A program made the translations under genes and the position numbers. A stretch of DNA of 56,423 nucleotides from Bacteroidota bacterium (lineage in GTDB: Bacteria > Bacteroidota > Bacteroidia > AKYH767-A > 2013-40CM-41-45). Shown here piece after piece: positions 1 to 56,423 of this stretch. The stretch spans positions 1-56,423 of the forward strand of contig QQVM01000007.1 in assembly GCA_003389385.1 (NCBI GenBank), read 5' to 3'. Under the pieces are notes generated by a model. The model was not told the origin of the DNA and searched no databases. It saw nothing but the letters and a program-made list of their open reading frames with translations. The stretch's first letter is position 1. Each line of letters begins with the position of its first letter.

Positions 1-43
1 AGCAGAGATGCTGTATAAAATATAAACGAGGTACATAAACGAC

Positions 44-66
44 AAAACCCACCATTCGGTGGGCTT
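44..66 (-). terminator. Intrinsic terminator downstream of tRNA-Val(TAC)
   Basis: Read on the minus strand, a 6-bp GC-rich stem (CCCACC/GGTGGG) with a 4-base loop is followed by UUUUG. It sits a few bases beyond the 3' end of the tRNA gene, where a tRNA transcript would be expected to stop. Confidence 0.6.
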
Positions 67-69
67 TCG

Positions 70-144
70 TGGGAGCAACAGGGTTCGAACCTGTGACCCC
101 CTGCTTGTAAGGCAGGTGCTCTGAACCAGCTGAGCTATGCTCCC
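70..144 (-). tRNA. tRNA-Val (anticodon TAC)
   Basis: The minus strand folds as a complete cloverleaf. The acceptor stem GGGAGCA pairs with TGCTCCC, the D-arm is AGCTCAGCTGGTTCAGAGC, the anticodon stem carries the loop CTTACAA, and the T-arm holds GGTTCGAACC. The anticodon TAC reads valine codons. The discriminator base is A and CCA is not encoded. A damaged second copy lies immediately upstream at 161-244. Confidence 0.95.
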
Positions 145-160
145 AATTTTTATTTCTTTC

Positions 161-244
161 GCTCAACCTGTGACTCTCCCGACTTTAGTCGGGATGCTCT
201 GAACCAGCTGAGCTCCCGGAGACCGGGACAAGTTATGCTCCCAA
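161..244 (-). pseudogene. tRNA-Val remnant with two inserted hairpins
   Basis: On the minus strand this stretch keeps the 5' acceptor half (GGGAGCATA), a 20-base D-arm identical to the intact neighbour (195-214 against 117-136), and the start of the T-arm (GTCACAGGTT). Perfect palindromic hairpins interrupt it. The one at 214-228 (TCCCGG-TCT-CCGGGA) splits acceptor from D-arm, and the one at 177-194 (TCCCGAC-TAAA-GTCGGGA) replaces the anticodon arm. The 3' half of the T-arm and the matching acceptor strand are missing, so it cannot be a working tRNA. It looks like a tandem duplicate invaded or rearranged by small CGGGA-type palindromes. Confidence 0.65.
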
Positions 245-590
245 TTGGGAGCGCAAATATAGAAAAATCAAACCTTACAAATCAAAAAAATGTTTTTTAT
301 TCTTTGATTGTAGCTTCGATTGTAAGGACGGCAATCCTTTCAAATTGAAAAGATTAAGGATGAAATGGAGTTGATTGGTCCTTCTACCTTCAATTTATTA
401 TTGGCACATCCTCTGAAGATTCAAAAATTTCGATCAGGAATCATCGACTTTCTGAAAGATGAATTTATCCTGACAATCGGCATGTGCTATCTGACATAAT
501 GATGATCATTTGAATAATTCTTGTTAGCAGATTTATAAGTGAAAATGATAGCAGGAGATCAGACAGAATTTAAACTTTAAAAGCCACACA
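245..590. other. Intergenic stretch without a supportable gene
   Basis: About 345 bases between the tRNA remnant and the first protein gene. The only open frame is a 44-codon one at 365-499 on the plus strand, with no recognisable motif and no ribosome-binding context. It could be the end of a decayed gene. I see no terminator or promoter matching TAnnTTTG here. Confidence 0.4.
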
Positions 591-938
591 ATGAACAACA
601 ATTCCGACGAACAAATTTCCACTGCTTCTTCCAAAGCTGGACTGAAACAGATGTTTTTCATCTTATGGACAATGGGTGAAAATTTTCCTGCGAAGAAAAC
701 ATTTACTTCCACTGAATTGAGCCGCCATGAAAGTTATCTGCGACAGGCATTCAGGGAAGGAAAGCTTTTAATGGCTGCCCTTTTTGAAAACGGGAGTGGC
801 ATTATCACATTGGTGGAGGCTGAAAATGAAATTGAAGTCCAAAAATTCGTGAGGACGAACCCCGATGTGGTGGATAAAAAGTTATCAGCCAGAATCAAAG
901 CCTGCAAACCTGTGTACTGGAAAAATTACCAGACCTGA
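591..938 (+). CDS. YciI-like domain protein
   Basis: A small soluble protein of 115 residues without signal peptide or membrane segment. The pattern resembles the YCII/YciI-related ferredoxin-like fold: a first strand FFILWTMG at about 22-29, then a helix with LSRHESYLRQAFREGKLLMAA, a glycine turn (ENGSG), a second strand (IITLVEA), and a helix with a VRTNPDVV segment before a final strand ending in KPVYW. Members of this fold often act as small dimeric enzymes or binding proteins, but the substrate cannot be read from the sequence. The family is an inference from fold pattern. The N-terminal 20 residues are polar and probably disordered. It is monocistronic and converges on the lipoprotein gene at 948-1358. 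Confidence 0.55.
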   Translation: MNNNSDEQISTASSKAGLKQMFFILWTMGENFPAKKTFTSTELSRHESYLRQAFREGKLLMAALFENGSGIITLVEAENEIEVQKFVRTNPDVVDKKLSARIKACKPVYWKNYQT

Positions 939-947
939 TCTGATGAT

Positions 948-1358
948 TCATCTTTGTGCAGTAGCAGTCCGGTTTTCCACCGTTTGCCCGTCACGCACAA
1001 CAAACGTAAAGCTCAGGGTATTGTTGCTATTGTAATTGCCGCTTCCTTGTATGGTATCTACGCCAACGAATGTTGGAATCGTCAGTGAGTTCCCTGAAAC
1101 TACGGCAGGGATAAAGGTATTTGAACCGGTTCCGTCAAAATTTGACATCAGGATCTGGTCCGGTGCGCTGTTAGAAGCGCTGATATTCATGTTGAAATTA
1201 ATATCACCACCCGGACCCGTTGAAAATCCTCTCCAGGAACCGAGGAATTTATCCCTGTCGCTCGTATTGGGATCCTCCTCTGTTTTTTCGCAGGAACTCA
1301 ACAATGCCGTCACAAACAACATCAGCATAGTGAACGCTTTATAACTCTTCTTTTTCAT
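948..1358 (-). CDS. Small secreted lipoprotein of unknown function
   Basis: A 136-residue protein beginning MKKKSYKAFTMLMLF. The hydrophobic segment ends in a lipobox-like LLSSC at about residues 18-22, so it is probably lipid-anchored in the envelope. After the cysteine comes an acidic linker, then a β-rich domain with KFLGSWRG near residue 37. A motif of this kind (short lead, then xWxG) is common in small Bacteroidota lipoproteins with a lipocalin-like fold. I chose the start at 1358 because it puts the signal peptide at the N-terminus. An upstream in-frame start at 1463 would add 35 residues and overlap hutU. No function can be assigned. Confidence 0.6.
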   Translation of the reverse strand: MKKKSYKAFTMLMLFVTALLSSCEKTEEDPNTSDRDKFLGSWRGFSTGPGGDINFNMNISASNSAPDQILMSNFDGTGSNTFIPAVVSGNSLTIPTFVGVDTIQGSGNYNSNNTLSFTFVVRDGQTVENRTATAQR

Positions 1359-1414
1359 GTAGGAAATTTTCACGGTAAAACCCAAAGATAATGCCAATGT
1401 ATATTGTGCTTGTA

Positions 1415-3100
1415 TTATCCGCGAAGTCTTTCTTTCAAGTCCAGACGGAACTGCCTGGCGCAATCCTGCGCAATGTCATAGCCTGCATCCGCATGTCTGA
1501 TTACACCCATTGCCGGATCATTGTGCAATACTCTTCTGAGTCGCTTTTCTGCATCATCACTGCCATCCGCTACGATCACCATACCTGCATGTATGGAATA
1601 ACCAATGCCGACTCCTCCTCCGTGATGGAGAGATACCCAACTCGCGCCTCCTGCAGTATTGATTAATGCGTTGAGCACAGGCCAATCTGCGATTGCATCA
1701 CTTCCGTCCTTCATTGCTTCAGTTTCCCTGTTAGGAGAAGCCACAGATCCTGTGTCCAGGTGATCCCGGCCGATCACAATCGGTGCTTTTACTTTGCCGG
1801 TGCGAACCAATTCATTGAATGCAAGACCTGCTTTTTCACGCTCACCCATTCCCAGCCAACAGATTCGAGATGGCAAGCCTTGAAAAGCAATTCTCTCCTG
1901 CGCCATTTTTAACCAGCGATGAAGACTTTTATTTTCAGGGAAGAGTTTCATGATGAGTTCATCTGTTACTTTAATATCCTCCGGGTCTCCGCTCAGAGCG
2001 GCCCATCGGAAGGGGCCTTTGCCTTCGCAGAATAAAGGACGAATATAAGCAGGAACGAAACCTGGAAAATCAAATGCATTGCTGACACCTTTTTCAAGCG
2101 CTCTGCCACGAAGATTATTTCCATAGTCGAATGTGACGGCACCGGATTTTTGGAAATGCAGCATCAATCGGACATGTTCTGCCATGGAATCATAACTCAT
2201 TTCAATATACTTTTCCGGATTGCTTTCACGCAAGACATTTCCTTCCTCCACAGTTACACCTTCAGGCAAATAACCAACAAGAGGATCGTGAGCGGAAGTC
2301 TGGTCAGTAAGCACATCCGGAATAATTCCTCTTTCTTTCAGTCGAGTAAGTAGTTTAACAGCTGTACAAATAACAGCAATGGATTTATTTTCTTCTTTGT
2401 TCTTACATTCTAGTGCATGGTCAATTGCCCGGTCAATATCATGTTCGATATAATCGAGGTAACGGGTGTCAATCCTCTTTTGAGCTCTCCATTCCTCTAC
2501 TTCAGCGGCCAGGCAAACTCCGTCTGCCATAGTAATCGCCAATGGTTGCGCCCCGCCCATTCCGCCAAGTCCGGCCGTTACACAAAGCTTTCCTTTCAGG
2601 CTTCCTTTGAAATGCTGATCAGCAATCGCGTTGAAAGTTTCATAGGTGCCTTGCACAATTCCCTGTGAACCGATATAGATCCATGATCCTGCCGTCATTT
2701 GTCCGTACATGATAAGTCCCTGCTTTTCCAGTTCATCAAATACCTTCATCGTAGCCCAGTGCGGAACAAGTTGAGAGTTGCTGATGATTACCCTTGGAGC
2801 ATCCTTGTGTGTAGGCAGAATTCCGACAGGTTTTCCGCTTTGAACCAACAGGGTTTCATCATCATTCAAATCTCTCAGTGCTTTTACGATGAGGTTGAAT
2901 GAATCCAGATCTCGGGCTGCTTTGCCGCGTCCTCCATATACAATCAGATCTTCTGGTCTTTCTGCAACGTCTGGATCGAGGTTGTTGTGCAGCATGCGCA
3001 AGGCAGCTTCTTGTATCCATCCCTTGCAGGAAATGTGTGTCCCGGTAGGAGTCTTTGTTTTAGAAAGATCAAGTTTTTGTGAATCAACTGTGATTGCCAT
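1415..3100 (-). CDS. hutU: Urocanate hydratase (urocanase)
   Basis: It catalyses the second step of histidine breakdown, urocanate plus water to imidazolone propionate, using tightly bound NAD+ in the cytoplasm. The protein aligns over its whole length with the urocanase family. Visible family segments are GGRGKAARD near the N-terminus, YVGQ-type [21 protein letters not shown], the dinucleotide-binding [14 protein letters not shown], and the C-terminal [17 protein letters not shown] with nearby FDYGNN. About 561 residues is normal. I prefer the start at 3100 (MAITVDSQ); an alternative at 3136 adds 12 residues and overlaps the upstream gene further. It overlaps the DUF5522 gene by 17 bases and is probably co-transcribed with it. 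The other histidine-utilisation genes (hutH, hutI, a formiminotransferase or hutG) are not in this window. Confidence 0.95.
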
Positions 3101-3275
3101 GATTATTGGATTTGTTGTTCTTTTTTTGTTGTTCATTTTTTTCTTTCCAGGGGCAATGCAGGCATCCGCTTTGGCAGCAGTAACCGCGTTTGAGATGATA
3201 CTTTTCTGTGAAAATGATGTATCCCTCTGGAGAAAGGTAATAGTCTTCCGGATCGAATTTATCTAAATGTGACAT
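3084..3275 (-). CDS. DUF5522-family cysteine-rich small protein
   Basis: A 63-residue protein with the family pattern [21 protein letters not shown] followed by [13 protein letters not shown]. The four cysteines suggest a small metal site, probably zinc or Fe-S, but this is inference. The tail is Lys/Asn-rich. The start at 3275 (MSHLDKF) is chosen because the conserved region begins there; the longer in-frame extension upstream would run across the promoter at 3320-3349. The stop overlaps the beginning of hutU, so the two are likely translated from one message. The function of DUF5522 is unknown to me. Its pairing with urocanase may be accidental. Confidence 0.7.
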
Positions 3276-3319
3276 GCTGGCATTCCTGCATTGCAGGCTC
3301 TCATCATCCTGAAACACTG

Positions 3320-3349
3320 CAAATTTACCGAAATAAAGGAAGCGGCAAA
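3320..3349 (-). promoter_or_regulatory. Bacteroidota-type promoter for DUF5522-hutU
   Basis: On the minus strand TTTG (3349-3346), an 18-base spacer and TAAATTTG (3327-3320) match the Bacteroidota sigma consensus TTTG-N~19-TAnnTTTG. Transcription would begin about 40 bases before the DUF5522 start at 3275. A weaker plus-strand element, TAGATTTA at 3354-3361, could serve the divergent gene at 3366. Confidence 0.6.
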
Positions 3350-3365
3350 AGCGTAGATTTACCCA

Positions 3366-4277
3366 ATGGAATTGCATCATACAACAGAACTGTTGCAAAA
3401 AGTGGATTTCCCCGGAATCAGTGACAGAGGTATTTCATTATTCATTGCGCGAGAAGATCTCAGACATCCTTTTCTTTCAGGGAATAAGAACCGCAAGCTG
3501 AAGTACAATATTGAAGATTACCAATCATCCGGATGCAAGGCTATCATCACATTCGGTGGAGCATGGTCAAATCACTTGGTTGCATGTGCGTATTCCTGTC
3601 ACGAAAAACAAATTCCTTGTCTGGCCATTATTCGTGGTGAGGAAATTGAAAATCCAGTTATCAATTTTCTCAGGTCAAAAGGAGTAAAACTGATTTTCAC
3701 GAGTCGTGAAACTTACCGCAGACGTTACGATGATGATGCTCATTCTTACTTTGCTTCTTTGGCATTGAAGATTTATCCTGAAATTGCAGAAGACATATCA
3801 GATCTGTTTATGATTCCTGAAGGCGGGTCGAATGTTGCCGGTGTTAAGGGCTGTACAGAAATGATGGAAGACATTGATCTGAAACCTGATTTTGTAGTTT
3901 GCCCTTGCGGTACCGGAGCCACTCTTGCCGGCATTGCAAAATCACTTGAGTCCGCTCAAACTGCTATTGGAATAGCTGTTCTTAAAGGCGCCTTGTTTTT
4001 GGAAGAAGCGGTTCTCAAATTCGGTGCTGATCGCGGAAGTTTCAGAATCATTCACGATTTTCACGAAGGAGGATATGCTAGGGCTGGACCTCGATTGTTA
4101 AATTTTTGCGAGATGTTCAGTAGTCAGACAGGCATACCTGTTGAGCCGGTTTATACTGGAAAAATGTTTTTCGGACTTATTCAAATGATACAATCAGGAT
4201 ATTTCCCGTCGCATTCTAATGTCCTGGCCATTCACACTGGAGGAATCTATCACTTTGAAAATGAGAATAAAATGTAA
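3366..4277 (+). CDS. PLP-dependent ACC deaminase / D-cysteine desulfhydrase family protein
   Basis: A 303-residue fold-type II PLP enzyme. The cofactor lysine is expected in SGNKNRKLKY (Lys41). TFGGAWSNH at about 61-69 matches the substrate-binding G-x-x-x-S-N-H segment, and CGTGATLAG is the glycine-rich phosphate-binding loop. MIPEGGSN is also conserved. Relatives cleave 1-aminocyclopropane-1-carboxylate to 2-oxobutyrate and ammonia, or D-cysteine to pyruvate, sulfide and ammonia. Bacteroidota members of this subfamily are mostly uncharacterised, so I leave the substrate open. It is cytoplasmic with no signal peptide. Transcription diverges from DUF5522-hutU, with only about 90 bases between the two starts. 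Confidence 0.85.
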   Translation: MELHHTTELLQKVDFPGISDRGISLFIAREDLRHPFLSGNKNRKLKYNIEDYQSSGCKAIITFGGAWSNHLVACAYSCHEKQIPCLAIIRGEEIENPVINFLRSKGVKLIFTSRETYRRRYDDDAHSYFASLALKIYPEIAEDISDLFMIPEGGSNVAGVKGCTEMMEDIDLKPDFVVCPCGTGATLAGIAKSLESAQTAIGIAVLKGALFLEEAVLKFGADRGSFRIIHDFHEGGYARAGPRLLNFCEMFSSQTGIPVEPVYTGKMFFGLIQMIQSGYFPSHSNVLAIHTGGIYHFENENKM

Positions 4278-4404
4278 GGTTTCAGGATAAATTCATGAAA
4301 ACATGTATCCCTTTACGATGCTTATCGTTCTAAGAATCAAAATGTCACTATTATTCACAGAAGAATTTCTCATCGGTGAATATTATAATTGTTAATCACG
4401 TTTA

Positions 4405-5385
4405 ATGTTTATGAAAAGGATTTGGGTATTCATCATCAGCTTGTTTCTGTGTACAGAAATGTTTGCTTTGGAAGCAAAAAAGTTAAGCAGGGAAGAGTAT
4501 ATAATGATGTATAAAGATGAAGCCATTCGCGATATGCAGCTTTCAGGCATACCGGCAAGTATTAAAATGGCCCAGGCTCTTCTTGAATCAAGCAATGGTA
4601 ACAGTCCCCTTGCACGTGAAGCAAACAATCATTTTGGAATCAAGTGTTCTAACTGGAACGGACCCGGCTACATCCAGGATGATGATACCAAGGATGAATG
4701 TTTCAGGAAATATCCTTCAGTTTTTGATTCTTACAAAGACCACAGCAACTTTTTACGTACCAGACCACGTTATGCATTTTTGTTTGAATACGACCGCACA
4801 GATTACAAAGCATGGGCGAAAGGGTTGAAACAGGCTGGTTATGCAACCTCACCAACTTATGCGGAAAAATTAATCAAGATTATCGAGGATTTTGAACTTT
4901 ATAAGCTTGATACCGGAGGAATGCCCGCACCCTTGGCTTCAGCAGGAAACAAGGATATCAGCATTCCAGTTGACGCCCCGGTTCCGGTTAGAGAAACAGT
5001 GATTCATAAGCCTTCTGTTTCTGAGGGTATTTCAATCGGAAAAGACAGAAAAGTTTTTCAGATCAATGGTACGGATTGCATTTATGCACGTAAAGGGGAC
5101 AATCTTCAAAAAATAGCCAACGAGTTTGAGTTAGGCCACTGGCAACTTCCAAGATATAATGAAATGGACCCGACTACACCGCTTGCAGAAGGCCAAATCG
5201 TTTATTTGAAGCCAAAGAAAAACTGCGGACAAAAGAATCTGGTGATTGCACGTGAAGGGGATACTCCACATTCAATTGCACAAAGTCATGGTGTGAAGCT
5301 TAAGTCGGTACTGAAATACAATAACATCCAGGAAGGCGAAGCTTTGAAACCAGGTCAGAAGATTTATCTAAAGAAGAATTCCTGA
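4405..5385 (+). CDS. Secreted glucosaminidase (GH73) with two LysM domains
   Basis: A peptidoglycan hydrolase of the N-acetylglucosaminidase family. Residues 1-23 form a signal peptide (MKRIWVFIISLFLC core). The GH73 catalytic region spans about 28-170; the probable catalytic glutamate is Glu61 in AQALLESSNGNSPLA, followed by NNHFGIKC. Two LysM peptidoglycan-binding modules lie near residues 230-275 (YARKGDNLQKIANEF) and 282-325 (IAREGDTPHSIAQSHG). It should act in the periplasm on cell-wall glycan strands during growth or division. An equivalent start two codons downstream (4411) is as likely. The gene stops one base before the convergent gene at 5387. Confidence 0.9.
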   Translation: MFMKRIWVFIISLFLCTEMFALEAKKLSREEYIMMYKDEAIRDMQLSGIPASIKMAQALLESSNGNSPLAREANNHFGIKCSNWNGPGYIQDDDTKDECFRKYPSVFDSYKDHSNFLRTRPRYAFLFEYDRTDYKAWAKGLKQAGYATSPTYAEKLIKIIEDFELYKLDTGGMPAPLASAGNKDISIPVDAPVPVRETVIHKPSVSEGISIGKDRKVFQINGTDCIYARKGDNLQKIANEFELGHWQLPRYNEMDPTTPLAEGQIVYLKPKKNCGQKNLVIAREGDTPHSIAQSHGVKLKSVLKYNNIQEGEALKPGQKIYLKKNS

Positions 5386-5386
5386 A

Positions 5387-6898
5387 TCAGTCGAAGCTCA
5401 CTGTGATCAGATAGAATTTATTTTCTCTGTACGCAGGCATGATCAACGTTTCCTCATCAATCTGTTTTGCTGCAGTAGCTAAGACTGACACCCTTTCAAC
5501 TTCATTGAAAAGCACATCTGTTTTCTGATTTCCTTGTCCGTCAATTGATGTGATCAGGACGCTACTTCGTTCCGATACGTATTTGTTGTATATGAAGTAG
5601 AGAATTCCTCCGCTGTTAACCGAGGCATAGGAAGAATAAAAACCGCCATCATCTACGGAGCTTTGTTCCTTACTGACCAAATTTGTCCAGTGAAGCTTAC
5701 CGTCAGGATGAACTGAAATCACCATGATGCTTCCGAAATTGTAGTAGTAGTGGGATATCATGGTTTGGGTATAGTAATCCCAGTAAGTTCTTGTAGTCTG
5801 GTAAAAACTTTCAGCTGCGAGCCCTACACCTCCGTCATTCCGAAGTATAAGACGATCAATGGAGTAATTAATCAATTCTCTGCTTTTGTTTTCTTTTCTT
5901 TCTCCGATGAATTTCTGAAGATATGAAGTTGGGAATGCCGAGGTGAAAACTTTTGAATCGCTGAATGAATCTTCATCCATACTGTAGTAAAAAATTCCTG
6001 CAGTAGAATAAGTAGTTTTGTCAGAATAATATCCGCTGACTACAATTTTTTTATTGTATGCATCTGCAGCCACTGAAGCGTCAGTTAAAAACTTGTCTTC
6101 AATTTTGATTTCCTTGTCGCAATACAATCCGCTGATTCTGTTGTAGCCATGCAGAGTATAAAAGCTTTCTCCCGGGGCCTTCACTTTCTTATCTGTCAGA
6201 AATCGAATGCCCAGGACATAGAAGTTGCCTTCATTTGACAACACATAGGTGAGAGGAGCATATAAACGTGCTGGGATCTGAAAACGAATTTCTTTTTTAT
6301 AAATGTTATTCAGATCAGAATCAAGTAAAACGGCAGTGAATGACTGTGATTTTTTATCCTTTGCAATTTGGCGGTAAGTGAATGCCAGCATTTTTCTGTT
6401 TCTGGAATAGAAAACTCCGGGCAAGTTGTCATCATCAATGTTTTCGGATGCGAATTTGTCGATCAGTGCGGCAGGCCCGGAATAATTCAAAGCAGCATCA
6501 AGGTATTGTGCGAAGAAAGAATAAGTCCTGTCCTGCTTATCGAAGGTGTAAAAAACTACAAGTACTTTTTCATCAATCACTTCGAGATCAGCTATGACTC
6601 CAGCTTCCGCCGGTGCAAGTAATTCTTTCTCCGTTTGAAGGGACATAGCAGAGGAGAATTTCTGCAAAATATATTTTCTTGTTTTAAAACCAGACCTAAC
6701 TCTGGTGCTGCCAAAACTTAGATTGCTTCTTACCATGTAGAAACCGCCAGGAGCTTCTCCAAGAATTTTCAGATATGGATGTTTGTTGTCGTCACTTAAA
6801 GGAGCAGACCATTTGACCTGTTGGGAAAAGCAATCATAGTTAGACCCAATCAGGAATACTAAAGAAAGTGTTATAATGGAATTTTTAATTGCAGACAT
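5387..6898 (-). CDS. Secreted protein of unknown function, β-propeller-like
   Basis: A 503-residue exported protein. Residues 1-25 are a signal peptide (hydrophobic ITLSLVFLIGSN, cleavage near CFSQ). The rest is made of repeated short β-strand stretches alternating with polar turns. Segments such as KHPYLKILGEAPGGFYMVRSN, DLEVIDEKVLVVFYTF and KIVVSGYYSDKT have the rhythm of a β-propeller, but I cannot define blades with confidence. The middle contains a Tyr-rich stretch (TTRTYWDYYTQTMISHYYYNF). No catalytic motif is visible. It has no operon partner: the GH73 gene converges on it and psd lies downstream of an intergenic gap. The family is unknown to me. Confidence 0.7.
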   Translation of the reverse strand: MSAIKNSIITLSLVFLIGSNYDCFSQQVKWSAPLSDDNKHPYLKILGEAPGGFYMVRSNLSFGSTRVRSGFKTRKYILQKFSSAMSLQTEKELLAPAEAGVIADLEVIDEKVLVVFYTFDKQDRTYSFFAQYLDAALNYSGPAALIDKFASENIDDDNLPGVFYSRNRKMLAFTYRQIAKDKKSQSFTAVLLDSDLNNIYKKEIRFQIPARLYAPLTYVLSNEGNFYVLGIRFLTDKKVKAPGESFYTLHGYNRISGLYCDKEIKIEDKFLTDASVAADAYNKKIVVSGYYSDKTTYSTAGIFYYSMDEDSFSDSKVFTSAFPTSYLQKFIGERKENKSRELINYSIDRLILRNDGGVGLAAESFYQTTRTYWDYYTQTMISHYYYNFGSIMVISVHPDGKLHWTNLVSKEQSSVDDGGFYSSYASVNSGGILYFIYNKYVSERSSVLITSIDGQGNQKTDVLFNEVERVSVLATAAKQIDEETLIMPAYRENKFYLITVSFD

Positions 6899-7006
6899 GT
6901 AATGTATACGAAAGCAATTTATAAAATATTTTAGTGGAAGTGGAGTTTTAATTAGACCTAATCACTTTTACAAGTGATTTTAAAGTCAGAAGGTCGCCGG
7001 GGAAAA

Positions 7007-7666
7007 TCAGTTTAATTCTGCAAGCACAGTCACTCCACCCTTCACGGCTTGATTGAGTTCCACATTCACTTTTGTGCCTATGGGAAGAAAAACATCGACA
7101 CGTGAACCAAACTTAATGAATCCCATTTCTTCTCCTTGCTTTACTTCCTTTCCTTCTGTGGCATAGCACACAATTCTTCGTGCCAATGCACCTGCAATTT
7201 GTCGCATGAGCACACGTACTCCGGATGGCTTGTCTACCACTACGGTAGTCCTTTCATTTTCAGTGGATGATTTTGGGTGCCATGCAACGAGATAAAGTCC
7301 AGGGTGATATTTGCTGAAAGACACTTTGCCCTCAACCGGATATCGGTTTACATGGACGTTCACTGGCGACATGAAGATTGAGACTTGCAGCCTGCGATCC
7401 TTGAAGACTTCATTTTCTTCGGTTTCTTCAATCACAACAACTTTACCATCAGCGGGAGCGATAACCAGTTTATCACCCTGAGTGAGATTCCTTTTTGGGT
7501 GACGGAAAAACTGAAGAACTATCAAAAAGAGTGCAATGGAAATTATCAGTATGATTTGCCTTGCAATAGGATAAGATTCCAGCAGGTATTGACTCAGAAA
7601 ATGAACTGCTGTGAGAAGCAGAACTGTCAGAATCAGTGATGCGTATCCTTCCTTGTGAATGGTCAT
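7007..7666 (-). CDS. psd: Phosphatidylserine decarboxylase family protein
   Basis: It forms phosphatidylethanolamine from phosphatidylserine at the inner membrane. The 219-residue protein is of the short Psd type. Two N-terminal membrane segments lie at about 9-30 and 35-54, followed by the soluble domain with PADGKVVVIEE, the histidine segment SPVNVHVNRYP and, near the end, FIKFGSRVDVF. Autocleavage between Gly187 and Ser188 would generate the pyruvoyl group, as in the LGST-type site of the family. cdsA, two genes upstream on the same strand, makes the CDP-diacylglycerol needed for the pathway. A phosphatidylserine synthase gene is not in this window. Confidence 0.93.
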   Translation of the reverse strand: MTIHKEGYASLILTVLLLTAVHFLSQYLLESYPIARQIILIISIALFLIVLQFFRHPKRNLTQGDKLVIAPADGKVVVIEETEENEVFKDRRLQVSIFMSPVNVHVNRYPVEGKVSFSKYHPGLYLVAWHPKSSTENERTTVVVDKPSGVRVLMRQIAGALARRIVCYATEGKEVKQGEEMGFIKFGSRVDVFLPIGTKVNVELNQAVKGGVTVLAELN

Positions 7667-7725
7667 GATTTAATTTAAGTAATATTTAACAAATAAGCCA
7701 GATGTTTTATAGTCTATTTGAAGGA

Positions 7726-9027
7726 TTAATAACATCCACGAGCTTTCACGGCTTTGGCCACCTTTTCCAGGGCAAACATGTAGGCGGCAATTCTCATAGA
7801 GACTTTGTATTTCTGTGCCATTTTCCAGACATTATTAAATGCTCTGGTCATTGAAAGATCAGCGCGTTTATGAATCTCTTCAACAGGATAATAATAACCA
7901 AACCTGTTTTGTGTCCATTCGAAATATGATACCGTCACACCTCCGCCATTAGCAAGAATATCCGGAATGACCATGATGTTTTTTTCCTGCAGGACTTCAT
8001 CGGCCCCTGCTGTGATTGGTCCATTTGCTCCTTCTACAATTAGTTTCGCTTTCACATTTGCTGCATTGTGTCTGCGAATTTGGTTTTCCAAAGCACATGG
8101 AGCAAGGATGTCAGCATTTAGGGTAAGCAATTCTTCATTGCTTATCATTTTTCCGTCTTTAAATCCTTGAAGTGTTCCTTTGTTCGCATTCCTGTATTCG
8201 ATCGCTTTTTCAATGTTGATTCCTTTTGGATTCAACCAGGCTCCAGTGTGATCACTGATTGCTATGACTTTTATTCCGGCATCCTCGAAATACTTTGCAG
8301 TGATTGAGCCTACATTTCCGAAACCCTGAATGGCTGCTGTGGATTTTTTCGGATTCATTTTGAGTTTTTTCATTGCTTCCATAGCAGCAACAAAAACTCC
8401 TCGGCCTGTGGCTTCCACTCTTCCTTCCGAACCTCCAAGATCCAGCGGTTTTCCTGTAACCACACCGGGAGTGAATTCTCCTTTCAATTTAGAGTATTCA
8501 TCAACTATCCATGCCATTTCCCTGGGACCTGTTGAAACATCAGGTGCAGGAATGTCTTTATCAACTCCTATAACATCGCGCATTGCGACCGTATAAGCAC
8601 GTGTAAGTCGTTCCAGTTCGCCTACTGACATTTTAGAAGGGTCGCAAGTGATACCGCCTTTGGCACCGCCGTAAGGAATGTCGGCAATAGCGCATTTCCA
8701 GGTCATCCATGCCGCAAGTGCTTTCACTTCATCAAGATTCACCTCCATGGAATAGCGAATTCCGCCTTTTGATGGTCCTCTTCCTGTGCTATGAATGATT
8801 CTATAGCCTTCGAAGACTTTCATTTTGCCGTCATCCATTCTGACTGGAAGACTTACCAGGTACTGCCTGTCAGGGCTTTTGAGGATGTTATATGTTTCCT
8901 CATCAAGACCGATTTTTTCTGCTGCAACTTTGAAGCGTTCCAGCATTGATTCGTACGGGTTTGTAGATTCAGCTGATTGTGGTGCAGGGGTAATCTTCTT
9001 CTTTCCTTTGATTTCCGCGGTAAGCAT
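7726..9027 (-). CDS. gdhA: Glutamate dehydrogenase (Glu/Leu/Phe/Val dehydrogenase family)
   Basis: A 433-residue enzyme that interconverts glutamate and 2-oxoglutarate plus ammonia with NAD(P). The catalytic lysine is in the family signature YGGAKGGI (Lys123) and the catalytic aspartate in PAPDV (Asp163). The Rossmann motif is GFGNVGSI. The segment STGRGPSKGGIRY binds substrate. Length and motifs match hexameric bacterial GDH of the 430-residue class, usually catabolic. A more divergent family member lies at 44426-45691. A -7-like element, TACCTTCG at 9054-9047 on the minus strand, lies about 20 bases before the start. Confidence 0.94.
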   Translation of the reverse strand: MLTAEIKGKKKITPAPQSAESTNPYESMLERFKVAAEKIGLDEETYNILKSPDRQYLVSLPVRMDDGKMKVFEGYRIIHSTGRGPSKGGIRYSMEVNLDEVKALAAWMTWKCAIADIPYGGAKGGITCDPSKMSVGELERLTRAYTVAMRDVIGVDKDIPAPDVSTGPREMAWIVDEYSKLKGEFTPGVVTGKPLDLGGSEGRVEATGRGVFVAAMEAMKKLKMNPKKSTAAIQGFGNVGSITAKYFEDAGIKVIAISDHTGAWLNPKGINIEKAIEYRNANKGTLQGFKDGKMISNEELLTLNADILAPCALENQIRRHNAANVKAKLIVEGANGPITAGADEVLQEKNIMVIPDILANGGGVTVSYFEWTQNRFGYYYPVEEIHKRADLSMTRAFNNVWKMAQKYKVSMRIAAYMFALEKVAKAVKARGCY

Positions 9028-9142
9028 GCAGTTTTAATTAGGGCGACGAAGGTAGAAATTATTTGAATTGAGATGTTGACAGAATGAAACTACCGCTGTA
9101 AATGGCTGAAAAAGAAATACGTGCGGTAGGTAGGGCTGATTC

Positions 9143-9958
9143 TTAAAAAAGAATATGGTAGACAAATACAAATGGAGCAGAAATGAGGAGTCCATCGAAA
9201 CGATCCAGAAAGCCACCGTGACCTGGTAAGAGGGATCCGGAATCTTTTATATTGATGCTTCTTTTAAACATGGACTCCACCAGATCTCCCAGAGGACTTA
9301 CAAGAAGAATGATTAATCCGGTTATCAGCCACTGCTCCAGAGTAAAATTGTCTGAAAGCAAAGAACAGACATAAGCCATGATCATTCCCAGGACAAGTCC
9401 TCCGAAAAATCCTTCCCAGGTTTTTTTCGGAGAGATTCTTTCAAAGAGTTTGTGTTTTCCCAAGTGCTTTCCTGCAAAATATGCTCCGGTATCTCCGGCC
9501 CAGAGGATGAAAAAGAAACCCAGAATGTTATCAAAGTTATAGGATGAATCGTTTTTTCCTGTGGAAGAATAAAGATAGAACAGAAAGAGAGGAAGTGTGA
9601 TATATACAAATCCCAAAAGGGTATAAGCGATATTGATGAATGGTTTTTCTTCAGCCTTATACAGTTCCCGAATAAAAATAATGAATGGTAAAAGAATCAA
9701 AAGCGCAGCGAGGTTCAGTGAAATGCCGAATGCAGATTGCAAAAGCGGAGCAATGAATGGAGTGATTCCGGCGATTACACCGAAACGGGCCTGAGGCCTG
9801 AAGCCCTCTTGCCTGCACAGCTTATAGAATTCAGCAAGACTCAGTGATGTTATCAGCATCAATAGCAGTAGAAATGTGCTTTCACTCCAGATGATGGAAA
9901 AGATTACGAGGCTTGCTCCTATTATGCCGGTTATAAATCGTAATGCGAGGTTGCTCAA
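9143..9958 (-). CDS. cdsA: Phosphatidate cytidylyltransferase
   Basis: It makes CDP-diacylglycerol from phosphatidic acid and CTP, the branch point of phospholipid synthesis. The 271-residue protein has several hydrophobic membrane segments and, in the C-terminal part, the family signature SPLGDLVESMFKR followed by KDSGSLLPGHGGFLDRFD, the metal-binding region. SPKKTWEGFFGG is also conserved. Its start overlaps the DUF2007 stop by four bases, showing translational coupling. Together with psd, it is the lipid part of this block. Confidence 0.95.
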   Translation of the reverse strand: MSNLALRFITGIIGASLVIFSIIWSESTFLLLLMLITSLSLAEFYKLCRQEGFRPQARFGVIAGITPFIAPLLQSAFGISLNLAALLILLPFIIFIRELYKAEEKPFINIAYTLLGFVYITLPLFLFYLYSSTGKNDSSYNFDNILGFFFILWAGDTGAYFAGKHLGKHKLFERISPKKTWEGFFGGLVLGMIMAYVCSLLSDNFTLEQWLITGLIILLVSPLGDLVESMFKRSINIKDSGSLLPGHGGFLDRFDGLLISAPFVFVYHILF

Positions 9959-10167
9959 AGCTTATTTTGTTCTATGATTAAACGAGCCAGGATTGAATTA
10001 TCAGGATGTACGTACACTTCGATGTCTCCAATTCCGATGTAACTCGAGTCCCTCTTGTCAATCGCCACAGAAGGAATGTTATTGTCTTCAAGCACTGCAC
10101 GGACTATTTCCACCAGGTGAATTTTATCGCTTATATATACACTCTCCCAGTCTCGTTCCATCAGCAA
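9955..10167 (-). CDS. DUF2007-family small protein
   Basis: A 70-residue protein with the compact α/β pattern of DUF2007 (putative signal-transducing, PII-like): a first strand VYISDKIHLVEI, a helix VRAVLEDNNIP, and strands around VAIDKRDSSY and IEVYVHPD. The family is widespread and its role unclear. It is coupled to cdsA by a four-base overlap and lies 2 bases after the LUD gene stop, so LUD-DUF2007-cdsA form one operon. A start two codons later (10161) is equally possible. Confidence 0.75.
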   Translation of the reverse strand: MLMERDWESVYISDKIHLVEIVRAVLEDNNIPSVAIDKRDSSYIGIGDIEVYVHPDNSILARLIIEQNKL

Positions 10168-10169
10168 TT

Positions 10170-10820
10170 TCAGTGATGGATGATGTCATCAATCAGAAAC
10201 ACGAAAATGTCCCTGGGGCCGTGGGCCGGTGTGACGAGTGTTTTCTCAATATCAGCCGTACGGCTTGGGCCTGTTAGAGAAGCAATCATTGAAGGGAAAT
10301 TGTCAGGATATCTTTCACGCATTGCCAACAGAGCATCTTTCATTTCAGGAACAAGCTGGGATGTGTATGCCTTAATAACGTGCGTTGTCGGGACGACGAA
10401 CAGCCTTCTGCCTGAACCTTGAGCTGAAGATACAATGACACTTCCGAGCCGTGCTACCAAAGCTTCACAGGAAGTGATTCCCACCATTCCTTCAGGAAGG
10501 TCATAATCTTCTGATGTGTAAGGAAATTCTACCGTGTCGAGTAGTCCGCAAATTTCCTGTTCCCAGCAGTAAAATCGCTGCCAGTTATTTGCAGTGGCTT
10601 CCTTCATCAATTGCTCAATAAAATCGATTTCGTTTTCACAAAAGACGAATTTACCTCCTACAGCTGTAAATGCTTTGGCAAATTGCTCTTCCAGAGAGAG
10701 GTCTCCGGACGAATACACATTCTTTTCCCAGTCGATAGAAGGGAAACGAGACACTGTCTTGTGAATGAGAGCTTGTCTGATTCTCTTTAAAATTTTTTCC
10801 CGGGTTGTGCTTTCTTCCAT
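10170..10820 (-). CDS. LUD-domain (LutC/YkgG-like) protein
   Basis: A 216-residue protein of the LUD family, which includes LutC of the LutABC L-lactate oxidation complex. Visible family parts are the N-terminal helix TTREKILKRIRQAL, the central ITSCEALVARLGSVIVSS and the C-terminal SLTGPSRTADIEKTLVTPAHGPRDIFVFL, whose SxTADIE..HGP pattern is the family hallmark. No lutA or lutB partner is next to it, so a lactate role is not supported here. Bacteroidota often carry this LUD gene downstream of ftsH. It is cytoplasmic and heads the operon LUD-DUF2007-cdsA. Confidence 0.85.
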   Translation of the reverse strand: MEESTTREKILKRIRQALIHKTVSRFPSIDWEKNVYSSGDLSLEEQFAKAFTAVGGKFVFCENEIDFIEQLMKEATANNWQRFYCWEQEICGLLDTVEFPYTSEDYDLPEGMVGITSCEALVARLGSVIVSSAQGSGRRLFVVPTTHVIKAYTSQLVPEMKDALLAMRERYPDNFPSMIASLTGPSRTADIEKTLVTPAHGPRDIFVFLIDDIIHH

Positions 10821-10883
10821 TGAACGAATGCTTAAGGCGAAGATACAACAAAGAGAATGATTCGAAAGCGGCGATAATCATAT

Positions 10884-10914
10884 AAAAAAAAACGGGGATA
10901 TTTCTTTCCCGTTT
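10884..10914 (-). terminator. Intrinsic terminator downstream of ftsH
   Basis: On the minus strand AAACGGG and CCCGTTT can pair around a loop of about 11 bases, followed by a run of U. It lies 23 bases past the ftsH stop and separates ftsH from the LUD operon. Confidence 0.6.
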
Positions 10915-10936
10915 CTATTATTATTTGACGACTTAA

Positions 10937-13042
10937 TCAGGCTGGCTTATCAAGGCCTTCAGTGGTTTCGCCTTCAATTTCAGTTGGTCCTGAGTGTTCG
11001 GCTTTTGGTTCCGGCGATTCGCTTTTGGTTCCGGCAGGCTTATGTTCGCCATTTCCGTTCATGACGGTCATGGCCGGTTCATGCTTGTCTGGCCAAGGTC
11101 TTTTGCCGAAAATTCTTTCAAGATCTTCCTTGAAAAGCACTTCTTTTTCAAGGAGACGTTTTGCCAGTTGAGAAAGCTGGTCCTTATGATCATTCAGAAG
11201 CTTTTTCGTCTTATTATAAGCTTCTTCAATCATGATTTTCACTTCCTGGTCAATAACCTGTGCTGTCTGTTCACTGTATGGCTTTCCAAAAGTGTATTCT
11301 TGCTGACCCGATGAATCGTAAAATGAAATATTGCCGATCTTTTCATTAAGTCCGTAAACTGTCACCATCGCGTAAGCCTGTTTGGTGATTTTCTCAAGAT
11401 CACTTAGTGCTCCTGTTGATACTTTGCCGAAGATGATTTCTTCCGCAGCACGGCCTCCGAGAGCGGCGCAAATTTCATCCATGAGCTGTTCTTTTGTTGT
11501 AATAGATCTTTCTTCAGGAAGATACCACGCAGCACCAAGAGAATTTCCCCTGGGAACGATGGTAACTTTCACAAGAGGATGTGCATGTTCCAGCAACCAG
11601 CTTACTGATGCATGGCCTGCCTCATGATAAGCGATGACTTCTTTTTCCTGAGGAGAAATGATTTTATTTTTCTTTTCAAGTCCGCCGATAATTCTGTCAA
11701 TTGCATCCAGGAAATCCTGTTTGTCGATGGAAGCCTTATTTCTTCTTGCGGCAATCAGAGCGGCTTCATTACATACATTGGCGATGTCGGCACCGGAAAA
11801 TCCCGGAGTTTGCCTTGCAAGGAAATCAATGTCCAGCGTGTCATTTATCTTCAAGGGTTTAAGGTGAACATTAAAGATCGCCTTTCTTCCGTTCAGATCA
11901 GGAAGTTCAACGTAGATCTGGCGGTCAAATCGTCCCGGACGCAAGAGTGCACGGTCCAGAATATCAGCTCTGTTAGTTGCAGCGATGATGATCACTCCTG
12001 AGTTTGAACCGAAGCCATCCATCTCAGTCAGGAGCTGGTTGAGTGTGCTTTCTCTTTCATCATTGGCGCTGAAAGAGGGTGATTTGCCACGTGCTCTTCC
12101 TATTGCATCAATTTCGTCAATGAATATGATGCAAGGGGCTTTCTCCTTTGCTTGTCTGAACAGATCTCTAACCCTTGAAGCTCCGACTCCTACAAACATT
12201 TCTACAAAGTCGGAACCGGATAAGGAAAAGAAAGGAACCTGGGCTTCTCCAGCCATCGCTTTGGCTAGCAAGGTTTTTCCTGTACCGGGAGGGCCGACCA
12301 GCAATGCGCCTCTCGGAATTTTACCTCCAAGGCTGGTATATTTTTTTGGATTTTTAAGGAAGTCAACAATTTCCATGACTTCCACTTTTGCTTCTTCCAG
12401 TCCGGCCACATCATTAAAAGTGACTTTCACCTGAAGGTCTTTATCAAATAGTTGCGCCTTGGATTTTCCGATGTTGAAGATCTGGCTTCCGGCACCGCCG
12501 CCTCCCATCCTTCTCATGATCAAGATCCATATAAGAGCAAAGAATCCAATGGGAAGTATCCAGTTCAGGACAAAGTCCCAGTAGCTGCCCTTATCCTGTT
12601 TGTATACTATGCCGACCCTTTCATCAGGAGTAAACTCTTTTTGCGCCTCTTCAACCTTTTTTGCGAATAACTCTACAGGACCCGTGTTGAGATAATAATG
12701 GGGTCCGAGGTTTTCAGTCTTCCCGAAAGATTTTGTACGTATGTCTTTGTACTTTTCTTCCTTAAGTTTTTCAGGTTTGATAGTGATATGCGCAACTTCG
12801 TTGGTGACTTCTATCTTGGAAACATCCTTAGTAAGAAGCATGGTACGCTCAAAACGATCAAAAGAAATTTCTCTTTCTACAGGACCCCATGAGAAGAGTT
12901 GTGTGACTATCAGCACAACGATGATGATTCCGTATATCCAGTAAAAATTGAAACTGAACTTAGGCCCTCCCTGGAACTTCTTGTTGCCTCCCCCTTGCGG
13001 CTTTCCCTGATTGCCGCTGTTTTTATTATTCTGTTCGCTCAT
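10937..13042 (-). CDS. ftsH: ATP-dependent zinc metalloprotease FtsH
   Basis: A membrane-anchored AAA+ protease that degrades misfolded membrane proteins and short-lived regulators. The 701 residues hold an Asn/Gly/Lys-rich cytoplasmic N-terminus, a first membrane helix at about 33-50, a periplasmic domain, and a second helix at about 156-176. Walker A GPPGTGKT is at 250-257, Walker B IIFIDE at about 305-310, the second region of homology is near 355-372, and the zinc motif HEAGH is at 473-477. The C-terminal 50 residues are Pro/Glu/Lys-rich and probably disordered. The start MSEQNNK is the only plausible one. A -7 element at 13110-13117 suggests a promoter of its own, with a 60-base leader containing an inverted repeat. 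Confidence 0.97.
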
Positions 13043-13063
13043 GAATTATTGAAAACTAATAAG

Positions 13064-13091
13064 CCGGACTGGACATTATTGTATCGTCCGG
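13064..13091. repeat. Inverted repeat in the ftsH leader
   Basis: CCGGAC (13064-13069) and GTCCGG (13086-13091) form a perfect 6-bp inverted repeat around a 16-base spacer. It lies between the candidate ftsH promoter and start codon, so it could be an mRNA hairpin or a protein-binding site. Nothing else supports a function. Confidence 0.35.
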
Positions 13092-13109
13092 AATTTCTCA
13101 CCTACCTAA

Positions 13110-13117
13110 CAAAGTTA
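13110..13117 (-). promoter_or_regulatory. Candidate -7 element for ftsH
   Basis: TAACTTTG on the minus strand matches TAnnTTTG. It lies just after the rsfS stop and about 70 bases before the ftsH start. No good -33 TTTG is seen at the right distance. Confidence 0.4.
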
Positions 13118-13121
13118 AGGA

Positions 13122-13538
13122 TTAATAGTTACTCGCTATTTGTTTTATTTCAGCATCCGCCCACAGACGTTCAATGCCGAAGAATTCTCTTTTCTCCTGT
13201 TTGAAAACATGCGCCACCACATTGAAGTAATCCATCAATATCCATTCGGAGTTGCCTCGTCCTTCTACATGCAGCGGCTCTTCGCCTTGTTTTTTGTAAA
13301 CAAACTCTTCGATGGATTTGACTATTGCATCGATGTGAGTACTGGAATCAGCGTGGCAAATGACAAAGAAATCAGCGACGGCATTCTTTACATTTCTAAG
13401 ATCAATGCTGGTGATTTCCTTTGCTTTCTTCTCCTGCATTCCTGAAATGATATTGTCCAGGAGGCGTTCAGAATCATTAATTTTGCGTAGTGTTCTTTTG
13501 CTGTTTGTTTTTGGAGAAGAGCTCTTCTTTTTGATCAT
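13122..13538 (-). CDS. rsfS: Ribosome silencing factor RsfS
   Basis: It binds ribosomal protein uL14 and blocks subunit joining when nutrients are scarce. After a basic N-terminal extension (about 18 residues, Lys/Ser-rich) the 138-residue protein has the Iojap-family domain: LLDNIISGMQEKKAKEITSIDLRN, then VADFFVICHADSSTHIDAIVKSIEEFV and the hallmark EGRGNSEWILMDYFNVVAHVFKQEKREFF. It is followed by ftsH, a common Bacteroidota arrangement, and is divergent from birA. Confidence 0.94.
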   Translation of the reverse strand: MIKKKSSSPKTNSKRTLRKINDSERLLDNIISGMQEKKAKEITSIDLRNVKNAVADFFVICHADSSTHIDAIVKSIEEFVYKKQGEEPLHVEGRGNSEWILMDYFNVVAHVFKQEKREFFGIERLWADAEIKQIASNY

Positions 13539-13573
13539 TCAGGAATAATGGGTGGTTTTGGAGAATTATTTTA

Positions 13574-13581
13574 CAAAATTA
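13574..13581 (-). promoter_or_regulatory. Candidate -7 element for rsfS
   Basis: TAATTTTG on the minus strand matches TAnnTTTG and lies 35 bases upstream of the rsfS start. A -33 element is at best a poor match. Confidence 0.4.
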
Positions 13582-13629
13582 CCAAAAATCTAATCACATT
13601 TAAAGGTATTTTCTCCAATCCCATTTGAT

Positions 13630-14415
13630 ATGAGCTCAAGTCTGAAAGATTTAACAACCTTATTCACAGCCAGGGATTACCGTTATTTCAGGGAACTTGA
13701 CTCTACAAATTCCTATTTGGCTGAATTGCTGAAAAATCAGGATTTGGCAGAAGGAACGCTGATAAGGGCGTCTTATCAGCATGCTGGCAGAGGACAGACC
13801 GGAGAAAGCTGGAGCAGTCGGGAGGACAGCAATTTGCTCATTTCTATACTGTTTTATCCTGTATTCATACCTGTTCGGGAGTTGTTCATATTGAATATGG
13901 CTTTTGCATTGGGCGTCACAGACTACCTGAAATTCCGGATAAATCAGGAGGAAATCAAGATAAAATGGCCGAATGATATTTATGCGGGTGACGAAAAGAT
14001 ATGTGGGATGCTGATTGAGAACAGCATCAATACCAAAGGAGTTCAGCATACGATTTTAGGCATCGGACTCAATGTCAACCAGGAGATTTTTCCGGAACAT
14101 GTACCAAATCCGGTGTCAATGAAGCTGATCAGCGGAAAAGAATATGTGTTGGATGAAGAATTGGCAGTGCTTTGTTCTTTTCTGGAAGCGCGATACCTGC
14201 AATTGAAAAATTCAAATCAGTCTAAAATTAAAGACGATTATTTATCTGCCATGTACAGAATAGGAGAGGAACATGATTTTGTTTCGGGAAGGGAAGTCTT
14301 CAGAGGCCGGATTATCGGAGTTGAAGAAGGAGGGAAATTGCAGGTTAAAAAGCAAGACGGTAATACAATTGCTTACGGATTAAAGGAGATAAGATTTGCC
14401 GACAAACCGGCCTGA
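13630..14415 (+). CDS. birA: Biotin--[acetyl-CoA-carboxylase] ligase
   Basis: It activates biotin with ATP and attaches it to the carrier lysine of acetyl-CoA carboxylase or related enzymes. The 261-residue protein has the catalytic domain only, with no N-terminal helix-turn-helix, so it should not act as a repressor. Visible motifs are the biotin/AMP loop GRGQTGESWSS, KWPNDIY and the glycine-rich GIGLNVNQ. A short C-terminal SH3-like domain (GRIIGVEEGGKLQVK) follows. The gene diverges from rsfS and its stop is seven bases from the convergent SRPBCC gene. Confidence 0.95.
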   Translation: MSSSLKDLTTLFTARDYRYFRELDSTNSYLAELLKNQDLAEGTLIRASYQHAGRGQTGESWSSREDSNLLISILFYPVFIPVRELFILNMAFALGVTDYLKFRINQEEIKIKWPNDIYAGDEKICGMLIENSINTKGVQHTILGIGLNVNQEIFPEHVPNPVSMKLISGKEYVLDEELAVLCSFLEARYLQLKNSNQSKIKDDYLSAMYRIGEEHDFVSGREVFRGRIIGVEEGGKLQVKKQDGNTIAYGLKEIRFADKPA

Positions 14416-14422
14416 TTGTTTG

Positions 14423-14818
14423 TCAGCAGACTTCCTTGAGTTTATGTACAAGCATATTCAGGAAATTCTCCAGCGGTTTTACTGCCATCATTTTTAGCAT
14501 TGGATTCAAGTCAGCATCAAAACTCAACTGAACATCGCATTCATTCCCCTGTTCGCGTATGTTGCAGTCGAATAAAAAATCAAATGGTGCTTTGCCATGT
14601 TTCTCCACTCTGATAAGACTGTTAGGATTTTTTTCACGGATTTTCATCCCCAGACTTGCCATTCCGGAAATAGTGAAGCTGCACTCATCTTCAGTGGATT
14701 TCCAGTTGGTAACCTGCTCAGGCATCAGTTTCTCAAAATTGTTGAAGTTGCTGAGGAATGTATAAACTTCAGCAGCTGATTTTTGCACTCTTGTACTTTG
14801 GCTTTCTATTCGAGTCAT
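14423..14818 (-). CDS. SRPBCC-family protein
   Basis: A 131-residue protein of the START/polyketide-cyclase-like fold, which has a deep hydrophobic pocket. The pattern is typical: strand (ESQSTRVQKSA), helix (AEVYTFLSNFNNFEKLMP), repeated strands around WKSTEDECSFTISG and IRVEKHGKAPFDF, and a long C-terminal helix (KPLENFLNMLVHKLKEVC). The ligand is unknown. It follows pyrE by 23 bases and is probably in its operon. The GAPFDF-type segment near the middle is conserved in Bacteroidota homologues as far as I know. Confidence 0.75.
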   Translation of the reverse strand: MTRIESQSTRVQKSAAEVYTFLSNFNNFEKLMPEQVTNWKSTEDECSFTISGMASLGMKIREKNPNSLIRVEKHGKAPFDFLFDCNIREQGNECDVQLSFDADLNPMLKMMAVKPLENFLNMLVHKLKEVC

Positions 14819-14841
14819 TGAATTCTAATTTGAATTTATCA

Positions 14842-15483
14842 TTATCTGCCCCATGTATCAGGAGACTCTCTCCACTTTTCCAGGGTTCCCATATCATCTT
14901 CTTTTACATAACCGGATTCAAGCGCTTTTTCCAGAAGGGTAAAATAATCGCACAAGGAATGCAGGTCGCAGTTGGCAGCACTGAAGTTTTCACGTGCTTT
15001 TTCAAAACCATAGTTAAATACCGAAACCAGTCCTGCAACTTTGCAGCCGGCGCTTCTCAGGGCATCGACAGCCTTTAAAGATGATAATCCGGTTGATACA
15101 AGGTCTTCAATCACAACCACATTTTTATTTTCTCCGATTTCGCCTTCGATCAGGTTTTCCCTTCCATGGTCTTTGGGAGAGGATCTTACGTAAACGAAGG
15201 GAAGATTCAATTCCTGAGCAACAAGCACACCTTGAGCAATTGCAGCTGTGGCGACTCCTGCTATCAGTTCAACGCCGTGAAACTGGTTCCGGATTTTTTC
15301 AGCAAGCGCGCTGCGGATATAGGTTCGGATTTCAGGATAGGAGAGGCTAATGCGGTTGTCGCAATAAATCGGAGATTTCCATCCTGAAGCCCATGTGAAG
15401 GGAAGTTGCGGTTGGAGCTTAATTGCTTTAATTTGCAATAAATATTGAGCGATGGCCGAGGCGGTCTTCTTGTCGTTTGACAT
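14842..15483 (-). CDS. pyrE: Orotate phosphoribosyltransferase
   Basis: It transfers the phosphoribosyl group from PRPP to orotate, giving OMP in pyrimidine synthesis. The 213-residue protein shows the type I phosphoribosyltransferase PRPP loop VVVIEDLVSTGLSS, the upstream IAGVATAAIAQGVLVAQ and the YVRSSPKDHGRENLIEG flexible catalytic loop region with its lysine. The start MSNDKKTASAIAQ is clear. A -7 element ends only four bases before the ATG, so the message may be leaderless or nearly so. Confidence 0.96.
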   Translation of the reverse strand: MSNDKKTASAIAQYLLQIKAIKLQPQLPFTWASGWKSPIYCDNRISLSYPEIRTYIRSALAEKIRNQFHGVELIAGVATAAIAQGVLVAQELNLPFVYVRSSPKDHGRENLIEGEIGENKNVVVIEDLVSTGLSSLKAVDALRSAGCKVAGLVSVFNYGFEKARENFSAANCDLHSLCDYFTLLEKALESGYVKEDDMGTLEKWRESPDTWGR

Positions 15484-15487
15484 GACG

Positions 15488-15495
15488 CAAACCTA
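15488..15495 (-). promoter_or_regulatory. Candidate -7 element for pyrE
   Basis: TAGGTTTG on the minus strand is an exact TAnnTTTG match. It ends four bases upstream of the pyrE ATG, which would place transcription start at or next to the start codon. No clear -33 element. Confidence 0.4.
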
Positions 15496-15542
15496 AGAAT
15501 AATTAATCATCCATCATCCGCATCTCTGTTTCAAAACGAAAT

Positions 15543-16184
15543 ATGTTCATGAACAAGCATCTTGCATTTGTAAACGATAAGCCGCTCATATTTTCCCAGG
15601 TTTACAATGGGCCACCTGACATGCGTGAAGGTATGAGAATCATATCTGAGCAGGCTCAGGATCTGGATAGCGTCGTTTCCATGCTTGAGGGTGATAAAAC
15701 ATGCAGCGGCGTAAATTATTTAAGCGATTCTCCTGAAAGATCATGGCAAAATTTTGTTTCCCGTTACACTCTTGTAGAAGCTGCCGGAGGACTTGTTCAT
15801 AATGATAAGATGGAATTCCTGATGATTTTTCGGAGGGGCAAGTGGGACCTTCCTAAAGGAAAAATCGACTATGATGAGTCACCTGAGGAGGCTGCGGTGA
15901 GAGAAGTTGAAGAGGAATGCGGAATAGAGGGGCTGGAGATTGTCAAGGAATTACCAAGGACTTACCACACATTTCCTCAGAATAAAAAAAGAATACTGAA
16001 AAAAACTCACTGGTATTTAATGGTGTGCGATCAGGGAAGCCCGCTTATTCCTCAGGAAGAGGAGGATATTGACAAAGTTGAATGGATGAATGAAAATAGT
16101 ATCCGCAAAATTGTTTTTGACAACACATACTTTTCCATTAAAAACTTTTTGGAAAACTACTTTTCTCAAAGCCAGTCATCTTAA
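15543..16184 (+). CDS. Nudix hydrolase-domain protein
   Basis: A 213-residue protein. Residues 1-70 form an N-terminal region of unknown fold and about 75-200 a Nudix domain. The Nudix box is complete: G, five residues, E, seven residues, then REVEEECGI, starting at KGKIDYDESPEE. Nudix enzymes cleave nucleoside diphosphates linked to another group; the substrate is unknown. RGKWDLPKGKIDYDE resembles Ap4A hydrolase or DIPP-like members. It diverges from pyrE. The stop overlaps the convergent secreted-protein gene by nine bases. A start two codons later is possible. Confidence 0.88.
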   Translation: MFMNKHLAFVNDKPLIFSQVYNGPPDMREGMRIISEQAQDLDSVVSMLEGDKTCSGVNYLSDSPERSWQNFVSRYTLVEAAGGLVHNDKMEFLMIFRRGKWDLPKGKIDYDESPEEAAVREVEEECGIEGLEIVKELPRTYHTFPQNKKRILKKTHWYLMVCDQGSPLIPQEEEDIDKVEWMNENSIRKIVFDNTYFSIKNFLENYFSQSQSS

Positions 16185-16937
16185 GCTTACAAATGCGGAA
16201 GTGATCAGGTTATTCTGACGGTCGTACAGATTAACTTTATATTCACCAGAAGTGGGAAACTGAATTATCATGCTGAAGCCATCTTTTTCTGTTCCGGTCT
16301 TACCTACTTCTTCCGAACGGATGAATTTACCATAAACTCCGTTTTCCGACTTCCAGATATCCACAATAAAAGTTTCACTATTGAATTTGCTCCCTTCGAT
16401 TTTCATTTTGAGACGGCCACGGCTTGCTGAAAAAGAAAATTCAGAATTGAAGCCCGCATCATCAATAAAGTAAATATGATATGGCTCATCGGGGAAAACA
16501 TTGACGGAGCCGGGATTTTCATTTACTGCATCCGGTTCTGAAGTTTCTGGAGAAGCGCTCAGGATTTCCTCTGCAAGAATTTTTTTGTCTTTGTCAATCA
16601 GGCGAAATCTGTAGTCACCTGCTTTTTCGATCTTGTAGTAAAAGGAGAGATTTTCTTTGCCTTCATCAGTCTGAAATTCCTGTTCATCAAAAACTTTGAA
16701 GCTATGGCCTTTCAGATGTGCAACTTCAAGGCGCATGCTAACAGGTTCGGCGAATGCATTTTCAGGAGTATAGATTATTCCGACTGAACGGCCTCCCGGT
16801 GGAACCATGACCGATTCAATTGGTATCAAAGCTTTTCCTTCCGTTGAGATTTTTTCACAAAACACAAGCGTTCCCTGTGCACTCAGGAGATGAACTGCGG
16901 ACATTAAAATCATTGAAAGAATTAATCTCCGCATCAC
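16176..16937 (-). CDS. Secreted protein of unknown function
   Basis: A 253-residue exported protein with signal peptide MRRLILSMILMSAVHLLSAQ. The mature part has two β-sandwich-like halves, about 35-125 and 150-253, separated by an acidic Glu/Pro/Asn linker (SPETSEPDAVNENPGS). Each half resembles a ligand-binding or bacterial Ig-type fold (for example GDYRFRLIDKDKKILAEE and GEYKVNLYDRQNNLITSAF). No catalytic motif is visible. It overlaps coaD by four bases, which suggests co-translation, but a functional link to coenzyme A synthesis is not apparent. The family is unknown to me. Confidence 0.7.
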   Translation of the reverse strand: MMRRLILSMILMSAVHLLSAQGTLVFCEKISTEGKALIPIESVMVPPGGRSVGIIYTPENAFAEPVSMRLEVAHLKGHSFKVFDEQEFQTDEGKENLSFYYKIEKAGDYRFRLIDKDKKILAEEILSASPETSEPDAVNENPGSVNVFPDEPYHIYFIDDAGFNSEFSFSASRGRLKMKIEGSKFNSETFIVDIWKSENGVYGKFIRSEEVGKTGTEKDGFSMIIQFPTSGEYKVNLYDRQNNLITSAFVSLR

Positions 16938-17398
16938 AAATGCACTGCTTTAGGAACGAATTTCGAAATGTCACCCTGATAGTATAAAATGTCTCTCACT
17001 ATAGTTGAGCTGATATGAGAAAGTGCAGGGTCGGATACTACGAATATAGTTTCAAGTCCGGGGGCCATGGACTGATTCATCTGTGCGATTGCTCTTTCAA
17101 ATTCGAAGTCTGCTGAAGTTCGAAGTCCACGCAAGATAAAAGCTGCTCCGATTTCTTTGCAGAAGTCAACGGTTAATCCGTTGTAGCGTTGCACTTTCAC
17201 TTTGGGTTCATCTTCAAAAGTGCGCACTATGAAATGTTCCCTTCTGTCTTGGGAGAAATAATAATTTTTATTCGAGTTGTAGCCTATGCCTACAACTATT
17301 TCATCAAATAGTGGCACACATCGGCGTATGATGCTTTCGTGCCCCAGGGTAATCGGATCAAATGATCCGGGAAAGACTGCTATTCTTTTGGCAGACAT
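16934..17398 (-). CDS. coaD: Phosphopantetheine adenylyltransferase
   Basis: It forms dephospho-CoA from 4'-phosphopantetheine and ATP, the penultimate step of CoA synthesis. The 154-residue protein has the nucleotidyltransferase motif in FPGSFDPITLGHESIIRR (TxGH), FILRGLRTSADFEFE for phosphopantetheine binding and ISSTIVRDI at the C-terminal adenylate site. Size and motifs are standard. It lies 64 bases after rsmD, in the order DUF3822-rsmD-coaD often seen in Bacteroidota. Confidence 0.96.
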   Translation of the reverse strand: MSAKRIAVFPGSFDPITLGHESIIRRCVPLFDEIVVGIGYNSNKNYYFSQDRREHFIVRTFEDEPKVKVQRYNGLTVDFCKEIGAAFILRGLRTSADFEFERAIAQMNQSMAPGLETIFVVSDPALSHISSTIVRDILYYQGDISKFVPKAVHL

Positions 17399-17462
17399 GT
17401 CTTATTGCTTGTGAGAATGAATACGAATATACAAATTGAAGAGATAATGCCTGAAAATGATT

Positions 17463-18008
17463 TCAATGCGTATCACCTGAAGTAAAAATTGAAAATGCGC
17501 AATTGCCGTAATGTCGTGTTTCCTTCAGGTTTTTCGTGTTTATCAATTGGAATTTGGATTGATGTTCAAAGATGAGCCATCCATCTTCTTTAAGCCAATC
17601 ACCTTGAAAAACCAGATCCGGAATATCTGCACTTTCCTTCATGTCAAAGGGAGGGTCAGCGAACACAATATCAAATTTTCTCTGAGGACTTTTCAGAAAA
17701 CGGAACACGTCTGATTTGATTGTCCGGATACCGTCGAATCCTAATTTAAGGGATGTTTCTCTGATGAAATTAACACATGAGGCAGAGGTATCCACGCAAT
17801 AAATATCGCGGCAGCCTCGCGAGGCAAATTCATAACTGATATTTCCTGTTCCAGAAAAGAGATCGAGTACGGAGATTTCTTCAAAGTCAAAGTGATTGTT
17901 CAGAATATTGAAGATGCCGGTCTTGGCATAATCAGTTGTAGGACGAACCGGTAGTTTGGCCGGAGCGTGGATGATGATTCCTCCTTTTGTGCCGCTTATT
18001 ATTCGCAC
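17463..18008 (-). CDS. rsmD: 16S rRNA (guanine966-N2)-methyltransferase
   Basis: A 181-residue SAM-dependent methyltransferase that methylates G966 of 16S rRNA. It has the substrate loop RPTTDYAKTGIFNIL, the SAM-binding motif I VLDLFSGTGNISYEFASRG, and the catalytic motif FADPPFD (N/DPPF) typical of exocyclic-amine methyltransferases. It overlaps the end of the DUF3822 gene by ten bases, so the two are coupled. Confidence 0.95.
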   Translation of the reverse strand: MRIISGTKGGIIIHAPAKLPVRPTTDYAKTGIFNILNNHFDFEEISVLDLFSGTGNISYEFASRGCRDIYCVDTSASCVNFIRETSLKLGFDGIRTIKSDVFRFLKSPQRKFDIVFADPPFDMKESADIPDLVFQGDWLKEDGWLIFEHQSKFQLINTKNLKETRHYGNCAFSIFTSGDTH

Positions 18009-18895
18009 AGTGAAAGACTAAAAACTGAAAAATGTCTGTGAGAAGGCAACTTGTTAAATACATAACTGTAGCCTGAATTTCCGGACCTGTCAGAAAACCT
18101 GAGGTTGCGTATATAATTCGCCAGGATTTTATACAAGGCGGATTCACTTTCAATCTCACCTAATAATAACGTTGATGTAGAGGAAGGATCCAGCTCCAAC
18201 TGATCAAAGATAAAAAGTGAATAGTATAGAAAATCCTCAGCTGTTTTACATTCATAACTGTTGCACATTAGAAGATTCCTGCCTTCAAAAACAAATACAT
18301 CCAGGTGTTTTTTCCGGAAGTGGAGGCTAATTTCTTTTTCTTTTTTTGACCGAGGCAGCATACTAAGGGCTTCAGTCATACAGCAGAGAGGGTGGTGAAT
18401 TTCCGGTTCTTCAAAAAGGTGCTCAAGTGTTTGGATTGTCTGCGGTTCTATTCCATATAAAATGTGAGCTTGCTGGGAGCTTAGGTTATCAGAGAAAACA
18501 AGCAGTTTGTCATCAAAAGCACAGTTGAACCTTAGCAGTTTTTCAACGTGTTCTTTTTTGTACATGGCTTCCGGAACGAGTGTTTGCACCGGACTAAATA
18601 CGGCAGCTTTTACCCCTGAGAACTCATAATTCCTGAGTACTGCGCTGTTTCTGAGATGCTTTTCACGTTCTTCAGAAAGTCCTGCTTCACTCTCAGAGCG
18701 AAAACTGAAATATTCCAATGCAAGAAAGCGGTTTTCCTTTTTTTCAAGAAGCGCAATCTGTAATGAGTCAGCTTCAAATAATATAAGCAAGTCACACAGT
18801 CCGGCCGTTTTGGTATTCAGAGATTCATCGGCAAGGAAGATGTCGGCTTCATCCTTCTCAGCTGTCCGGAAAATATTTTCTGTGCCTGTGTGCAT
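17999..18895 (-). CDS. DUF3822-family protein
   Basis: A 298-residue soluble protein. Its position before rsmD and coaD, and its pattern with an N-terminal half (DLLILFEADSLQIALLE, ALEYFSF) and a C-terminal half (EKEISLHFRKKHLDVFVFEGRNLLMCNSYECKTAEDFLYYSLFIFDQL), fit DUF3822. Family members have an actin-like ATPase (PilM/FtsA-like) outline, but I cannot see clear phosphate loops. Function unknown. It is translationally coupled to rsmD. Confidence 0.75.
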   Translation of the reverse strand: MHTGTENIFRTAEKDEADIFLADESLNTKTAGLCDLLILFEADSLQIALLEKKENRFLALEYFSFRSESEAGLSEEREKHLRNSAVLRNYEFSGVKAAVFSPVQTLVPEAMYKKEHVEKLLRFNCAFDDKLLVFSDNLSSQQAHILYGIEPQTIQTLEHLFEEPEIHHPLCCMTEALSMLPRSKKEKEISLHFRKKHLDVFVFEGRNLLMCNSYECKTAEDFLYYSLFIFDQLELDPSSTSTLLLGEIESESALYKILANYIRNLRFSDRSGNSGYSYVFNKLPSHRHFSVFSLSLCE

Positions 18896-18911
18896 TCGTG
18901 AATGGAACGGT

Positions 18912-18919
18912 CAAATGTA
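18912..18919 (-). promoter_or_regulatory. Candidate -7 element for the DUF3822-rsmD-coaD genes
   Basis: TACATTTG on the minus strand is an exact TAnnTTTG match, 16 bases before the DUF3822 start. No convincing -33 element. Confidence 0.45.
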
Positions 18920-18996
18920 CGAAATCCCGATAACTATCATCTGAAGGAATTCCCTCACATCATTGATTGCTTCTGTTAGTAATTGCGGATAATTAT

Positions 18997-19004
18997 TATT
19001 TTTG
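18997..19004 (+). promoter_or_regulatory. Candidate -7 element for tRNA-Val(GAC)
   Basis: TATTTTTG is an exact TAnnTTTG match and ends 11 bases before the mature tRNA 5' end, a normal distance for a tRNA promoter in this phylum. Confidence 0.5.
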
Positions 19005-19015
19005 CGGCCTAATTT

Positions 19016-19090
19016 GGACGCTTAGCTCAGTTGGTTTAGAGCATTACCTTGACAGGGTAGGGGTCACAGGTTCGAATCCTGTAGCGTTCA
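19016..19090 (+). tRNA. tRNA-Val (anticodon GAC)
   Basis: It folds as a cloverleaf: acceptor GGACGCT pairs with AGCGTTC (one G-U), D-arm AGCTCAGTTGGTTTAGAGCA, anticodon stem TTACC/GGTAG with loop TTGACAG, and T-arm CAGGTTCGAATCCTG. Anticodon GAC reads GUC and GUU valine codons. The discriminator is A and CCA is not encoded. With the TAC tRNA at 70-144 the window supplies both common valine isoacceptors. Confidence 0.95.
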
Positions 19091-19095
19091 CATCT

Positions 19096-19129
19096 GCTCT
19101 CTGTAAATTAGTTACGGAGAGCTTTTTTT
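19096..19129 (+). terminator. Intrinsic terminator after tRNA-Val(GAC)
   Basis: An 11-bp stem (GCTCTCTGTAA with TTACGGAGAGC, one G-U pair) with a short loop, followed by seven T. It starts six bases after the tRNA. Confidence 0.85.
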
Positions 19130-19224
19130 AAGCATGTTTTGAACGGAACACCATCCGGAAATCTAAAATTGATCAGAGCAAACAATTCTAAAGTGTTGGG
19201 TATTGCATTTCATTGAAGGTGATT

Positions 19225-19833
19225 TTATATCACTTTAACAATCATGCTCAATCCGAATGCTATCAAGGCAATTCCAACCATTCTGTTTATTATATGAATT
19301 GCCTTTTTGTTCAGGATTTTTTTGATGCGTTGTGCTACAATCACTTTTAATAAATCAGTGGAAAGCACAGTAATCATTACGCTGGAAAAGAACACTGTCG
19401 TATGTAATGACGTATAATGATCCTTCAGTGACACAATACCTACAACTGAAAGCCAGAACAGGATTACAGCAGGGTTTAAAATGTTCAGGAGAAATCCTTC
19501 TGCGACAAATCTGGCATGTACAGTCCTTTTATCATCATCCACTTCACTGACTTTTATCTTTTTGAAGAAATTGAAAATGCCAAAACCGATAAGCACCAGT
19601 CCGCCGCTCCAGCCGGTGATCACAGGGTGCTCTTCCAATAGATTTACGGAAGATGCGAAAATCAGGCAGATCAATATCATGATACTGTCACTCAGAAAAA
19701 CTCCGAATGCCAGATGCAGACCTGCACTGAAACCTTCATGGAGGCTAGTTTGAATGAGTGCAAAAAAAACAGGACCCAGCATCACCGCCAGAATCAGACC
19801 GAATGTGATGCCGCTGATTGTCGCTTCAAGCAT
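19225..19833 (-). CDS. LysE/RhtB-family amino-acid exporter-like protein
   Basis: A 202-residue integral membrane protein with six likely helices and the LysE-family N-terminal signature FGLILAVMLGPVFFALIQTSLHEGFSAGLHLAFGV, in which the GP.F.....S...G pattern is diagnostic. The FLLNILNPAVILFW segment (NP motif) in the middle is also conserved. Members export amino acids such as lysine, threonine or homoserine lactone; the substrate is unknown. Transcribed in the same direction as the GH3 gene's neighbourhood but upstream of no obvious partner. Confidence 0.87.
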   Translation of the reverse strand: MLEATISGITFGLILAVMLGPVFFALIQTSLHEGFSAGLHLAFGVFLSDSIMILICLIFASSVNLLEEHPVITGWSGGLVLIGFGIFNFFKKIKVSEVDDDKRTVHARFVAEGFLLNILNPAVILFWLSVVGIVSLKDHYTSLHTTVFFSSVMITVLSTDLLKVIVAQRIKKILNKKAIHIINRMVGIALIAFGLSMIVKVI

Positions 19834-19863
19834 GGACGAATTTAAGTTTCGGAATTCAGCAGA

Positions 19864-21387
19864 TCATGCAGAAGCAAGAAAATTTTTCCACTCCTCGTGC
19901 TGCTGCTGTTTGAGCACTCTGGGGAACTTGTTTTGTCCTCCCATTTTGCCGCGGGATTGCATGAAGTTGTAAAATTTATCAGCAGGAACAGTATGAACAA
20001 TGACTTCTTTGAGTGCAGATCCGCGTTCAACGGCATAATCGTCATTCAATTCCTTCAGAATTTCATCAAGACGGTCTCTAAGTCGCTTTTCATCAGCATT
20101 TCCGTTAATTCCAAGATACCATTGATGGGCAAAAGTTCCTTCGAATGGTATTCCCGTAACTGTGTATTCCGGAATTTCCAGGTTCATTTCGCGACTGATC
20201 TGTTCCACGGCTCTGTTCATGTTGTCAACTGAAAGGTGTTCGCCGACCAGGCTGAGGAAGTGTTTGGTGCGACCGCTGATTTTCATTTCGCTCCGCTGCA
20301 GGTCAGTGAATTCGACGACATCACCAATCAGGTAACGCCAGGCTCCTGCGCATGTACTCATGAGCAGGGCATAGGGTTCTCCTTCTTTTACTTCAGAGAT
20401 GGACAAAGCCTGAGCATCTGGTCTCAGATCTCCGGCTGAATCGAAATTAGTGTCATTGAAAGGTATGAACTCGTAAAAAATTCCATTGTTCAGTATAAGC
20501 TTCATGCTTTTCACATCTGGCCTGAATTGAAAAGCGATAAAACCTTCTGATGCAGGATACATTTCAATGTAATGCACCGGTCTTTCAAAGAAGCGAGAGA
20601 ATACTTTACGATAAGGTTCAAATGACACACCTCCATGTGCGTATACATGCAAATTGGGCCACATGTCGTGGATTGTGCGAAGCTTGTATCTCTCGATAAT
20701 TTTCTCAAGAAGCAACTGTACCCATGCCGGTACTCCAGTGATGATTCCTATGTCCCAATTTGGCGCCTGTTCAGTGATTTCATCCAGTTTTACATTCCAG
20801 TCTTTCTGTCTTGAAATCTTCTTTCCCGGCTTATAATATTTTTGAAACCAAATAGGAACATTAGCGGCGGAAATGCCAGATACATCACCTTCAAAATATC
20901 CTCCTTGCTTTTTCAAATCGGTTGAGCCACCAAGCCAGAGAATTCCCTTTTCAAAAAATGATGCAGGTAAATTATAACGTCCGAGAGTCAGAATTTGCCT
21001 GATGCTTGCCTTTTTCATGGCTCGAATCATCTCAGATGTAACAGGAATGTGCTTACTGGCTGATTCGGAGGTGCCGGAACTTAGAGCAAAATACTTGATG
21101 TGGCCCGGCCAGCATACATCTTTTTCTTCCTGAAGGCAGCGGTGCCACCATTCTTGATGAATGCTGTTGTAATCGTAAATTTTTACTTTTTCCTGGAAGG
21201 CTTTAATCACATCACGATTTTTCAGGATTTCATCAAATCTGTAGTGTTTACCAAAGGCAGTCTGTGAAGCTTTTTTCAGAAGCTTTTTCAGTTCCTTTCT
21301 CTGCATTTCAGCAGGTGTAGCTTCTGGGAGCTTCACGCTCGTGCTGAGTTTCAATCCCTGCTTTATCAGTGCTCCTATTAATGCCAT
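19864..21387 (-). CDS. GH3-family acyl-adenylating protein
   Basis: A 507-residue protein of the GH3 family, known from plant enzymes that adenylate jasmonate or auxin and join them to amino acids. The ATP-binding phosphate loop FALSSGTSESASKHIPVT is clear at about 107-124. YIEMYPASEGFIAFQ and the C-terminal LYLISTGAWRYLIGDVVEFTD-type segment (CAGAWRYLIGDVVEF) are also family motifs. Bacteroidota members are common and their substrate is unknown; acyl-amino-acid formation is an inference. It is cytoplasmic. The adjacent LysE-type exporter is on the same strand 30 bases downstream, so the pair may be co-transcribed and could make and export a product. Confidence 0.88.
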   Translation of the reverse strand: MALIGALIKQGLKLSTSVKLPEATPAEMQRKELKKLLKKASQTAFGKHYRFDEILKNRDVIKAFQEKVKIYDYNSIHQEWWHRCLQEEKDVCWPGHIKYFALSSGTSESASKHIPVTSEMIRAMKKASIRQILTLGRYNLPASFFEKGILWLGGSTDLKKQGGYFEGDVSGISAANVPIWFQKYYKPGKKISRQKDWNVKLDEITEQAPNWDIGIITGVPAWVQLLLEKIIERYKLRTIHDMWPNLHVYAHGGVSFEPYRKVFSRFFERPVHYIEMYPASEGFIAFQFRPDVKSMKLILNNGIFYEFIPFNDTNFDSAGDLRPDAQALSISEVKEGEPYALLMSTCAGAWRYLIGDVVEFTDLQRSEMKISGRTKHFLSLVGEHLSVDNMNRAVEQISREMNLEIPEYTVTGIPFEGTFAHQWYLGINGNADEKRLRDRLDEILKELNDDYAVERGSALKEVIVHTVPADKFYNFMQSRGKMGGQNKFPRVLKQQQHEEWKNFLASA

Positions 21388-21479
21388 TGTCTTTCTGTGG
21401 TCTGCAAAATAAAAATATTTTGATTAAGCATTTCTGAAGGAATTTAAAGGAAATCTTGCGTTACTGGAAAGTATCATGC

Positions 21480-21511
21480 AAAAAAAAGCTCCGGGCGACC
21501 GGAGCTTTTCG
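21480..21511 (-). terminator. Intrinsic terminator after icd
   Basis: A perfect stem AAAAGCTCCGG/CCGGAGCTTTT with a four-base loop, running into a T-tract on the minus strand. It lies about 20 bases past the icd stop. Confidence 0.85.
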
Positions 21512-21530
21512 TAAATCATCAATGAACAAA

Positions 21531-22862
21531 TCAATTCATGTTTTTAATGATCTCATTTCCAAACTCAGAGCATTTGAGAAGAGTGGCTCCTTGCATGAGA
21601 CGTTCAAAATCATAGGTAACTCTTTTTGAAGCAATGCTTTTTTCGAGTCCGCTGTAAATTAGATTTGCTGCTTCATGCCAGCCCATGTGCTCCAGCATCA
21701 TAGCTCCGCTTAAGATTACCGAGCCTGGGTTTACCTTATCCTGATTGGCGTATTTAGGAGCAGTTCCGTGAGTGGCTTCGAATATTGCATGTCCGGTGAC
21801 ATAATTTATATTCGCCCCAGGCGCAATTCCGATCCCACCTACCTGAGCAGCCAGAGCATCACTTAGATAGTCGCCATTCAAATTCAATGTAGCGATCACA
21901 TCAAAATCATCTGGTCTTGTAAGTACCTGCTGAAGAGTTATATCTGCAATAGCATCCTTGATAAGAATTTTACCGGAAGCCAATGCCTTTTTTTGCTCAT
22001 CGTTTGCAGCAGCTTCACCCTTTTCTTCTTTTGTTTTTTCCCACTGTGCCCAAGTGTAAACATGACTGCCGAATTCGGCTTCAGCGAGTGCATATCCCCA
22101 ATCACGGAATGCGCCTTCAGTGAATTTCATGATATTTCCTTTGTGAACCAGAGTGACTGATTTTCTCTTTTGATGTATAGCGTATTCAATTGCAGAGCGA
22201 ATGAGTCTTTCAGAGCCCGTTTTTGACACAGGCTTTATTCCGATTCCTACGTTCAGAGTGCCATTTCCCTCAAGTCCGGCCTGAGTAATATATTCCCTGT
22301 CCTTGCTTTCGTTGCCGAATCTGATTTTAGAAAACTCTTTTGGGAATTCTTTCTCCAGGAAGCTGATGAATTTTTTCGCTTCTTCAGACCCGGCTTTGAA
22401 TTCGATGCCTGCGTAAATGTCTTCGGTGTTCTCGCGGAAAATTACCATATCAACTGAACCCGGCTTAAGCACCGGAGAGGGTACTCCATCGAACCAACGC
22501 ACGGGACGAAGGCATACGTACAAGTCCAGAATTTGCCTAAGGGCAACATTCAGGGAACGAATTCCTCCTCCCACAGGAGTGGTAAGAGGACCTTTAATTC
22601 CTACAAGATATTCCCTGAAGGCGTCCAGGGTTTCATCTGGAAGCCAGTTTCCGGTTTTATTGAAGGCTTTTTCACCGGCAAGGACTTCTTTCCAGACAAT
22701 TTTTTTCTTGCCCTGATAAGCCTTTTCCACAGCCGCGTCAAATACTTTTACGGAAGCATTCCAGATATCCGGCCCTGTTCCGTCACCTTCAATAAACGGA
22801 ATGATTGGATTATCAGGCACATTGAGTGCCTTTCCCGACATTGTGATCTTATTTCCCGACAT
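21531..22862 (-). CDS. icd: Isocitrate dehydrogenase (NADP-type)
   Basis: A citric-acid-cycle enzyme converting isocitrate to 2-oxoglutarate and CO2. The 443 residues follow the E. coli Icd type: [14 protein letters not shown] at the N-terminus, [22 protein letters not shown], the phosphorylatable region around SLNVALRQ, and [12 protein letters not shown]. The C-terminal part contains [27 protein letters not shown] and HGTAPKYA, which matches the coenzyme-specificity region of NADP enzymes. A -7-like element TAATTTCG lies at 22889-22882 on the minus strand, 19 bases before the start. Confidence 0.95.
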
Positions 22863-22980
22863 ATTTGATTTTATAGGGCTGCGAAATTACATATTTCAGG
22901 ACCTTCTACGGAAATAAATCAGAGAGTTACAGCTTTTTTTATCAGTCATGGTATTTGAAAGCAGGTTCAAATTCTAATAC

Positions 22981-22988
22981 TATTTTTG
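22981..22988 (+). promoter_or_regulatory. Candidate -7 element for ribF
   Basis: TATTTTTG matches TAnnTTTG exactly. It lies inside a longer in-frame extension of ribF (possible TTG at 22955), so a transcript from here supports the downstream TTG start at 23009. Confidence 0.45.
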
Positions 22989-23008
22989 CAGCGAGAAACT
23001 CATTTTTT

Positions 23009-23935
23009 TTGAAGGTATACCACTCACTTGAAGAATTTCCGGGAGCCGTCAATCCTGTTGTCACCATTGGCACATTCGACGGTGTTCATGCAGGGCATCT
23101 GATGATTATTCGCCGGCTGAAAGAAATCGCCCTTGCAACTAAAGGAGAAACGGTGGTTCTGACTTTTTTTCCGCACCCTCGCCTGGTTTTGCAACCAGAG
23201 GACAATGAGCTGAAATTAATCACTACTATGGGTGAGAGAATGTCTCTTCTGGAACGCCATGGTATTGATCATTTGATTATCCTGCCTTTCAGCCGTGAAT
23301 TTTCGCGGATGTCCGCCGTTGAGTTCGTGCGTGATATTCTTGTTCAGAAAATTGGCACCAATACTCTGGTGATTGGATACGATCATCATTTTGGAAGAAA
23401 TAGAGAAGGATCGTACAAGGATTTGGAAGAAATGGCTGTTATGTATAATTACCAGCTGGAAGAAATTCCAAAGCACGTGATCAATGAAGTGTCTGTAAGT
23501 TCTACTAAGATCAGAAAGCATTTGGCTGAAGGAGAAGTGGCTGAGGCTAACAATCTTCTGGGACATGATTTTCTTCTGGAAGGAAAAGTGATCGAGGGCG
23601 ACAGAATAGGCAAGGATCTTGGATTTCCAACTGCCAATTTCAGCATTGATGATCCATTCAAACTGATTCCAAGGCATGGCATTTATGCGGCAGAGATAGA
23701 GGTGAAGAGCAGAAAATTCAAGGGAATGCTTTATATAGGCACACGGCCTGTGGTTGATGGCATGAAGTTGAGCATTGAAGTAAACATCTTCGATTTCAAT
23801 GAAAATATCTACGGTGAGAGCATCCGTGTGTATTTGAAACACTGGATTCGTCCGGATATGAAGTTCTCAGGTCTGGATGAGCTGAAGAAGAAAATGCAGG
23901 AAGACAAGCTTTTCGCAACAAAACTTCTCTCCTGA
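23009..23935 (+). CDS. ribF: Bifunctional riboflavin kinase / FMN adenylyltransferase
   Basis: It makes FMN and then FAD from riboflavin. The N-terminal adenylyltransferase domain shows VTIGTFDGVHAGH (nucleotidyltransferase HxGH-type motif) and GYDHHFGRNREGSY; the C-terminal kinase domain shows DRIGKDLGFPTANF. The protein is about 308 residues from the TTG start at 23009 (MKVYHSLEEFPG), which is where homologues begin. A further TTG at 22955 would add 18 residues with no family resemblance and would lie upstream of the promoter element at 22981. It is followed after 26 bases by the LRR gene. Confidence 0.93.
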   Translation: MKVYHSLEEFPGAVNPVVTIGTFDGVHAGHLMIIRRLKEIALATKGETVVLTFFPHPRLVLQPEDNELKLITTMGERMSLLERHGIDHLIILPFSREFSRMSAVEFVRDILVQKIGTNTLVIGYDHHFGRNREGSYKDLEEMAVMYNYQLEEIPKHVINEVSVSSTKIRKHLAEGEVAEANNLLGHDFLLEGKVIEGDRIGKDLGFPTANFSIDDPFKLIPRHGIYAAEIEVKSRKFKGMLYIGTRPVVDGMKLSIEVNIFDFNENIYGESIRVYLKHWIRPDMKFSGLDELKKKMQEDKLFATKLLS

Positions 23936-23961
23936 CGTTTTTCATATGACAGTCGGCAGCA

Positions 23962-24579
23962 TTGAAGAATTATCTGACATACAAATTTTTACTGAGCGCA
24001 ATTGTGCTTTTGTTCACAGTTCCTCATTTATATGCGCAGTCATATATTCCGAGCGCGGAGGACAGCAATTTTATTTACAGGAGCATAGAGGAGTTGCCGG
24101 ATAATCCTCAGAAAGTTTTCCGTCTTCATTTGCCCAAGAAGAAACTGGATGCCGTACCACAGGAAGTATTCAAGCTGGTCAATCTGAGAGAACTTGTCCT
24201 GAATAAAAACAGAATCACGGAACTGCCTGCTGATATTTCAACTTTGAGAATGCTCGAAAGGCTTGACCTGAGCAATAACAAACTGCGAAGACTTCCTGAC
24301 GAGATAGGAGCGCTTGAAAGTCTGCTGTACCTTGGCCTCAACCGGAATTTAATTGAAGAATTGCCGCAAAGCATGGGCAGGCTCGAATCACTGGAAGTAT
24401 TGGAGCTTTGGGACAATGAGCTCTCAACTGTTCCGGACGAAATATTTACTCTGGACAAACTCCGAATACTTGAGCTCCGCGGAATATTGTTCAGCGATGA
24501 GGAAATAGCAAGAATCAAATCGCTTGTTCCCAAAGGAACTTCACTCTATATTTCACCGCCCTGCAACTGCGGCAACTGA
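23962..24579 (+). CDS. Secreted leucine-rich-repeat protein
   Basis: A 205-residue exported protein. Residues 1-26 form a signal peptide (FLLSAIVLLFTVPHLYAQ). From about residue 45 five to six leucine-rich repeats of about 23 residues follow, with the bacterial pattern LxxLxLxxNxIxxLPxxIxxLxxL (for example LRELVLNKNRITELP, LERLDLSNNKLRRLP, LLYLGLNRNLIEELP, LEVLELWDNELSTVP). It ends with a short cysteine-containing tail (SPPCNCGN). It probably binds a protein partner at the surface or in the periplasm. The start is TTG, as no in-frame ATG precedes the signal peptide. It may be co-transcribed with ribF. Confidence 0.85.
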   Translation: MKNYLTYKFLLSAIVLLFTVPHLYAQSYIPSAEDSNFIYRSIEELPDNPQKVFRLHLPKKKLDAVPQEVFKLVNLRELVLNKNRITELPADISTLRMLERLDLSNNKLRRLPDEIGALESLLYLGLNRNLIEELPQSMGRLESLEVLELWDNELSTVPDEIFTLDKLRILELRGILFSDEEIARIKSLVPKGTSLYISPPCNCGN

Positions 24580-24587
24580 GAACATCT

Positions 24588-27011
24588 TCAGAATTTGAAG
24601 CTGACTCCCGCGAATACGTGTCTTCCGGCCTGAGGATAGAAGTAGTTGAAGGTAGATAATTGCCCACCATACAGGTAGCTGAACGTATAAGCATTGGAAG
24701 AATACAGCTTATCAAACAAGTTGTTCACGCTGCAACTCAAAGCGAGTTCTTTCATCCATTTTGGATTCAGTGTATAGCGGAAGCGAAAATCGCTCGTGAA
24801 GTAGGCCTCAAGCATCCTGTTTTTGTTATTGGTATTATCCAGGAATTGTTCTCCTACATGTCTTCCAATCAAATCCAGCGAAACTTTTTTAACAGGTGCC
24901 CAGCTTAGCATTGCAGAGGAAATAATGGAGGGGGAAAATGCAATGTCGGTGTTTTTGTGAATGATAGTGCGCTGTATGCCTTCGTCGTAATCGTCGATGA
25001 ATTCTTCGAACAAGTCAATTTTATTTCTGCTGAAGCTTGCGTTGGCTTGCAGTGCCAGATTAGAGCGGATTTGCCAGGTGACTTGAATTTCTGCTCCTGA
25101 GCGATAGCTATTGTCTACATTTTGCCTAGTATACTCACCGACGTCATTAATTTTTCCTGTAAGAATGAGCTGGTCTTTGTACTTCATAAAATACAGGTTC
25201 AGATTCAGGTTTAGATTACTTCTTTGATATCGAATACCGGCTTCATAATCTGTCAGTTTTTCACTCCCGGGTCTGCTGGCAGGACTTGAATTGATGAAAT
25301 CATCTCTGACAGGTTCTTTGCCGGCCATGGCGATGGAAGCATAAACGGATTTTCCAGGCGAAAGCATGTAGGTAATTCCTAATCTAGGATTGTAGAAAGT
25401 CATGTTGGATTCCTGATTGATCATTTCTCCAGAAACACTTGGAGCGCTGAAGCTATAGTCAATGCGCCTGATCTGCAGGTCGAGTAAGATTTCTGTGTTT
25501 TCAATTCCACGATAAATGAACTTCAGGTATCCGCTCATATCATTTTTTTCGGCATCATTGAAATAATATCGTTGCGGAGGTGTGCCAATCACTCCCTGTT
25601 CAGACCAGATCAGCTCTCCGAAATGATCGCCCAGATATTGGTGTGCAGAGAAACTGGCATGTACATCAAAATTGTCTGATTGATAATTTCCGTTTAGTGT
25701 GAGACCAAAGAAGTCGTTGTCAAGCCAGCGTTGTCTTATAAAATCTGAATATTGAACAGTATCATTTCCGCGAATTACATCTGCGATTCCGTAATTTGAG
25801 AGCATGTCTTCATCCTGATATTCTTCATAATATCCGTTACCTCGTGTATAATGCAGGGTACTGTTGAAGCTAAATTCATTGGAGAAAGAATGTGTGTAAT
25901 GTAACTGGTAATAATCCTGCTGGTAATTATCAACCTGGTTGTCGTAGTATTTCATTTCGCCGTCTTTGTTAAAATACAAGCCTGCCGGATTAAATGTTCT
26001 GTTAGTTTTCAGTGAATCTTCAGGAACTCCATACCATGCCTGATAAGTTTTTTCTTTTCCACTGAGGATAACTGCGCGCAGAGAATTTTTACTGCCATAA
26101 TAACCGCCTGAGAGATAAAATGATTTCAAATCAGAGCTAGCGCGGTCAATGTAGCCGTCTGAAGTGATTTTACTCATTCTGCCTTCAATAGCGAATCGGT
26201 TGCTGAGCAGTCCGCTGCCGAATCCGACTGAATTACGGAATGTATTGAAACTTCCTGCGGAACTCTGGATACTGCCATAGGGCAGAGGAGAAACTTTGCT
26301 GGTCAGAATGTTTACACTGGCACCAAAAGCACCTGCACCGTTTGATGAAGTTCCAACTCCTCTCTGGATCTGAATATTGTCTACAGAAGAAGCCAAATCA
26401 GGCAGGTCAACCCAATATACCTGATGCGATTCGGCATCATTCACCGGCACTCCGTTCAGTGTAACGTTCACGCGCGTAGCGTCACTTCCGCGTATACGCA
26501 TGCCGGTATAACCGATACCGCTTCCTGCGTCTGAAGTCGTCACCAGTGAAGGTGTCATTTGCAGCAGATAAGGCATATCCTGACCGAAGTTTGACCGCTG
26601 CAGTTCTTCGGAGCTAATATTGTCGTGCGCAAAAGCGGAGTGCTTTTTATTTCTAGTGGCAGAAATTGTTACTTCTTCGGAAATATAGCTGCGTATTTTC
26701 ATTCGCACATTCACTTCGCTCATATCAGGATTGATGCTTAGCTGCTGGCTTTCGTATGAAATATGACTCAGGTGAATCCTGATTTCACTTTCATCTTTCA
26801 ATATAATTTCAAATTTTCCTTTCGAATCTGTGGTGATGTTTACATTTGAATCACCGATGCGAATGTTTACATCGCTCAGGGCTTTGTTTGTTGCTGCATC
26901 ACTTACTGTACCTGTGATTTTTTTCTGAGCTGAGCACAATGCAGGAAGCAGGATAGCAATCAATAGAAGTTTCACGGAGATATTTCCGCGTAAAAAAACA
27001 GCAATTTTCAT
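24588..27011 (-). CDS. TonB-dependent receptor under TPP riboswitch control (probable thiamine uptake)
   Basis: An 807-residue outer-membrane transporter. It has a signal peptide, then a carboxypeptidase-regulatory-like β-sandwich (ITGTVSDAATNKALSDVNIRI) of about 25-110. The plug follows (about 120-240: MRIRGSDATRVNVTLNGVPVND, then SVDNIQIQRGVGTSSNGAGAFGASVNI), then a 22-strand barrel ending in phenylalanine (FAGVSFKF). The 5' leader carries a THI-box riboswitch, so the receptor most likely takes up thiamine, its phosphates or a precursor; the ligand specificity is inferred from regulation. A PnuC permease and a NadR-like kinase lie just beyond. It probably works with TonB-ExbBD encoded elsewhere. 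Confidence 0.93.
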   Translation of the reverse strand: MKIAVFLRGNISVKLLLIAILLPALCSAQKKITGTVSDAATNKALSDVNIRIGDSNVNITTDSKGKFEIILKDESEIRIHLSHISYESQQLSINPDMSEVNVRMKIRSYISEEVTISATRNKKHSAFAHDNISSEELQRSNFGQDMPYLLQMTPSLVTTSDAGSGIGYTGMRIRGSDATRVNVTLNGVPVNDAESHQVYWVDLPDLASSVDNIQIQRGVGTSSNGAGAFGASVNILTSKVSPLPYGSIQSSAGSFNTFRNSVGFGSGLLSNRFAIEGRMSKITSDGYIDRASSDLKSFYLSGGYYGSKNSLRAVILSGKEKTYQAWYGVPEDSLKTNRTFNPAGLYFNKDGEMKYYDNQVDNYQQDYYQLHYTHSFSNEFSFNSTLHYTRGNGYYEEYQDEDMLSNYGIADVIRGNDTVQYSDFIRQRWLDNDFFGLTLNGNYQSDNFDVHASFSAHQYLGDHFGELIWSEQGVIGTPPQRYYFNDAEKNDMSGYLKFIYRGIENTEILLDLQIRRIDYSFSAPSVSGEMINQESNMTFYNPRLGITYMLSPGKSVYASIAMAGKEPVRDDFINSSPASRPGSEKLTDYEAGIRYQRSNLNLNLNLYFMKYKDQLILTGKINDVGEYTRQNVDNSYRSGAEIQVTWQIRSNLALQANASFSRNKIDLFEEFIDDYDEGIQRTIIHKNTDIAFSPSIISSAMLSWAPVKKVSLDLIGRHVGEQFLDNTNNKNRMLEAYFTSDFRFRYTLNPKWMKELALSCSVNNLFDKLYSSNAYTFSYLYGGQLSTFNYFYPQAGRHVFAGVSFKF

Positions 27012-27038
27012 TTTACATATATTTTAAGGTTAAACAAA

Positions 27039-27062
27039 TGCGCACAAAAGGGTGTGTGCGCA
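27039..27062 (-). promoter_or_regulatory. Leader hairpin between riboswitch and receptor start
   Basis: TGCGCACA (27039-27046) and TGTGCGCA (27055-27062) form an 8-bp perfect stem with an eight-base loop. It lies 27 bases upstream of the receptor start and just downstream of the TPP aptamer on the minus strand, so it is a candidate expression-platform element. The following bases are U-rich only in part, so termination is not certain. Confidence 0.5.
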
Positions 27063-27079
27063 CCGCATTTTGTTTACCT

Positions 27080-27155
27080 CGTTCCCTTCGCAGGAATTAC
27101 CCTGTGCAGGTTCGATGGGTATAATCTCAGCCCCGTGGATCAGGAGCACCCCCTT
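27080..27155 (-). ncRNA. TPP riboswitch (THI element)
   Basis: On the minus strand the conserved blocks of the thiamine pyrophosphate aptamer appear in order: GGGGGTGCT, CTGAGA (27130-27125), ACCC, GAACCTG (27113-27107), GGGTAAT (27102-27096) and GAAGGGAA (27090-27082). Spacing and helices fit the three-way junction. It sits about 70 bases upstream of the TonB-dependent receptor and should repress it when thiamine pyrophosphate is plentiful. Confidence 0.93.
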
Positions 27156-27224
27156 TATGTAATTGCAAAATTATAAATTAAAACAGAGCGGAGAAGAAAA
27201 ATTTTCATGTGTCATCAGATTTAC

Positions 27225-27232
27225 TATTTTCG
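27225..27232 (+). promoter_or_regulatory. Candidate -7 element for the 27239 gene
   Basis: TATTTTCG matches the common variant TAnnTTCG. It ends six bases before the GTG at 27239, so the start of transcription would lie at or next to that codon. This favours GTG-27239 over the GTG at 27209. Confidence 0.4.
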
Positions 27233-27238
27233 TTGCGC

Positions 27239-27766
27239 GTGAAAAAAATACTTTCTTTCTGCCTTTTGATTATTTGCATGAACATTATGAATGTTGATGC
27301 CCAGCATTATTCCAAAGGAATTGGTCTGAGGGCCGGGAAATTCAACACAGGCATCACTTTCAAGAATTTTTTCGCAACGGATAATGCTACAGCACTTCAG
27401 CTGGATTTGTATTACACCAATGTCGCATCAGGAGGATATACGCTGAAGGGTTTTTACATAAAGCAGATTCCTTTCAATGTTCCCATCATACAGCTGCCGC
27501 TCGATTTTATTTTTGGCGGAGGAATCAATATCGGATATTTTCCATTTGATCCGCAAGGTTATTACAAGAGAGAAGAAAAGGATGCGAACTATTATGATTC
27601 ATCAGTGATATCCGTTGGTGCAGGTGCGACAATTCAAATCGAATATCAGATAAAGAAAATTGCACCTGTAACCCTGGGTATAGAGGTTGTTCCTTTTTAT
27701 GAGATTATCAATCCGGGCCCGGAGTATGTGGATGTAGGTGTTTCAATACGTTATGTGTTTCGCTGA
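27239..27766 (+). CDS. Predicted outer-membrane β-barrel protein
   Basis: About 175 residues from the GTG at 27239. A signal peptide (KILSFCLLIICMNIMNVDAQ) is followed by alternating amphipathic strands with glycine turns (GIGLRAGKFNTGITF, ALQLDLYYTNVASGGYTLKGF, FGGGINIGYFPFD) and ends in an aromatic-rich strand with terminal YVFR. This is the pattern of a small outer-membrane barrel, perhaps of eight strands. The ligand is unknown. It is divergent from the TonB receptor and convergent with the NadR-like gene (16-base overlap). The alternative start 27209 adds 10 residues that would displace the signal peptide. Confidence 0.7.
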   Translation: MKKILSFCLLIICMNIMNVDAQHYSKGIGLRAGKFNTGITFKNFFATDNATALQLDLYYTNVASGGYTLKGFYIKQIPFNVPIIQLPLDFIFGGGINIGYFPFDPQGYYKREEKDANYYDSSVISVGAGATIQIEYQIKKIAPVTLGIEVVPFYEIINPGPEYVDVGVSIRYVFR

Positions 27767-28293
27767 TTCCTTTCCAGCAAATCGCTTACTGCCTGCTTCG
27801 CAAACTTGAGTCTTTGATTCCATTCACCTTTGATGATTACGAATGGAAGTTTTCTTTCCTCCAGTATATTTTTGTAACGATTAAAAAAGTACTCTCTTCT
27901 TCCCGGGTTTTCCCTTACAGGGTCATCAATGAATTCTGTGTCGGGATACGTGAGGAGATATAAATCGTAAGGATGATCATTGATGATTCCTGTGATCCAA
28001 TCCGGACTATGCCCGAATTTATCTTCCATCCAAATTTTTCCCATGATGGCCTCAGTGTCTATGATGATCATAGAGTCTTCAGTCTGCATTTCTGCTTCAA
28101 ACTGGCTTCGAATGCAGTGCAGCGCTTCCTCCTCAGAATACCTTCCATTTTTTTCAGCAAGAAAAGTTCTGCCGTATTCAGGAATCACTGTACAGTTGAA
28201 TTCCTTCCCAAGCAATTCTGACAGAGTTGATTTTCCGCTTGACTCCGGACCGATTAATGCGATGCGGATTTGTGATTTTATTTTTTCAGGCAT
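27751..28293 (-). CDS. NadR-like ATP-binding kinase
   Basis: A 180-residue P-loop kinase resembling the C-terminal ribosylnicotinamide kinase domain of NadR. Walker A is GPESSGKST at about 14-22; VIPEYGRTFLAEKNG, IIDTEAIMGKIW and DLYLLTYPDTEFIDDPVRENPGRR are family segments. The nearest characterised activity is phosphorylation of nicotinamide riboside. Its start overlaps the pnuC end by eight bases, so permease and kinase are coupled: uptake with trapping by phosphorylation. Given the TPP riboswitch nearby, thiamine is an alternative substrate, but I cannot decide. Confidence 0.85.
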   Translation of the reverse strand: MPEKIKSQIRIALIGPESSGKSTLSELLGKEFNCTVIPEYGRTFLAEKNGRYSEEEALHCIRSQFEAEMQTEDSMIIIDTEAIMGKIWMEDKFGHSPDWITGIINDHPYDLYLLTYPDTEFIDDPVRENPGRREYFFNRYKNILEERKLPFVIIKGEWNQRLKFAKQAVSDLLERNQRNT

Positions 28294-28885
28294 GCATCTT
28301 TTTTGAAGAGAGCTTCCATTCTCTCAGTCCTTTAATAGCCAGAACGAGAAATACAGCGTATAAAACTGCAGTCAATAGCAGGCCTTTATAAATATACATA
28401 GGGATGTAAATGACATCCACTACGATCCAGATTATCCAGTTTTCAATTTTCTTTCTTGCAATCAGATATTGTGCGGCAAGACTTCCTGAAGTGAGGAAAG
28501 AATCCAGCCATGGGAGGGAGGCATCAGTATATGAATTGAAAAACCATCCTACTATCAGTGTGCCTGCACATACCAGTGCAGACAGCTTAACGAGAAGTCC
28601 AAAATTGCTGAATTCAGGTATCAGAATTTGCTTGTTAACTGGAGGATGCTTCCATTTCCACCAGCCATAGGTCAAGAGCACAATGTAAAACAGCTGAAGT
28701 ACAGAGTCTGCGTATAGTCTAACTTCGGGACTGAAAAATATCCAGGCATAAAGTGCCACATTGACGATTCCAATCGGAAAACACCAGATACTTTGTTTGA
28801 TGGTGAGCCATACTCCTAATATGCCACTGAGCATGGCTAGCAATTCCAATCCAGAAATATTTTGACCCGAAAGCAGAAAATCCAT
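28286..28885 (-). CDS. PnuC/PnuT-family vitamin permease
   Basis: A 199-residue inner-membrane protein with about seven hydrophobic helices. It has the family core FPIGIVNVALYAWIFFSPEVRLYADSVLQLFYIVLLTYGWWKW, including the YGWWKW substrate-site motif, and the second-half NWIIWIVVDVIYIPMYIYKG. Family members import nicotinamide riboside (PnuC) or thiamine (PnuT) by facilitated diffusion. The upstream region shows no second THI box. The adjacent kinase would trap the substrate. Assignment to nicotinamide riboside or thiamine stays open; the neighbourhood with the TPP-regulated receptor favours thiamine. Confidence 0.88.
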   Translation of the reverse strand: MDFLLSGQNISGLELLAMLSGILGVWLTIKQSIWCFPIGIVNVALYAWIFFSPEVRLYADSVLQLFYIVLLTYGWWKWKHPPVNKQILIPEFSNFGLLVKLSALVCAGTLIVGWFFNSYTDASLPWLDSFLTSGSLAAQYLIARKKIENWIIWIVVDVIYIPMYIYKGLLLTAVLYAVFLVLAIKGLREWKLSSKKMHA

Positions 28886-28994
28886 CCTTCAAATATCCAA
28901 AAAAACAACAAGCCTCATAAAACAGTAAAAAACAGGATAGATTCTGGATTTCAGGCACTTGACTCTTTGTCATTTTTTCGTCATCTTTGAATAG

Positions 28995-29014
28995 TCCATG
29001 AATATTCCATGAAT
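28995..29014. repeat. Direct repeat upstream of the AraC gene
   Basis: TCCATGAAT occurs at 28995-29003 and again at 29006-29014, spaced by 11 bases, one helical turn. It lies about 90 bases before the AraC gene start and could be an operator for that regulator, as AraC-family proteins often bind tandem half-sites. There is no other support. Confidence 0.3.
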
Positions 29015-29102
29015 TTTACAATACAATTGTGCCGGATTTTCGATTTGTGCAGAAGGTTGTTTTACCGAGTTAATAATTTATAATAAAATATAGGATCATT
29101 AT

Positions 29103-30026
29103 ATGTGTTTACTGAACAAGTTCATTGATTCGTTACATGTCAATTTTTATGTGGCAGCAATGAAGGAAATAATTCTACCTTTTGAAGTCAACCACAGAAT
29201 CGAAAAAGCCAATGTTATCATGCTGAAGGAGCAGGGTACAGTGGAATATTGTCGTGAACGAAAGCCGGTCCCTGACAATGGAGCCTATTTTATTCCTGCA
29301 GGGCAGCCGATTTACGCCAGGCATGGTGTAAATCCAAGCATCAATTTATATGATAAAGGTTTTGAAACCGAAGAAGACAAAAACAAATTCTTTCGAACTG
29401 TTTCTGCAGATGAAGACAGGAGTAAGATTGCCGAAATGAATTTTTATCTGGTGTTCGATGTGCTATTATACAATGCAATTCCGTTTTTCGAGTTGATGGA
29501 ACTGCCTATTACATATGTTCCACCTGATGCTGAATTTGCTCATCTTGTAAAGTATGTTGCGCTTGAACACAGTCAGAACAAATTAGGAAGAGACAAGATC
29601 ATCAACAATTACATGGATGAGATCGTAATTCACTTCTGCAGGTATCTTCAGTCGCAGCCTCAGTATGCACAAAATATAAATAAGCTTGAGTATCTGACCG
29701 ACAAGAGGCTTGTGGACATTGTTAAATACATTCAGGCAAATCTTTCAAAGGATCTTTCGAATAAAGTGATTTCATCTGTCGCTTATGTTTCCGAAGACTA
29801 TGTAGGTCAGTTTTTTAAATCTCTTACCGGAAAAAATCTTCAGGATTATATAGAGAACCAAAGACTTGAAAAAGCGATGTTCCTGTTAAAAACCGAGCCG
29901 GACAATGTACAGGAGATAGCACACAAAGTAGGCTTCAAGGATCCTGCATATTTCAGCAGGAGATTCAAGATGAAATACGGGGTCAATGCAAACTCGGTAA
30001 GGAATCACGTAGTTCAGTTGGTGTAA
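29103..30026 (+). CDS. AraC-family transcriptional regulator
   Basis: A 307-residue regulator. The N-terminal part (about 20-190) is a variable sensor-like domain without recognisable motif. The C-terminal 100 residues form the AraC double helix-turn-helix: LVDIVKYIQANLSKDLSNKVISSVAYVSEDYVGQFFKSLTGKNLQDYIENQRLEKAMFLL, then IAHKVGFKDPAYFSRRFKMKYGV, the second helix-turn-helix and family signature. The target is unknown. An internal ATG 19 codons in (MKEIILPF) may be the true start. It ends 13 bases into the convergent GGGP synthase gene. Confidence 0.88.
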   Translation: MCLLNKFIDSLHVNFYVAAMKEIILPFEVNHRIEKANVIMLKEQGTVEYCRERKPVPDNGAYFIPAGQPIYARHGVNPSINLYDKGFETEEDKNKFFRTVSADEDRSKIAEMNFYLVFDVLLYNAIPFFELMELPITYVPPDAEFAHLVKYVALEHSQNKLGRDKIINNYMDEIVIHFCRYLQSQPQYAQNINKLEYLTDKRLVDIVKYIQANLSKDLSNKVISSVAYVSEDYVGQFFKSLTGKNLQDYIENQRLEKAMFLLKTEPDNVQEIAHKVGFKDPAYFSRRFKMKYGVNANSVRNHVVQLV

Positions 30027-30769
30027 ACAGCGTGTACTGCATCGCTGATCTCTTCCAGAACTGAAAGGTCTTTTTCCAGAACATTGCCGATAACAATCAT
30101 ATCAGCTCCTGCTCTGCAAATTGCTTCTGCTTCCTTAGCTGTTCTGATGCCACCGCCTGCAATTAGAGGCAGACTGGTACTTGTCTTTACCTGCGCAATC
30201 ATTCCTGGTGATACAGTGTTTTCAGCTCCGCTCCCCGCATCCAGATAAATCAGCTTCATACCAAGCATCTCAGCTGCCATAGCAGTGCAAGCTGCAATAT
30301 CAGGTTTGTCTGCAGGAATGGGAAGTGTATTACTCATGTAATTCACGCTGGTTAGTTTTCCGCCGTCAATCAGCAGGTATGCGGTTGGGATCACTTCGAT
30401 TCCGCTTTTTTTAACGGCAGGTGCAGCAAGCACATGTTTGCCAATGAGCATCTCCGGATTTCTGCCACTAACCAGTGAAAGAAACAAGAGTGCATCTGCT
30501 TTGCCGGAAACCTGCATATGGCTGCCTGGAAAAATAATTACTGGAATGTTGCAATAAGACTTCAGTGTGCTGATGCAATCCTCCATATTTCCTTTAGTGA
30601 TCAAGCTGCTTCCACAAAAAAAATAATCAACGCGTGCCATCACTGAAGCTTCTGCCAACTTTGCGCATTCTTCAGGTCCGGATTTATCAGGATCTACAAG
30701 CACAGCCAGCATTCGTTTTCCTTCCGCGCGTTTGTTCAATATATCTGGATATAGATAGGAAGTTTTCAT
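30014..30769 (-). CDS. Geranylgeranylglyceryl phosphate synthase-like (GGGP synthase) protein
   Basis: A TIM-barrel prenyltransferase of about 251 residues from the start MKTSYLYPDIL. Visible family motifs are MLAVLVDPDKSG at the N-terminus, FPGSHMQVSGKADALLFLSLVSGRNPEMLIGKH, YLDAGSGAENTV and the phosphate-binding LIAGGGIRTAKEAEAICRAGADMIVIGN. Members join a prenyl diphosphate to glycerol-1-phosphate, the first step of archaeal-type ether lipids. Bacteroidota carry group II enzymes of this family; their in vivo product is not settled. I use 30769 because the residues before it (MYFRLY) are not conserved. Confidence 0.9.
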   Translation of the reverse strand: MKTSYLYPDILNKRAEGKRMLAVLVDPDKSGPEECAKLAEASVMARVDYFFCGSSLITKGNMEDCISTLKSYCNIPVIIFPGSHMQVSGKADALLFLSLVSGRNPEMLIGKHVLAAPAVKKSGIEVIPTAYLLIDGGKLTSVNYMSNTLPIPADKPDIAACTAMAAEMLGMKLIYLDAGSGAENTVSPGMIAQVKTSTSLPLIAGGGIRTAKEAEAICRAGADMIVIGNVLEKDLSVLEEISDAVHAVYTN

Positions 30770-30811
30770 ATACAGGCGAAAATACAAATTTATCTGCGCT
30801 GAAAGATCTGG

Positions 30812-31447
30812 CTAGGCTCCAATGCTCCAGGTGAGCATGCAATCATTCCATCGCATATAATTCACAAGATAGTTTTGTCTGAAGTTTTGCTTTTCAATGG
30901 CCGCATGAATAGCTCCTTTTTCATTATAAATAAATGGATCTGTCTTGAGATCAAGCCTGAAGTCAATTCCCCCGTGTGAATAGAGTTTATACAATACTTC
31001 CTTAGCGCCCCACAACACATGCAAGTGTTCAACCTTTCGCTTTTCTGGAACATGCAAGGATTCTTCCTGGCTCACAAATTTGCCTGCCAAATTTACAATG
31101 CCCGGTCTTAGTGCTTCAAGATCGATTCCGGCACTGGGTGTTTCTGAAATGAGAACAGCAACATAATTTCCGGTATGTGATATAGAGATCGAATGACCCA
31201 TACTCAGCACAGGTTTTCCGCTAGACTCATACCGGATTTGCTCAGTTTGGAACTGATCTGAGAGATTTCGGAAGAGCAATCGTACAGCCAGCCATTCCCT
31301 TTTGCGATGTTCACTCCGGAATTGAAGCCATAAGTTTTCCTCAACTTGAGAGAGAATAACCTTTTCCCTTAATTCTTCAGTCTTTTCAAGGCTTTCCCAG
31401 ATTCCCAGTGAATAATTCGCTTCTATATGTTTATAAACCAGAGGCAT
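30812..31447 (-). CDS. 4'-phosphopantetheinyl transferase family protein
   Basis: A 211-residue Sfp-like enzyme that moves phosphopantetheine from CoA onto a carrier protein serine. Family motifs are SGKPVLSMGHSISISHTGNYVAV, the metal-binding GIDLEALRP (aspartate) and the central WGAKEVLYKLYS (WxxKEA type). The carrier protein is not in this window, which has no polyketide or peptide synthetase. It might serve an acyl carrier protein of fatty-acid or pigment synthesis. It follows GGGP synthase by 43 bases on the same strand; both are convergent with AraC and divergent from ahcY. Confidence 0.88.
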   Translation of the reverse strand: MPLVYKHIEANYSLGIWESLEKTEELREKVILSQVEENLWLQFRSEHRKREWLAVRLLFRNLSDQFQTEQIRYESSGKPVLSMGHSISISHTGNYVAVLISETPSAGIDLEALRPGIVNLAGKFVSQEESLHVPEKRKVEHLHVLWGAKEVLYKLYSHGGIDFRLDLKTDPFIYNEKGAIHAAIEKQNFRQNYLVNYMRWNDCMLTWSIGA

Positions 31448-31509
31448 TAATCGGCAATTCCTGCAAGATTATTAAAATTGAATAAAAAACAATTATCTGC
31501 CTGCTCTGT

Positions 31510-31540
31510 TTTGAGGTCATAGGGCTGATTTGTATCTTTG
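31510..31540 (+). promoter_or_regulatory. Bacteroidota promoter for ahcY
   Basis: TTTG at 31510-31513, a 19-base spacer and TATCTTTG at 31533-31540 match the consensus TTTG-N19-TAnnTTTG exactly. Transcription would begin near 31548, giving a leader of about 20 bases before the ATG at 31566. It rules out the 12-codon upstream extension. Confidence 0.7.
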
Positions 31541-31565
31541 CAGCCTGAAATTCAAATCCTTTAAT

Positions 31566-32885
31566 ATGAATAACACCACAGTTGAAAAATTCGTGAAATA
31601 CAAAGTTAAGGACATTAGTCTTGCCGATTGGGGCAGAAAAGAAATCAAACTGGCTGAGGCTGAAATGCCCGGCCTGATGTCGCTTCGCGCAGAATATGGC
31701 AAACAAAAGCCTCTGAAAGGAGCAAGAATAGCCGGATGCCTGCACATGACCATTCAAACGGCTGTGTTAATTGAGACTCTTGCAGAACTCGGTGCCGAGG
31801 TAACCTGGTCTTCATGTAACATTTTCTCTACACAGGATCATGCGGCTGCCGCAATCGCCGCTGCAGGAATTTCTGTGTATGCATGGAAGGGAATGAATGC
31901 TGAGGAATTCGACTGGTGCATCGAACAAACTTTGTTTTTCGGTGAAGACAGAAAGCCGCTCAATATGATTCTCGATGATGGCGGTGATCTTACCAACATG
32001 GTTTTTGATAAATATCCTGAGCTTGTTTCAGGTATCAGAGGCCTTTCAGAAGAAACAACTACCGGTGTTCATCGTCTTTATGAGCGCATGCAAAAGGGAA
32101 CTCTTCCTATCCCGGCGATCAATGTGAACGATTCTGTGACTAAGTCAAAATTCGATAATAAGTACGGTTGCCGCGAATCGCTCGTTGATTCAATACGTCG
32201 TGCCACTGACCTGATGCTCGCCGGAAAAGTTGCGGTGGTTGCAGGTTTTGGTGATGTGGGCAAGGGATCTGCAGAATCTCTGAAAGATTCCAAAGTTCGT
32301 GTGATCGTAACTGAAATTGATCCGATCTGCGCACTTCAGGCTGCGATGGAAGGATATGAAGTGAAGAAGATGGATGATGCGGTGAAAGAAGCAGACATTA
32401 TCGTCACTGCTACAGGAAACTACAACATCATCATGGATCGTCACTTCAAGTCAATGAAGCACAATGCTGTTGTTTGTAATATCGGTCACTTCGATAATGA
32501 AATTGACATGGCCTGGCTGAATAAGCATTACGGCAACACTAAAGAGACGATCAAGCCTCAGGTTGACAAATACACAGTTGACGGAAAAGACATCATTGTT
32601 CTTGCAGAAGGCCGATTGGTAAACCTCGGTTGTGCAATGGGACATCCTTCATTCGTGATGTCAAATTCTTTCACGAATCAGACCATGGCTCAGATCGAGC
32701 TTTGGACCAATTACAAAAACTACGAGAACAAAGTATATACGCTTCCTAAACATCTTGATGAAAAAGTTGCACGCCTTCACCTGGCTAAAATCGGAGTGGA
32801 GATTGATGAACTTACTGATGAGCAGGCGAAGTACATCGGTGTTCTCAGAACAGGTCCTTACAAGCCTGAACACTACAGATACTAA
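31566..32885 (+). CDS. ahcY: Adenosylhomocysteinase
   Basis: It hydrolyses S-adenosylhomocysteine to adenosine and homocysteine, relieving product inhibition of methyltransferases. The 439 residues from ATG 31566 contain the family signatures [16 protein letters not shown] and [13 protein letters not shown] (NAD-binding Rossmann), the substrate-contact [11 protein letters not shown] and [14 protein letters not shown], and the C-terminal [23 protein letters not shown] with [10 protein letters not shown] consensus promoter lies upstream and a terminator follows, so it is monocistronic. Confidence 0.97.
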
Positions 32886-32904
32886 TCTTTTGTTTTCATA
32901 GATG

Positions 32905-32937
32905 CAAAACCCCGGCTAGCCGGGGTTTTGTTTTTTA
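32905..32937 (+). terminator. Intrinsic terminator after ahcY
   Basis: A perfect stem CAAAACCCCGG/CCGGGGTTTTG around a four-base CTAG loop, followed by TTTTTT. It is 20 bases past the stop. Confidence 0.9.
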
Positions 32938-33050
32938 TATTGGATTGTATCATCAAATATTATCCGCCACGCATGTGGTATCTTGATTCATTTTGTTTTT
33001 GACTGCATTGCTGAATTTATTTTTGACATCAGAAGTTTCAAGTCTGATTC

Positions 33051-34751
33051 ATGAATTCAATAGATAAGAGAAGTCAATTAAAAATATGCTTAAGTGTGAT
33101 CCTTTTAAATTCCCTGGCGATGTTTTCACCTTCAGCATTTGCGAATGCTTCATCAATACATGGACCAGACACCGTTTGCAGAGGAGCGCAGAATATAATT
33201 TACAGCATTGATTCAGTCCAGGGTGCCACCGCATATCAATGGACTATACCTTCCGGTATTGTGCTTAACGGACCAGATTCAGGGAATGCAATTACGGTTT
33301 CAGTGAGCACTTGGGCGCAAAGCGGTTCAGTTTGTGTACGGCCTGTATTTGGCTCAACGCAGGGCCAGGAAATATCTAAGATGCTTCATATGAAGTCTGC
33401 GTCCGGTGTATACAATCAACAAACCTTTTTATCTGGTGGACCAATAATCATTTCGGATAATTACAAAGCCTCAATCTATCCTTCCTCCATATTCGTCAAC
33501 GGCTTTTCAGGACTAATAGCAGACCTAAACGTATATATCAATGGACTGAGTCATACATTTCCTGATGACATTGACATTTTATTAGTATCTCCTGCAGGTC
33601 ATAAGATCACTATAATGTCTGATTGCGGTGGAGGGAATAATCTCAGCAATGCTAGTTTGGTTTTCGACGATTCAGCTACTTTGTATTTGCCAGATGCCAA
33701 TACTATTTTGTCAGGACGATACAAACCTGTTAATTACATATCATCAGATTTTTACATTGCTCCCGGTCCGGGTTGGGTTTCCAGTCCTGTATCTGTTTCC
33801 AGTACAAAGCTGAGCTCATTAAGCGGTACAAACGCAAATGGGGAGTGGAAGCTATATGTGACGGATGATTCACCTGGAAACTCAGGAAGCTTTTCTTCCT
33901 GGTCATTGCAGATTACAGCTGAAAGTCATTCAGTTTTACTTCAGATGAACGGCCCACATGATATTGTTGAAGGTGATACTGCAATTTATTTTGTAGGCAG
34001 TCAAGGAGTTGATGCTCATTATGACTGGACAATTCCTCAGGGGGCTGTTTTAATTAGTTTGCCGGATTCAAACGCAGTATCAGTTTTTTTTCCAAAGGGA
34101 TGTACTTCAGGGCCTCTGCAGGTAAACACATATAATAATTGCGGCAATGGCTTGTCATCAAAGCCTGTATTCATCAATGTGTTTCCGGATAGCATTCAAC
34201 TTGTTGTAAAAATGTTCATTCAGTCAATGTATGTCGGAAATGAACGAATGAGAAGTCTTTGTATGGCAGACACGGGTATTGTAGACTCGATATTGATTTC
34301 ACTATACTCCACTGATTTGAAGAATCAGATTTTATTTTCGGCCACCGCTTCACTGAACAGTGAAGGTTTTGTCACAGTCAGATTTCCCAGGCAGGTGTAT
34401 GGCAACAGTTTTTACCTTTCGGTTCGCGCAAGTTCATTTTTAGAAACATGGTCTTCAGTGCCACTTGAATTCGATGTCCCATTTCATGAATATGATTTTA
34501 CCATTTCAGTCTATCATACATTTGGAGAAAATGTATGTGAGCTTCCAGATGGGCTTTTCGCATTTTGGAGTGGTGACCTGAATCAGGATGGCAGCATCAA
34601 TGCAACAGATTTATTCCTTTTGGAACAATCAATGATAAATTTTGCAGGTTGTGGACCCGGGGATATGAATGCAGACGGAATTACTGAGAGTGCGGATTAT
34701 TCCATGCTGGAAAATAATTTGCAGTTTAATCTGAATGTTACCCGTCCTTAA
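33051..34751 (+). CDS. Secreted P-domain protein with dockerin-like C-terminal module
   Basis: A 566-residue exported protein. Signal peptide at about 1-31 (ILLNSLAMFSPSAFA). Residues about 38-98 are a PKD/Ig-like segment (GPDTVCRGAQNIIYSIDSVQGATAYQWTIP). Residues 130-290 form a proprotein-convertase P-domain: DLNVYINGLSHTFPDDIDILLVSPAGHKI, then GEWKLYVTDDSPGNSGSFSSWSLQI. A second PKD-like segment is at about 298-380. The rest (about 385-566) is the Bacteroidota module with FYLSVRASSFLETWSSVPL and two EF-hand-like calcium loops, DLNQDGSINATD and DMNADGITESAD, ending NVTRP. Function unknown; probably surface or extracellular. No type IX secretion C-terminal domain is obvious. It shares P-domains with the giant adhesin at 48578. 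Confidence 0.85.
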   Translation: MNSIDKRSQLKICLSVILLNSLAMFSPSAFANASSIHGPDTVCRGAQNIIYSIDSVQGATAYQWTIPSGIVLNGPDSGNAITVSVSTWAQSGSVCVRPVFGSTQGQEISKMLHMKSASGVYNQQTFLSGGPIIISDNYKASIYPSSIFVNGFSGLIADLNVYINGLSHTFPDDIDILLVSPAGHKITIMSDCGGGNNLSNASLVFDDSATLYLPDANTILSGRYKPVNYISSDFYIAPGPGWVSSPVSVSSTKLSSLSGTNANGEWKLYVTDDSPGNSGSFSSWSLQITAESHSVLLQMNGPHDIVEGDTAIYFVGSQGVDAHYDWTIPQGAVLISLPDSNAVSVFFPKGCTSGPLQVNTYNNCGNGLSSKPVFINVFPDSIQLVVKMFIQSMYVGNERMRSLCMADTGIVDSILISLYSTDLKNQILFSATASLNSEGFVTVRFPRQVYGNSFYLSVRASSFLETWSSVPLEFDVPFHEYDFTISVYHTFGENVCELPDGLFAFWSGDLNQDGSINATDLFLLEQSMINFAGCGPGDMNADGITESADYSMLENNLQFNLNVTRP

Positions 34752-34761
34752 GGTCAAAAAA

Positions 34762-34783
34762 AAACGCCCGAAAGGGCGTTTTC
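34762..34783. terminator. Bidirectional terminator between the P-domain gene and atpC
   Basis: AAAACGCCC-GAAA-GGGCGTTTT: a nine-base stem with A-run upstream and T-run downstream, so it can stop transcription from either side. It lies between convergent genes at 33051-34751 and 34804-35043. Confidence 0.85.
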
Positions 34784-34803
34784 AAATTCAATAGTTTTTA
34801 ATT

Positions 34804-35043
34804 TCAGGCTGATTCAGCAAGAATCACGATTTTATTTTTCAGATTCTCCACAACTCCTCCTTTTACATCGAAGGTTTTTACTCCTTCTTTATCTTTCACT
34901 TTTACTTTCCCGTTAAGGAGTGAGGAGATGATTGCGGCATGAGTCTTCAGCATTTCGAATCGTCCTTTGCTTCCCGGAACGGATACTGAGCTCACTTCGC
35001 CTGAGTATACTTTTTTATCCGGTGTGATTATTTCAAGTTGCAT
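34804..35043 (-). CDS. atpC: ATP synthase epsilon subunit (short form)
   Basis: The 79-residue protein has the β-sandwich N-terminal domain of F1 epsilon: MQLEIITPDKKVYSGEVSSVSVPGSKGRFEML, KTHAAIISSLLNGKVKV and the closing VKGGVVENLKNKIVILAE. It lacks the C-terminal helical hairpin that blocks the rotor in longer epsilon subunits, which is the usual Bacteroidota form. It follows atpD by 35 bases on the same strand and ends at a bidirectional terminator. The other ATP synthase genes are not in this window. Confidence 0.93.
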   Translation of the reverse strand: MQLEIITPDKKVYSGEVSSVSVPGSKGRFEMLKTHAAIISSLLNGKVKVKDKEGVKTFDVKGGVVENLKNKIVILAESA

Positions 35044-35078
35044 ATGCTTGCTGATAATGAATTATTGTTTAACACGGA

Positions 35079-36686
<1,608 letters not shown>

Positions 36687-36831
36687 TCAAGTTGAGGCTG
36701 CAATATTTTGATTGTCAGTCATATGTGTTCAAAGTGCAATGTTGCATGATATTTCTCATTATTCGCAGAAGATTGATCTTCCACTATTGAAAACTCCCTG
36801 TTTTTAATCGAATTCATTTGTTTTTGCAGAC

Positions 36832-36839
36832 TAAATTTG
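36832..36839 (+). promoter_or_regulatory. Candidate -7 element for murF
   Basis: TAAATTTG matches TAnnTTTG exactly and ends four bases before the GTG at 36844. If used, transcription begins at or within the start codon, giving a leaderless message. The -33 region has no good TTTG at 19 bases. Confidence 0.45.
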
Positions 36840-36843
36840 GGGC

Positions 36844-38148
36844 GTGAGCACAATTCAGAAATTGTACAGTATTTTCAGAAAGCACCCTGCCATCAGCACT
36901 GATAGCAGGAACATTTCTCAGGGCAGTATTTTTTTTTCACTCAAGGGGCCAAGTTTTAACGGTAACGAATTTGCCGAAAGTGCGCTGGAAAAAGGCGCTG
37001 CCTTTGCTGTGATTGACCAGGAAGAATTTAAGAAGGATGAGCGATTTATTCTCGTCGGAGATTGTCTGAAAACATTGCAGCATCTGGCTCTTCATCATCG
37101 ACGCACTTTAAAAATTCCTGTGCTTGCTATTACAGGTTCCAACGGAAAGACGACTACAAAAGAACTGGTGAAATCAGTGCTTGCCGAGAAATTCAGAACT
37201 CTTGCCACGAAGGGAAACCTGAACAATCATATTGGAGTGCCATTGACTATTTTGTCTATTGGGGATGATACCGAATTTGCTGTCATTGAAATGGGAGCAA
37301 ATCACCAAAAGGAAATTGAAAGCTATTGTCTCATTGCAGAGCCTGATTACGGACTGATCACCAATGTTGGCAAGGCGCATCTGGAAGGGTTCGGAGGATT
37401 TGAGGGAGTAAAAAAGGGCAAGGGAGAATTGTACAGATGGATACATGAGTCAGGAAAAATGATTTTCAGGAATGAGAACAATTCGCATTTGAAAGAGATG
37501 TCATCTTACATGAGCAAGGAGAAGATTTACGGATACGGAACAGATTCTTCCTGCTCAACTCAAGGGAAGTTGACAGGAATTCAACCTTTTCTCAGTATAG
37601 AATGGAAATGCGGAGATCAAAGAGGCAAGTTCGATTCTCAGATCATAGGCGAATACAATTTTGAAAATATCCTTGCAGCTATAGCCATAGGAAATTATTT
37701 CGGTGTAGAACCTGATCAGATCAAGCACGCGATAGCTTCCTATTCGCCTGATAACAGCCGCTCTCAAATAATTCGCAAGGAAAAAAACACAATCATTCTG
37801 GATGCATACAATGCCAACCCGACCAGCATGGAAGCGGCGCTGAAGAATTTTGAAAGTTTGGATTCAGCACAAAAGGTAATTTGCATCGGAGATATGGCGG
37901 AACTCGGAGAAGACAGTGAGCGTGAACATGAGAAAATCATTCAACTGCTGAAAAAAATCCGGCATGAACTTTTATTGCTCGTCGGGCCTCAATTCGGGAA
38001 CTTCAAGAATCAAATAGATTGCGTACACTTTCAGGATTCAACATCAGCAGCCCAATGGCTGAAAGATCAGGCATTGCATGGAAAAACGTTCCTGATTAAA
38101 GGTTCGAGAAGTTCTAAAATGGAATTACTTGCCTCTGCTATCGATTAA
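36844..38148 (+). CDS. murF: UDP-N-acetylmuramoyl-tripeptide--D-alanyl-D-alanine ligase
   Basis: It adds D-Ala-D-Ala to the peptidoglycan precursor. The 434-residue protein has the Mur-ligase ATP loop VLAITGSNGKTTTKEL at about 96-111, ATKGNLNNHIGVPLTIL and EMGANHQKEIESYC, then ILDAYNANPTSMEAALKNF at about 315 (MurF signature) and KGSRSSKMELL. The start is GTG at 36844 (MSTIQKLYSIF), the point where homologues begin. It diverges from atpD and its stop is 13 bases from the convergent wzc-like gene. Confidence 0.95.
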   Translation: MSTIQKLYSIFRKHPAISTDSRNISQGSIFFSLKGPSFNGNEFAESALEKGAAFAVIDQEEFKKDERFILVGDCLKTLQHLALHHRRTLKIPVLAITGSNGKTTTKELVKSVLAEKFRTLATKGNLNNHIGVPLTILSIGDDTEFAVIEMGANHQKEIESYCLIAEPDYGLITNVGKAHLEGFGGFEGVKKGKGELYRWIHESGKMIFRNENNSHLKEMSSYMSKEKIYGYGTDSSCSTQGKLTGIQPFLSIEWKCGDQRGKFDSQIIGEYNFENILAAIAIGNYFGVEPDQIKHAIASYSPDNSRSQIIRKEKNTIILDAYNANPTSMEAALKNFESLDSAQKVICIGDMAELGEDSEREHEKIIQLLKKIRHELLLLVGPQFGNFKNQIDCVHFQDSTSAAQWLKDQALHGKTFLIKGSRSSKMELLASAID

Positions 38149-38160
38149 GTCAGAAAAAAA

Positions 38161-40542
38161 TCAGGCGCGTTTGAATATTCTTTTCAACAGTCCGGGTCTG
38201 CGGCGTTCTTCATCGTAATATCCGTATCCGTAGTATCCGTAACTGTAGCCATAGCCATAGGCATAGCGCTGATGTGTACCGGTGTCGTTTAAAAGTATGC
38301 AAAGATTTTTCACCTTACCCTGACTGTAATAATCATTGATGGCTTTGAGATATTCCTTCTTGCTGTAGTTTTCACGAAGTACAAAAATGTTAATGTCGGC
38401 ATGGCTCATCAACAGCATCGCGTCACTCACAATTCCAACAGGAGGTGTGTCTATGATGATGTAATCGTATTTATCACGAAGTTCATCCATCAGACTTTTC
38501 GTATCCGGTTTGGAAAGAAGCTCGGCAGGATTAGGAGGGATTGGTCCGGAAGGAATGATGTCAAGATTCTCAATATTAGTGCTATGAATGATGTCTTTCA
38601 AGGAGGATTTTCCTATGAGATAGCTGCTGACTCCAATTTCATTTTTAATGCCAAGGTCCTGTACAAGCTGTGGTTTTCTAAGGTCCATGCCGACAATGAT
38701 CACCTTATGGTTCTGAAGCGCAAGCACAGAGGCAAGATTCAATGTGGTAAATGATTTCCCTTCTCCACCTACAGAACTGGTGATAAGTACGAGTTTGTGG
38801 TTTTCAGACAATCCGAAAAACATCAGGTTTGCTCGCACTGAACGAAATGCTTCTGCTATGGATGATTTGGGTTTCTTGTTCACTACAAGCCGGTCTCCGT
38901 CGCTTAAATGTCCGACAACTCCTATGATGGGGATTTTTGTCAGCTTTTCAAGATCCTCTCTGCTGCTAATTGTGTTTTTGATATAACCTTGAAGTAAAAT
39001 GATGATCAGTGGTATGCAAAGAGCAAGAATGAGGGTGATGATTGCGACTGCTTTGTAGTTTGGTATTACTGCTTTATCGTTCAAGCTGGCTTCGTCAAGC
39101 ACCTTATTGTCAGAAACTGCAGTGGCCTTCGCAATTCCAGTTTCAGCTTTTTTCTGAAGCAGGTAGAGGTAAATATTTTCATTCACACTGAAATTCCTCT
39201 GTATGCCGAGAAGCTCTCTCTCAATGTTGGGGATTTTTCGGATGTTATCTTCATAGCGGTTCAGTTGGTTTTGTATGCTTTGAAGTGTTACTCGTGTCCG
39301 GTTGCGTATGTTGTTGATGTTTTCGATCAGAGATTTTCTGGTATCGGAGATTTGCTGGTCGAGAACGCGCACGGCAGGACTTTGTTCGCTGCTGCCGAAA
39401 AGCAGACTTTGCCTTCGGTTTTGCAATTGCTTTAGACTGGTGATGAGTTCCACAAGCAAGGGATCAGGTGTGCCCATGGTTGACGGAGCAAGCTGGTCAA
39501 GTGATTTGTTCGAGACTACATATTCATACAGGTAGTCCAGTGATTTGAGGTCAATCTCCGCTTTCACTCTGTCAGCATCCACGGATGTTACTCTTTCAAG
39601 ATAAGCTCTGGATTCCTCGCTAAGGTTTACAGTTCCTTTCTGCTCCTTAAATTTTTGCAGCTCCTGCTCGGTGGTGTTCAGTGTTTTGCTTATCTCTTCC
39701 AGCTGCTCATCCACAAATTTCAAAGTAAGCGCAGCTACTGAGGACTTGTCTTTCACATCTCTGTTGATATACACTTTGCCCAGAGTGTTAAGGAAATCAA
39801 CTGCACGTTCAGGGATCTGGTCCTGTATTGTAATCTCAACAATTGTCGCATCCTTATTCAGGGGTTCCACTTTCATTCTTTCAGAGTAGGAACGAATGAG
39901 ACGATTCATCGAGTTAATTACGAATACAAATGATTCTTCTTTGCTTAAATTTGCTACACTGTCGTTTTTGTGAATCCTGAAAGTGAAATGAGGAGTGCGG
40001 ATGTCTTCGCCGTATTTGTGTTTTTGCCTGTAAGAAAATCCTGACAGCTTTGGATTGTTTATTTCTGTTTTAAGTATGAACTGGTCTTTACCTTCAAGTT
40101 CAACTTCAAAATTTTCATCGTAGATTGCGTCAGTGGTATTCAGTACCTCCACGATGAAGGGATGGTTTTTATATAAGGGGTGCTGAAAAAACGGAGTCTT
40201 GTCAAAATAACTTATTTCGAGTTTTAGTTCATGTATTGTTTCTTCCAGTACTGACCTTGACTTGAGAATGCCGATCTCAGTCGCAATGTTTTTGGTATTT
40301 CCGAATACGTCGCCAGTAAAAAAATCTTCGATGTTCTTGGAAGCGTTTTTAGAATCTTTTACAAGAACGCTCGATCTCGCTTCATACACAGGGAGAGTGA
40401 AACGGATGTACATCAATGCACTGATAAATATTATGAGTGCGCAAACAAGAAAATAACGCCACTTCCTCCTTACTTCCTGAAACAGCTGCCTGAGATCTAT
40501 TTCATCCTCGTTTCTTTTCTGTATGTTATCCTGGCTGCGCAT
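38161..40542 (-). CDS. Wzc-like polysaccharide copolymerase and tyrosine autokinase
   Basis: A 793-residue inner-membrane protein that controls chain length and export of surface polysaccharide. It has a Wzz domain with a first membrane helix at about 30-47 and a second near 495-520, with a long coiled-coil region between (about 240-480, many Glu/Gln/Arg/Leu). The C-terminal kinase domain has Walker A SSVGGEGKSFTTLNLA, Walker A' VIIVGMDLRKPQL and Walker B YDYIIIDTPPVGIVSDA. A tail of repeated tyrosines (YAYGYGYSYGYYGYGYY) is the autophosphorylation cluster. The start 40542 (MRSQDNIQ) is chosen over 40581, which would overlap the upstream gene by 35 bases. It is coupled to the Wza-like gene. 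Confidence 0.93.
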   Translation of the reverse strand: MRSQDNIQKRNEDEIDLRQLFQEVRRKWRYFLVCALIIFISALMYIRFTLPVYEARSSVLVKDSKNASKNIEDFFTGDVFGNTKNIATEIGILKSRSVLEETIHELKLEISYFDKTPFFQHPLYKNHPFIVEVLNTTDAIYDENFEVELEGKDQFILKTEINNPKLSGFSYRQKHKYGEDIRTPHFTFRIHKNDSVANLSKEESFVFVINSMNRLIRSYSERMKVEPLNKDATIVEITIQDQIPERAVDFLNTLGKVYINRDVKDKSSVAALTLKFVDEQLEEISKTLNTTEQELQKFKEQKGTVNLSEESRAYLERVTSVDADRVKAEIDLKSLDYLYEYVVSNKSLDQLAPSTMGTPDPLLVELITSLKQLQNRRQSLLFGSSEQSPAVRVLDQQISDTRKSLIENINNIRNRTRVTLQSIQNQLNRYEDNIRKIPNIERELLGIQRNFSVNENIYLYLLQKKAETGIAKATAVSDNKVLDEASLNDKAVIPNYKAVAIITLILALCIPLIIILLQGYIKNTISSREDLEKLTKIPIIGVVGHLSDGDRLVVNKKPKSSIAEAFRSVRANLMFFGLSENHKLVLITSSVGGEGKSFTTLNLASVLALQNHKVIIVGMDLRKPQLVQDLGIKNEIGVSSYLIGKSSLKDIIHSTNIENLDIIPSGPIPPNPAELLSKPDTKSLMDELRDKYDYIIIDTPPVGIVSDAMLLMSHADINIFVLRENYSKKEYLKAINDYYSQGKVKNLCILLNDTGTHQRYAYGYGYSYGYYGYGYYDEERRRPGLLKRIFKRA

Positions 40543-40546
40543 ATTG

Positions 40547-41308
40547 TCAATTGGAAGCAGTAATGACCAAAGTGATAACAACCACTGCAGTGGTGATCAG
40601 CGAGGTGAAAATAGTGATGGAAGGGCTGATGTTCTGGAATGCGCGCCTTTTCAGGGGCTGAACATAAATTATATCATCCGGATGCAGATAATAAATTTCC
40701 GGTGTCAGAGATGAAGCTTTGGTCAGGTCGATAAAGAAGTCTTTCCTCTGATTATTCTCTTCACGTATAATTCTTACCGACTGACGGTCTCCATACTGAG
40801 AGATATCTCCGGCGAGTCCGAGTGCTTCAGGAAGTGTCACTTTTTCATTCAGCACCGGATAAGTTCCGGGTTTGTTCACTTCGCCTAGTACAGTGATTTT
40901 GAAATTGAGTTTTTTTACAGTGATGATTGGGTCTTCTATGTAATCTTTGAACTTCATCTCAATGATTCTGGTAGCTGAAGGGATAGACAAGCCGGCGACC
41001 TGAACCGTACCTATGAGAGGCAGTTTAATGAAGCCGGAATCATTCACGACAATACCTTTCTCATAAGCCGACCTTGTATCGCTGTAAGGTCTTTCCATTG
41101 TAGCTGAGAGATAGGGGTATGCTTCTGAATTGATCGTAAATACACTCACCGAAAGGATGTCACCCGGAAAAATTTTAAGCTGATATTTGTCAGACTCGTT
41201 CAGTGCAGGTATTTCACCCTGAAAGTATACGAGTTTCTTTTGCGAAGTGCATGAAAACAACAGGAGCGAAAAGACAAATACCCAAGGCAATATTGCACAC
41301 CTTTTCAT
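40547..41308 (-). CDS. Wza-like outer-membrane polysaccharide export lipoprotein
   Basis: A 253-residue lipoprotein. Lipobox VFSLLLFSCTS places the acylated cysteine at about residue 20. The Poly_export domain follows (QLKIFPGDILSVSVFTINSEAYPYL) and a SLBB domain (ITVLGEVNKPGTYPVLNEKVTLPEALGLAGDISQYGDRQSVRIIRE). It ends in a C-terminal hydrophobic helix (SPSITIFTSLITTAVVVITLVITA). It forms the outer-membrane exit for polysaccharide with the Wzc-like protein four bases downstream. Glycosyltransferase or flippase genes are not in this window, so the polysaccharide is unknown. Confidence 0.92.
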   Translation of the reverse strand: MKRCAILPWVFVFSLLLFSCTSQKKLVYFQGEIPALNESDKYQLKIFPGDILSVSVFTINSEAYPYLSATMERPYSDTRSAYEKGIVVNDSGFIKLPLIGTVQVAGLSIPSATRIIEMKFKDYIEDPIITVKKLNFKITVLGEVNKPGTYPVLNEKVTLPEALGLAGDISQYGDRQSVRIIREENNQRKDFFIDLTKASSLTPEIYYLHPDDIIYVQPLKRRAFQNISPSITIFTSLITTAVVVITLVITASN

Positions 41309-41329
41309 GATATAACAGCTTGGCGAAAA

Positions 41330-42472
41330 TTATTTAGTCAGAATGGATCTGGATATGACGATCTTTTGAACTTCACTGGTTCCTTCGTAAATCTGGGTGA
41401 TCTTCGCATCGCGCATGAGTCTTTCCACGTGAAATTCTTTCACAAAACCGTAGCCGCCATGAATCTGAACTGCTTCAACAGTGGTTTCCATGGCAACCCT
41501 GGAAGCGAAAAGTTTTGCCATTGATGATGACAAACTATAGTCCAAACGATTGTCCTTCTCCCAGGCGGCTTTCAGGCATAGCATTCTGGCAGCGTCAATC
41601 TCAGTTGCCATATCAGCAAGCTTAAACTGAATAGCCTGATGCTGAGAGATAGGAACGCCAAAAGCTTTTCTTTCCTTTGAGTACTGAAGTGCAAGTTCAT
41701 ACGCTCCGGAAGCAATTCCAAGAGCTTGTGAAGCGATTCCGATTCTTCCACCAGCCAGTGTAGTCATGGCGAATTTAAAACCAAAGCCGTCCTCTCCAAT
41801 TCTGTTCGCTTTTGGAACTTTCACATCTGTGAACATTAGAGAATGTGTATCGCTCCCGCGAATTCCTAGTTTATTTTCTTTAGGCCCTATGCTGAAGCCG
41901 GGAGTGTTCTTTTCAACGATCAGTGTATTGATGCCCCTGTGTTTCTTGCTTGCATCAGTTTGAGCCATTACAAGATAAACTGACGCAGTAGAGCCATTGG
42001 TAATCCAGTTTTTGGTGCCGTTCAAAACATAGTGATCTCCGTTGTCAATCGCTGTGGTATGCTGGCTAGTCGCATCTGAACCTGCTTCAGGCTCTGAAAG
42101 GCAGAATGCACCGATGATTTCTCCTTTGGCCAGAGGAACAAGGTACTTTTGCTTCTGTTCTTCTGTGCCGTATTTTTCAAGTCCCCAGCAAACAAGAGAA
42201 TTGTTCACTGACATGACAACCGAGGCCGACGCGTCAACTTTGGAAATTTCTTCCATCGCCAGTACATATGAAACCGTGTCCAATCCACCTCCCCCGTATT
42301 TCGGATCCACCATCATTCCCATGAACCCAAGCTCTCCCATTTTTTTAACCTGTTCAGCAGGAAATTTTTGTTGCTCATCCCTTTCAATTACACCCGGTTT
42401 AAGTTCATTCTGCGCAAAATCACGCGCAGCTTTCTGGATCATCAAATGCTCTTCACTCAGTTCGAAATTCAT
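41330..42472 (-). CDS. Acyl-CoA dehydrogenase
   Basis: A 380-residue FAD enzyme of fatty-acid or branched-chain amino-acid oxidation. Family signatures: GAFCLSEPEAGSDA (FAD region), LVMAQTDASKKHRGI, QALGIASGAYELALQYSKERKAFG, and the C-terminal QIHGGYGFVKEFHVERLMRDAKITQIYEGTSEVQK, which contains the catalytic glutamate (IYEGTSE). The chain length is not decided by sequence alone; short-chain butyryl-CoA dehydrogenases look alike. No electron-transfer flavoprotein gene is in this window. It is transcribed with the Wza gene direction but has no clear link to it. Confidence 0.94.
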   Translation of the reverse strand: MNFELSEEHLMIQKAARDFAQNELKPGVIERDEQQKFPAEQVKKMGELGFMGMMVDPKYGGGGLDTVSYVLAMEEISKVDASASVVMSVNNSLVCWGLEKYGTEEQKQKYLVPLAKGEIIGAFCLSEPEAGSDATSQHTTAIDNGDHYVLNGTKNWITNGSTASVYLVMAQTDASKKHRGINTLIVEKNTPGFSIGPKENKLGIRGSDTHSLMFTDVKVPKANRIGEDGFGFKFAMTTLAGGRIGIASQALGIASGAYELALQYSKERKAFGVPISQHQAIQFKLADMATEIDAARMLCLKAAWEKDNRLDYSLSSSMAKLFASRVAMETTVEAVQIHGGYGFVKEFHVERLMRDAKITQIYEGTSEVQKIVISRSILTK

Positions 42473-42648
42473 GTTGACTTAATAATAAATTATTGGATTT
42501 TTGAGCCGACAAACCTACACGATTTGCGCCGGATTGCCAAAAGTAATTTGTTTGTATATCGACATCGCTGAGCTCTCTGTTTCCTCTGTATTTGAAGTAC
42601 TTAGCGGTCATTTGAAGATGATGCTTTGCAATTAATATATTTGAAAGA

Positions 42649-43704
42649 ATGAAACAAAGCTACAAGGTGATTGGACTGATGTCCGGCACATCGCTTGACG
42701 GCCTGGACATGGCCGCATGCGAGTTTATTACTGAAGGAGAAGGCCAGTGGAGGCATGAAATCAGCGCAGCGGTGACTGTGGAATACCCTGAGCGAATCAG
42801 AAAGATGTTGTCGGGGGTTCATCTTGAGAATGCCGTTTCGCTTGCTGAAGCAAATGTTGTCTTCGGAAAATTCTGTGGTGAAAAAGTAAAGGAATTCATG
42901 GATGAAAATTCATTTGATGCGGAATTCATTTCATCGCACGGTCATACTGTGTTTCATCAGCCTGTGAAAGGATATACATGTCAGATCGGATCCGGAGAAG
43001 CTATTTCTGCAGTCTGTCGTCTTCCTGTGGTTCATGACTTTCGCACTGCAGATGTGGTCTTGGGCGGACAAGGTGCGCCTCTTGTTCCTATAGGAGACAA
43101 GCTTTTATTCGGAGCTTATGAATCTTGTCTCAACTTAGGAGGCATAGCGAATATTTCATTTGATGAAGGCGGCAAGAGAGTGGCTTTTGATGTTTGCGTA
43201 TGCAATATGGTTTTGAATCATTTGAGCAAAAAGAAAAATCTAACCTTTGATAAAGGTGGCATGCTCGCGCAAGCAGGAAATCTGATCCCGGAATTGCTTG
43301 TTTCTCTCAACAATCTCAGTTATTACAAGTTATCTGCACCTAAATCACTGGGACGGGAAGATGTGGAAAGGGAAGTAATGCCTTTGTTTGATGAGACAGG
43401 TATGAAGACAGAAGATTTACTCAGGACGATTTGCGAACATATTGCCATCCAAATCGGCAATGTTGCACCAAGTGGAAAAATGCTTGTTACAGGTGGAGGA
43501 GCTCACAATGATTTTCTTATTGAGAGAATCAGGGAAAATTCTGATTCAGAAGTTATTGTTCCCGATCAGTTAAGCGTTGATTTTAAGGAAGCTTTGGTCT
43601 TCGCATTCTTAGGTTTATTGCGTTGGAGAAATGAAAATAATTGCCTTGCAAGTGTGACGGGTTGCAAATACGATCATTGCGCCGGAAGCATTTCCATGCC
43701 ATAA
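42649..43704 (+). CDS. anmK: Anhydro-N-acetylmuramic acid kinase
   Basis: It phosphorylates anhydroMurNAc from cell-wall turnover, giving MurNAc-6-phosphate. The 351 residues show the signature MSGTSLDGLDMAACEF at the N-terminus (ATP site), FISSHGHTVFHQP, GEAISAVCRLPVVHDFRTADVVLGGQGAPLVPIGD and LNLGGIANISF. The C-terminal MLVTGGGAHNDFLIERI is also conserved. It fits with the secreted glucosaminidase at 4405 as part of peptidoglycan recycling, although they are far apart. It ends at a terminator shared with the histone-like gene. Confidence 0.95.
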   Translation: MKQSYKVIGLMSGTSLDGLDMAACEFITEGEGQWRHEISAAVTVEYPERIRKMLSGVHLENAVSLAEANVVFGKFCGEKVKEFMDENSFDAEFISSHGHTVFHQPVKGYTCQIGSGEAISAVCRLPVVHDFRTADVVLGGQGAPLVPIGDKLLFGAYESCLNLGGIANISFDEGGKRVAFDVCVCNMVLNHLSKKKNLTFDKGGMLAQAGNLIPELLVSLNNLSYYKLSAPKSLGREDVEREVMPLFDETGMKTEDLLRTICEHIAIQIGNVAPSGKMLVTGGGAHNDFLIERIRENSDSEVIVPDQLSVDFKEALVFAFLGLLRWRNENNCLASVTGCKYDHCAGSISMP

Positions 43705-43705
43705 A

Positions 43706-43731
43706 AAAGGGAAGCCTGCAGACTTCCCTTT
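43706..43731. terminator. Bidirectional terminator between anmK and the H1-like gene
   Basis: AAAGGGAAG and CTTCCCTTT form a nine-base stem around an eight-base loop, with A and T runs on both sides. It serves convergent genes at 42649 and 43751. Confidence 0.75.
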
Positions 43732-43750
43732 CCATTACAAAATCATCGAA

Positions 43751-44206
43751 TCAGAAATCATCATCATCGTCCTCGAAGTCATCCATGGAGCCTGAATCAT
43801 CAAAGTCCTTCATGTCATCTTCAAGAGGCAATTCAATTTCTGAAGTGTCCATGTCATTTTGAGAAATGGATGAAATCTCAACGATTTCAGTTTCTCTTGT
43901 AACGAGCAATGGACTTTCATCCATGATGACTGATTTCTTCACTGCTTCTGCTTTTTTCGGAGCTGCGGATTTCTTAACTGAAGGTGCTTTCTTAGCTGCA
44001 GGTTTGCTCTTGGCTGCTACTTTTTTCGGAGCTGCCTTTTTAACTTTATTCTTGACTGCTTTTTTAGCCGGTTTAGCAGCAGTTTTTTTTGCAGCCGGCT
44101 TCTTGGCTTTTTTAGCCGCTGGCTTTTTCGCTTTGCCGGAAGAGGCTTTTTTCTTTGCCGGCTTTTTTACCTTTTTAGGTTTTGAAGTTTTCTTTTTTGT
44201 TGCCAT
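43751..44206 (-). CDS. Histone H1-like Lys/Ala-rich protein with acidic tail
   Basis: A 151-residue protein. Residues 1-95 are almost entirely Lys, Ala and Pro in repeats such as KKPAAKKAKKPAAKK, the composition of H1-type DNA-binding tails (Hc1-like in Bacteroidota and Chlamydia). Residues 96-151 turn abruptly acidic, ending in DFEDDDDDF, with many Asp, Glu and Ser. The basic part should bind DNA or RNA; the acidic part may bind a partner or shield the basic part. It is low-complexity, so homology is compositional. The start MATKKKTSK is the natural one. It stops beside anmK at a shared terminator. Confidence 0.8.
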   Translation of the reverse strand: MATKKKTSKPKKVKKPAKKKASSGKAKKPAAKKAKKPAAKKTAAKPAKKAVKNKVKKAAPKKVAAKSKPAAKKAPSVKKSAAPKKAEAVKKSVIMDESPLLVTRETEIVEISSISQNDMDTSEIELPLEDDMKDFDDSGSMDDFEDDDDDF

Positions 44207-44377
44207 GTCAGAGGGAGGTGTAGAGTGGTTACAATATCGGATTTTATAAGGTGATGATCAAAATTACAATATCATTTTATTTAGTTCCAAATAAAAAAAT
44301 CATCCATCGTAGATTTTTTTTTCTTCTCGAATCCCTGCATTTATCATGATTTGTCTAAGTGCCTGGGTGATCCTCTC

Positions 44378-44408
44378 TTTGCCTTTTCAGCTATTTGATG
44401 TAGGTTTG
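44378..44408 (+). promoter_or_regulatory. Bacteroidota promoter for the 44426 dehydrogenase
   Basis: TTTG at 44378-44381, a 19-base spacer and TAGGTTTG at 44401-44408 match the consensus exactly. The leader would be about 10 bases before the ATG at 44426. Confidence 0.65.
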
Positions 44409-44425
44409 CAAAGCTTAAAATTACG

Positions 44426-45691
44426 ATGAAAGACAATATTGAAACATATACTGCGGTTCAATTGAGGGATCTCATCCGCCAGTTTGAAGGGAAAAGACCT
44501 GAAATTGTGTTCGAGTGGAAGGACAGCGAAACTGAGGCCGAAGGTTGGATTGTGATTAACTCACTGCGTGGCGGTTCGGCCGGGGGCGGGACCAGGATGC
44601 GTAAAGGGCTAGACAGGCATGAGGTAGAGTCACTGGCAAAAACCATGGAGATTAAATTCTTCATCAGCGGACCGCCGATCGGAGGTGCAAAGTCAGGTAT
44701 CAACTTCGACCCTCACGATCCTCGTAAAAAGGGGGTTCTTGAGCGTTGGTATCGGGCAGTTATGCCGCTTTTAAAAGGCTATTACGGTACCGGCGGAGAT
44801 TTGAACGTGGATGAAATCCATGAAGTGATACCTATCACAGCTTCATTGGGCCTGAAACATCCTCAGGAAGGAACTGTGAACGCGCACTTTCATGCGAGCG
44901 CAGAACGCAAGAACAAGATCATTCAGCAGCTTCAGGCTGGTGTTAAAAAAGTGCTCGATAATCCGCAGTTTAGTCCCGATTTGGACAGGAATATAACTGT
45001 GGCAGACATGATAACAGGCTACGGAGTTGCGGAATCGGTATTTCATTATTATCGTCTGAATGGAAAGGACATTCACGGTAAAAGGGCCATTATACAGGGA
45101 TGGGGAAATGTGGGTGCCGCTGCAGGGTATTATCTTTCTCAACACGGTGTCAAAATCACCGGAATTATAGACCGTCACGGTGGTGTGATTAATCAGCGAG
45201 GATTCAGCCCGGAACAGGTCAAGACCTTTTTTCTTGAAAGAAACGGAAATCAACTTTTCACAAGGGACATGATTTCTGCTGATGAAATAAAGGATAAAAT
45301 CTGGCATACGGGAGCTGAAATATTCATTCCGGCCGCAGCTTCTAGGCTTGTTCAGAAGTCAGAGTTGGAAACAATGATTGATAATAGCCTTGAGCTTATC
45401 TCCTCAGGAGCCAATGTTCCTTTCGCAGACAGCGAGATTTTTTTCGGGCCCATTGCTGAATTTGCAGATAATTCAGTTGCAGTGATTCCTGATTTTATTG
45501 CCAATTGCGGAATGGCCAGAGTATTCCGATACCTTATGAATGATGATGTAAAAATTGAAGATAGCGCCATTTTCGACGATGTTTCATCCTGTATTGCAGA
45601 TGCACTGAAACATGTGATGGAATTGAATTCAGGTGGGACAGGCTTCAGCCGGACATCCCTCGAGTGGGCTCTCGGGAATTTATTGAAATGA
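44426..45691 (+). CDS. Glu/Leu/Phe/Val dehydrogenase family enzyme, divergent
   Basis: A 421-residue amino-acid dehydrogenase. It keeps the catalytic lysine motif GGAKSGI (about residue 89) and an aspartate in GTGGDLNVDE, plus the Rossmann motif GWGNVGAAAGYYL. It differs from gdhA at 7726-9027: it has a different N-terminal domain (residues 1-60), the glutamate-binding region is less conserved, and it has an insertion around 155-175 (KHPQEGTVNAHFHASAERKNKIIQQ). Its substrate may be glutamate, leucine or another amino acid; I cannot tell. A consensus promoter lies upstream. MscS follows by 59 bases. Confidence 0.85.
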   Translation: MKDNIETYTAVQLRDLIRQFEGKRPEIVFEWKDSETEAEGWIVINSLRGGSAGGGTRMRKGLDRHEVESLAKTMEIKFFISGPPIGGAKSGINFDPHDPRKKGVLERWYRAVMPLLKGYYGTGGDLNVDEIHEVIPITASLGLKHPQEGTVNAHFHASAERKNKIIQQLQAGVKKVLDNPQFSPDLDRNITVADMITGYGVAESVFHYYRLNGKDIHGKRAIIQGWGNVGAAAGYYLSQHGVKITGIIDRHGGVINQRGFSPEQVKTFFLERNGNQLFTRDMISADEIKDKIWHTGAEIFIPAAASRLVQKSELETMIDNSLELISSGANVPFADSEIFFGPIAEFADNSVAVIPDFIANCGMARVFRYLMNDDVKIEDSAIFDDVSSCIADALKHVMELNSGGTGFSRTSLEWALGNLLK

Positions 45692-45750
45692 CATAAGCGG
45701 AAGCTTATTATAAGATTCATTGATATGTTCCGGTTTGGAAGAACAATGCT

Positions 45751-46851
45751 ATGAAAGAGTACTTGCACAAAACTTTTCTCGGAAACACCCTCGAAGATTA
45801 CCTGTGGTTTGCAGGAATTTTAATTTTCGGACTTATTCTTAAAAAGTTTCTGGCGAAAATTTTAAGCCGGATTCTTTATCGTCTCTTCCGCAATTACGGA
45901 AAGACAATCGGAGTAGAGAAGTTCATAGAATTGCTACACAAACCCTTCGGGTTTCTCATTCTTGTTGTTCTGATATACCTGGCTTTCGACAGGCTTACCT
46001 TTCCTGCAGGATGGGAGCTCGATCCCGGCAATGTCTTTGGAGTGCGATATATTTTGCATCAAATCTTCCAGGGTGCAATCATTGTCGCATTTACATGGCT
46101 GATTCTCCGGGTTGTTGATTTCATTGGACTTGTTCTGTCAGCTCGGGCTGCATTGACTGAGAGCAAACTCGATGATCAGTTGGTTCCATTTGCGAAAGAG
46201 GCAGTTAAAATTCTCATTGCAGGATTTGGTTTTATGATCATGCTGGCTACAGTCTTCGATCTGAATGTTGTTTCACTTGTAACCGGACTTGGTATCGGAG
46301 GACTTGCTTTTGCCTTGGCTGCAAAAGAAACACTTGAAAACCTGCTTGGGTCATTCACCATTTTTCTTGATAAGCCTTTTGTTGTCGGTGATATGGTTAA
46401 AGTCGGGAATATTGAAGGGAGGGTGGAAAGCATCGGTTTTCGTTCAACAAGGATTCGATCGCTTGACAGAATGCTTGTGACAGTTCCGAACAAGAAAATG
46501 GTGGATTTCGAACTTAATAATGATACCGAGCGGACTGTACGCAGGGCGCGATTCAATGTGGGTCTTATTTATTCCACAACAGAAAAACAGATTCGCGACA
46601 TTGTATCTGAGATCAGCGCATTGCTTGACACGCATCCATTGCTGGAGCCTAAACGAGTGGTACGTTTTAATCAATTCGGACAAAGTTCTCTGGATATTTT
46701 GATTATTTACCTTGCACGCACGCCTGAGCTCGAAGATTTTTTGCGTGTGCAGGAAGAAATCAATTTTAAAATAATGGAGATTGTGAGAAAAAACGGAAGC
46801 GATTTCGCTTATCCGACATCTACGGTTTTCTTAAGAAAAGAAGATTCCTGA
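45751..46851 (+). CDS. Mechanosensitive channel of the MscS family
   Basis: A 366-residue inner-membrane channel that opens under membrane tension after osmotic downshock. Membrane segments lie at about 17-36, 69-83 and 106-130, and the pore helix region at about 160-205 contains VVSLVTGLGIGGLAFALAAKETLENLLGSF, the classical MscS pore (Gly/Ala-rich) and following loop. The cytoplasmic β-domain (FVVGDMVKVGNIEGRVESIGFRSTRIRSLDRMLVTVPN) is typical. The extra N-terminal membrane segments make it longer than E. coli MscS (286 residues). Confidence 0.92.
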   Translation: MKEYLHKTFLGNTLEDYLWFAGILIFGLILKKFLAKILSRILYRLFRNYGKTIGVEKFIELLHKPFGFLILVVLIYLAFDRLTFPAGWELDPGNVFGVRYILHQIFQGAIIVAFTWLILRVVDFIGLVLSARAALTESKLDDQLVPFAKEAVKILIAGFGFMIMLATVFDLNVVSLVTGLGIGGLAFALAAKETLENLLGSFTIFLDKPFVVGDMVKVGNIEGRVESIGFRSTRIRSLDRMLVTVPNKKMVDFELNNDTERTVRRARFNVGLIYSTTEKQIRDIVSEISALLDTHPLLEPKRVVRFNQFGQSSLDILIIYLARTPELEDFLRVQEEINFKIMEIVRKNGSDFAYPTSTVFLRKEDS

Positions 46852-46857
46852 GATTTT

Positions 46858-47397
46858 TCAGTTGAAGATATAAAGCGTACGGCTTCCGGCATCGTAATCC
46901 GTTGTATATTGCTTCAATGGCTTGGTAGCAGGCCCGTTGATCACATGCCCGTCAGTGAGTCCGAACTTGCTTCCGCAGTTTTTATCTTCACCAATCACAC
47001 CGCTTGCGTCTTTTTCGACAAATGAGTTGGGTTCCACAGGATCATAAGGGCAAGCTTGTTCAAATGCCACGAAATCATTTTGAAATCTGTGATATACCAG
47101 TATGCCTTTGTAGCCACCTGCAATTTCCACTGAATTACCTACACTGTTAAGTGAAGCAAATTCAGGCAGGCTGAGTTGAAGAGCAAGGTTTACAGAAACA
47201 TTAGGAATATCCTGATATACCTTATCCTTCTTGCAGGAAGAAAATGAGAAAGCAATAGACATTATCGTTCCAATCACGATGAAAGAATGAAATTTGAAAA
47301 CAGGTTTCGACGATGCTTTTGCGATTGCATCAGTCGGGAAAACTTGTTTTTTATTGATGAAATTTTTTCTGCTATTCATCGTTTTATCAGAAATCAC
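46858..47397 (-). CDS. Rieske-like lipoprotein with altered cluster ligands
   Basis: A 179-residue protein. An N-terminal segment of about 35 residues precedes a hydrophobic stretch (FIVIGTIMSIAFSFSSC) with a lipobox cysteine near 55. The domain resembles the Rieske fold: QACPYDPV would be the first ligand loop and NCGSKFGLTDGHVINGPATKPLKQY the second, with the conserved GS.F and GPA..PL. The usual ligand pattern is CxH...CxxH; here the histidines are replaced (CPY, and N-C in the second loop), so a normal 2Fe-2S cluster is doubtful. It may be a degenerate Rieske protein with a structural or other binding role. The long N-terminus makes the start uncertain. It is divergent from the metal-binding lipoprotein gene. 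Confidence 0.7.
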   Translation of the reverse strand: MISDKTMNSRKNFINKKQVFPTDAIAKASSKPVFKFHSFIVIGTIMSIAFSFSSCKKDKVYQDIPNVSVNLALQLSLPEFASLNSVGNSVEIAGGYKGILVYHRFQNDFVAFEQACPYDPVEPNSFVEKDASGVIGEDKNCGSKFGLTDGHVINGPATKPLKQYTTDYDAGSRTLYIFN

Positions 47398-47411
47398 CCG
47401 GTAATTATTGT

Positions 47412-47419
47412 TATTTTTG
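47412..47419 (+). promoter_or_regulatory. Candidate -7 element for the metal-binding lipoprotein
   Basis: TATTTTTG matches TAnnTTTG exactly and lies 21 bases before the ATG at 47441. It excludes the 11-codon extension starting at TTG 47408. Confidence 0.45.
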
Positions 47420-47440
47420 ATATATCCAATACAACAGAAA

Positions 47441-47659
47441 ATGAAAAAAGTTTTTTATTTCATCGCCATTGCAACTGCTTTATCATTTGCAGCATGTAAA
47501 AGTAATGAAAAGCAGGAAAAGGCTGCGGCTGCGTCAGAGGTGACATCTGAACCTAAGAAAGCTTCAAGCCAATATTCCTGTCCTATGCATCCTGAAGTAA
47601 TGTCAGAAAGTCCGGGCCAATGTCCGCATTGCGGGATGGATCTTGAAGTTAAGAGTTAA
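47441..47659 (+). CDS. Heavy-metal-binding lipoprotein
   Basis: A 72-residue lipoprotein. Lipobox ALSFAAC puts the acylated cysteine at about residue 19, followed by a Lys/Glu/Ala-rich linker. The C-terminal heavy-metal-binding domain has YSCPMHPEVMSESPGQCPHCGMDL, the pattern of HMBD modules that in copper and cobalt/zinc efflux proteins bind metal through Cys, Met and His. It is probably an envelope metal-binding or metallochaperone-like protein. It lies beside the Rieske-like and Lys-rich envelope genes. No efflux pump is in this window. Confidence 0.88.
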   Translation: MKKVFYFIAIATALSFAACKSNEKQEKAAAASEVTSEPKKASSQYSCPMHPEVMSESPGQCPHCGMDLEVKS

Positions 47660-47684
47660 TCCAAATCTTTGATTCTTCAACGGA

Positions 47685-48029
47685 ATGCTAAGAGCAGTTT
47701 ATACTTTGATTTGTGTTTTGTTGTTTTCAGTTTCTGTGAAAGCCCAGGAGATGGATGTTGATTCGCGGTCACCGAAGCCAAAGCCATCTTCTGCACAACA
47801 AAAGAAAGCGGATAAAAAGAAAGCTCTGCAAAAGAAGAAAAAGGAAAAAGCAATTGAGAAAGGCAAGAAGCGCCACTTGAAAATTCAGAAGAAACATACA
47901 AAGAAAATGATGAAGAAGAGCCGAAAGAAATCAAAGCGATGGAATGATAATTCAGGAATAATATATTTCAGAAAAGATTTTCGACTGGATGAAGTGATTA
48001 TCATGAAGAGTGATTCAGCTTCTGTATGA
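47685..48029 (+). CDS. Small secreted Lys-rich protein
   Basis: A 114-residue protein with signal peptide (YTLICVLLFSVSVKAQ), then a short acidic/Pro-rich stretch and a 60-residue run dominated by lysine (KKADKKKALQKKKKEKAIEK), ending in a more normal C-terminus (SGIIYFRKDFRLDEVIIMKSD). The mature protein is very basic. It could bind nucleic acid, lipopolysaccharide or polyanionic polymer outside the cell; there is no direct evidence. It lies 25 bases after the metal-binding gene and is probably co-transcribed. Confidence 0.65.
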   Translation: MLRAVYTLICVLLFSVSVKAQEMDVDSRSPKPKPSSAQQKKADKKKALQKKKKEKAIEKGKKRHLKIQKKHTKKMMKKSRKKSKRWNDNSGIIYFRKDFRLDEVIIMKSDSASV

Positions 48030-48577
48030 TATTTTGAACCATCTGATTTCTTTTATTTGAAGCGGGTTTCAGGCTCAACCCACCCTTTTTGATTAGCCAT
48101 TATTTATTTCTTCTATTCAATCATTCTGCTTTTGGCTTTTTAGTATTAAAAATTAAAAATTTTAATCAGTCTTTATCAGTCATACTACTTAAGTATGATA
48201 AAATGAACTGATTCTCTGAAAACCGCTTCAGGCGTAGCTTTTGGCAAATGTTGGCCAAGCATTTTGGTTCATCCGCCAAATAAGGGAGGAGATTATCAAT
48301 ATAAAATTGCGAAAAATTAATTCTTATCGGATTTTTGAAGCATCTAATGCTTTGTATATGCATGTTTCAGTCTGATAGAAAATACCTGTTAATCTTTTTC
48401 AGATCAATTGTTTTGGTTAAGTCCGAACTGAATCCATTTTATATCACGTTTGCTAATGGTTGCCTGCGACGACCTGTTTGTTTTTTTGATTCACATCATT
48501 GCTATCAACATCATTCATCAACATAATGTCACAGGAATAAATCATCACACTTCGGTTAAAGAATAAGCCACAAAAAC
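48030..48577. other. Intergenic region upstream of the giant adhesin
   Basis: About 550 bases of AT-rich sequence with no supportable gene. A minus-strand open frame at 48166-48363 has no motif. A 7-bp hairpin TCATACT/AGTATGA lies at 48180-48198 without a T-run, and an A/T-rich palindrome near 48148-48165. I see no good TAnnTTTG before the adhesin start, so its promoter is not identified. The length fits a regulated leader. Confidence 0.4.
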
Positions 48578-51500
48578 ATGAAACACAATTACCACTCCCT
48601 GATGGGGAAGCAAATGCTTCTACCGTGTTCAATTCTTATAATGTTTGCATTCACACTAATGCAAAAATCTGCTGATGCGCAGACTTATTTCAATCAGAAT
48701 TTTGATACATCTTCGACTGTATCGTATTACGTGCATGCCACAAATCCAAGTACTGCTCAGTTTAATGCTATCAGCACCAGTACGGGAACTACAGTAAGCA
48801 TAAATAACGGTACTTTGCAGTTTGCAAGAACCGGGGGAGCGGGCATTGCTGTGAGATCAACGAATTTCACAGGCAGCCCTACAGCATTAATTGTTACTTA
48901 CAATTTAACTGTGACAGGTAACAATTCGGCTAATCTTCCTGTATGTTCAAGGTTGGCCATTGGTTCTGGATTTACTTCCGCTTTGACCAACGAGGCTAAT
49001 GCCTCAACCTTTTCATACATTGACATTGAACCGAGGAGTGGAACAAACTTCAGAATTAAATCAGCATCGGGAAGTAATTCATCCAATTTCTCAAGTGGCA
49101 CGACTGTGGCTGTCACCTGGGTGCTTAATCGTTCAGGATCTCAAATAACATACACAGGACCCAATGGTTCTGCATCCACTCTGAATAATAATCTGAATGA
49201 TGTATGGCTTGGTACAACCCGCTTTTCATCAGGGACTGCTGTCACAACAAGTGGAGTTAATCTGAATAATATAAAGTTCAGTTTCACTTCTGAAAATCTT
49301 ACCATACAAATAGATAATCTGAAAATAACTGCAATTCCGGCAGTAATAACTACTCATCCTGTTTCTCAAACGGTTTGTTATTTGTCGCCTGTGAATTTCA
49401 CATCTGCCGGCTTGAATCAAACATCCATCCAATGGCAGAAACAATCATCCGGTGTTTGGGGAAATATTGCAGGAGCCACTTCTGCTAATTATTCAATTGC
49501 CTCTGCAGATGTGCCACACATTGGAAACTATCGCGTACTATACATCAAAGGAACCGATACTACTTTTTCCAATGTAGCCACCTTGAATCTGGATGTGCCA
49601 AGTTTTGGAGGTGAAGTAACACCTGTAAGCACGAACGTTTGTTCTGGTGTAAATTCTGGCACGCTTACATTGGTTAACCATGAAACTCTTATTCAGAAAT
49701 GGCAGTTCTCCACCAACAGCGGTGGATTATGGACTGACATTGCCAACACCACAAATACGCTTAATTATTCGAATCTGACTACAACTACATGGTACAGAGC
49801 TGTAGTGGTGAATGGCACATGTCCTGCAGATAATTCCGATCATGCAGAAGTTGTGGTGTATCCTGCACTCACCCAGTTTTCTATTACAGGGTCTAATTAT
49901 ATTTGCCAGGGTTCATCCGGAACAGCACTTGGGCTTAACGGATCACAAACCGGAGTGAATTATCAGCTGAGACGCAACGGAGTGAATCAGGGCAGTGCAG
50001 TCTCAGGAACCGGATCAGCAATTTCGTTTGGGATACAAAACCTCGCAGGCACTTACACTGTTAATGCGATTCATGCGACGATAGGTTGTGTTGTACAGAT
50101 GGGGGCTTCTCATGAATTGCAACTTGTGCCAGTCCCAACTTTAAATTCTGTTTCAGCTACACCTGGGTCAATCTGTCCCGGTCAAAGTTCCAGCCTTTCA
50201 TCAAGCGGTACCAGCAATTATTTCCCACTCACTACTTTTGAAAATAATGTTGGCGGTGCCATTCCAAATCAGGTTCCTACCGGATTAGATAGATCAATTA
50301 TAGTCTCTGGTGCGCCCTCAGACATGTCTTTGGTTACCAATCTTTCTGTCAAAGTAAACGTAACTCATCCTCGTACCAGAGATATTGAATTGTATCTTAC
50401 CCGGCCAGGCGGTACAGCTTTGTCAACTACTGCCACAGGAAACTATTATAATACAATTACTCCTGGCCACAACATATGCCTTATTGCAGATAAAGAAGGA
50501 GCCTCAAGAGCTAACCTGACTGATATAGTCTTCTCAGATAATGGTGCGGTATTATCAGGTGATAACCCTTATACAGGAGTCTTCAAACCAGAAAATCTTT
50601 TCAGTACACTAACAGGAAACCCAAACGGGACATGGACTCTAAGAGCTGTTGATGACGCTTCTGCTGGGGATATTGGAACATTGGATGACTGGTCTATTAC
50701 TATGAATCTTGTTACCGGTTTAACTTATACTTGGACTTCCAGTCCAGCTGGTTTTACTTCAAATGTTCAAAATCCAGGAGCTGTATTTCCTACAGTAACC
50801 ACAACTTATACAGTTAGCATAGCCAATGCTGTCACTGGTTGTTCAGTACAGGGTAATGCAACTGTAAATGTTTCCAATGTGAGTGGTAATTGCTCTGTCA
50901 TTTCTCATGTATCATGTATAGGAGGGAATGACGGATCTGTTAACATTGTTGGAACTGGTGGAGTTGCTCCTTATACTGTTTCCGGAAACCCAACAAGCGG
51001 ATTGTCGGCTGGCACATACAACTATACAATTACTGATGCCATCGGTTGCACCGGTACATGCAGTGTGACCATTACTCAGCCGGCTTCACCTGTCAGCATT
51101 TCTTGTTCACTTGTCAATGATGTGACATGTAATGGTGGCTCCGATGGTGCAGTCTCAGTGAGTGCATCAGGTGGTACAGGAGCTATAAGCATATCTCCAT
51201 CCACTTTTACGGGGCTGTCAGCAGGCACTCATACATTTACTGCGACAGATGCGAACGGATGCACTGCCACCTGCAACGTTATAATTTCAGAGCCACAACC
51301 TGTGGTCGTAACTTGTACTGTCATCAAGCATGTTACTTGCAATGGAACATCTGATGGTGAAGTTAGTGTTTCTGCAAGCGGCGGTACAGGCGCACTCACT
51401 TTGACATCCAGCACTCCCACAACGAATTTATCCGGAGGAAGCTATACCTATGTATTTACTGACGCCAATGGATGCACCGGGAGCTGTACAGTCACAATCA

Positions 51501-54500
51501 ATGAACCAGCGATTCTTCAGGCAAATTGTTCTGTGTCGAAAAATGTTTCATGCTTAGGTGGATCTGATGGAGAAGTTTCCATTAATCCTACAGGAGGTAC
51601 ACCTCCGTATACTATAACCGGAGATCCATTGACCGGACTTTCTGCCGGAACGTATAATTACCTAGTTACCGGTTCTAATGGTTGTACAGCAACGTGTACG
51701 GTAACCATAACAGAACCGGCAAGTGCAGTCTCTGCTACTTGTACTTTTGTAAATGATGCAAGCTGCTTTGGTGGATCAGACGGATCCGCAAATGTAGTGG
51801 GCAGTGGCGGGACTCCTCCATACACTTTTTCTCCTACACCTTCCAACCTTACTGCAGGAATCCACACCATCACCGTGACTGATGATAATGGTTGCACTGC
51901 AACTTGTGATGTTACAATTGGTCAGCCAACCCAAATTGTACCTAACTGCAGCGTACTCACGCACGTGACCTGCCATGGCGGATCAGACGGATCGGTTTCG
52001 GTGAGCGGCACGGGCGGCACAGGAAACATCACAGTGAGCGGACCAGCCCTGAGCGGACTTTCAGCCGGCAGTTACACCTATACTTTGACAGATGAAAACG
52101 GATGCACCGCAGAGTGCACGCTGATTATCACCGAACCAACACCGGTTGTGGCCAACTGCAGCGTGATCCAGCATGTAAGCTGTAACGGCGGCAATGACGG
52201 ATCGGTGTCTGTGACAGGCAGCGGTGGAGTAGGACCCTACACCATCGGCGGAGATCCATTGACGGGCTTATCCGCAGGAACCTATAACTATACAGTGACG
52301 GATGCCAGCGGCTGCGTAGCCAACTGCAGCGTGACCATCACCGAACCGACGCAATTGACCAGCGTATGTTCGGTCATACAGCATGTAAGCTGCAACGGCG
52401 GCTCTGACGGATCAGTATCAGTGACCGGCAGCGGAGGCACCGCGCCATATACAGTAACAGGCAACCCATTGACAGGACTATCAGCTGGTACTTACACATA
52501 TACCATTACTGATGCCAAGGGCTGTACCACTTCATGTTCGTTGACAATTACCCAACCCTCGGTCCTTTCAGCTAACTGCAGTGTAATAAATCATGTGAGC
52601 TGCCGTTTCGGATCTAACGGAGCCGTGCAAGTTAACGGTGTCGGTGGAACAGCCCCATATTCTGTAAGTCCTGCCACTACCGGTCTTGCAGCTGGAACAT
52701 ACACATTTACAGTGACAGATGCAGAGGGATGTACAGCTACATGCACTGCAACCATTACTCAGCCTACCACCAGTGTTCAGATTGATGCTACAGTTATCAA
52801 TCATGTAAGCTGTTTCGGAGGGAATGATGGAGCGATTTCATTGAGTGCGTATGGAGGAACCGGAACTGTTACAATCAGCGGTCCTGCGACTAGCCAACTA
52901 TCAGCCGGTAGCTATACCTATACAGCTACGGATGCTAATGGTTGTACAGCATCTGAAACAGTTATTATCACTCAGCCTTCTGTGTTAACTGCCTCTGCTT
53001 CCGGTATAGTGCACAATACCTGTTTTGGTCATTCAAATGGATCTGTGACAATCACCGCAAACGGAGGAACACCACCGTATACCGGTATTGGAACATTTAA
53101 TAACCTGGCTGCAGGTACATATTCTTATGTGGTAACTGACAGTAAAGGATGTTCATTTACCGTAAGCAATGTGGTTATTAACCAACCGTCTCAAACAGTA
53201 TTCTCCACTGCAAATGTCACTCCTGCTTCAATATGTCAGGGTGCATCTGCAAATCTGACATCTACCGGTTCATCCAACGTCACTCAAACAGTTTCTGGTT
53301 CTAACGCCACAAGTGGTGCAATACCCAATCAGAACAGAACAGGTGTATCTAGAACAATTACAATTTCTGGTGCGCCAAGCACATTGTCTCAGGTTTCTAA
53401 TCTTCGAGTAACTGTTAACGTTTCTCACACTAAAACAGGTGAAGTTGAGTTGTATCTGATCCGTCCAGGTGGAAATGCATTGATTGAAGCTGATAATGGA
53501 TCATTCTATAATACAATTACCGCAGGACATAGCATTTGTCTAGTTGCAGACAGAGCCAACGGCACTGACCAGCACTTTACAAATACCATTTTCTCAGATG
53601 CAGGGGCATTGTTATCAACTGGAACGAATCCTTACACAGGCACCTTCAGGCCTGAAAATCTGTTCAGCACCCTTACTCAATCTTCAAATCCAAATGGAGT
53701 ATGGACCTTGAAAGCACTAGATGATGGCGGTGGAACTACCGGTTCTTTGCTAAACTGGTCTATTGCCATGGACATGCCAAATGGTGTGACGTATACTTGG
53801 TCTTCCAATCCGGCTGGCTTCAGTTCATCGGTTCAGAATCCAGGTTCAGTGAGTCCTTCCGTAACAACTACATATACAGTTACCGTTACTGATAACATCA
53901 CCGGATGTACATCAAAGAGCAACACTACTCTTACAATTAATCCTTTACCTCTACTTAACTGTTCAGTGATTAATCATGTTTCCTGTTTTGGCGGTAACAA
54001 TGGTTCAGTATCAGTTGTACCAAGTGGTGGAACCGGAACCTTGAATGTGAGCGGACCACCTACAAGCGGATTGTCTGCAGGAACTTATGTCTATACTGTT
54101 ACAGATGCGAACGGTTGCACTTCAACATGCAATGTGACAATCACTCAGCCAACACCAATCGTTCCGAATTGCACTGTGGTTAACCATGTAAGTTGTTTCG
54201 GTGGATCAGATGGTGCTGTCTCAATAAATCCAAGTGGTGGAACAGGTGCCTTGAGTGTGTCTGGTCCGGCAACCAGTGGGTTGAGCGCAGGAACCTATAC
54301 CTACACAATTACTGATGCAAATGGATGTACTGCAACATGCAATGTGACAATCACACAACCAACCTTGCTTACCATCAATTGCAGCATAGTTAATCATGTT
54401 TCATGTAACGGAGGAAATGACGGTCTAGTTTCTGTCGGTTTCAGCGGTGGAACAGGACCATATAGTGTTTCACCTGCTACTTCTAACTTGTCTGCAGGAA

Positions 54501-56423
54501 CGTACACATTTACAGTTACAGATGGTGAAGGATGCACTGCTTCATGCAATATTACTATTAATGAACCACCTGTGCTTTCTGTGAATTGTGGCGTTTTGAA
54601 TCATGTCAGTTGTTTTGGCGGAAGTGACGGAGCTGCTGATATTATTCCTTCCGGGGGAACAGCTCCATACTCAATTTCACCTTCTCCTAACGGGCTCAGC
54701 GCCGGAACTCATTCATTTATCATAACTGATGCAAAAGGTTGTACCACTAGCTGTTCAGTAACAATTACACAGCCTGCACAAGCACTTTCTGCAAACTGTT
54801 CTGTGATCAGTCATGTAAGTTGTAACGGCGGAAGCGACGGTGAAGCTGAAGTGATAGCAAGCGGAGGTACAGGTCCTTATTCTGTCTCTCCAGCTACTAT
54901 AGGATTGAGTTCAGGGACTCATGTCTTCACAGTCACTGATGCGAATGGTTGCACAACTACTTGCACTGTGATTATAGATCAGCCGTCTGCGATCATTCCA
55001 AACTGTTCTGTTATAAATCATGTTTCCTGCAATGGTGGGTCTGATGCAAGTGTATCCGTGAGTGCGACTGGTGGAACTGGTACAATCACTATGACTGGTC
55101 CGGCTACGAGTAATCTGTCTGCTGGTACTTATGTATATACCTTCACTGATCAGAATAATTGTTCTGTGAATTGCACACTGGTTGTTACTGAGCCTGATGT
55201 TCTTGTTGCCAATTGCTCAGTTGGAAACCATGTCAGTTGCTTTGGAGGAAATGACGGAGAAGCTATTGTTTCAGGAAACGGAGGAACACCTCCTTACACA
55301 GTAAGCCCTTCACCGAGCGGCTTATCTGCAGGCATACATACTTTCACATTAACAGATGCAAATGGTTGCACTGATCAGTGCACAGTTACCATCACTGAAC
55401 CTGCTTTGCTGGTTGCCACTTGTTCAGTTGTCAGCCATGTAAGTTGTAACGGCGGCAGCGACGGAGAAGCACTGGTTACTGCCAGCGGTGGAACTGGACC
55501 ATATACTGTATCACCTTCAGTCAACAATCTTAGTGCAGGCACCCATACTTTCACAGTCACTGACGCAAATGGTTGTACAGATGTATGCACAGTTACAATC
55601 ACCGAGCCAGATGCCATTACCCCTAACTGTTCTGTGGTTAACCATGTGAGCTGTTTCGGCGGCAATGACGGTTCAGTATCTGTAAGCGCCACCGGCGGAA
55701 CAGGCCAGATAAATGTCAGTGGCCCGGCAACCAGCGGATTAATTGCCGGAGTATATGTTTATACTTTTACCGATGAGAATTTATGTACGACAACCTGTAC
55801 TCTCACAGTGACTGAGCCGGCTTTGATAAGTTCATCATTCAGCGTTACTGATTGTGACAGCCATACATTGCCATGGGCACTGACTGTGAATGTCTCTGGT
55901 ACATATTCACATACTTATACTGCAGCAAATGGTTGTGACAGTGTCGTGACCGCACTTGTAACTATTAATTACAGTACTACTTCAAATGAAACTTTTACAG
56001 CTTGTGATTCTTACACATGGGCTGAGAACGGACAGACTTACACAGTCAGCGGTACTTACACTCACGTGTCTACCAATGCTGCAGGCTGCCCACACACAGC
56101 TACCCTGAACCTGACTATCAATAGCAGCACTTCTTCTACTGAGTCAGCTACAGCTTGTGATTCTTACACATGGGCTGAGAACGGACAGACCTACACAGTC
56201 AGCGGTACTTACACTCATGTAACTACTAATGCTGCAGGCTGCCCACACACAGCTACCCTGAACCTGACTATCAACCAGAGCACCAGCTCTACTGAGTCAG
56301 CTACAGCTTGTGATTCTTACACATGGGCTGAGAACGGACAGACCTACACAGTAAGTGGTACATACACTCACGTGTCTACCAATGCTGCAGGTTGTCCTCA
56401 CACAGCTACATTGAACCTGACTA
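48578..56423 (+). CDS. Giant secreted adhesin with P-domains and SprB-type repeats (partial, runs off the end)
   Basis: One open frame with no stop from ATG 48578 to the window end: at least 2,615 residues. Residues 1-35 are a signal peptide (LPCSILIMFAFTLMQKSADAQ). About 36-255 resemble a lectin-like β-sandwich. Two Ig-like segments follow (about 260-345 and 345-430). P-domain 1 is at about 557-712. Eleven SprB-type repeats follow (50888-53190). P-domain 2 is at about 1570-1735, then nine more SprB-type repeats (53957-55820), then 51-residue repeats to the end. SprB repeats are known from the gliding adhesin of Flavobacterium; P-domains are common in exported Bacteroidota proteins. A T9SS C-terminal signal is expected beyond the window. 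It is probably a surface or motility adhesin. Confidence 0.9.
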   Translation, partial: MKHNYHSLMGKQMLLPCSILIMFAFTLMQKSADAQTYFNQNFDTSSTVSYYVHATNPSTAQFNAISTSTGTTVSINNGTLQFARTGGAGIAVRSTNFTGSPTALIVTYNLTVTGNNSANLPVCSRLAIGSGFTSALTNEANASTFSYIDIEPRSGTNFRIKSASGSNSSNFSSGTTVAVTWVLNRSGSQITYTGPNGSASTLNNNLNDVWLGTTRFSSGTAVTTSGVNLNNIKFSFTSENLTIQIDNLKITAIPAVITTHPVSQTVCYLSPVNFTSAGLNQTSIQWQKQSSGVWGNIAGATSANYSIASADVPHIGNYRVLYIKGTDTTFSNVATLNLDVPSFGGEVTPVSTNVCSGVNSGTLTLVNHETLIQKWQFSTNSGGLWTDIANTTNTLNYSNLTTTTWYRAVVVNGTCPADNSDHAEVVVYPALTQFSITGSNYICQGSSGTALGLNGSQTGVNYQLRRNGVNQGSAVSGTGSAISFGIQNLAGTYTVNAIHATIGCVVQMGASHELQLVPVPTLNSVSATPGSICPGQSSSLSSSGTSNYFPLTTFENNVGGAIPNQVPTGLDRSIIVSGAPSDMSLVTNLSVKVNVTHPRTRDIELYLTRPGGTALSTTATGNYYNTITPGHNICLIADKEGASRANLTDIVFSDNGAVLSGDNPYTGVFKPENLFSTLTGNPNGTWTLRAVDDASAGDIGTLDDWSITMNLVTGLTYTWTSSPAGFTSNVQNPGAVFPTVTTTYTVSIANAVTGCSVQGNATVNVSNVSGNCSVISHVSCIGGNDGSVNIVGTGGVAPYTVSGNPTSGLSAGTYNYTITDAIGCTGTCSVTITQPASPVSISCSLVNDVTCNGGSDGAVSVSASGGTGAISISPSTFTGLSAGTHTFTATDANGCTATCNVIISEPQPVVVTCTVIKHVTCNGTSDGEVSVSASGGTGALTLTSSTPTTNLSGGSYTYVFTDANGCTGSCTVTINEPAILQANCSVSKNVSCLGGSDGEVSINPTGGTPPYTITGDPLTGLSAGTYNYLVTGSNGCTATCTVTITEPASAVSATCTFVNDASCFGGSDGSANVVGSGGTPPYTFSPTPSNLTAGIHTITVTDDNGCTATCDVTIGQPTQIVPNCSVLTHVTCHGGSDGSVSVSGTGGTGNITVSGPALSGLSAGSYTYTLTDENGCTAECTLIITEPTPVVANCSVIQHVSCNGGNDGSVSVTGSGGVGPYTIGGDPLTGLSAGTYNYTVTDASGCVANCSVTITEPTQLTSVCSVIQHVSCNGGSDGSVSVTGSGGTAPYTVTGNPLTGLSAGTYTYTITDAKGCTTSCSLTITQPSVLSANCSVINHVSCRFGSNGAVQVNGVGGTAPYSVSPATTGLAAGTYTFTVTDAEGCTATCTATITQPTTSVQIDATVINHVSCFGGNDGAISLSAYGGTGTVTISGPATSQLSAGSYTYTATDANGCTASETVIITQPSVLTASASGIVHNTCFGHSNGSVTITANGGTPPYTGIGTFNNLAAGTYSYVVTDSKGCSFTVSNVVINQPSQTVFSTANVTPASICQGASANLTSTGSSNVTQTVSGSNATSGAIPNQNRTGVSRTITISGAPSTLSQVSNLRVTVNVSHTKTGEVELYLIRPGGNALIEADNGSFYNTITAGHSICLVADRANGTDQHFTNTIFSDAGALLSTGTNPYTGTFRPENLFSTLTQSSNPNGVWTLKALDDGGGTTGSLLNWSIAMDMPNGVTYTWSSNPAGFSSSVQNPGSVSPSVTTTYTVTVTDNITGCTSKSNTTLTINPLPLLNCSVINHVSCFGGNNGSVSVVPSGGTGTLNVSGPPTSGLSAGTYVYTVTDANGCTSTCNVTITQPTPIVPNCTVVNHVSCFGGSDGAVSINPSGGTGALSVSGPATSGLSAGTYTYTITDANGCTATCNVTITQPTLLTINCSIVNHVSCNGGNDGLVSVGFSGGTGPYSVSPATSNLSAGTYTFTVTDGEGCTASCNITINEPPVLSVNCGVLNHVSCFGGSDGAADIIPSGGTAPYSISPSPNGLSAGTHSFIITDAKGCTTSCSVTITQPAQALSANCSVISHVSCNGGSDGEAEVIASGGTGPYSVSPATIGLSSGTHVFTVTDANGCTTTCTVIIDQPSAIIPNCSVINHVSCNGGSDASVSVSATGGTGTITMTGPATSNLSAGTYVYTFTDQNNCSVNCTLVVTEPDVLVANCSVGNHVSCFGGNDGEAIVSGNGGTPPYTVSPSPSGLSAGIHTFTLTDANGCTDQCTVTITEPALLVATCSVVSHVSCNGGSDGEALVTASGGTGPYTVSPSVNNLSAGTHTFTVTDANGCTDVCTVTITEPDAITPNCSVVNHVSCFGGNDGSVSVSATGGTGQINVSGPATSGLIAGVYVYTFTDENLCTTTCTLTVTEPALISSSFSVTDCDSHTLPWALTVNVSGTYSHTYTAANGCDSVVTALVTINYSTTSNETFTACDSYTWAENGQTYTVSGTYTHVSTNAAGCPHTATLNLTINSSTSSTESATACDSYTWAENGQTYTVSGTYTHVTTNAAGCPHTATLNLTINQSTSSTESATACDSYTWAENGQTYTVSGTYTHVSTNAAGCPHTATLNLT
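50888..53190 (+). repeat. First SprB-type repeat array (11 units)
   Basis: Eleven coding repeats of about 69-70 residues (207-210 bases) with the pattern NCSVxxHVSCxGGxDGxVxVxxxGGTxPYxxxGLSAGTYxYTxTDANGCTxTCxVTITxP. Cys1 is eight residues before Cys2, Cys4 is four after Cys3. Repeats 1-9 carry all four cysteines. Repeats 10 (from about 52779) and 11 (from about 52980) lack Cys1 and Cys4. Confidence 0.85.
53957..55820 (+). repeat. Second SprB-type repeat array (9 units)
   Basis: Nine repeats, starts of the HVSC motif at 53975, 54185, 54395, 54602, 54812, 55019, 55229, 55436 and 55643, giving periods of 210 or 207 bases. All nine have four cysteines. Units alternate loosely between a GTGTITVSGPATSGL-like and a GTAPYSISPSPNGL-like middle. 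Confidence 0.87.
55850..56423 (+). repeat. 51-residue tandem repeats at window end
   Basis: Nearly identical 153-base units begin at 56000, 56153 and 56306 (ACDSYTWAENGQTYTVSGTY), and the third is cut by the end. A degenerate 150-base copy begins near 55850 (DCDSHTLPWALTVNVSGTY). Each has a Cys near its start and a second in AAGCPH, plus a conserved Trp. The type is common in Bacteroidota surface proteins. Confidence 0.87.

Follow-up and report, generated by a model that had tools for sequence, protein, structure and literature searches.

ThiK of Escherichia coli is reportedly a thiamine kinase, and it is of the aminoglycoside-phosphotransferase type. PnuT is said to move thiamine through facilitated diffusion, and a trapping kinase is therefore expected with it. 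The ribosylnicotinamide kinase domain of NadR (1lw7, 8x7f, and 6gyf) belongs to AAA_28 and is often encoded beside PnuC. In gut Bacteroides, PMC5613172 describes a thiamine operon, OMthi-PnuT-Tnr3, in which Tnr3 is the phosphorylating enzyme. This operon and the locus analyzed here share a TPP riboswitch, a TonB receptor, and a PnuC-family inner-membrane facilitator, and in both the phosphorylating enzyme adjoins the facilitator. In contrast to Tnr3, the enzyme of our locus is a NadR-like P-loop kinase without PF04263; furthermore, the pair of PnuC and kinase precedes the riboswitch, and the genome yielded neither ThiC nor ThiE. The window, i.e., the whole 56,423-nucleotide stretch of DNA that was analyzed, contains the following features:

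28286..28885, minus strand: PnuC-family permease (PF04973), predicted PnuT-like thiamine facilitator
27751..28293, minus strand: NadR-like P-loop kinase of 180 aa (AAA_28), predicted thiamine kinase (thiamine to TMP)
27239..27766, plus strand: ORF of 175 aa between kinase and riboswitch, converging on the kinase, no family assigned
27066..27163, minus strand: TPP riboswitch aptamer (THI element, RF00059) in the 5′ leader of the TonB receptor
27038..27063, minus strand: GC-rich 9-bp hairpin between aptamer and start codon (RNA fold)
24588..27011, minus strand: TonB-dependent receptor (PF00593, PF07715, PF13715), predicted outer-membrane thiamine receptor of the OMthi type

The original prediction had named a TPP riboswitch, a TonB receptor, PnuC, and a short NadR-like kinase at these places, and family and Rfam matches recovered all four. 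It had also put the permease and kinase beside the receptor; they are not downstream of the riboswitch, as the pair sits upstream of it on the same strand, with the opposite-strand ORF in between. The only gene led by the riboswitch is the TonB receptor, and the PnuC and kinase genes, which share 8 overlapping bases, are not under it. This layout, with its intervening ORF, would suit another reading, in which the locus combines two separate vitamin systems: thiamine uptake by a receptor under riboswitch control and, independently of it, import of nicotinamide riboside by PnuC together with a nicotinamide-riboside kinase. Homologs of the 175-aa ORF (45-65% identical) were found in 9 of 17 relative loci, and the ORF itself had no match in Pfam or NCBIfam. 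The same neighbourhood recurs in relatives, indicating that the arrangement is not due to chance.

The riboswitch scored 55.1 bits against RF00059 (gathering score, 54.3; E 4.2e-8 over the whole window) and covered model positions 1-105 with an intact THI-box core. Lying in the 5′ leader of the receptor gene, it bears out the placement of this gene under a THI-box riboswitch. A first look at the genome yielded 185 candidates; among the 150 scored, no other TPP riboswitch was found. From its sequence, the leader riboswitch is predicted to bind TPP and to control receptor expression. The minus-strand region 27009-27075 folded at −15.6 kcal/mol (z −2.35 vs shuffles) and, judging by this fold, the 9-bp hairpin is a possible expression platform. 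The receptor passed the Pfam cut-offs for the barrel (PF00593), plug (PF07715), and carboxypeptidase-like (PF13715) domains, and receptors resembling it come after TPP riboswitches in relatives.

Co-occurrence of the pair with TPP riboswitches, a check proposed with the prediction, was observed: in the order, 12 of the 18 genomes with the pair have a TPP riboswitch no more than ~3.5 kb away from it. None was found near the pair in the other 6 of these 18 pair-bearing genomes, as two separate systems would allow. However, in Marivirga arenosa a TPP riboswitch (59.2 bits) lies directly 5′ of the PnuC-kinase pair, which counts against two systems; further TPP riboswitches precede an NMT1/THI5-like gene and the receptor there. 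Model R1, which has only 17 pairs and picks up THI-like sites under the Rfam cut-off, gave a TPP match at all 46 loci (at least two of them duplicates) with a window-like receptor near the kinase. Outside the order, 6 of 23 R1-positive loci checked passed the Rfam TPP cut-off, L233 and L234 included; at a relaxed threshold, RF00059 was found in all 10 R1 loci tried, one being above the cut-off. Conversely, the nine NadR loci with the NMN-adenylyltransferase (NMNAT) motif had neither a window-like receptor nor a TPP match within 6 kb. Riboswitch matches near many stand-alone kinases, against 0 of 9 NadR loci, again argue against an independent nicotinamide-riboside system.

Pathway genes were compared among 21 genomes of the order, its own included, and in a class sample of 61 of the 247 phylum genomes; presence and absence hold at the sensitivity of the searches used. 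PnuC was found in 18 of the 21, and the kinase in those same 18, adjacent and on one strand in every case and fused in one reading frame in genome G002. ThiC and ThiE (TMP-TENI) were not found in any of these 18, whereas both are in the remaining three (G011, G012, and G019), which are without the pair (Fisher p 7.5e-4 for pair vs ThiC in 21 genomes, uncorrected for relatedness). Relatives of G012 and G019 in their own families carry the pair. Thiamine pyrophosphokinase (TPK, PF04263) was found in none of the 21 genomes, including its own, and matched in 7 of 14 control genomes, one a Bacteroides. In the class sample, the kinase occurred without TPK in 40 genomes, both in 12, TPK only in nine, and neither in none (p 1.7e-5, uncorrected for relatedness); all 12 with both belong to one genus. 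The complementarity of the pair to ThiC and ThiE, and of the kinase to TPK, speaks against two vitamin systems.

ThiL was over the TIGR01379 cut-off in 20 of the 21 genomes and in 17 of the 18 pair-bearing ones, but not in G002. Because ThiE was not found in the pair-bearing genomes and TPK was found in none of the 21, ThiL would be without a known source of TMP unless the kinase makes it, which is a further point against two systems. In a single Paludibacter locus the kinase lies ~460 bp before thiL; this nearness is weak evidence, as thiL is likewise seen at the far edge of L127 and, on the opposite strand, ~2.5 kb from the true NadR locus L155. By an automated rule, 31 of 80 named loci had no adjacent PnuC.

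The kinase matched AAA_28 (E 4e-30) as its sole Pfam family at E up to 1e-3. Neither the TPK catalytic domain PF04263 nor, up to that E value, an aminoglycoside-phosphotransferase-type domain was found in it by Pfam; it thus differs in type from ThiK, whose reaction, thiamine to thiamine monophosphate, is the one it may catalyze. Its match to the 325-position NadR model was confined to the kinase part (164-324), and its score against TIGR01526 (NadR) was 91.1 bits, below the cut-off of 341.15. This cut-off is strict, since NadR L153, which has both domains, also fell short (230.9). The NMNAT domain, whose motif (G-x-F-x-P-x-H-x-G-H) is present in nine NadR loci, is absent from the 180-aa protein. 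Its structure model (pLDDT 93.7) was closest to the NadR kinase domains 1lw7, 8x7f, and 6gyf (Z 19-21, 21-24% identity), and its nearest folds also included thymidylate kinases; no thiamine kinase was among the 50 VIA-align matches listed. The predicted resemblance to nicotinamide-riboside kinase is hence upheld by family and fold (AAA_28; NadR-domain Z 19-21).

Phylogeny, however, separated the kinase from NadR. In the first tree, 42 stand-alone rows including the window kinase grouped together (100/97, starred), and the 12 NadR-labelled rows did not form a single group (AU p 0.031); L163 and L164, labelled NadR there, are both without the NMNAT motif, L164 owing its wrong label to a frame read from stop to stop. 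The second tree, whose composition was chosen after the first, left out L163, L164, and the non-class kinases L160, L167, and L172 and added L233. It placed 43 stand-alone kinases, including that of the window, on one side of a branch (100/99, starred), with the NadR domains as a separate group (97/85, starred). In both trees, the window kinase lies with the stand-alone kinases, apart from NadR. At residues 86/88 it has K-x-W; in the NadR set, these positions are mostly Q or A, followed by Y. Among stand-alone kinases, W88 occurs in 121 of the 127 that do not belong to family f9 and in 0 of the 18 that do; in the NadR set (nine with the NMNAT motif plus L163), it occurs in 0 of 10. Many f9 kinases without W88 still lie near TPP-like sites; W88 was therefore rejected as a substrate diagnostic and marks the clade, not a proven function. 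The proposed comparison with NadR thus came out in favour of a distinct kinase, which lies outside the NadR clade, has no NMNAT domain, and carries K-x-W instead of the NadR-set residues. The clade and the missing domain weigh against a nicotinamide-riboside kinase, as does the failure to find a second NadR-type kinase in the genome (one of the searches scored only 14 of 35 candidates).

The permease is less decisive. It matched PF04973 (E 2e-55, 187.9 bits vs a cut-off of 27.3) and scored 92.8 in NCBIfam against nicotinamide-riboside PnuC, whose cut-off is 42.45, and the database names of both PnuC and kinase accordingly favour two systems; the riboswitch-controlled PnuC of Marivirga arenosa likewise clears that cut-off. 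The window permease is of the same family as 4qtn, the nicotinamide-riboside transporter PnuC from Neisseria mucosa (residues 13-191 matched at E 7.8e-8), from which it would differ in carrying thiamine, although the tree places it with neither kind. In this tree, it falls in a clade of 11, all from its own order (100/98, starred), joined to neither nicotinamide-riboside-linked nor TPK-linked PnuC, a position that leaves room for two systems. Two TPK-adjacent PnuC, presumably thiamine transporters because of that adjacency, nest among the kinase-linked PnuC of other families (98/89, starred), not the NadR-linked ones. In the proposed PnuC phylogeny, TPK-linked PnuC thus grouped with kinase-linked PnuC, but the window clade joined neither side. 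NadR-linked PnuC, among which L164 is carried under a wrong label, are scattered and need five changes, of which starred branches force only one. A W vs F/Y position in PnuC was dropped as a substrate marker, as 4qtn seems to have Y there. PnuC lay within ~4 kb in only 2 of 20 TPK loci fetched and adjoins 8 of the 9 NadR loci with the NMNAT motif, so that true NadR genes neighbour PnuC too, as two systems would have it; an automated count of 1 in 11 arose because the distance was taken from the kinase domain.

Taken together, these results favour a thiamine route that relies on an unusual kinase, one of the two readings offered by the original prediction, through the complementarity to ThiC, ThiE, and TPK and the Marivirga riboswitch, and we regard two separate systems as unlikely. 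The outcome that had been set as refuting the idea, namely PnuC grouping firmly with nicotinamide-riboside transporters, a kinase keeping all NadR residues, and no riboswitch association, was not observed. Less likely again is that the kinase acts as a thiamine pyrophosphokinase and converts thiamine to TPP in one step, with ThiL kept for another reason. The kinase does replace TPK in its distribution; however, the NadR kinase domains and thymidylate kinases that it most resembles in fold transfer one phosphate, and 20 of 21 genomes have ThiL over the cut-off even though 18 of the 21 yielded no ThiE, a pattern that a TMP product fits. That the pair serves to salvage HMP or thiazole alcohol, precursors of thiamine, is very improbable: precursor salvage genes are also under TPP control, and an NMT1/THI5-like gene lies within the Marivirga cluster, but ThiE/TenI-type proteins were found in 0 of the 18 pair-bearing genomes, so that the precursors would have to be joined by YjbQ, if at all. 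YjbQ, a possible substitute for ThiE, is named beside it in PMC5613172.

The organism, in whose genome neither ThiC nor ThiE was found, is likely to acquire thiamine (vitamin B1) through this locus, and there is a good case, from sequence comparisons, that PnuC is a thiamine facilitator and that the kinase is a thiamine kinase acting in place of thiamine pyrophosphokinase. The TonB receptor, presumably controlled by TPP through the riboswitch, would carry thiamine across the outer membrane, and thiamine would equilibrate across the inner membrane through the PnuC-family permease. The kinase, with ATP, would phosphorylate the hydroxyethyl group of thiamine, and the resulting thiamine monophosphate would be trapped in the cell. 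Housekeeping ThiL would then convert TMP to TPP, so that the kinase would take the role of the pyrophosphokinase not found in 21 genomes of the order. Its database label is that of an NAD enzyme, yet it probably traps thiamine instead.

Beyond this locus, it seems rather probable that hundreds of Bacteroidota proteins matching the NadR model form a separate thiamine kinase family, which, with PnuC (fused to it in one genome) and for ThiL, displaced TPK across much of the class. No earlier description of a NadR-like thiamine kinase was found in the literature searched, most subscription papers being beyond the reach of that search. In many examined Bacteroidota, the route from thiamine to TPP is without a named enzyme, because they have neither ThiC/ThiE nor thiamine pyrophosphokinase. 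If true, our proposal would fill this pathway gap for many examined genomes with ThiL or TPP riboswitches and would reassign to vitamin B1 uptake what models now annotate as nicotinamide-riboside transporter and NAD kinase. It would also alter which vitamin auxotrophies and which cross-feeding are predicted, and the NadR kinase fold would gain a new substrate.

The four parts that the original prediction had placed in one locus, namely a PnuC-family permease, a NadR-like kinase, a TPP riboswitch and a TonB receptor, were all present on the minus strand, with the riboswitch above its gathering score. The features are as follows:

28885-28286, minus: PnuC-family permease, first in transcription order
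28293-27751, minus: 180-aa kinase overlapping the PnuC gene, second in transcription order
27239-27766, plus: 175-aa ORF with a signal-peptide-like start, between kinase and riboswitch
27163-27066, minus: TPP riboswitch, 55.1 bits (gathering score 54.3), conserved core intact
27011-24588, minus: TonB-dependent receptor, last of the four in transcription order

Because the plus-strand ORF parts the kinase from the riboswitch, riboswitch control in the window would, by layout, be limited to the receptor. A 9-bp hairpin (folding z -2.35) between the aptamer and the receptor start codon is a candidate expression platform. This was the sole TPP riboswitch found in the genome (3.36 Mb, rated 100% complete) when 150 of 185 candidates were scored. 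The ORF had no match in Pfam or NCBIfam; a homologue at 45-65% identity occurs in 9 of 17 relative loci. A divergent gene for an AraC-type regulator (29103-30026, plus) adjoins PnuC; 9/17 relative loci retain it next to the pair, which it may regulate. On the other side, the receptor adjoins genes for ribF (riboflavin kinase/FAD synthetase) and a leucine-rich-repeat protein (22955-24579, plus), and several relatives keep this gene order.

Gene content was compared across the order, using the window genome and 20 relatives. PnuC was present in 18 of these 21 genomes and the kinase in the identical 18, in each of which it directly follows PnuC on the same strand. In G002 (L029, 6941-8119, plus), both lie in a single open frame of 392 codons, which is possibly a transporter-kinase fusion, although a sequencing error in this single draft genome is also possible. 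ThiC and TMP-TENI (ThiE/TenI) were each found in three genomes, G011, G012 and G019, precisely those that lack PnuC and kinase. If G011, whose completeness is only 58%, is dropped, two ThiC-bearing genomes are left. The switch took place within families, since G012 has a pair-bearing relative in its own family (G015) and G019 has two (G014 and G017). A TPP riboswitch lies immediately upstream of thiC in G012 and G019. Among the pair-bearing genomes, 17 of 18 had a riboswitch match, that of G016 being slightly under the cut-off. In 15 of the 17 genomes the match lies upstream of a receptor resembling that of the window; in G005 and G010 it is soon followed by the contig end. G004 carries a second riboswitch, with no such receptor within the stretch examined.

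Thiamine pyrophosphokinase (TPK, PF04263) gave no match in any of the 21 genomes, while the control genome, Bacteroides ihuae, gave one. ThiL was above the cut-off in 20/21, including 17 of the 18 pair-bearing genomes; the exception, G002, has only a weak match, similar in strength to the lesser second match in other genomes. ThiL requires thiamine monophosphate (TMP). Neither ThiE, the source of TMP, nor TPK, the source of TPP, was found in the 18 pair-bearing genomes, yet ThiL is above its cut-off in 17. The missing step would be a thiamine kinase. In these genomes, a kinase with no assigned substrate adjoins a permease of the PnuC family, which includes known thiamine transporters. PnuT reportedly works by facilitated diffusion (Jaehme 2018), and a facilitator requires a trapping step.

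The strongest single locus is that of Marivirga arenosa (L233, complete chromosome), where three separate TPP riboswitches above the Rfam cut-off lie in one thiamine cluster (5325-7695). The first (5325-5420, 59.2 bits) extends into an ATG at 5417, taken as the PnuC start, with PnuC and then the kinase downstream; here the pair itself follows a thiamine riboswitch. The second (63.2 bits) is upstream of an NMT1/THI5-like gene, and the third (60.4 bits) of a TonB receptor. This riboswitch-preceded PnuC scored 103.8 bits against the NCBIfam "nicotinamide riboside transporter" model (cut-off 42.45), indicating that the label does not decide the substrate.

Kinase neighbourhoods were analyzed for 60 of the 70 other kinase matches above 80 bits, plus 80 named loci, using a 17-pair TPP riboswitch model (R1). 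PnuC was directly upstream of the kinase in 36 of 49 loci counted as stand-alone, and an R1 match and a window-like receptor occurred together in 18 of the 49. The named loci had an adjacent PnuC in 49, a TPP match in 19 and match plus receptor in 18; the corresponding counts for 18 order loci were 18, 12 and 10. A TPP match accompanied the window-like receptor in 46/46 loci (at least two duplicates), and neither was found in the nine NadR loci with the NMN-adenylyltransferase (NMNAT) motif. Outside the order, 6 of 23 R1-positive loci checked passed the Rfam cut-off; those below it have P4/P5 shortened or the aptamer interrupted. The CUGAGA core was intact in 34 of the 39 matches listed. Six short-P4/P5 riboswitches scored 35.8-46 bits against the RF00059 cut-off of 54.3, and would therefore be missed by standard annotation. 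In Pedobacter and related loci, an insertion splits the aptamer, the P2/P3 core preceding the P4/P5 half.

L137 8591-8694: short-P4/P5 TPP riboswitch (RF00059)
L147 8120-8222: same
L140 5347-5474: same
L224 6512-6635: same
L229 6533-6652: same
L235 6554-6659: same
L119 6911-7115: split TPP aptamer
L248 6796-6994: same
L271 7423-7620: same

Elsewhere, L125 (5077-6570, minus) joins the kinase and an aldose 1-epimerase domain in one 498-codon open frame.

Of 247 genomes sampled from the phylum, 61 are members of the class, that of the window among them. With kinase presence defined as a stand-alone match of at least 120 bits (G198 counted despite one internal stop; G210, with a NadR-length protein only, excluded), these had kinase alone (37), kinase and ThiC (3), kinase, TPK and ThiC (10), kinase and TPK (2), TPK and ThiC (8) or TPK alone (1), and none of the 61 lacked both kinase and TPK. 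The Fisher p-values for these gene distributions treat the genomes as unrelated. All 12 genomes with both belong to one genus of family f9, where the kinase open frame has 733-800 codons. Eight f9 loci (L137, L138, L141, L142, L144, L146, L149, L152) encode a fusion of the kinase with DUF4301, seven being all those examined from this genus and one from another, whose genome, G218, has no TPK. In some remaining f9 loci, DUF4301 is the next gene after the kinase. DUF4301 may provide an additional step in the thiamine route or regulate it.

The AlphaFold2 model of the window kinase (mean pLDDT 93.7) was closest to NadR kinase domains (Z 19-21, 21-24% identity), followed by thymidylate kinases (Z about 16). 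A maximum likelihood tree of 57 rows, drawn with corrected labels, placed 43 stand-alone kinases, those of the window and Marivirga among them, on one side of a branch (100/99); the ten NadR kinase domains formed their own group (97/85), and a third group held four f9 kinases (99/94). Since the f9 kinases form a separate group and coexist with TPK in one genus, their role may differ. The position of window residue 88 is W in 121/127 stand-alone kinases outside f9, and Y or F in all ten of the NadR set (nine with the NMNAT motif, plus L163). In the PnuC tree, two TPK-linked PnuC proteins branch among the kinase-linked PnuC of other families, and the window PnuC was assigned to neither substrate.

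In PMC5613172, the Bacteroides thetaiotaomicron receptor, PnuT and Tnr3 are all under TPP riboswitches, thiamine transport by PnuT is stated as shown in E. coli, and the two transport operons are reported to respond to thiamine with no significant change. Between the two readings first offered, a thiamine route whose kinase is unusual or two vitamin systems side by side, the genome comparisons and the riboswitch association lend good support to the single thiamine route, with substrates being predicted. The literature searches, which covered few subscription papers, brought up no account of a thiamine kinase of the NadR-like type. Compared with the known OMthi-PnuT-Tnr3 route, the window locus would be a variant, proposed here as new, in which a non-orthologous NadR-like kinase would act as the thiamine kinase in place of thiamine pyrophosphokinase.
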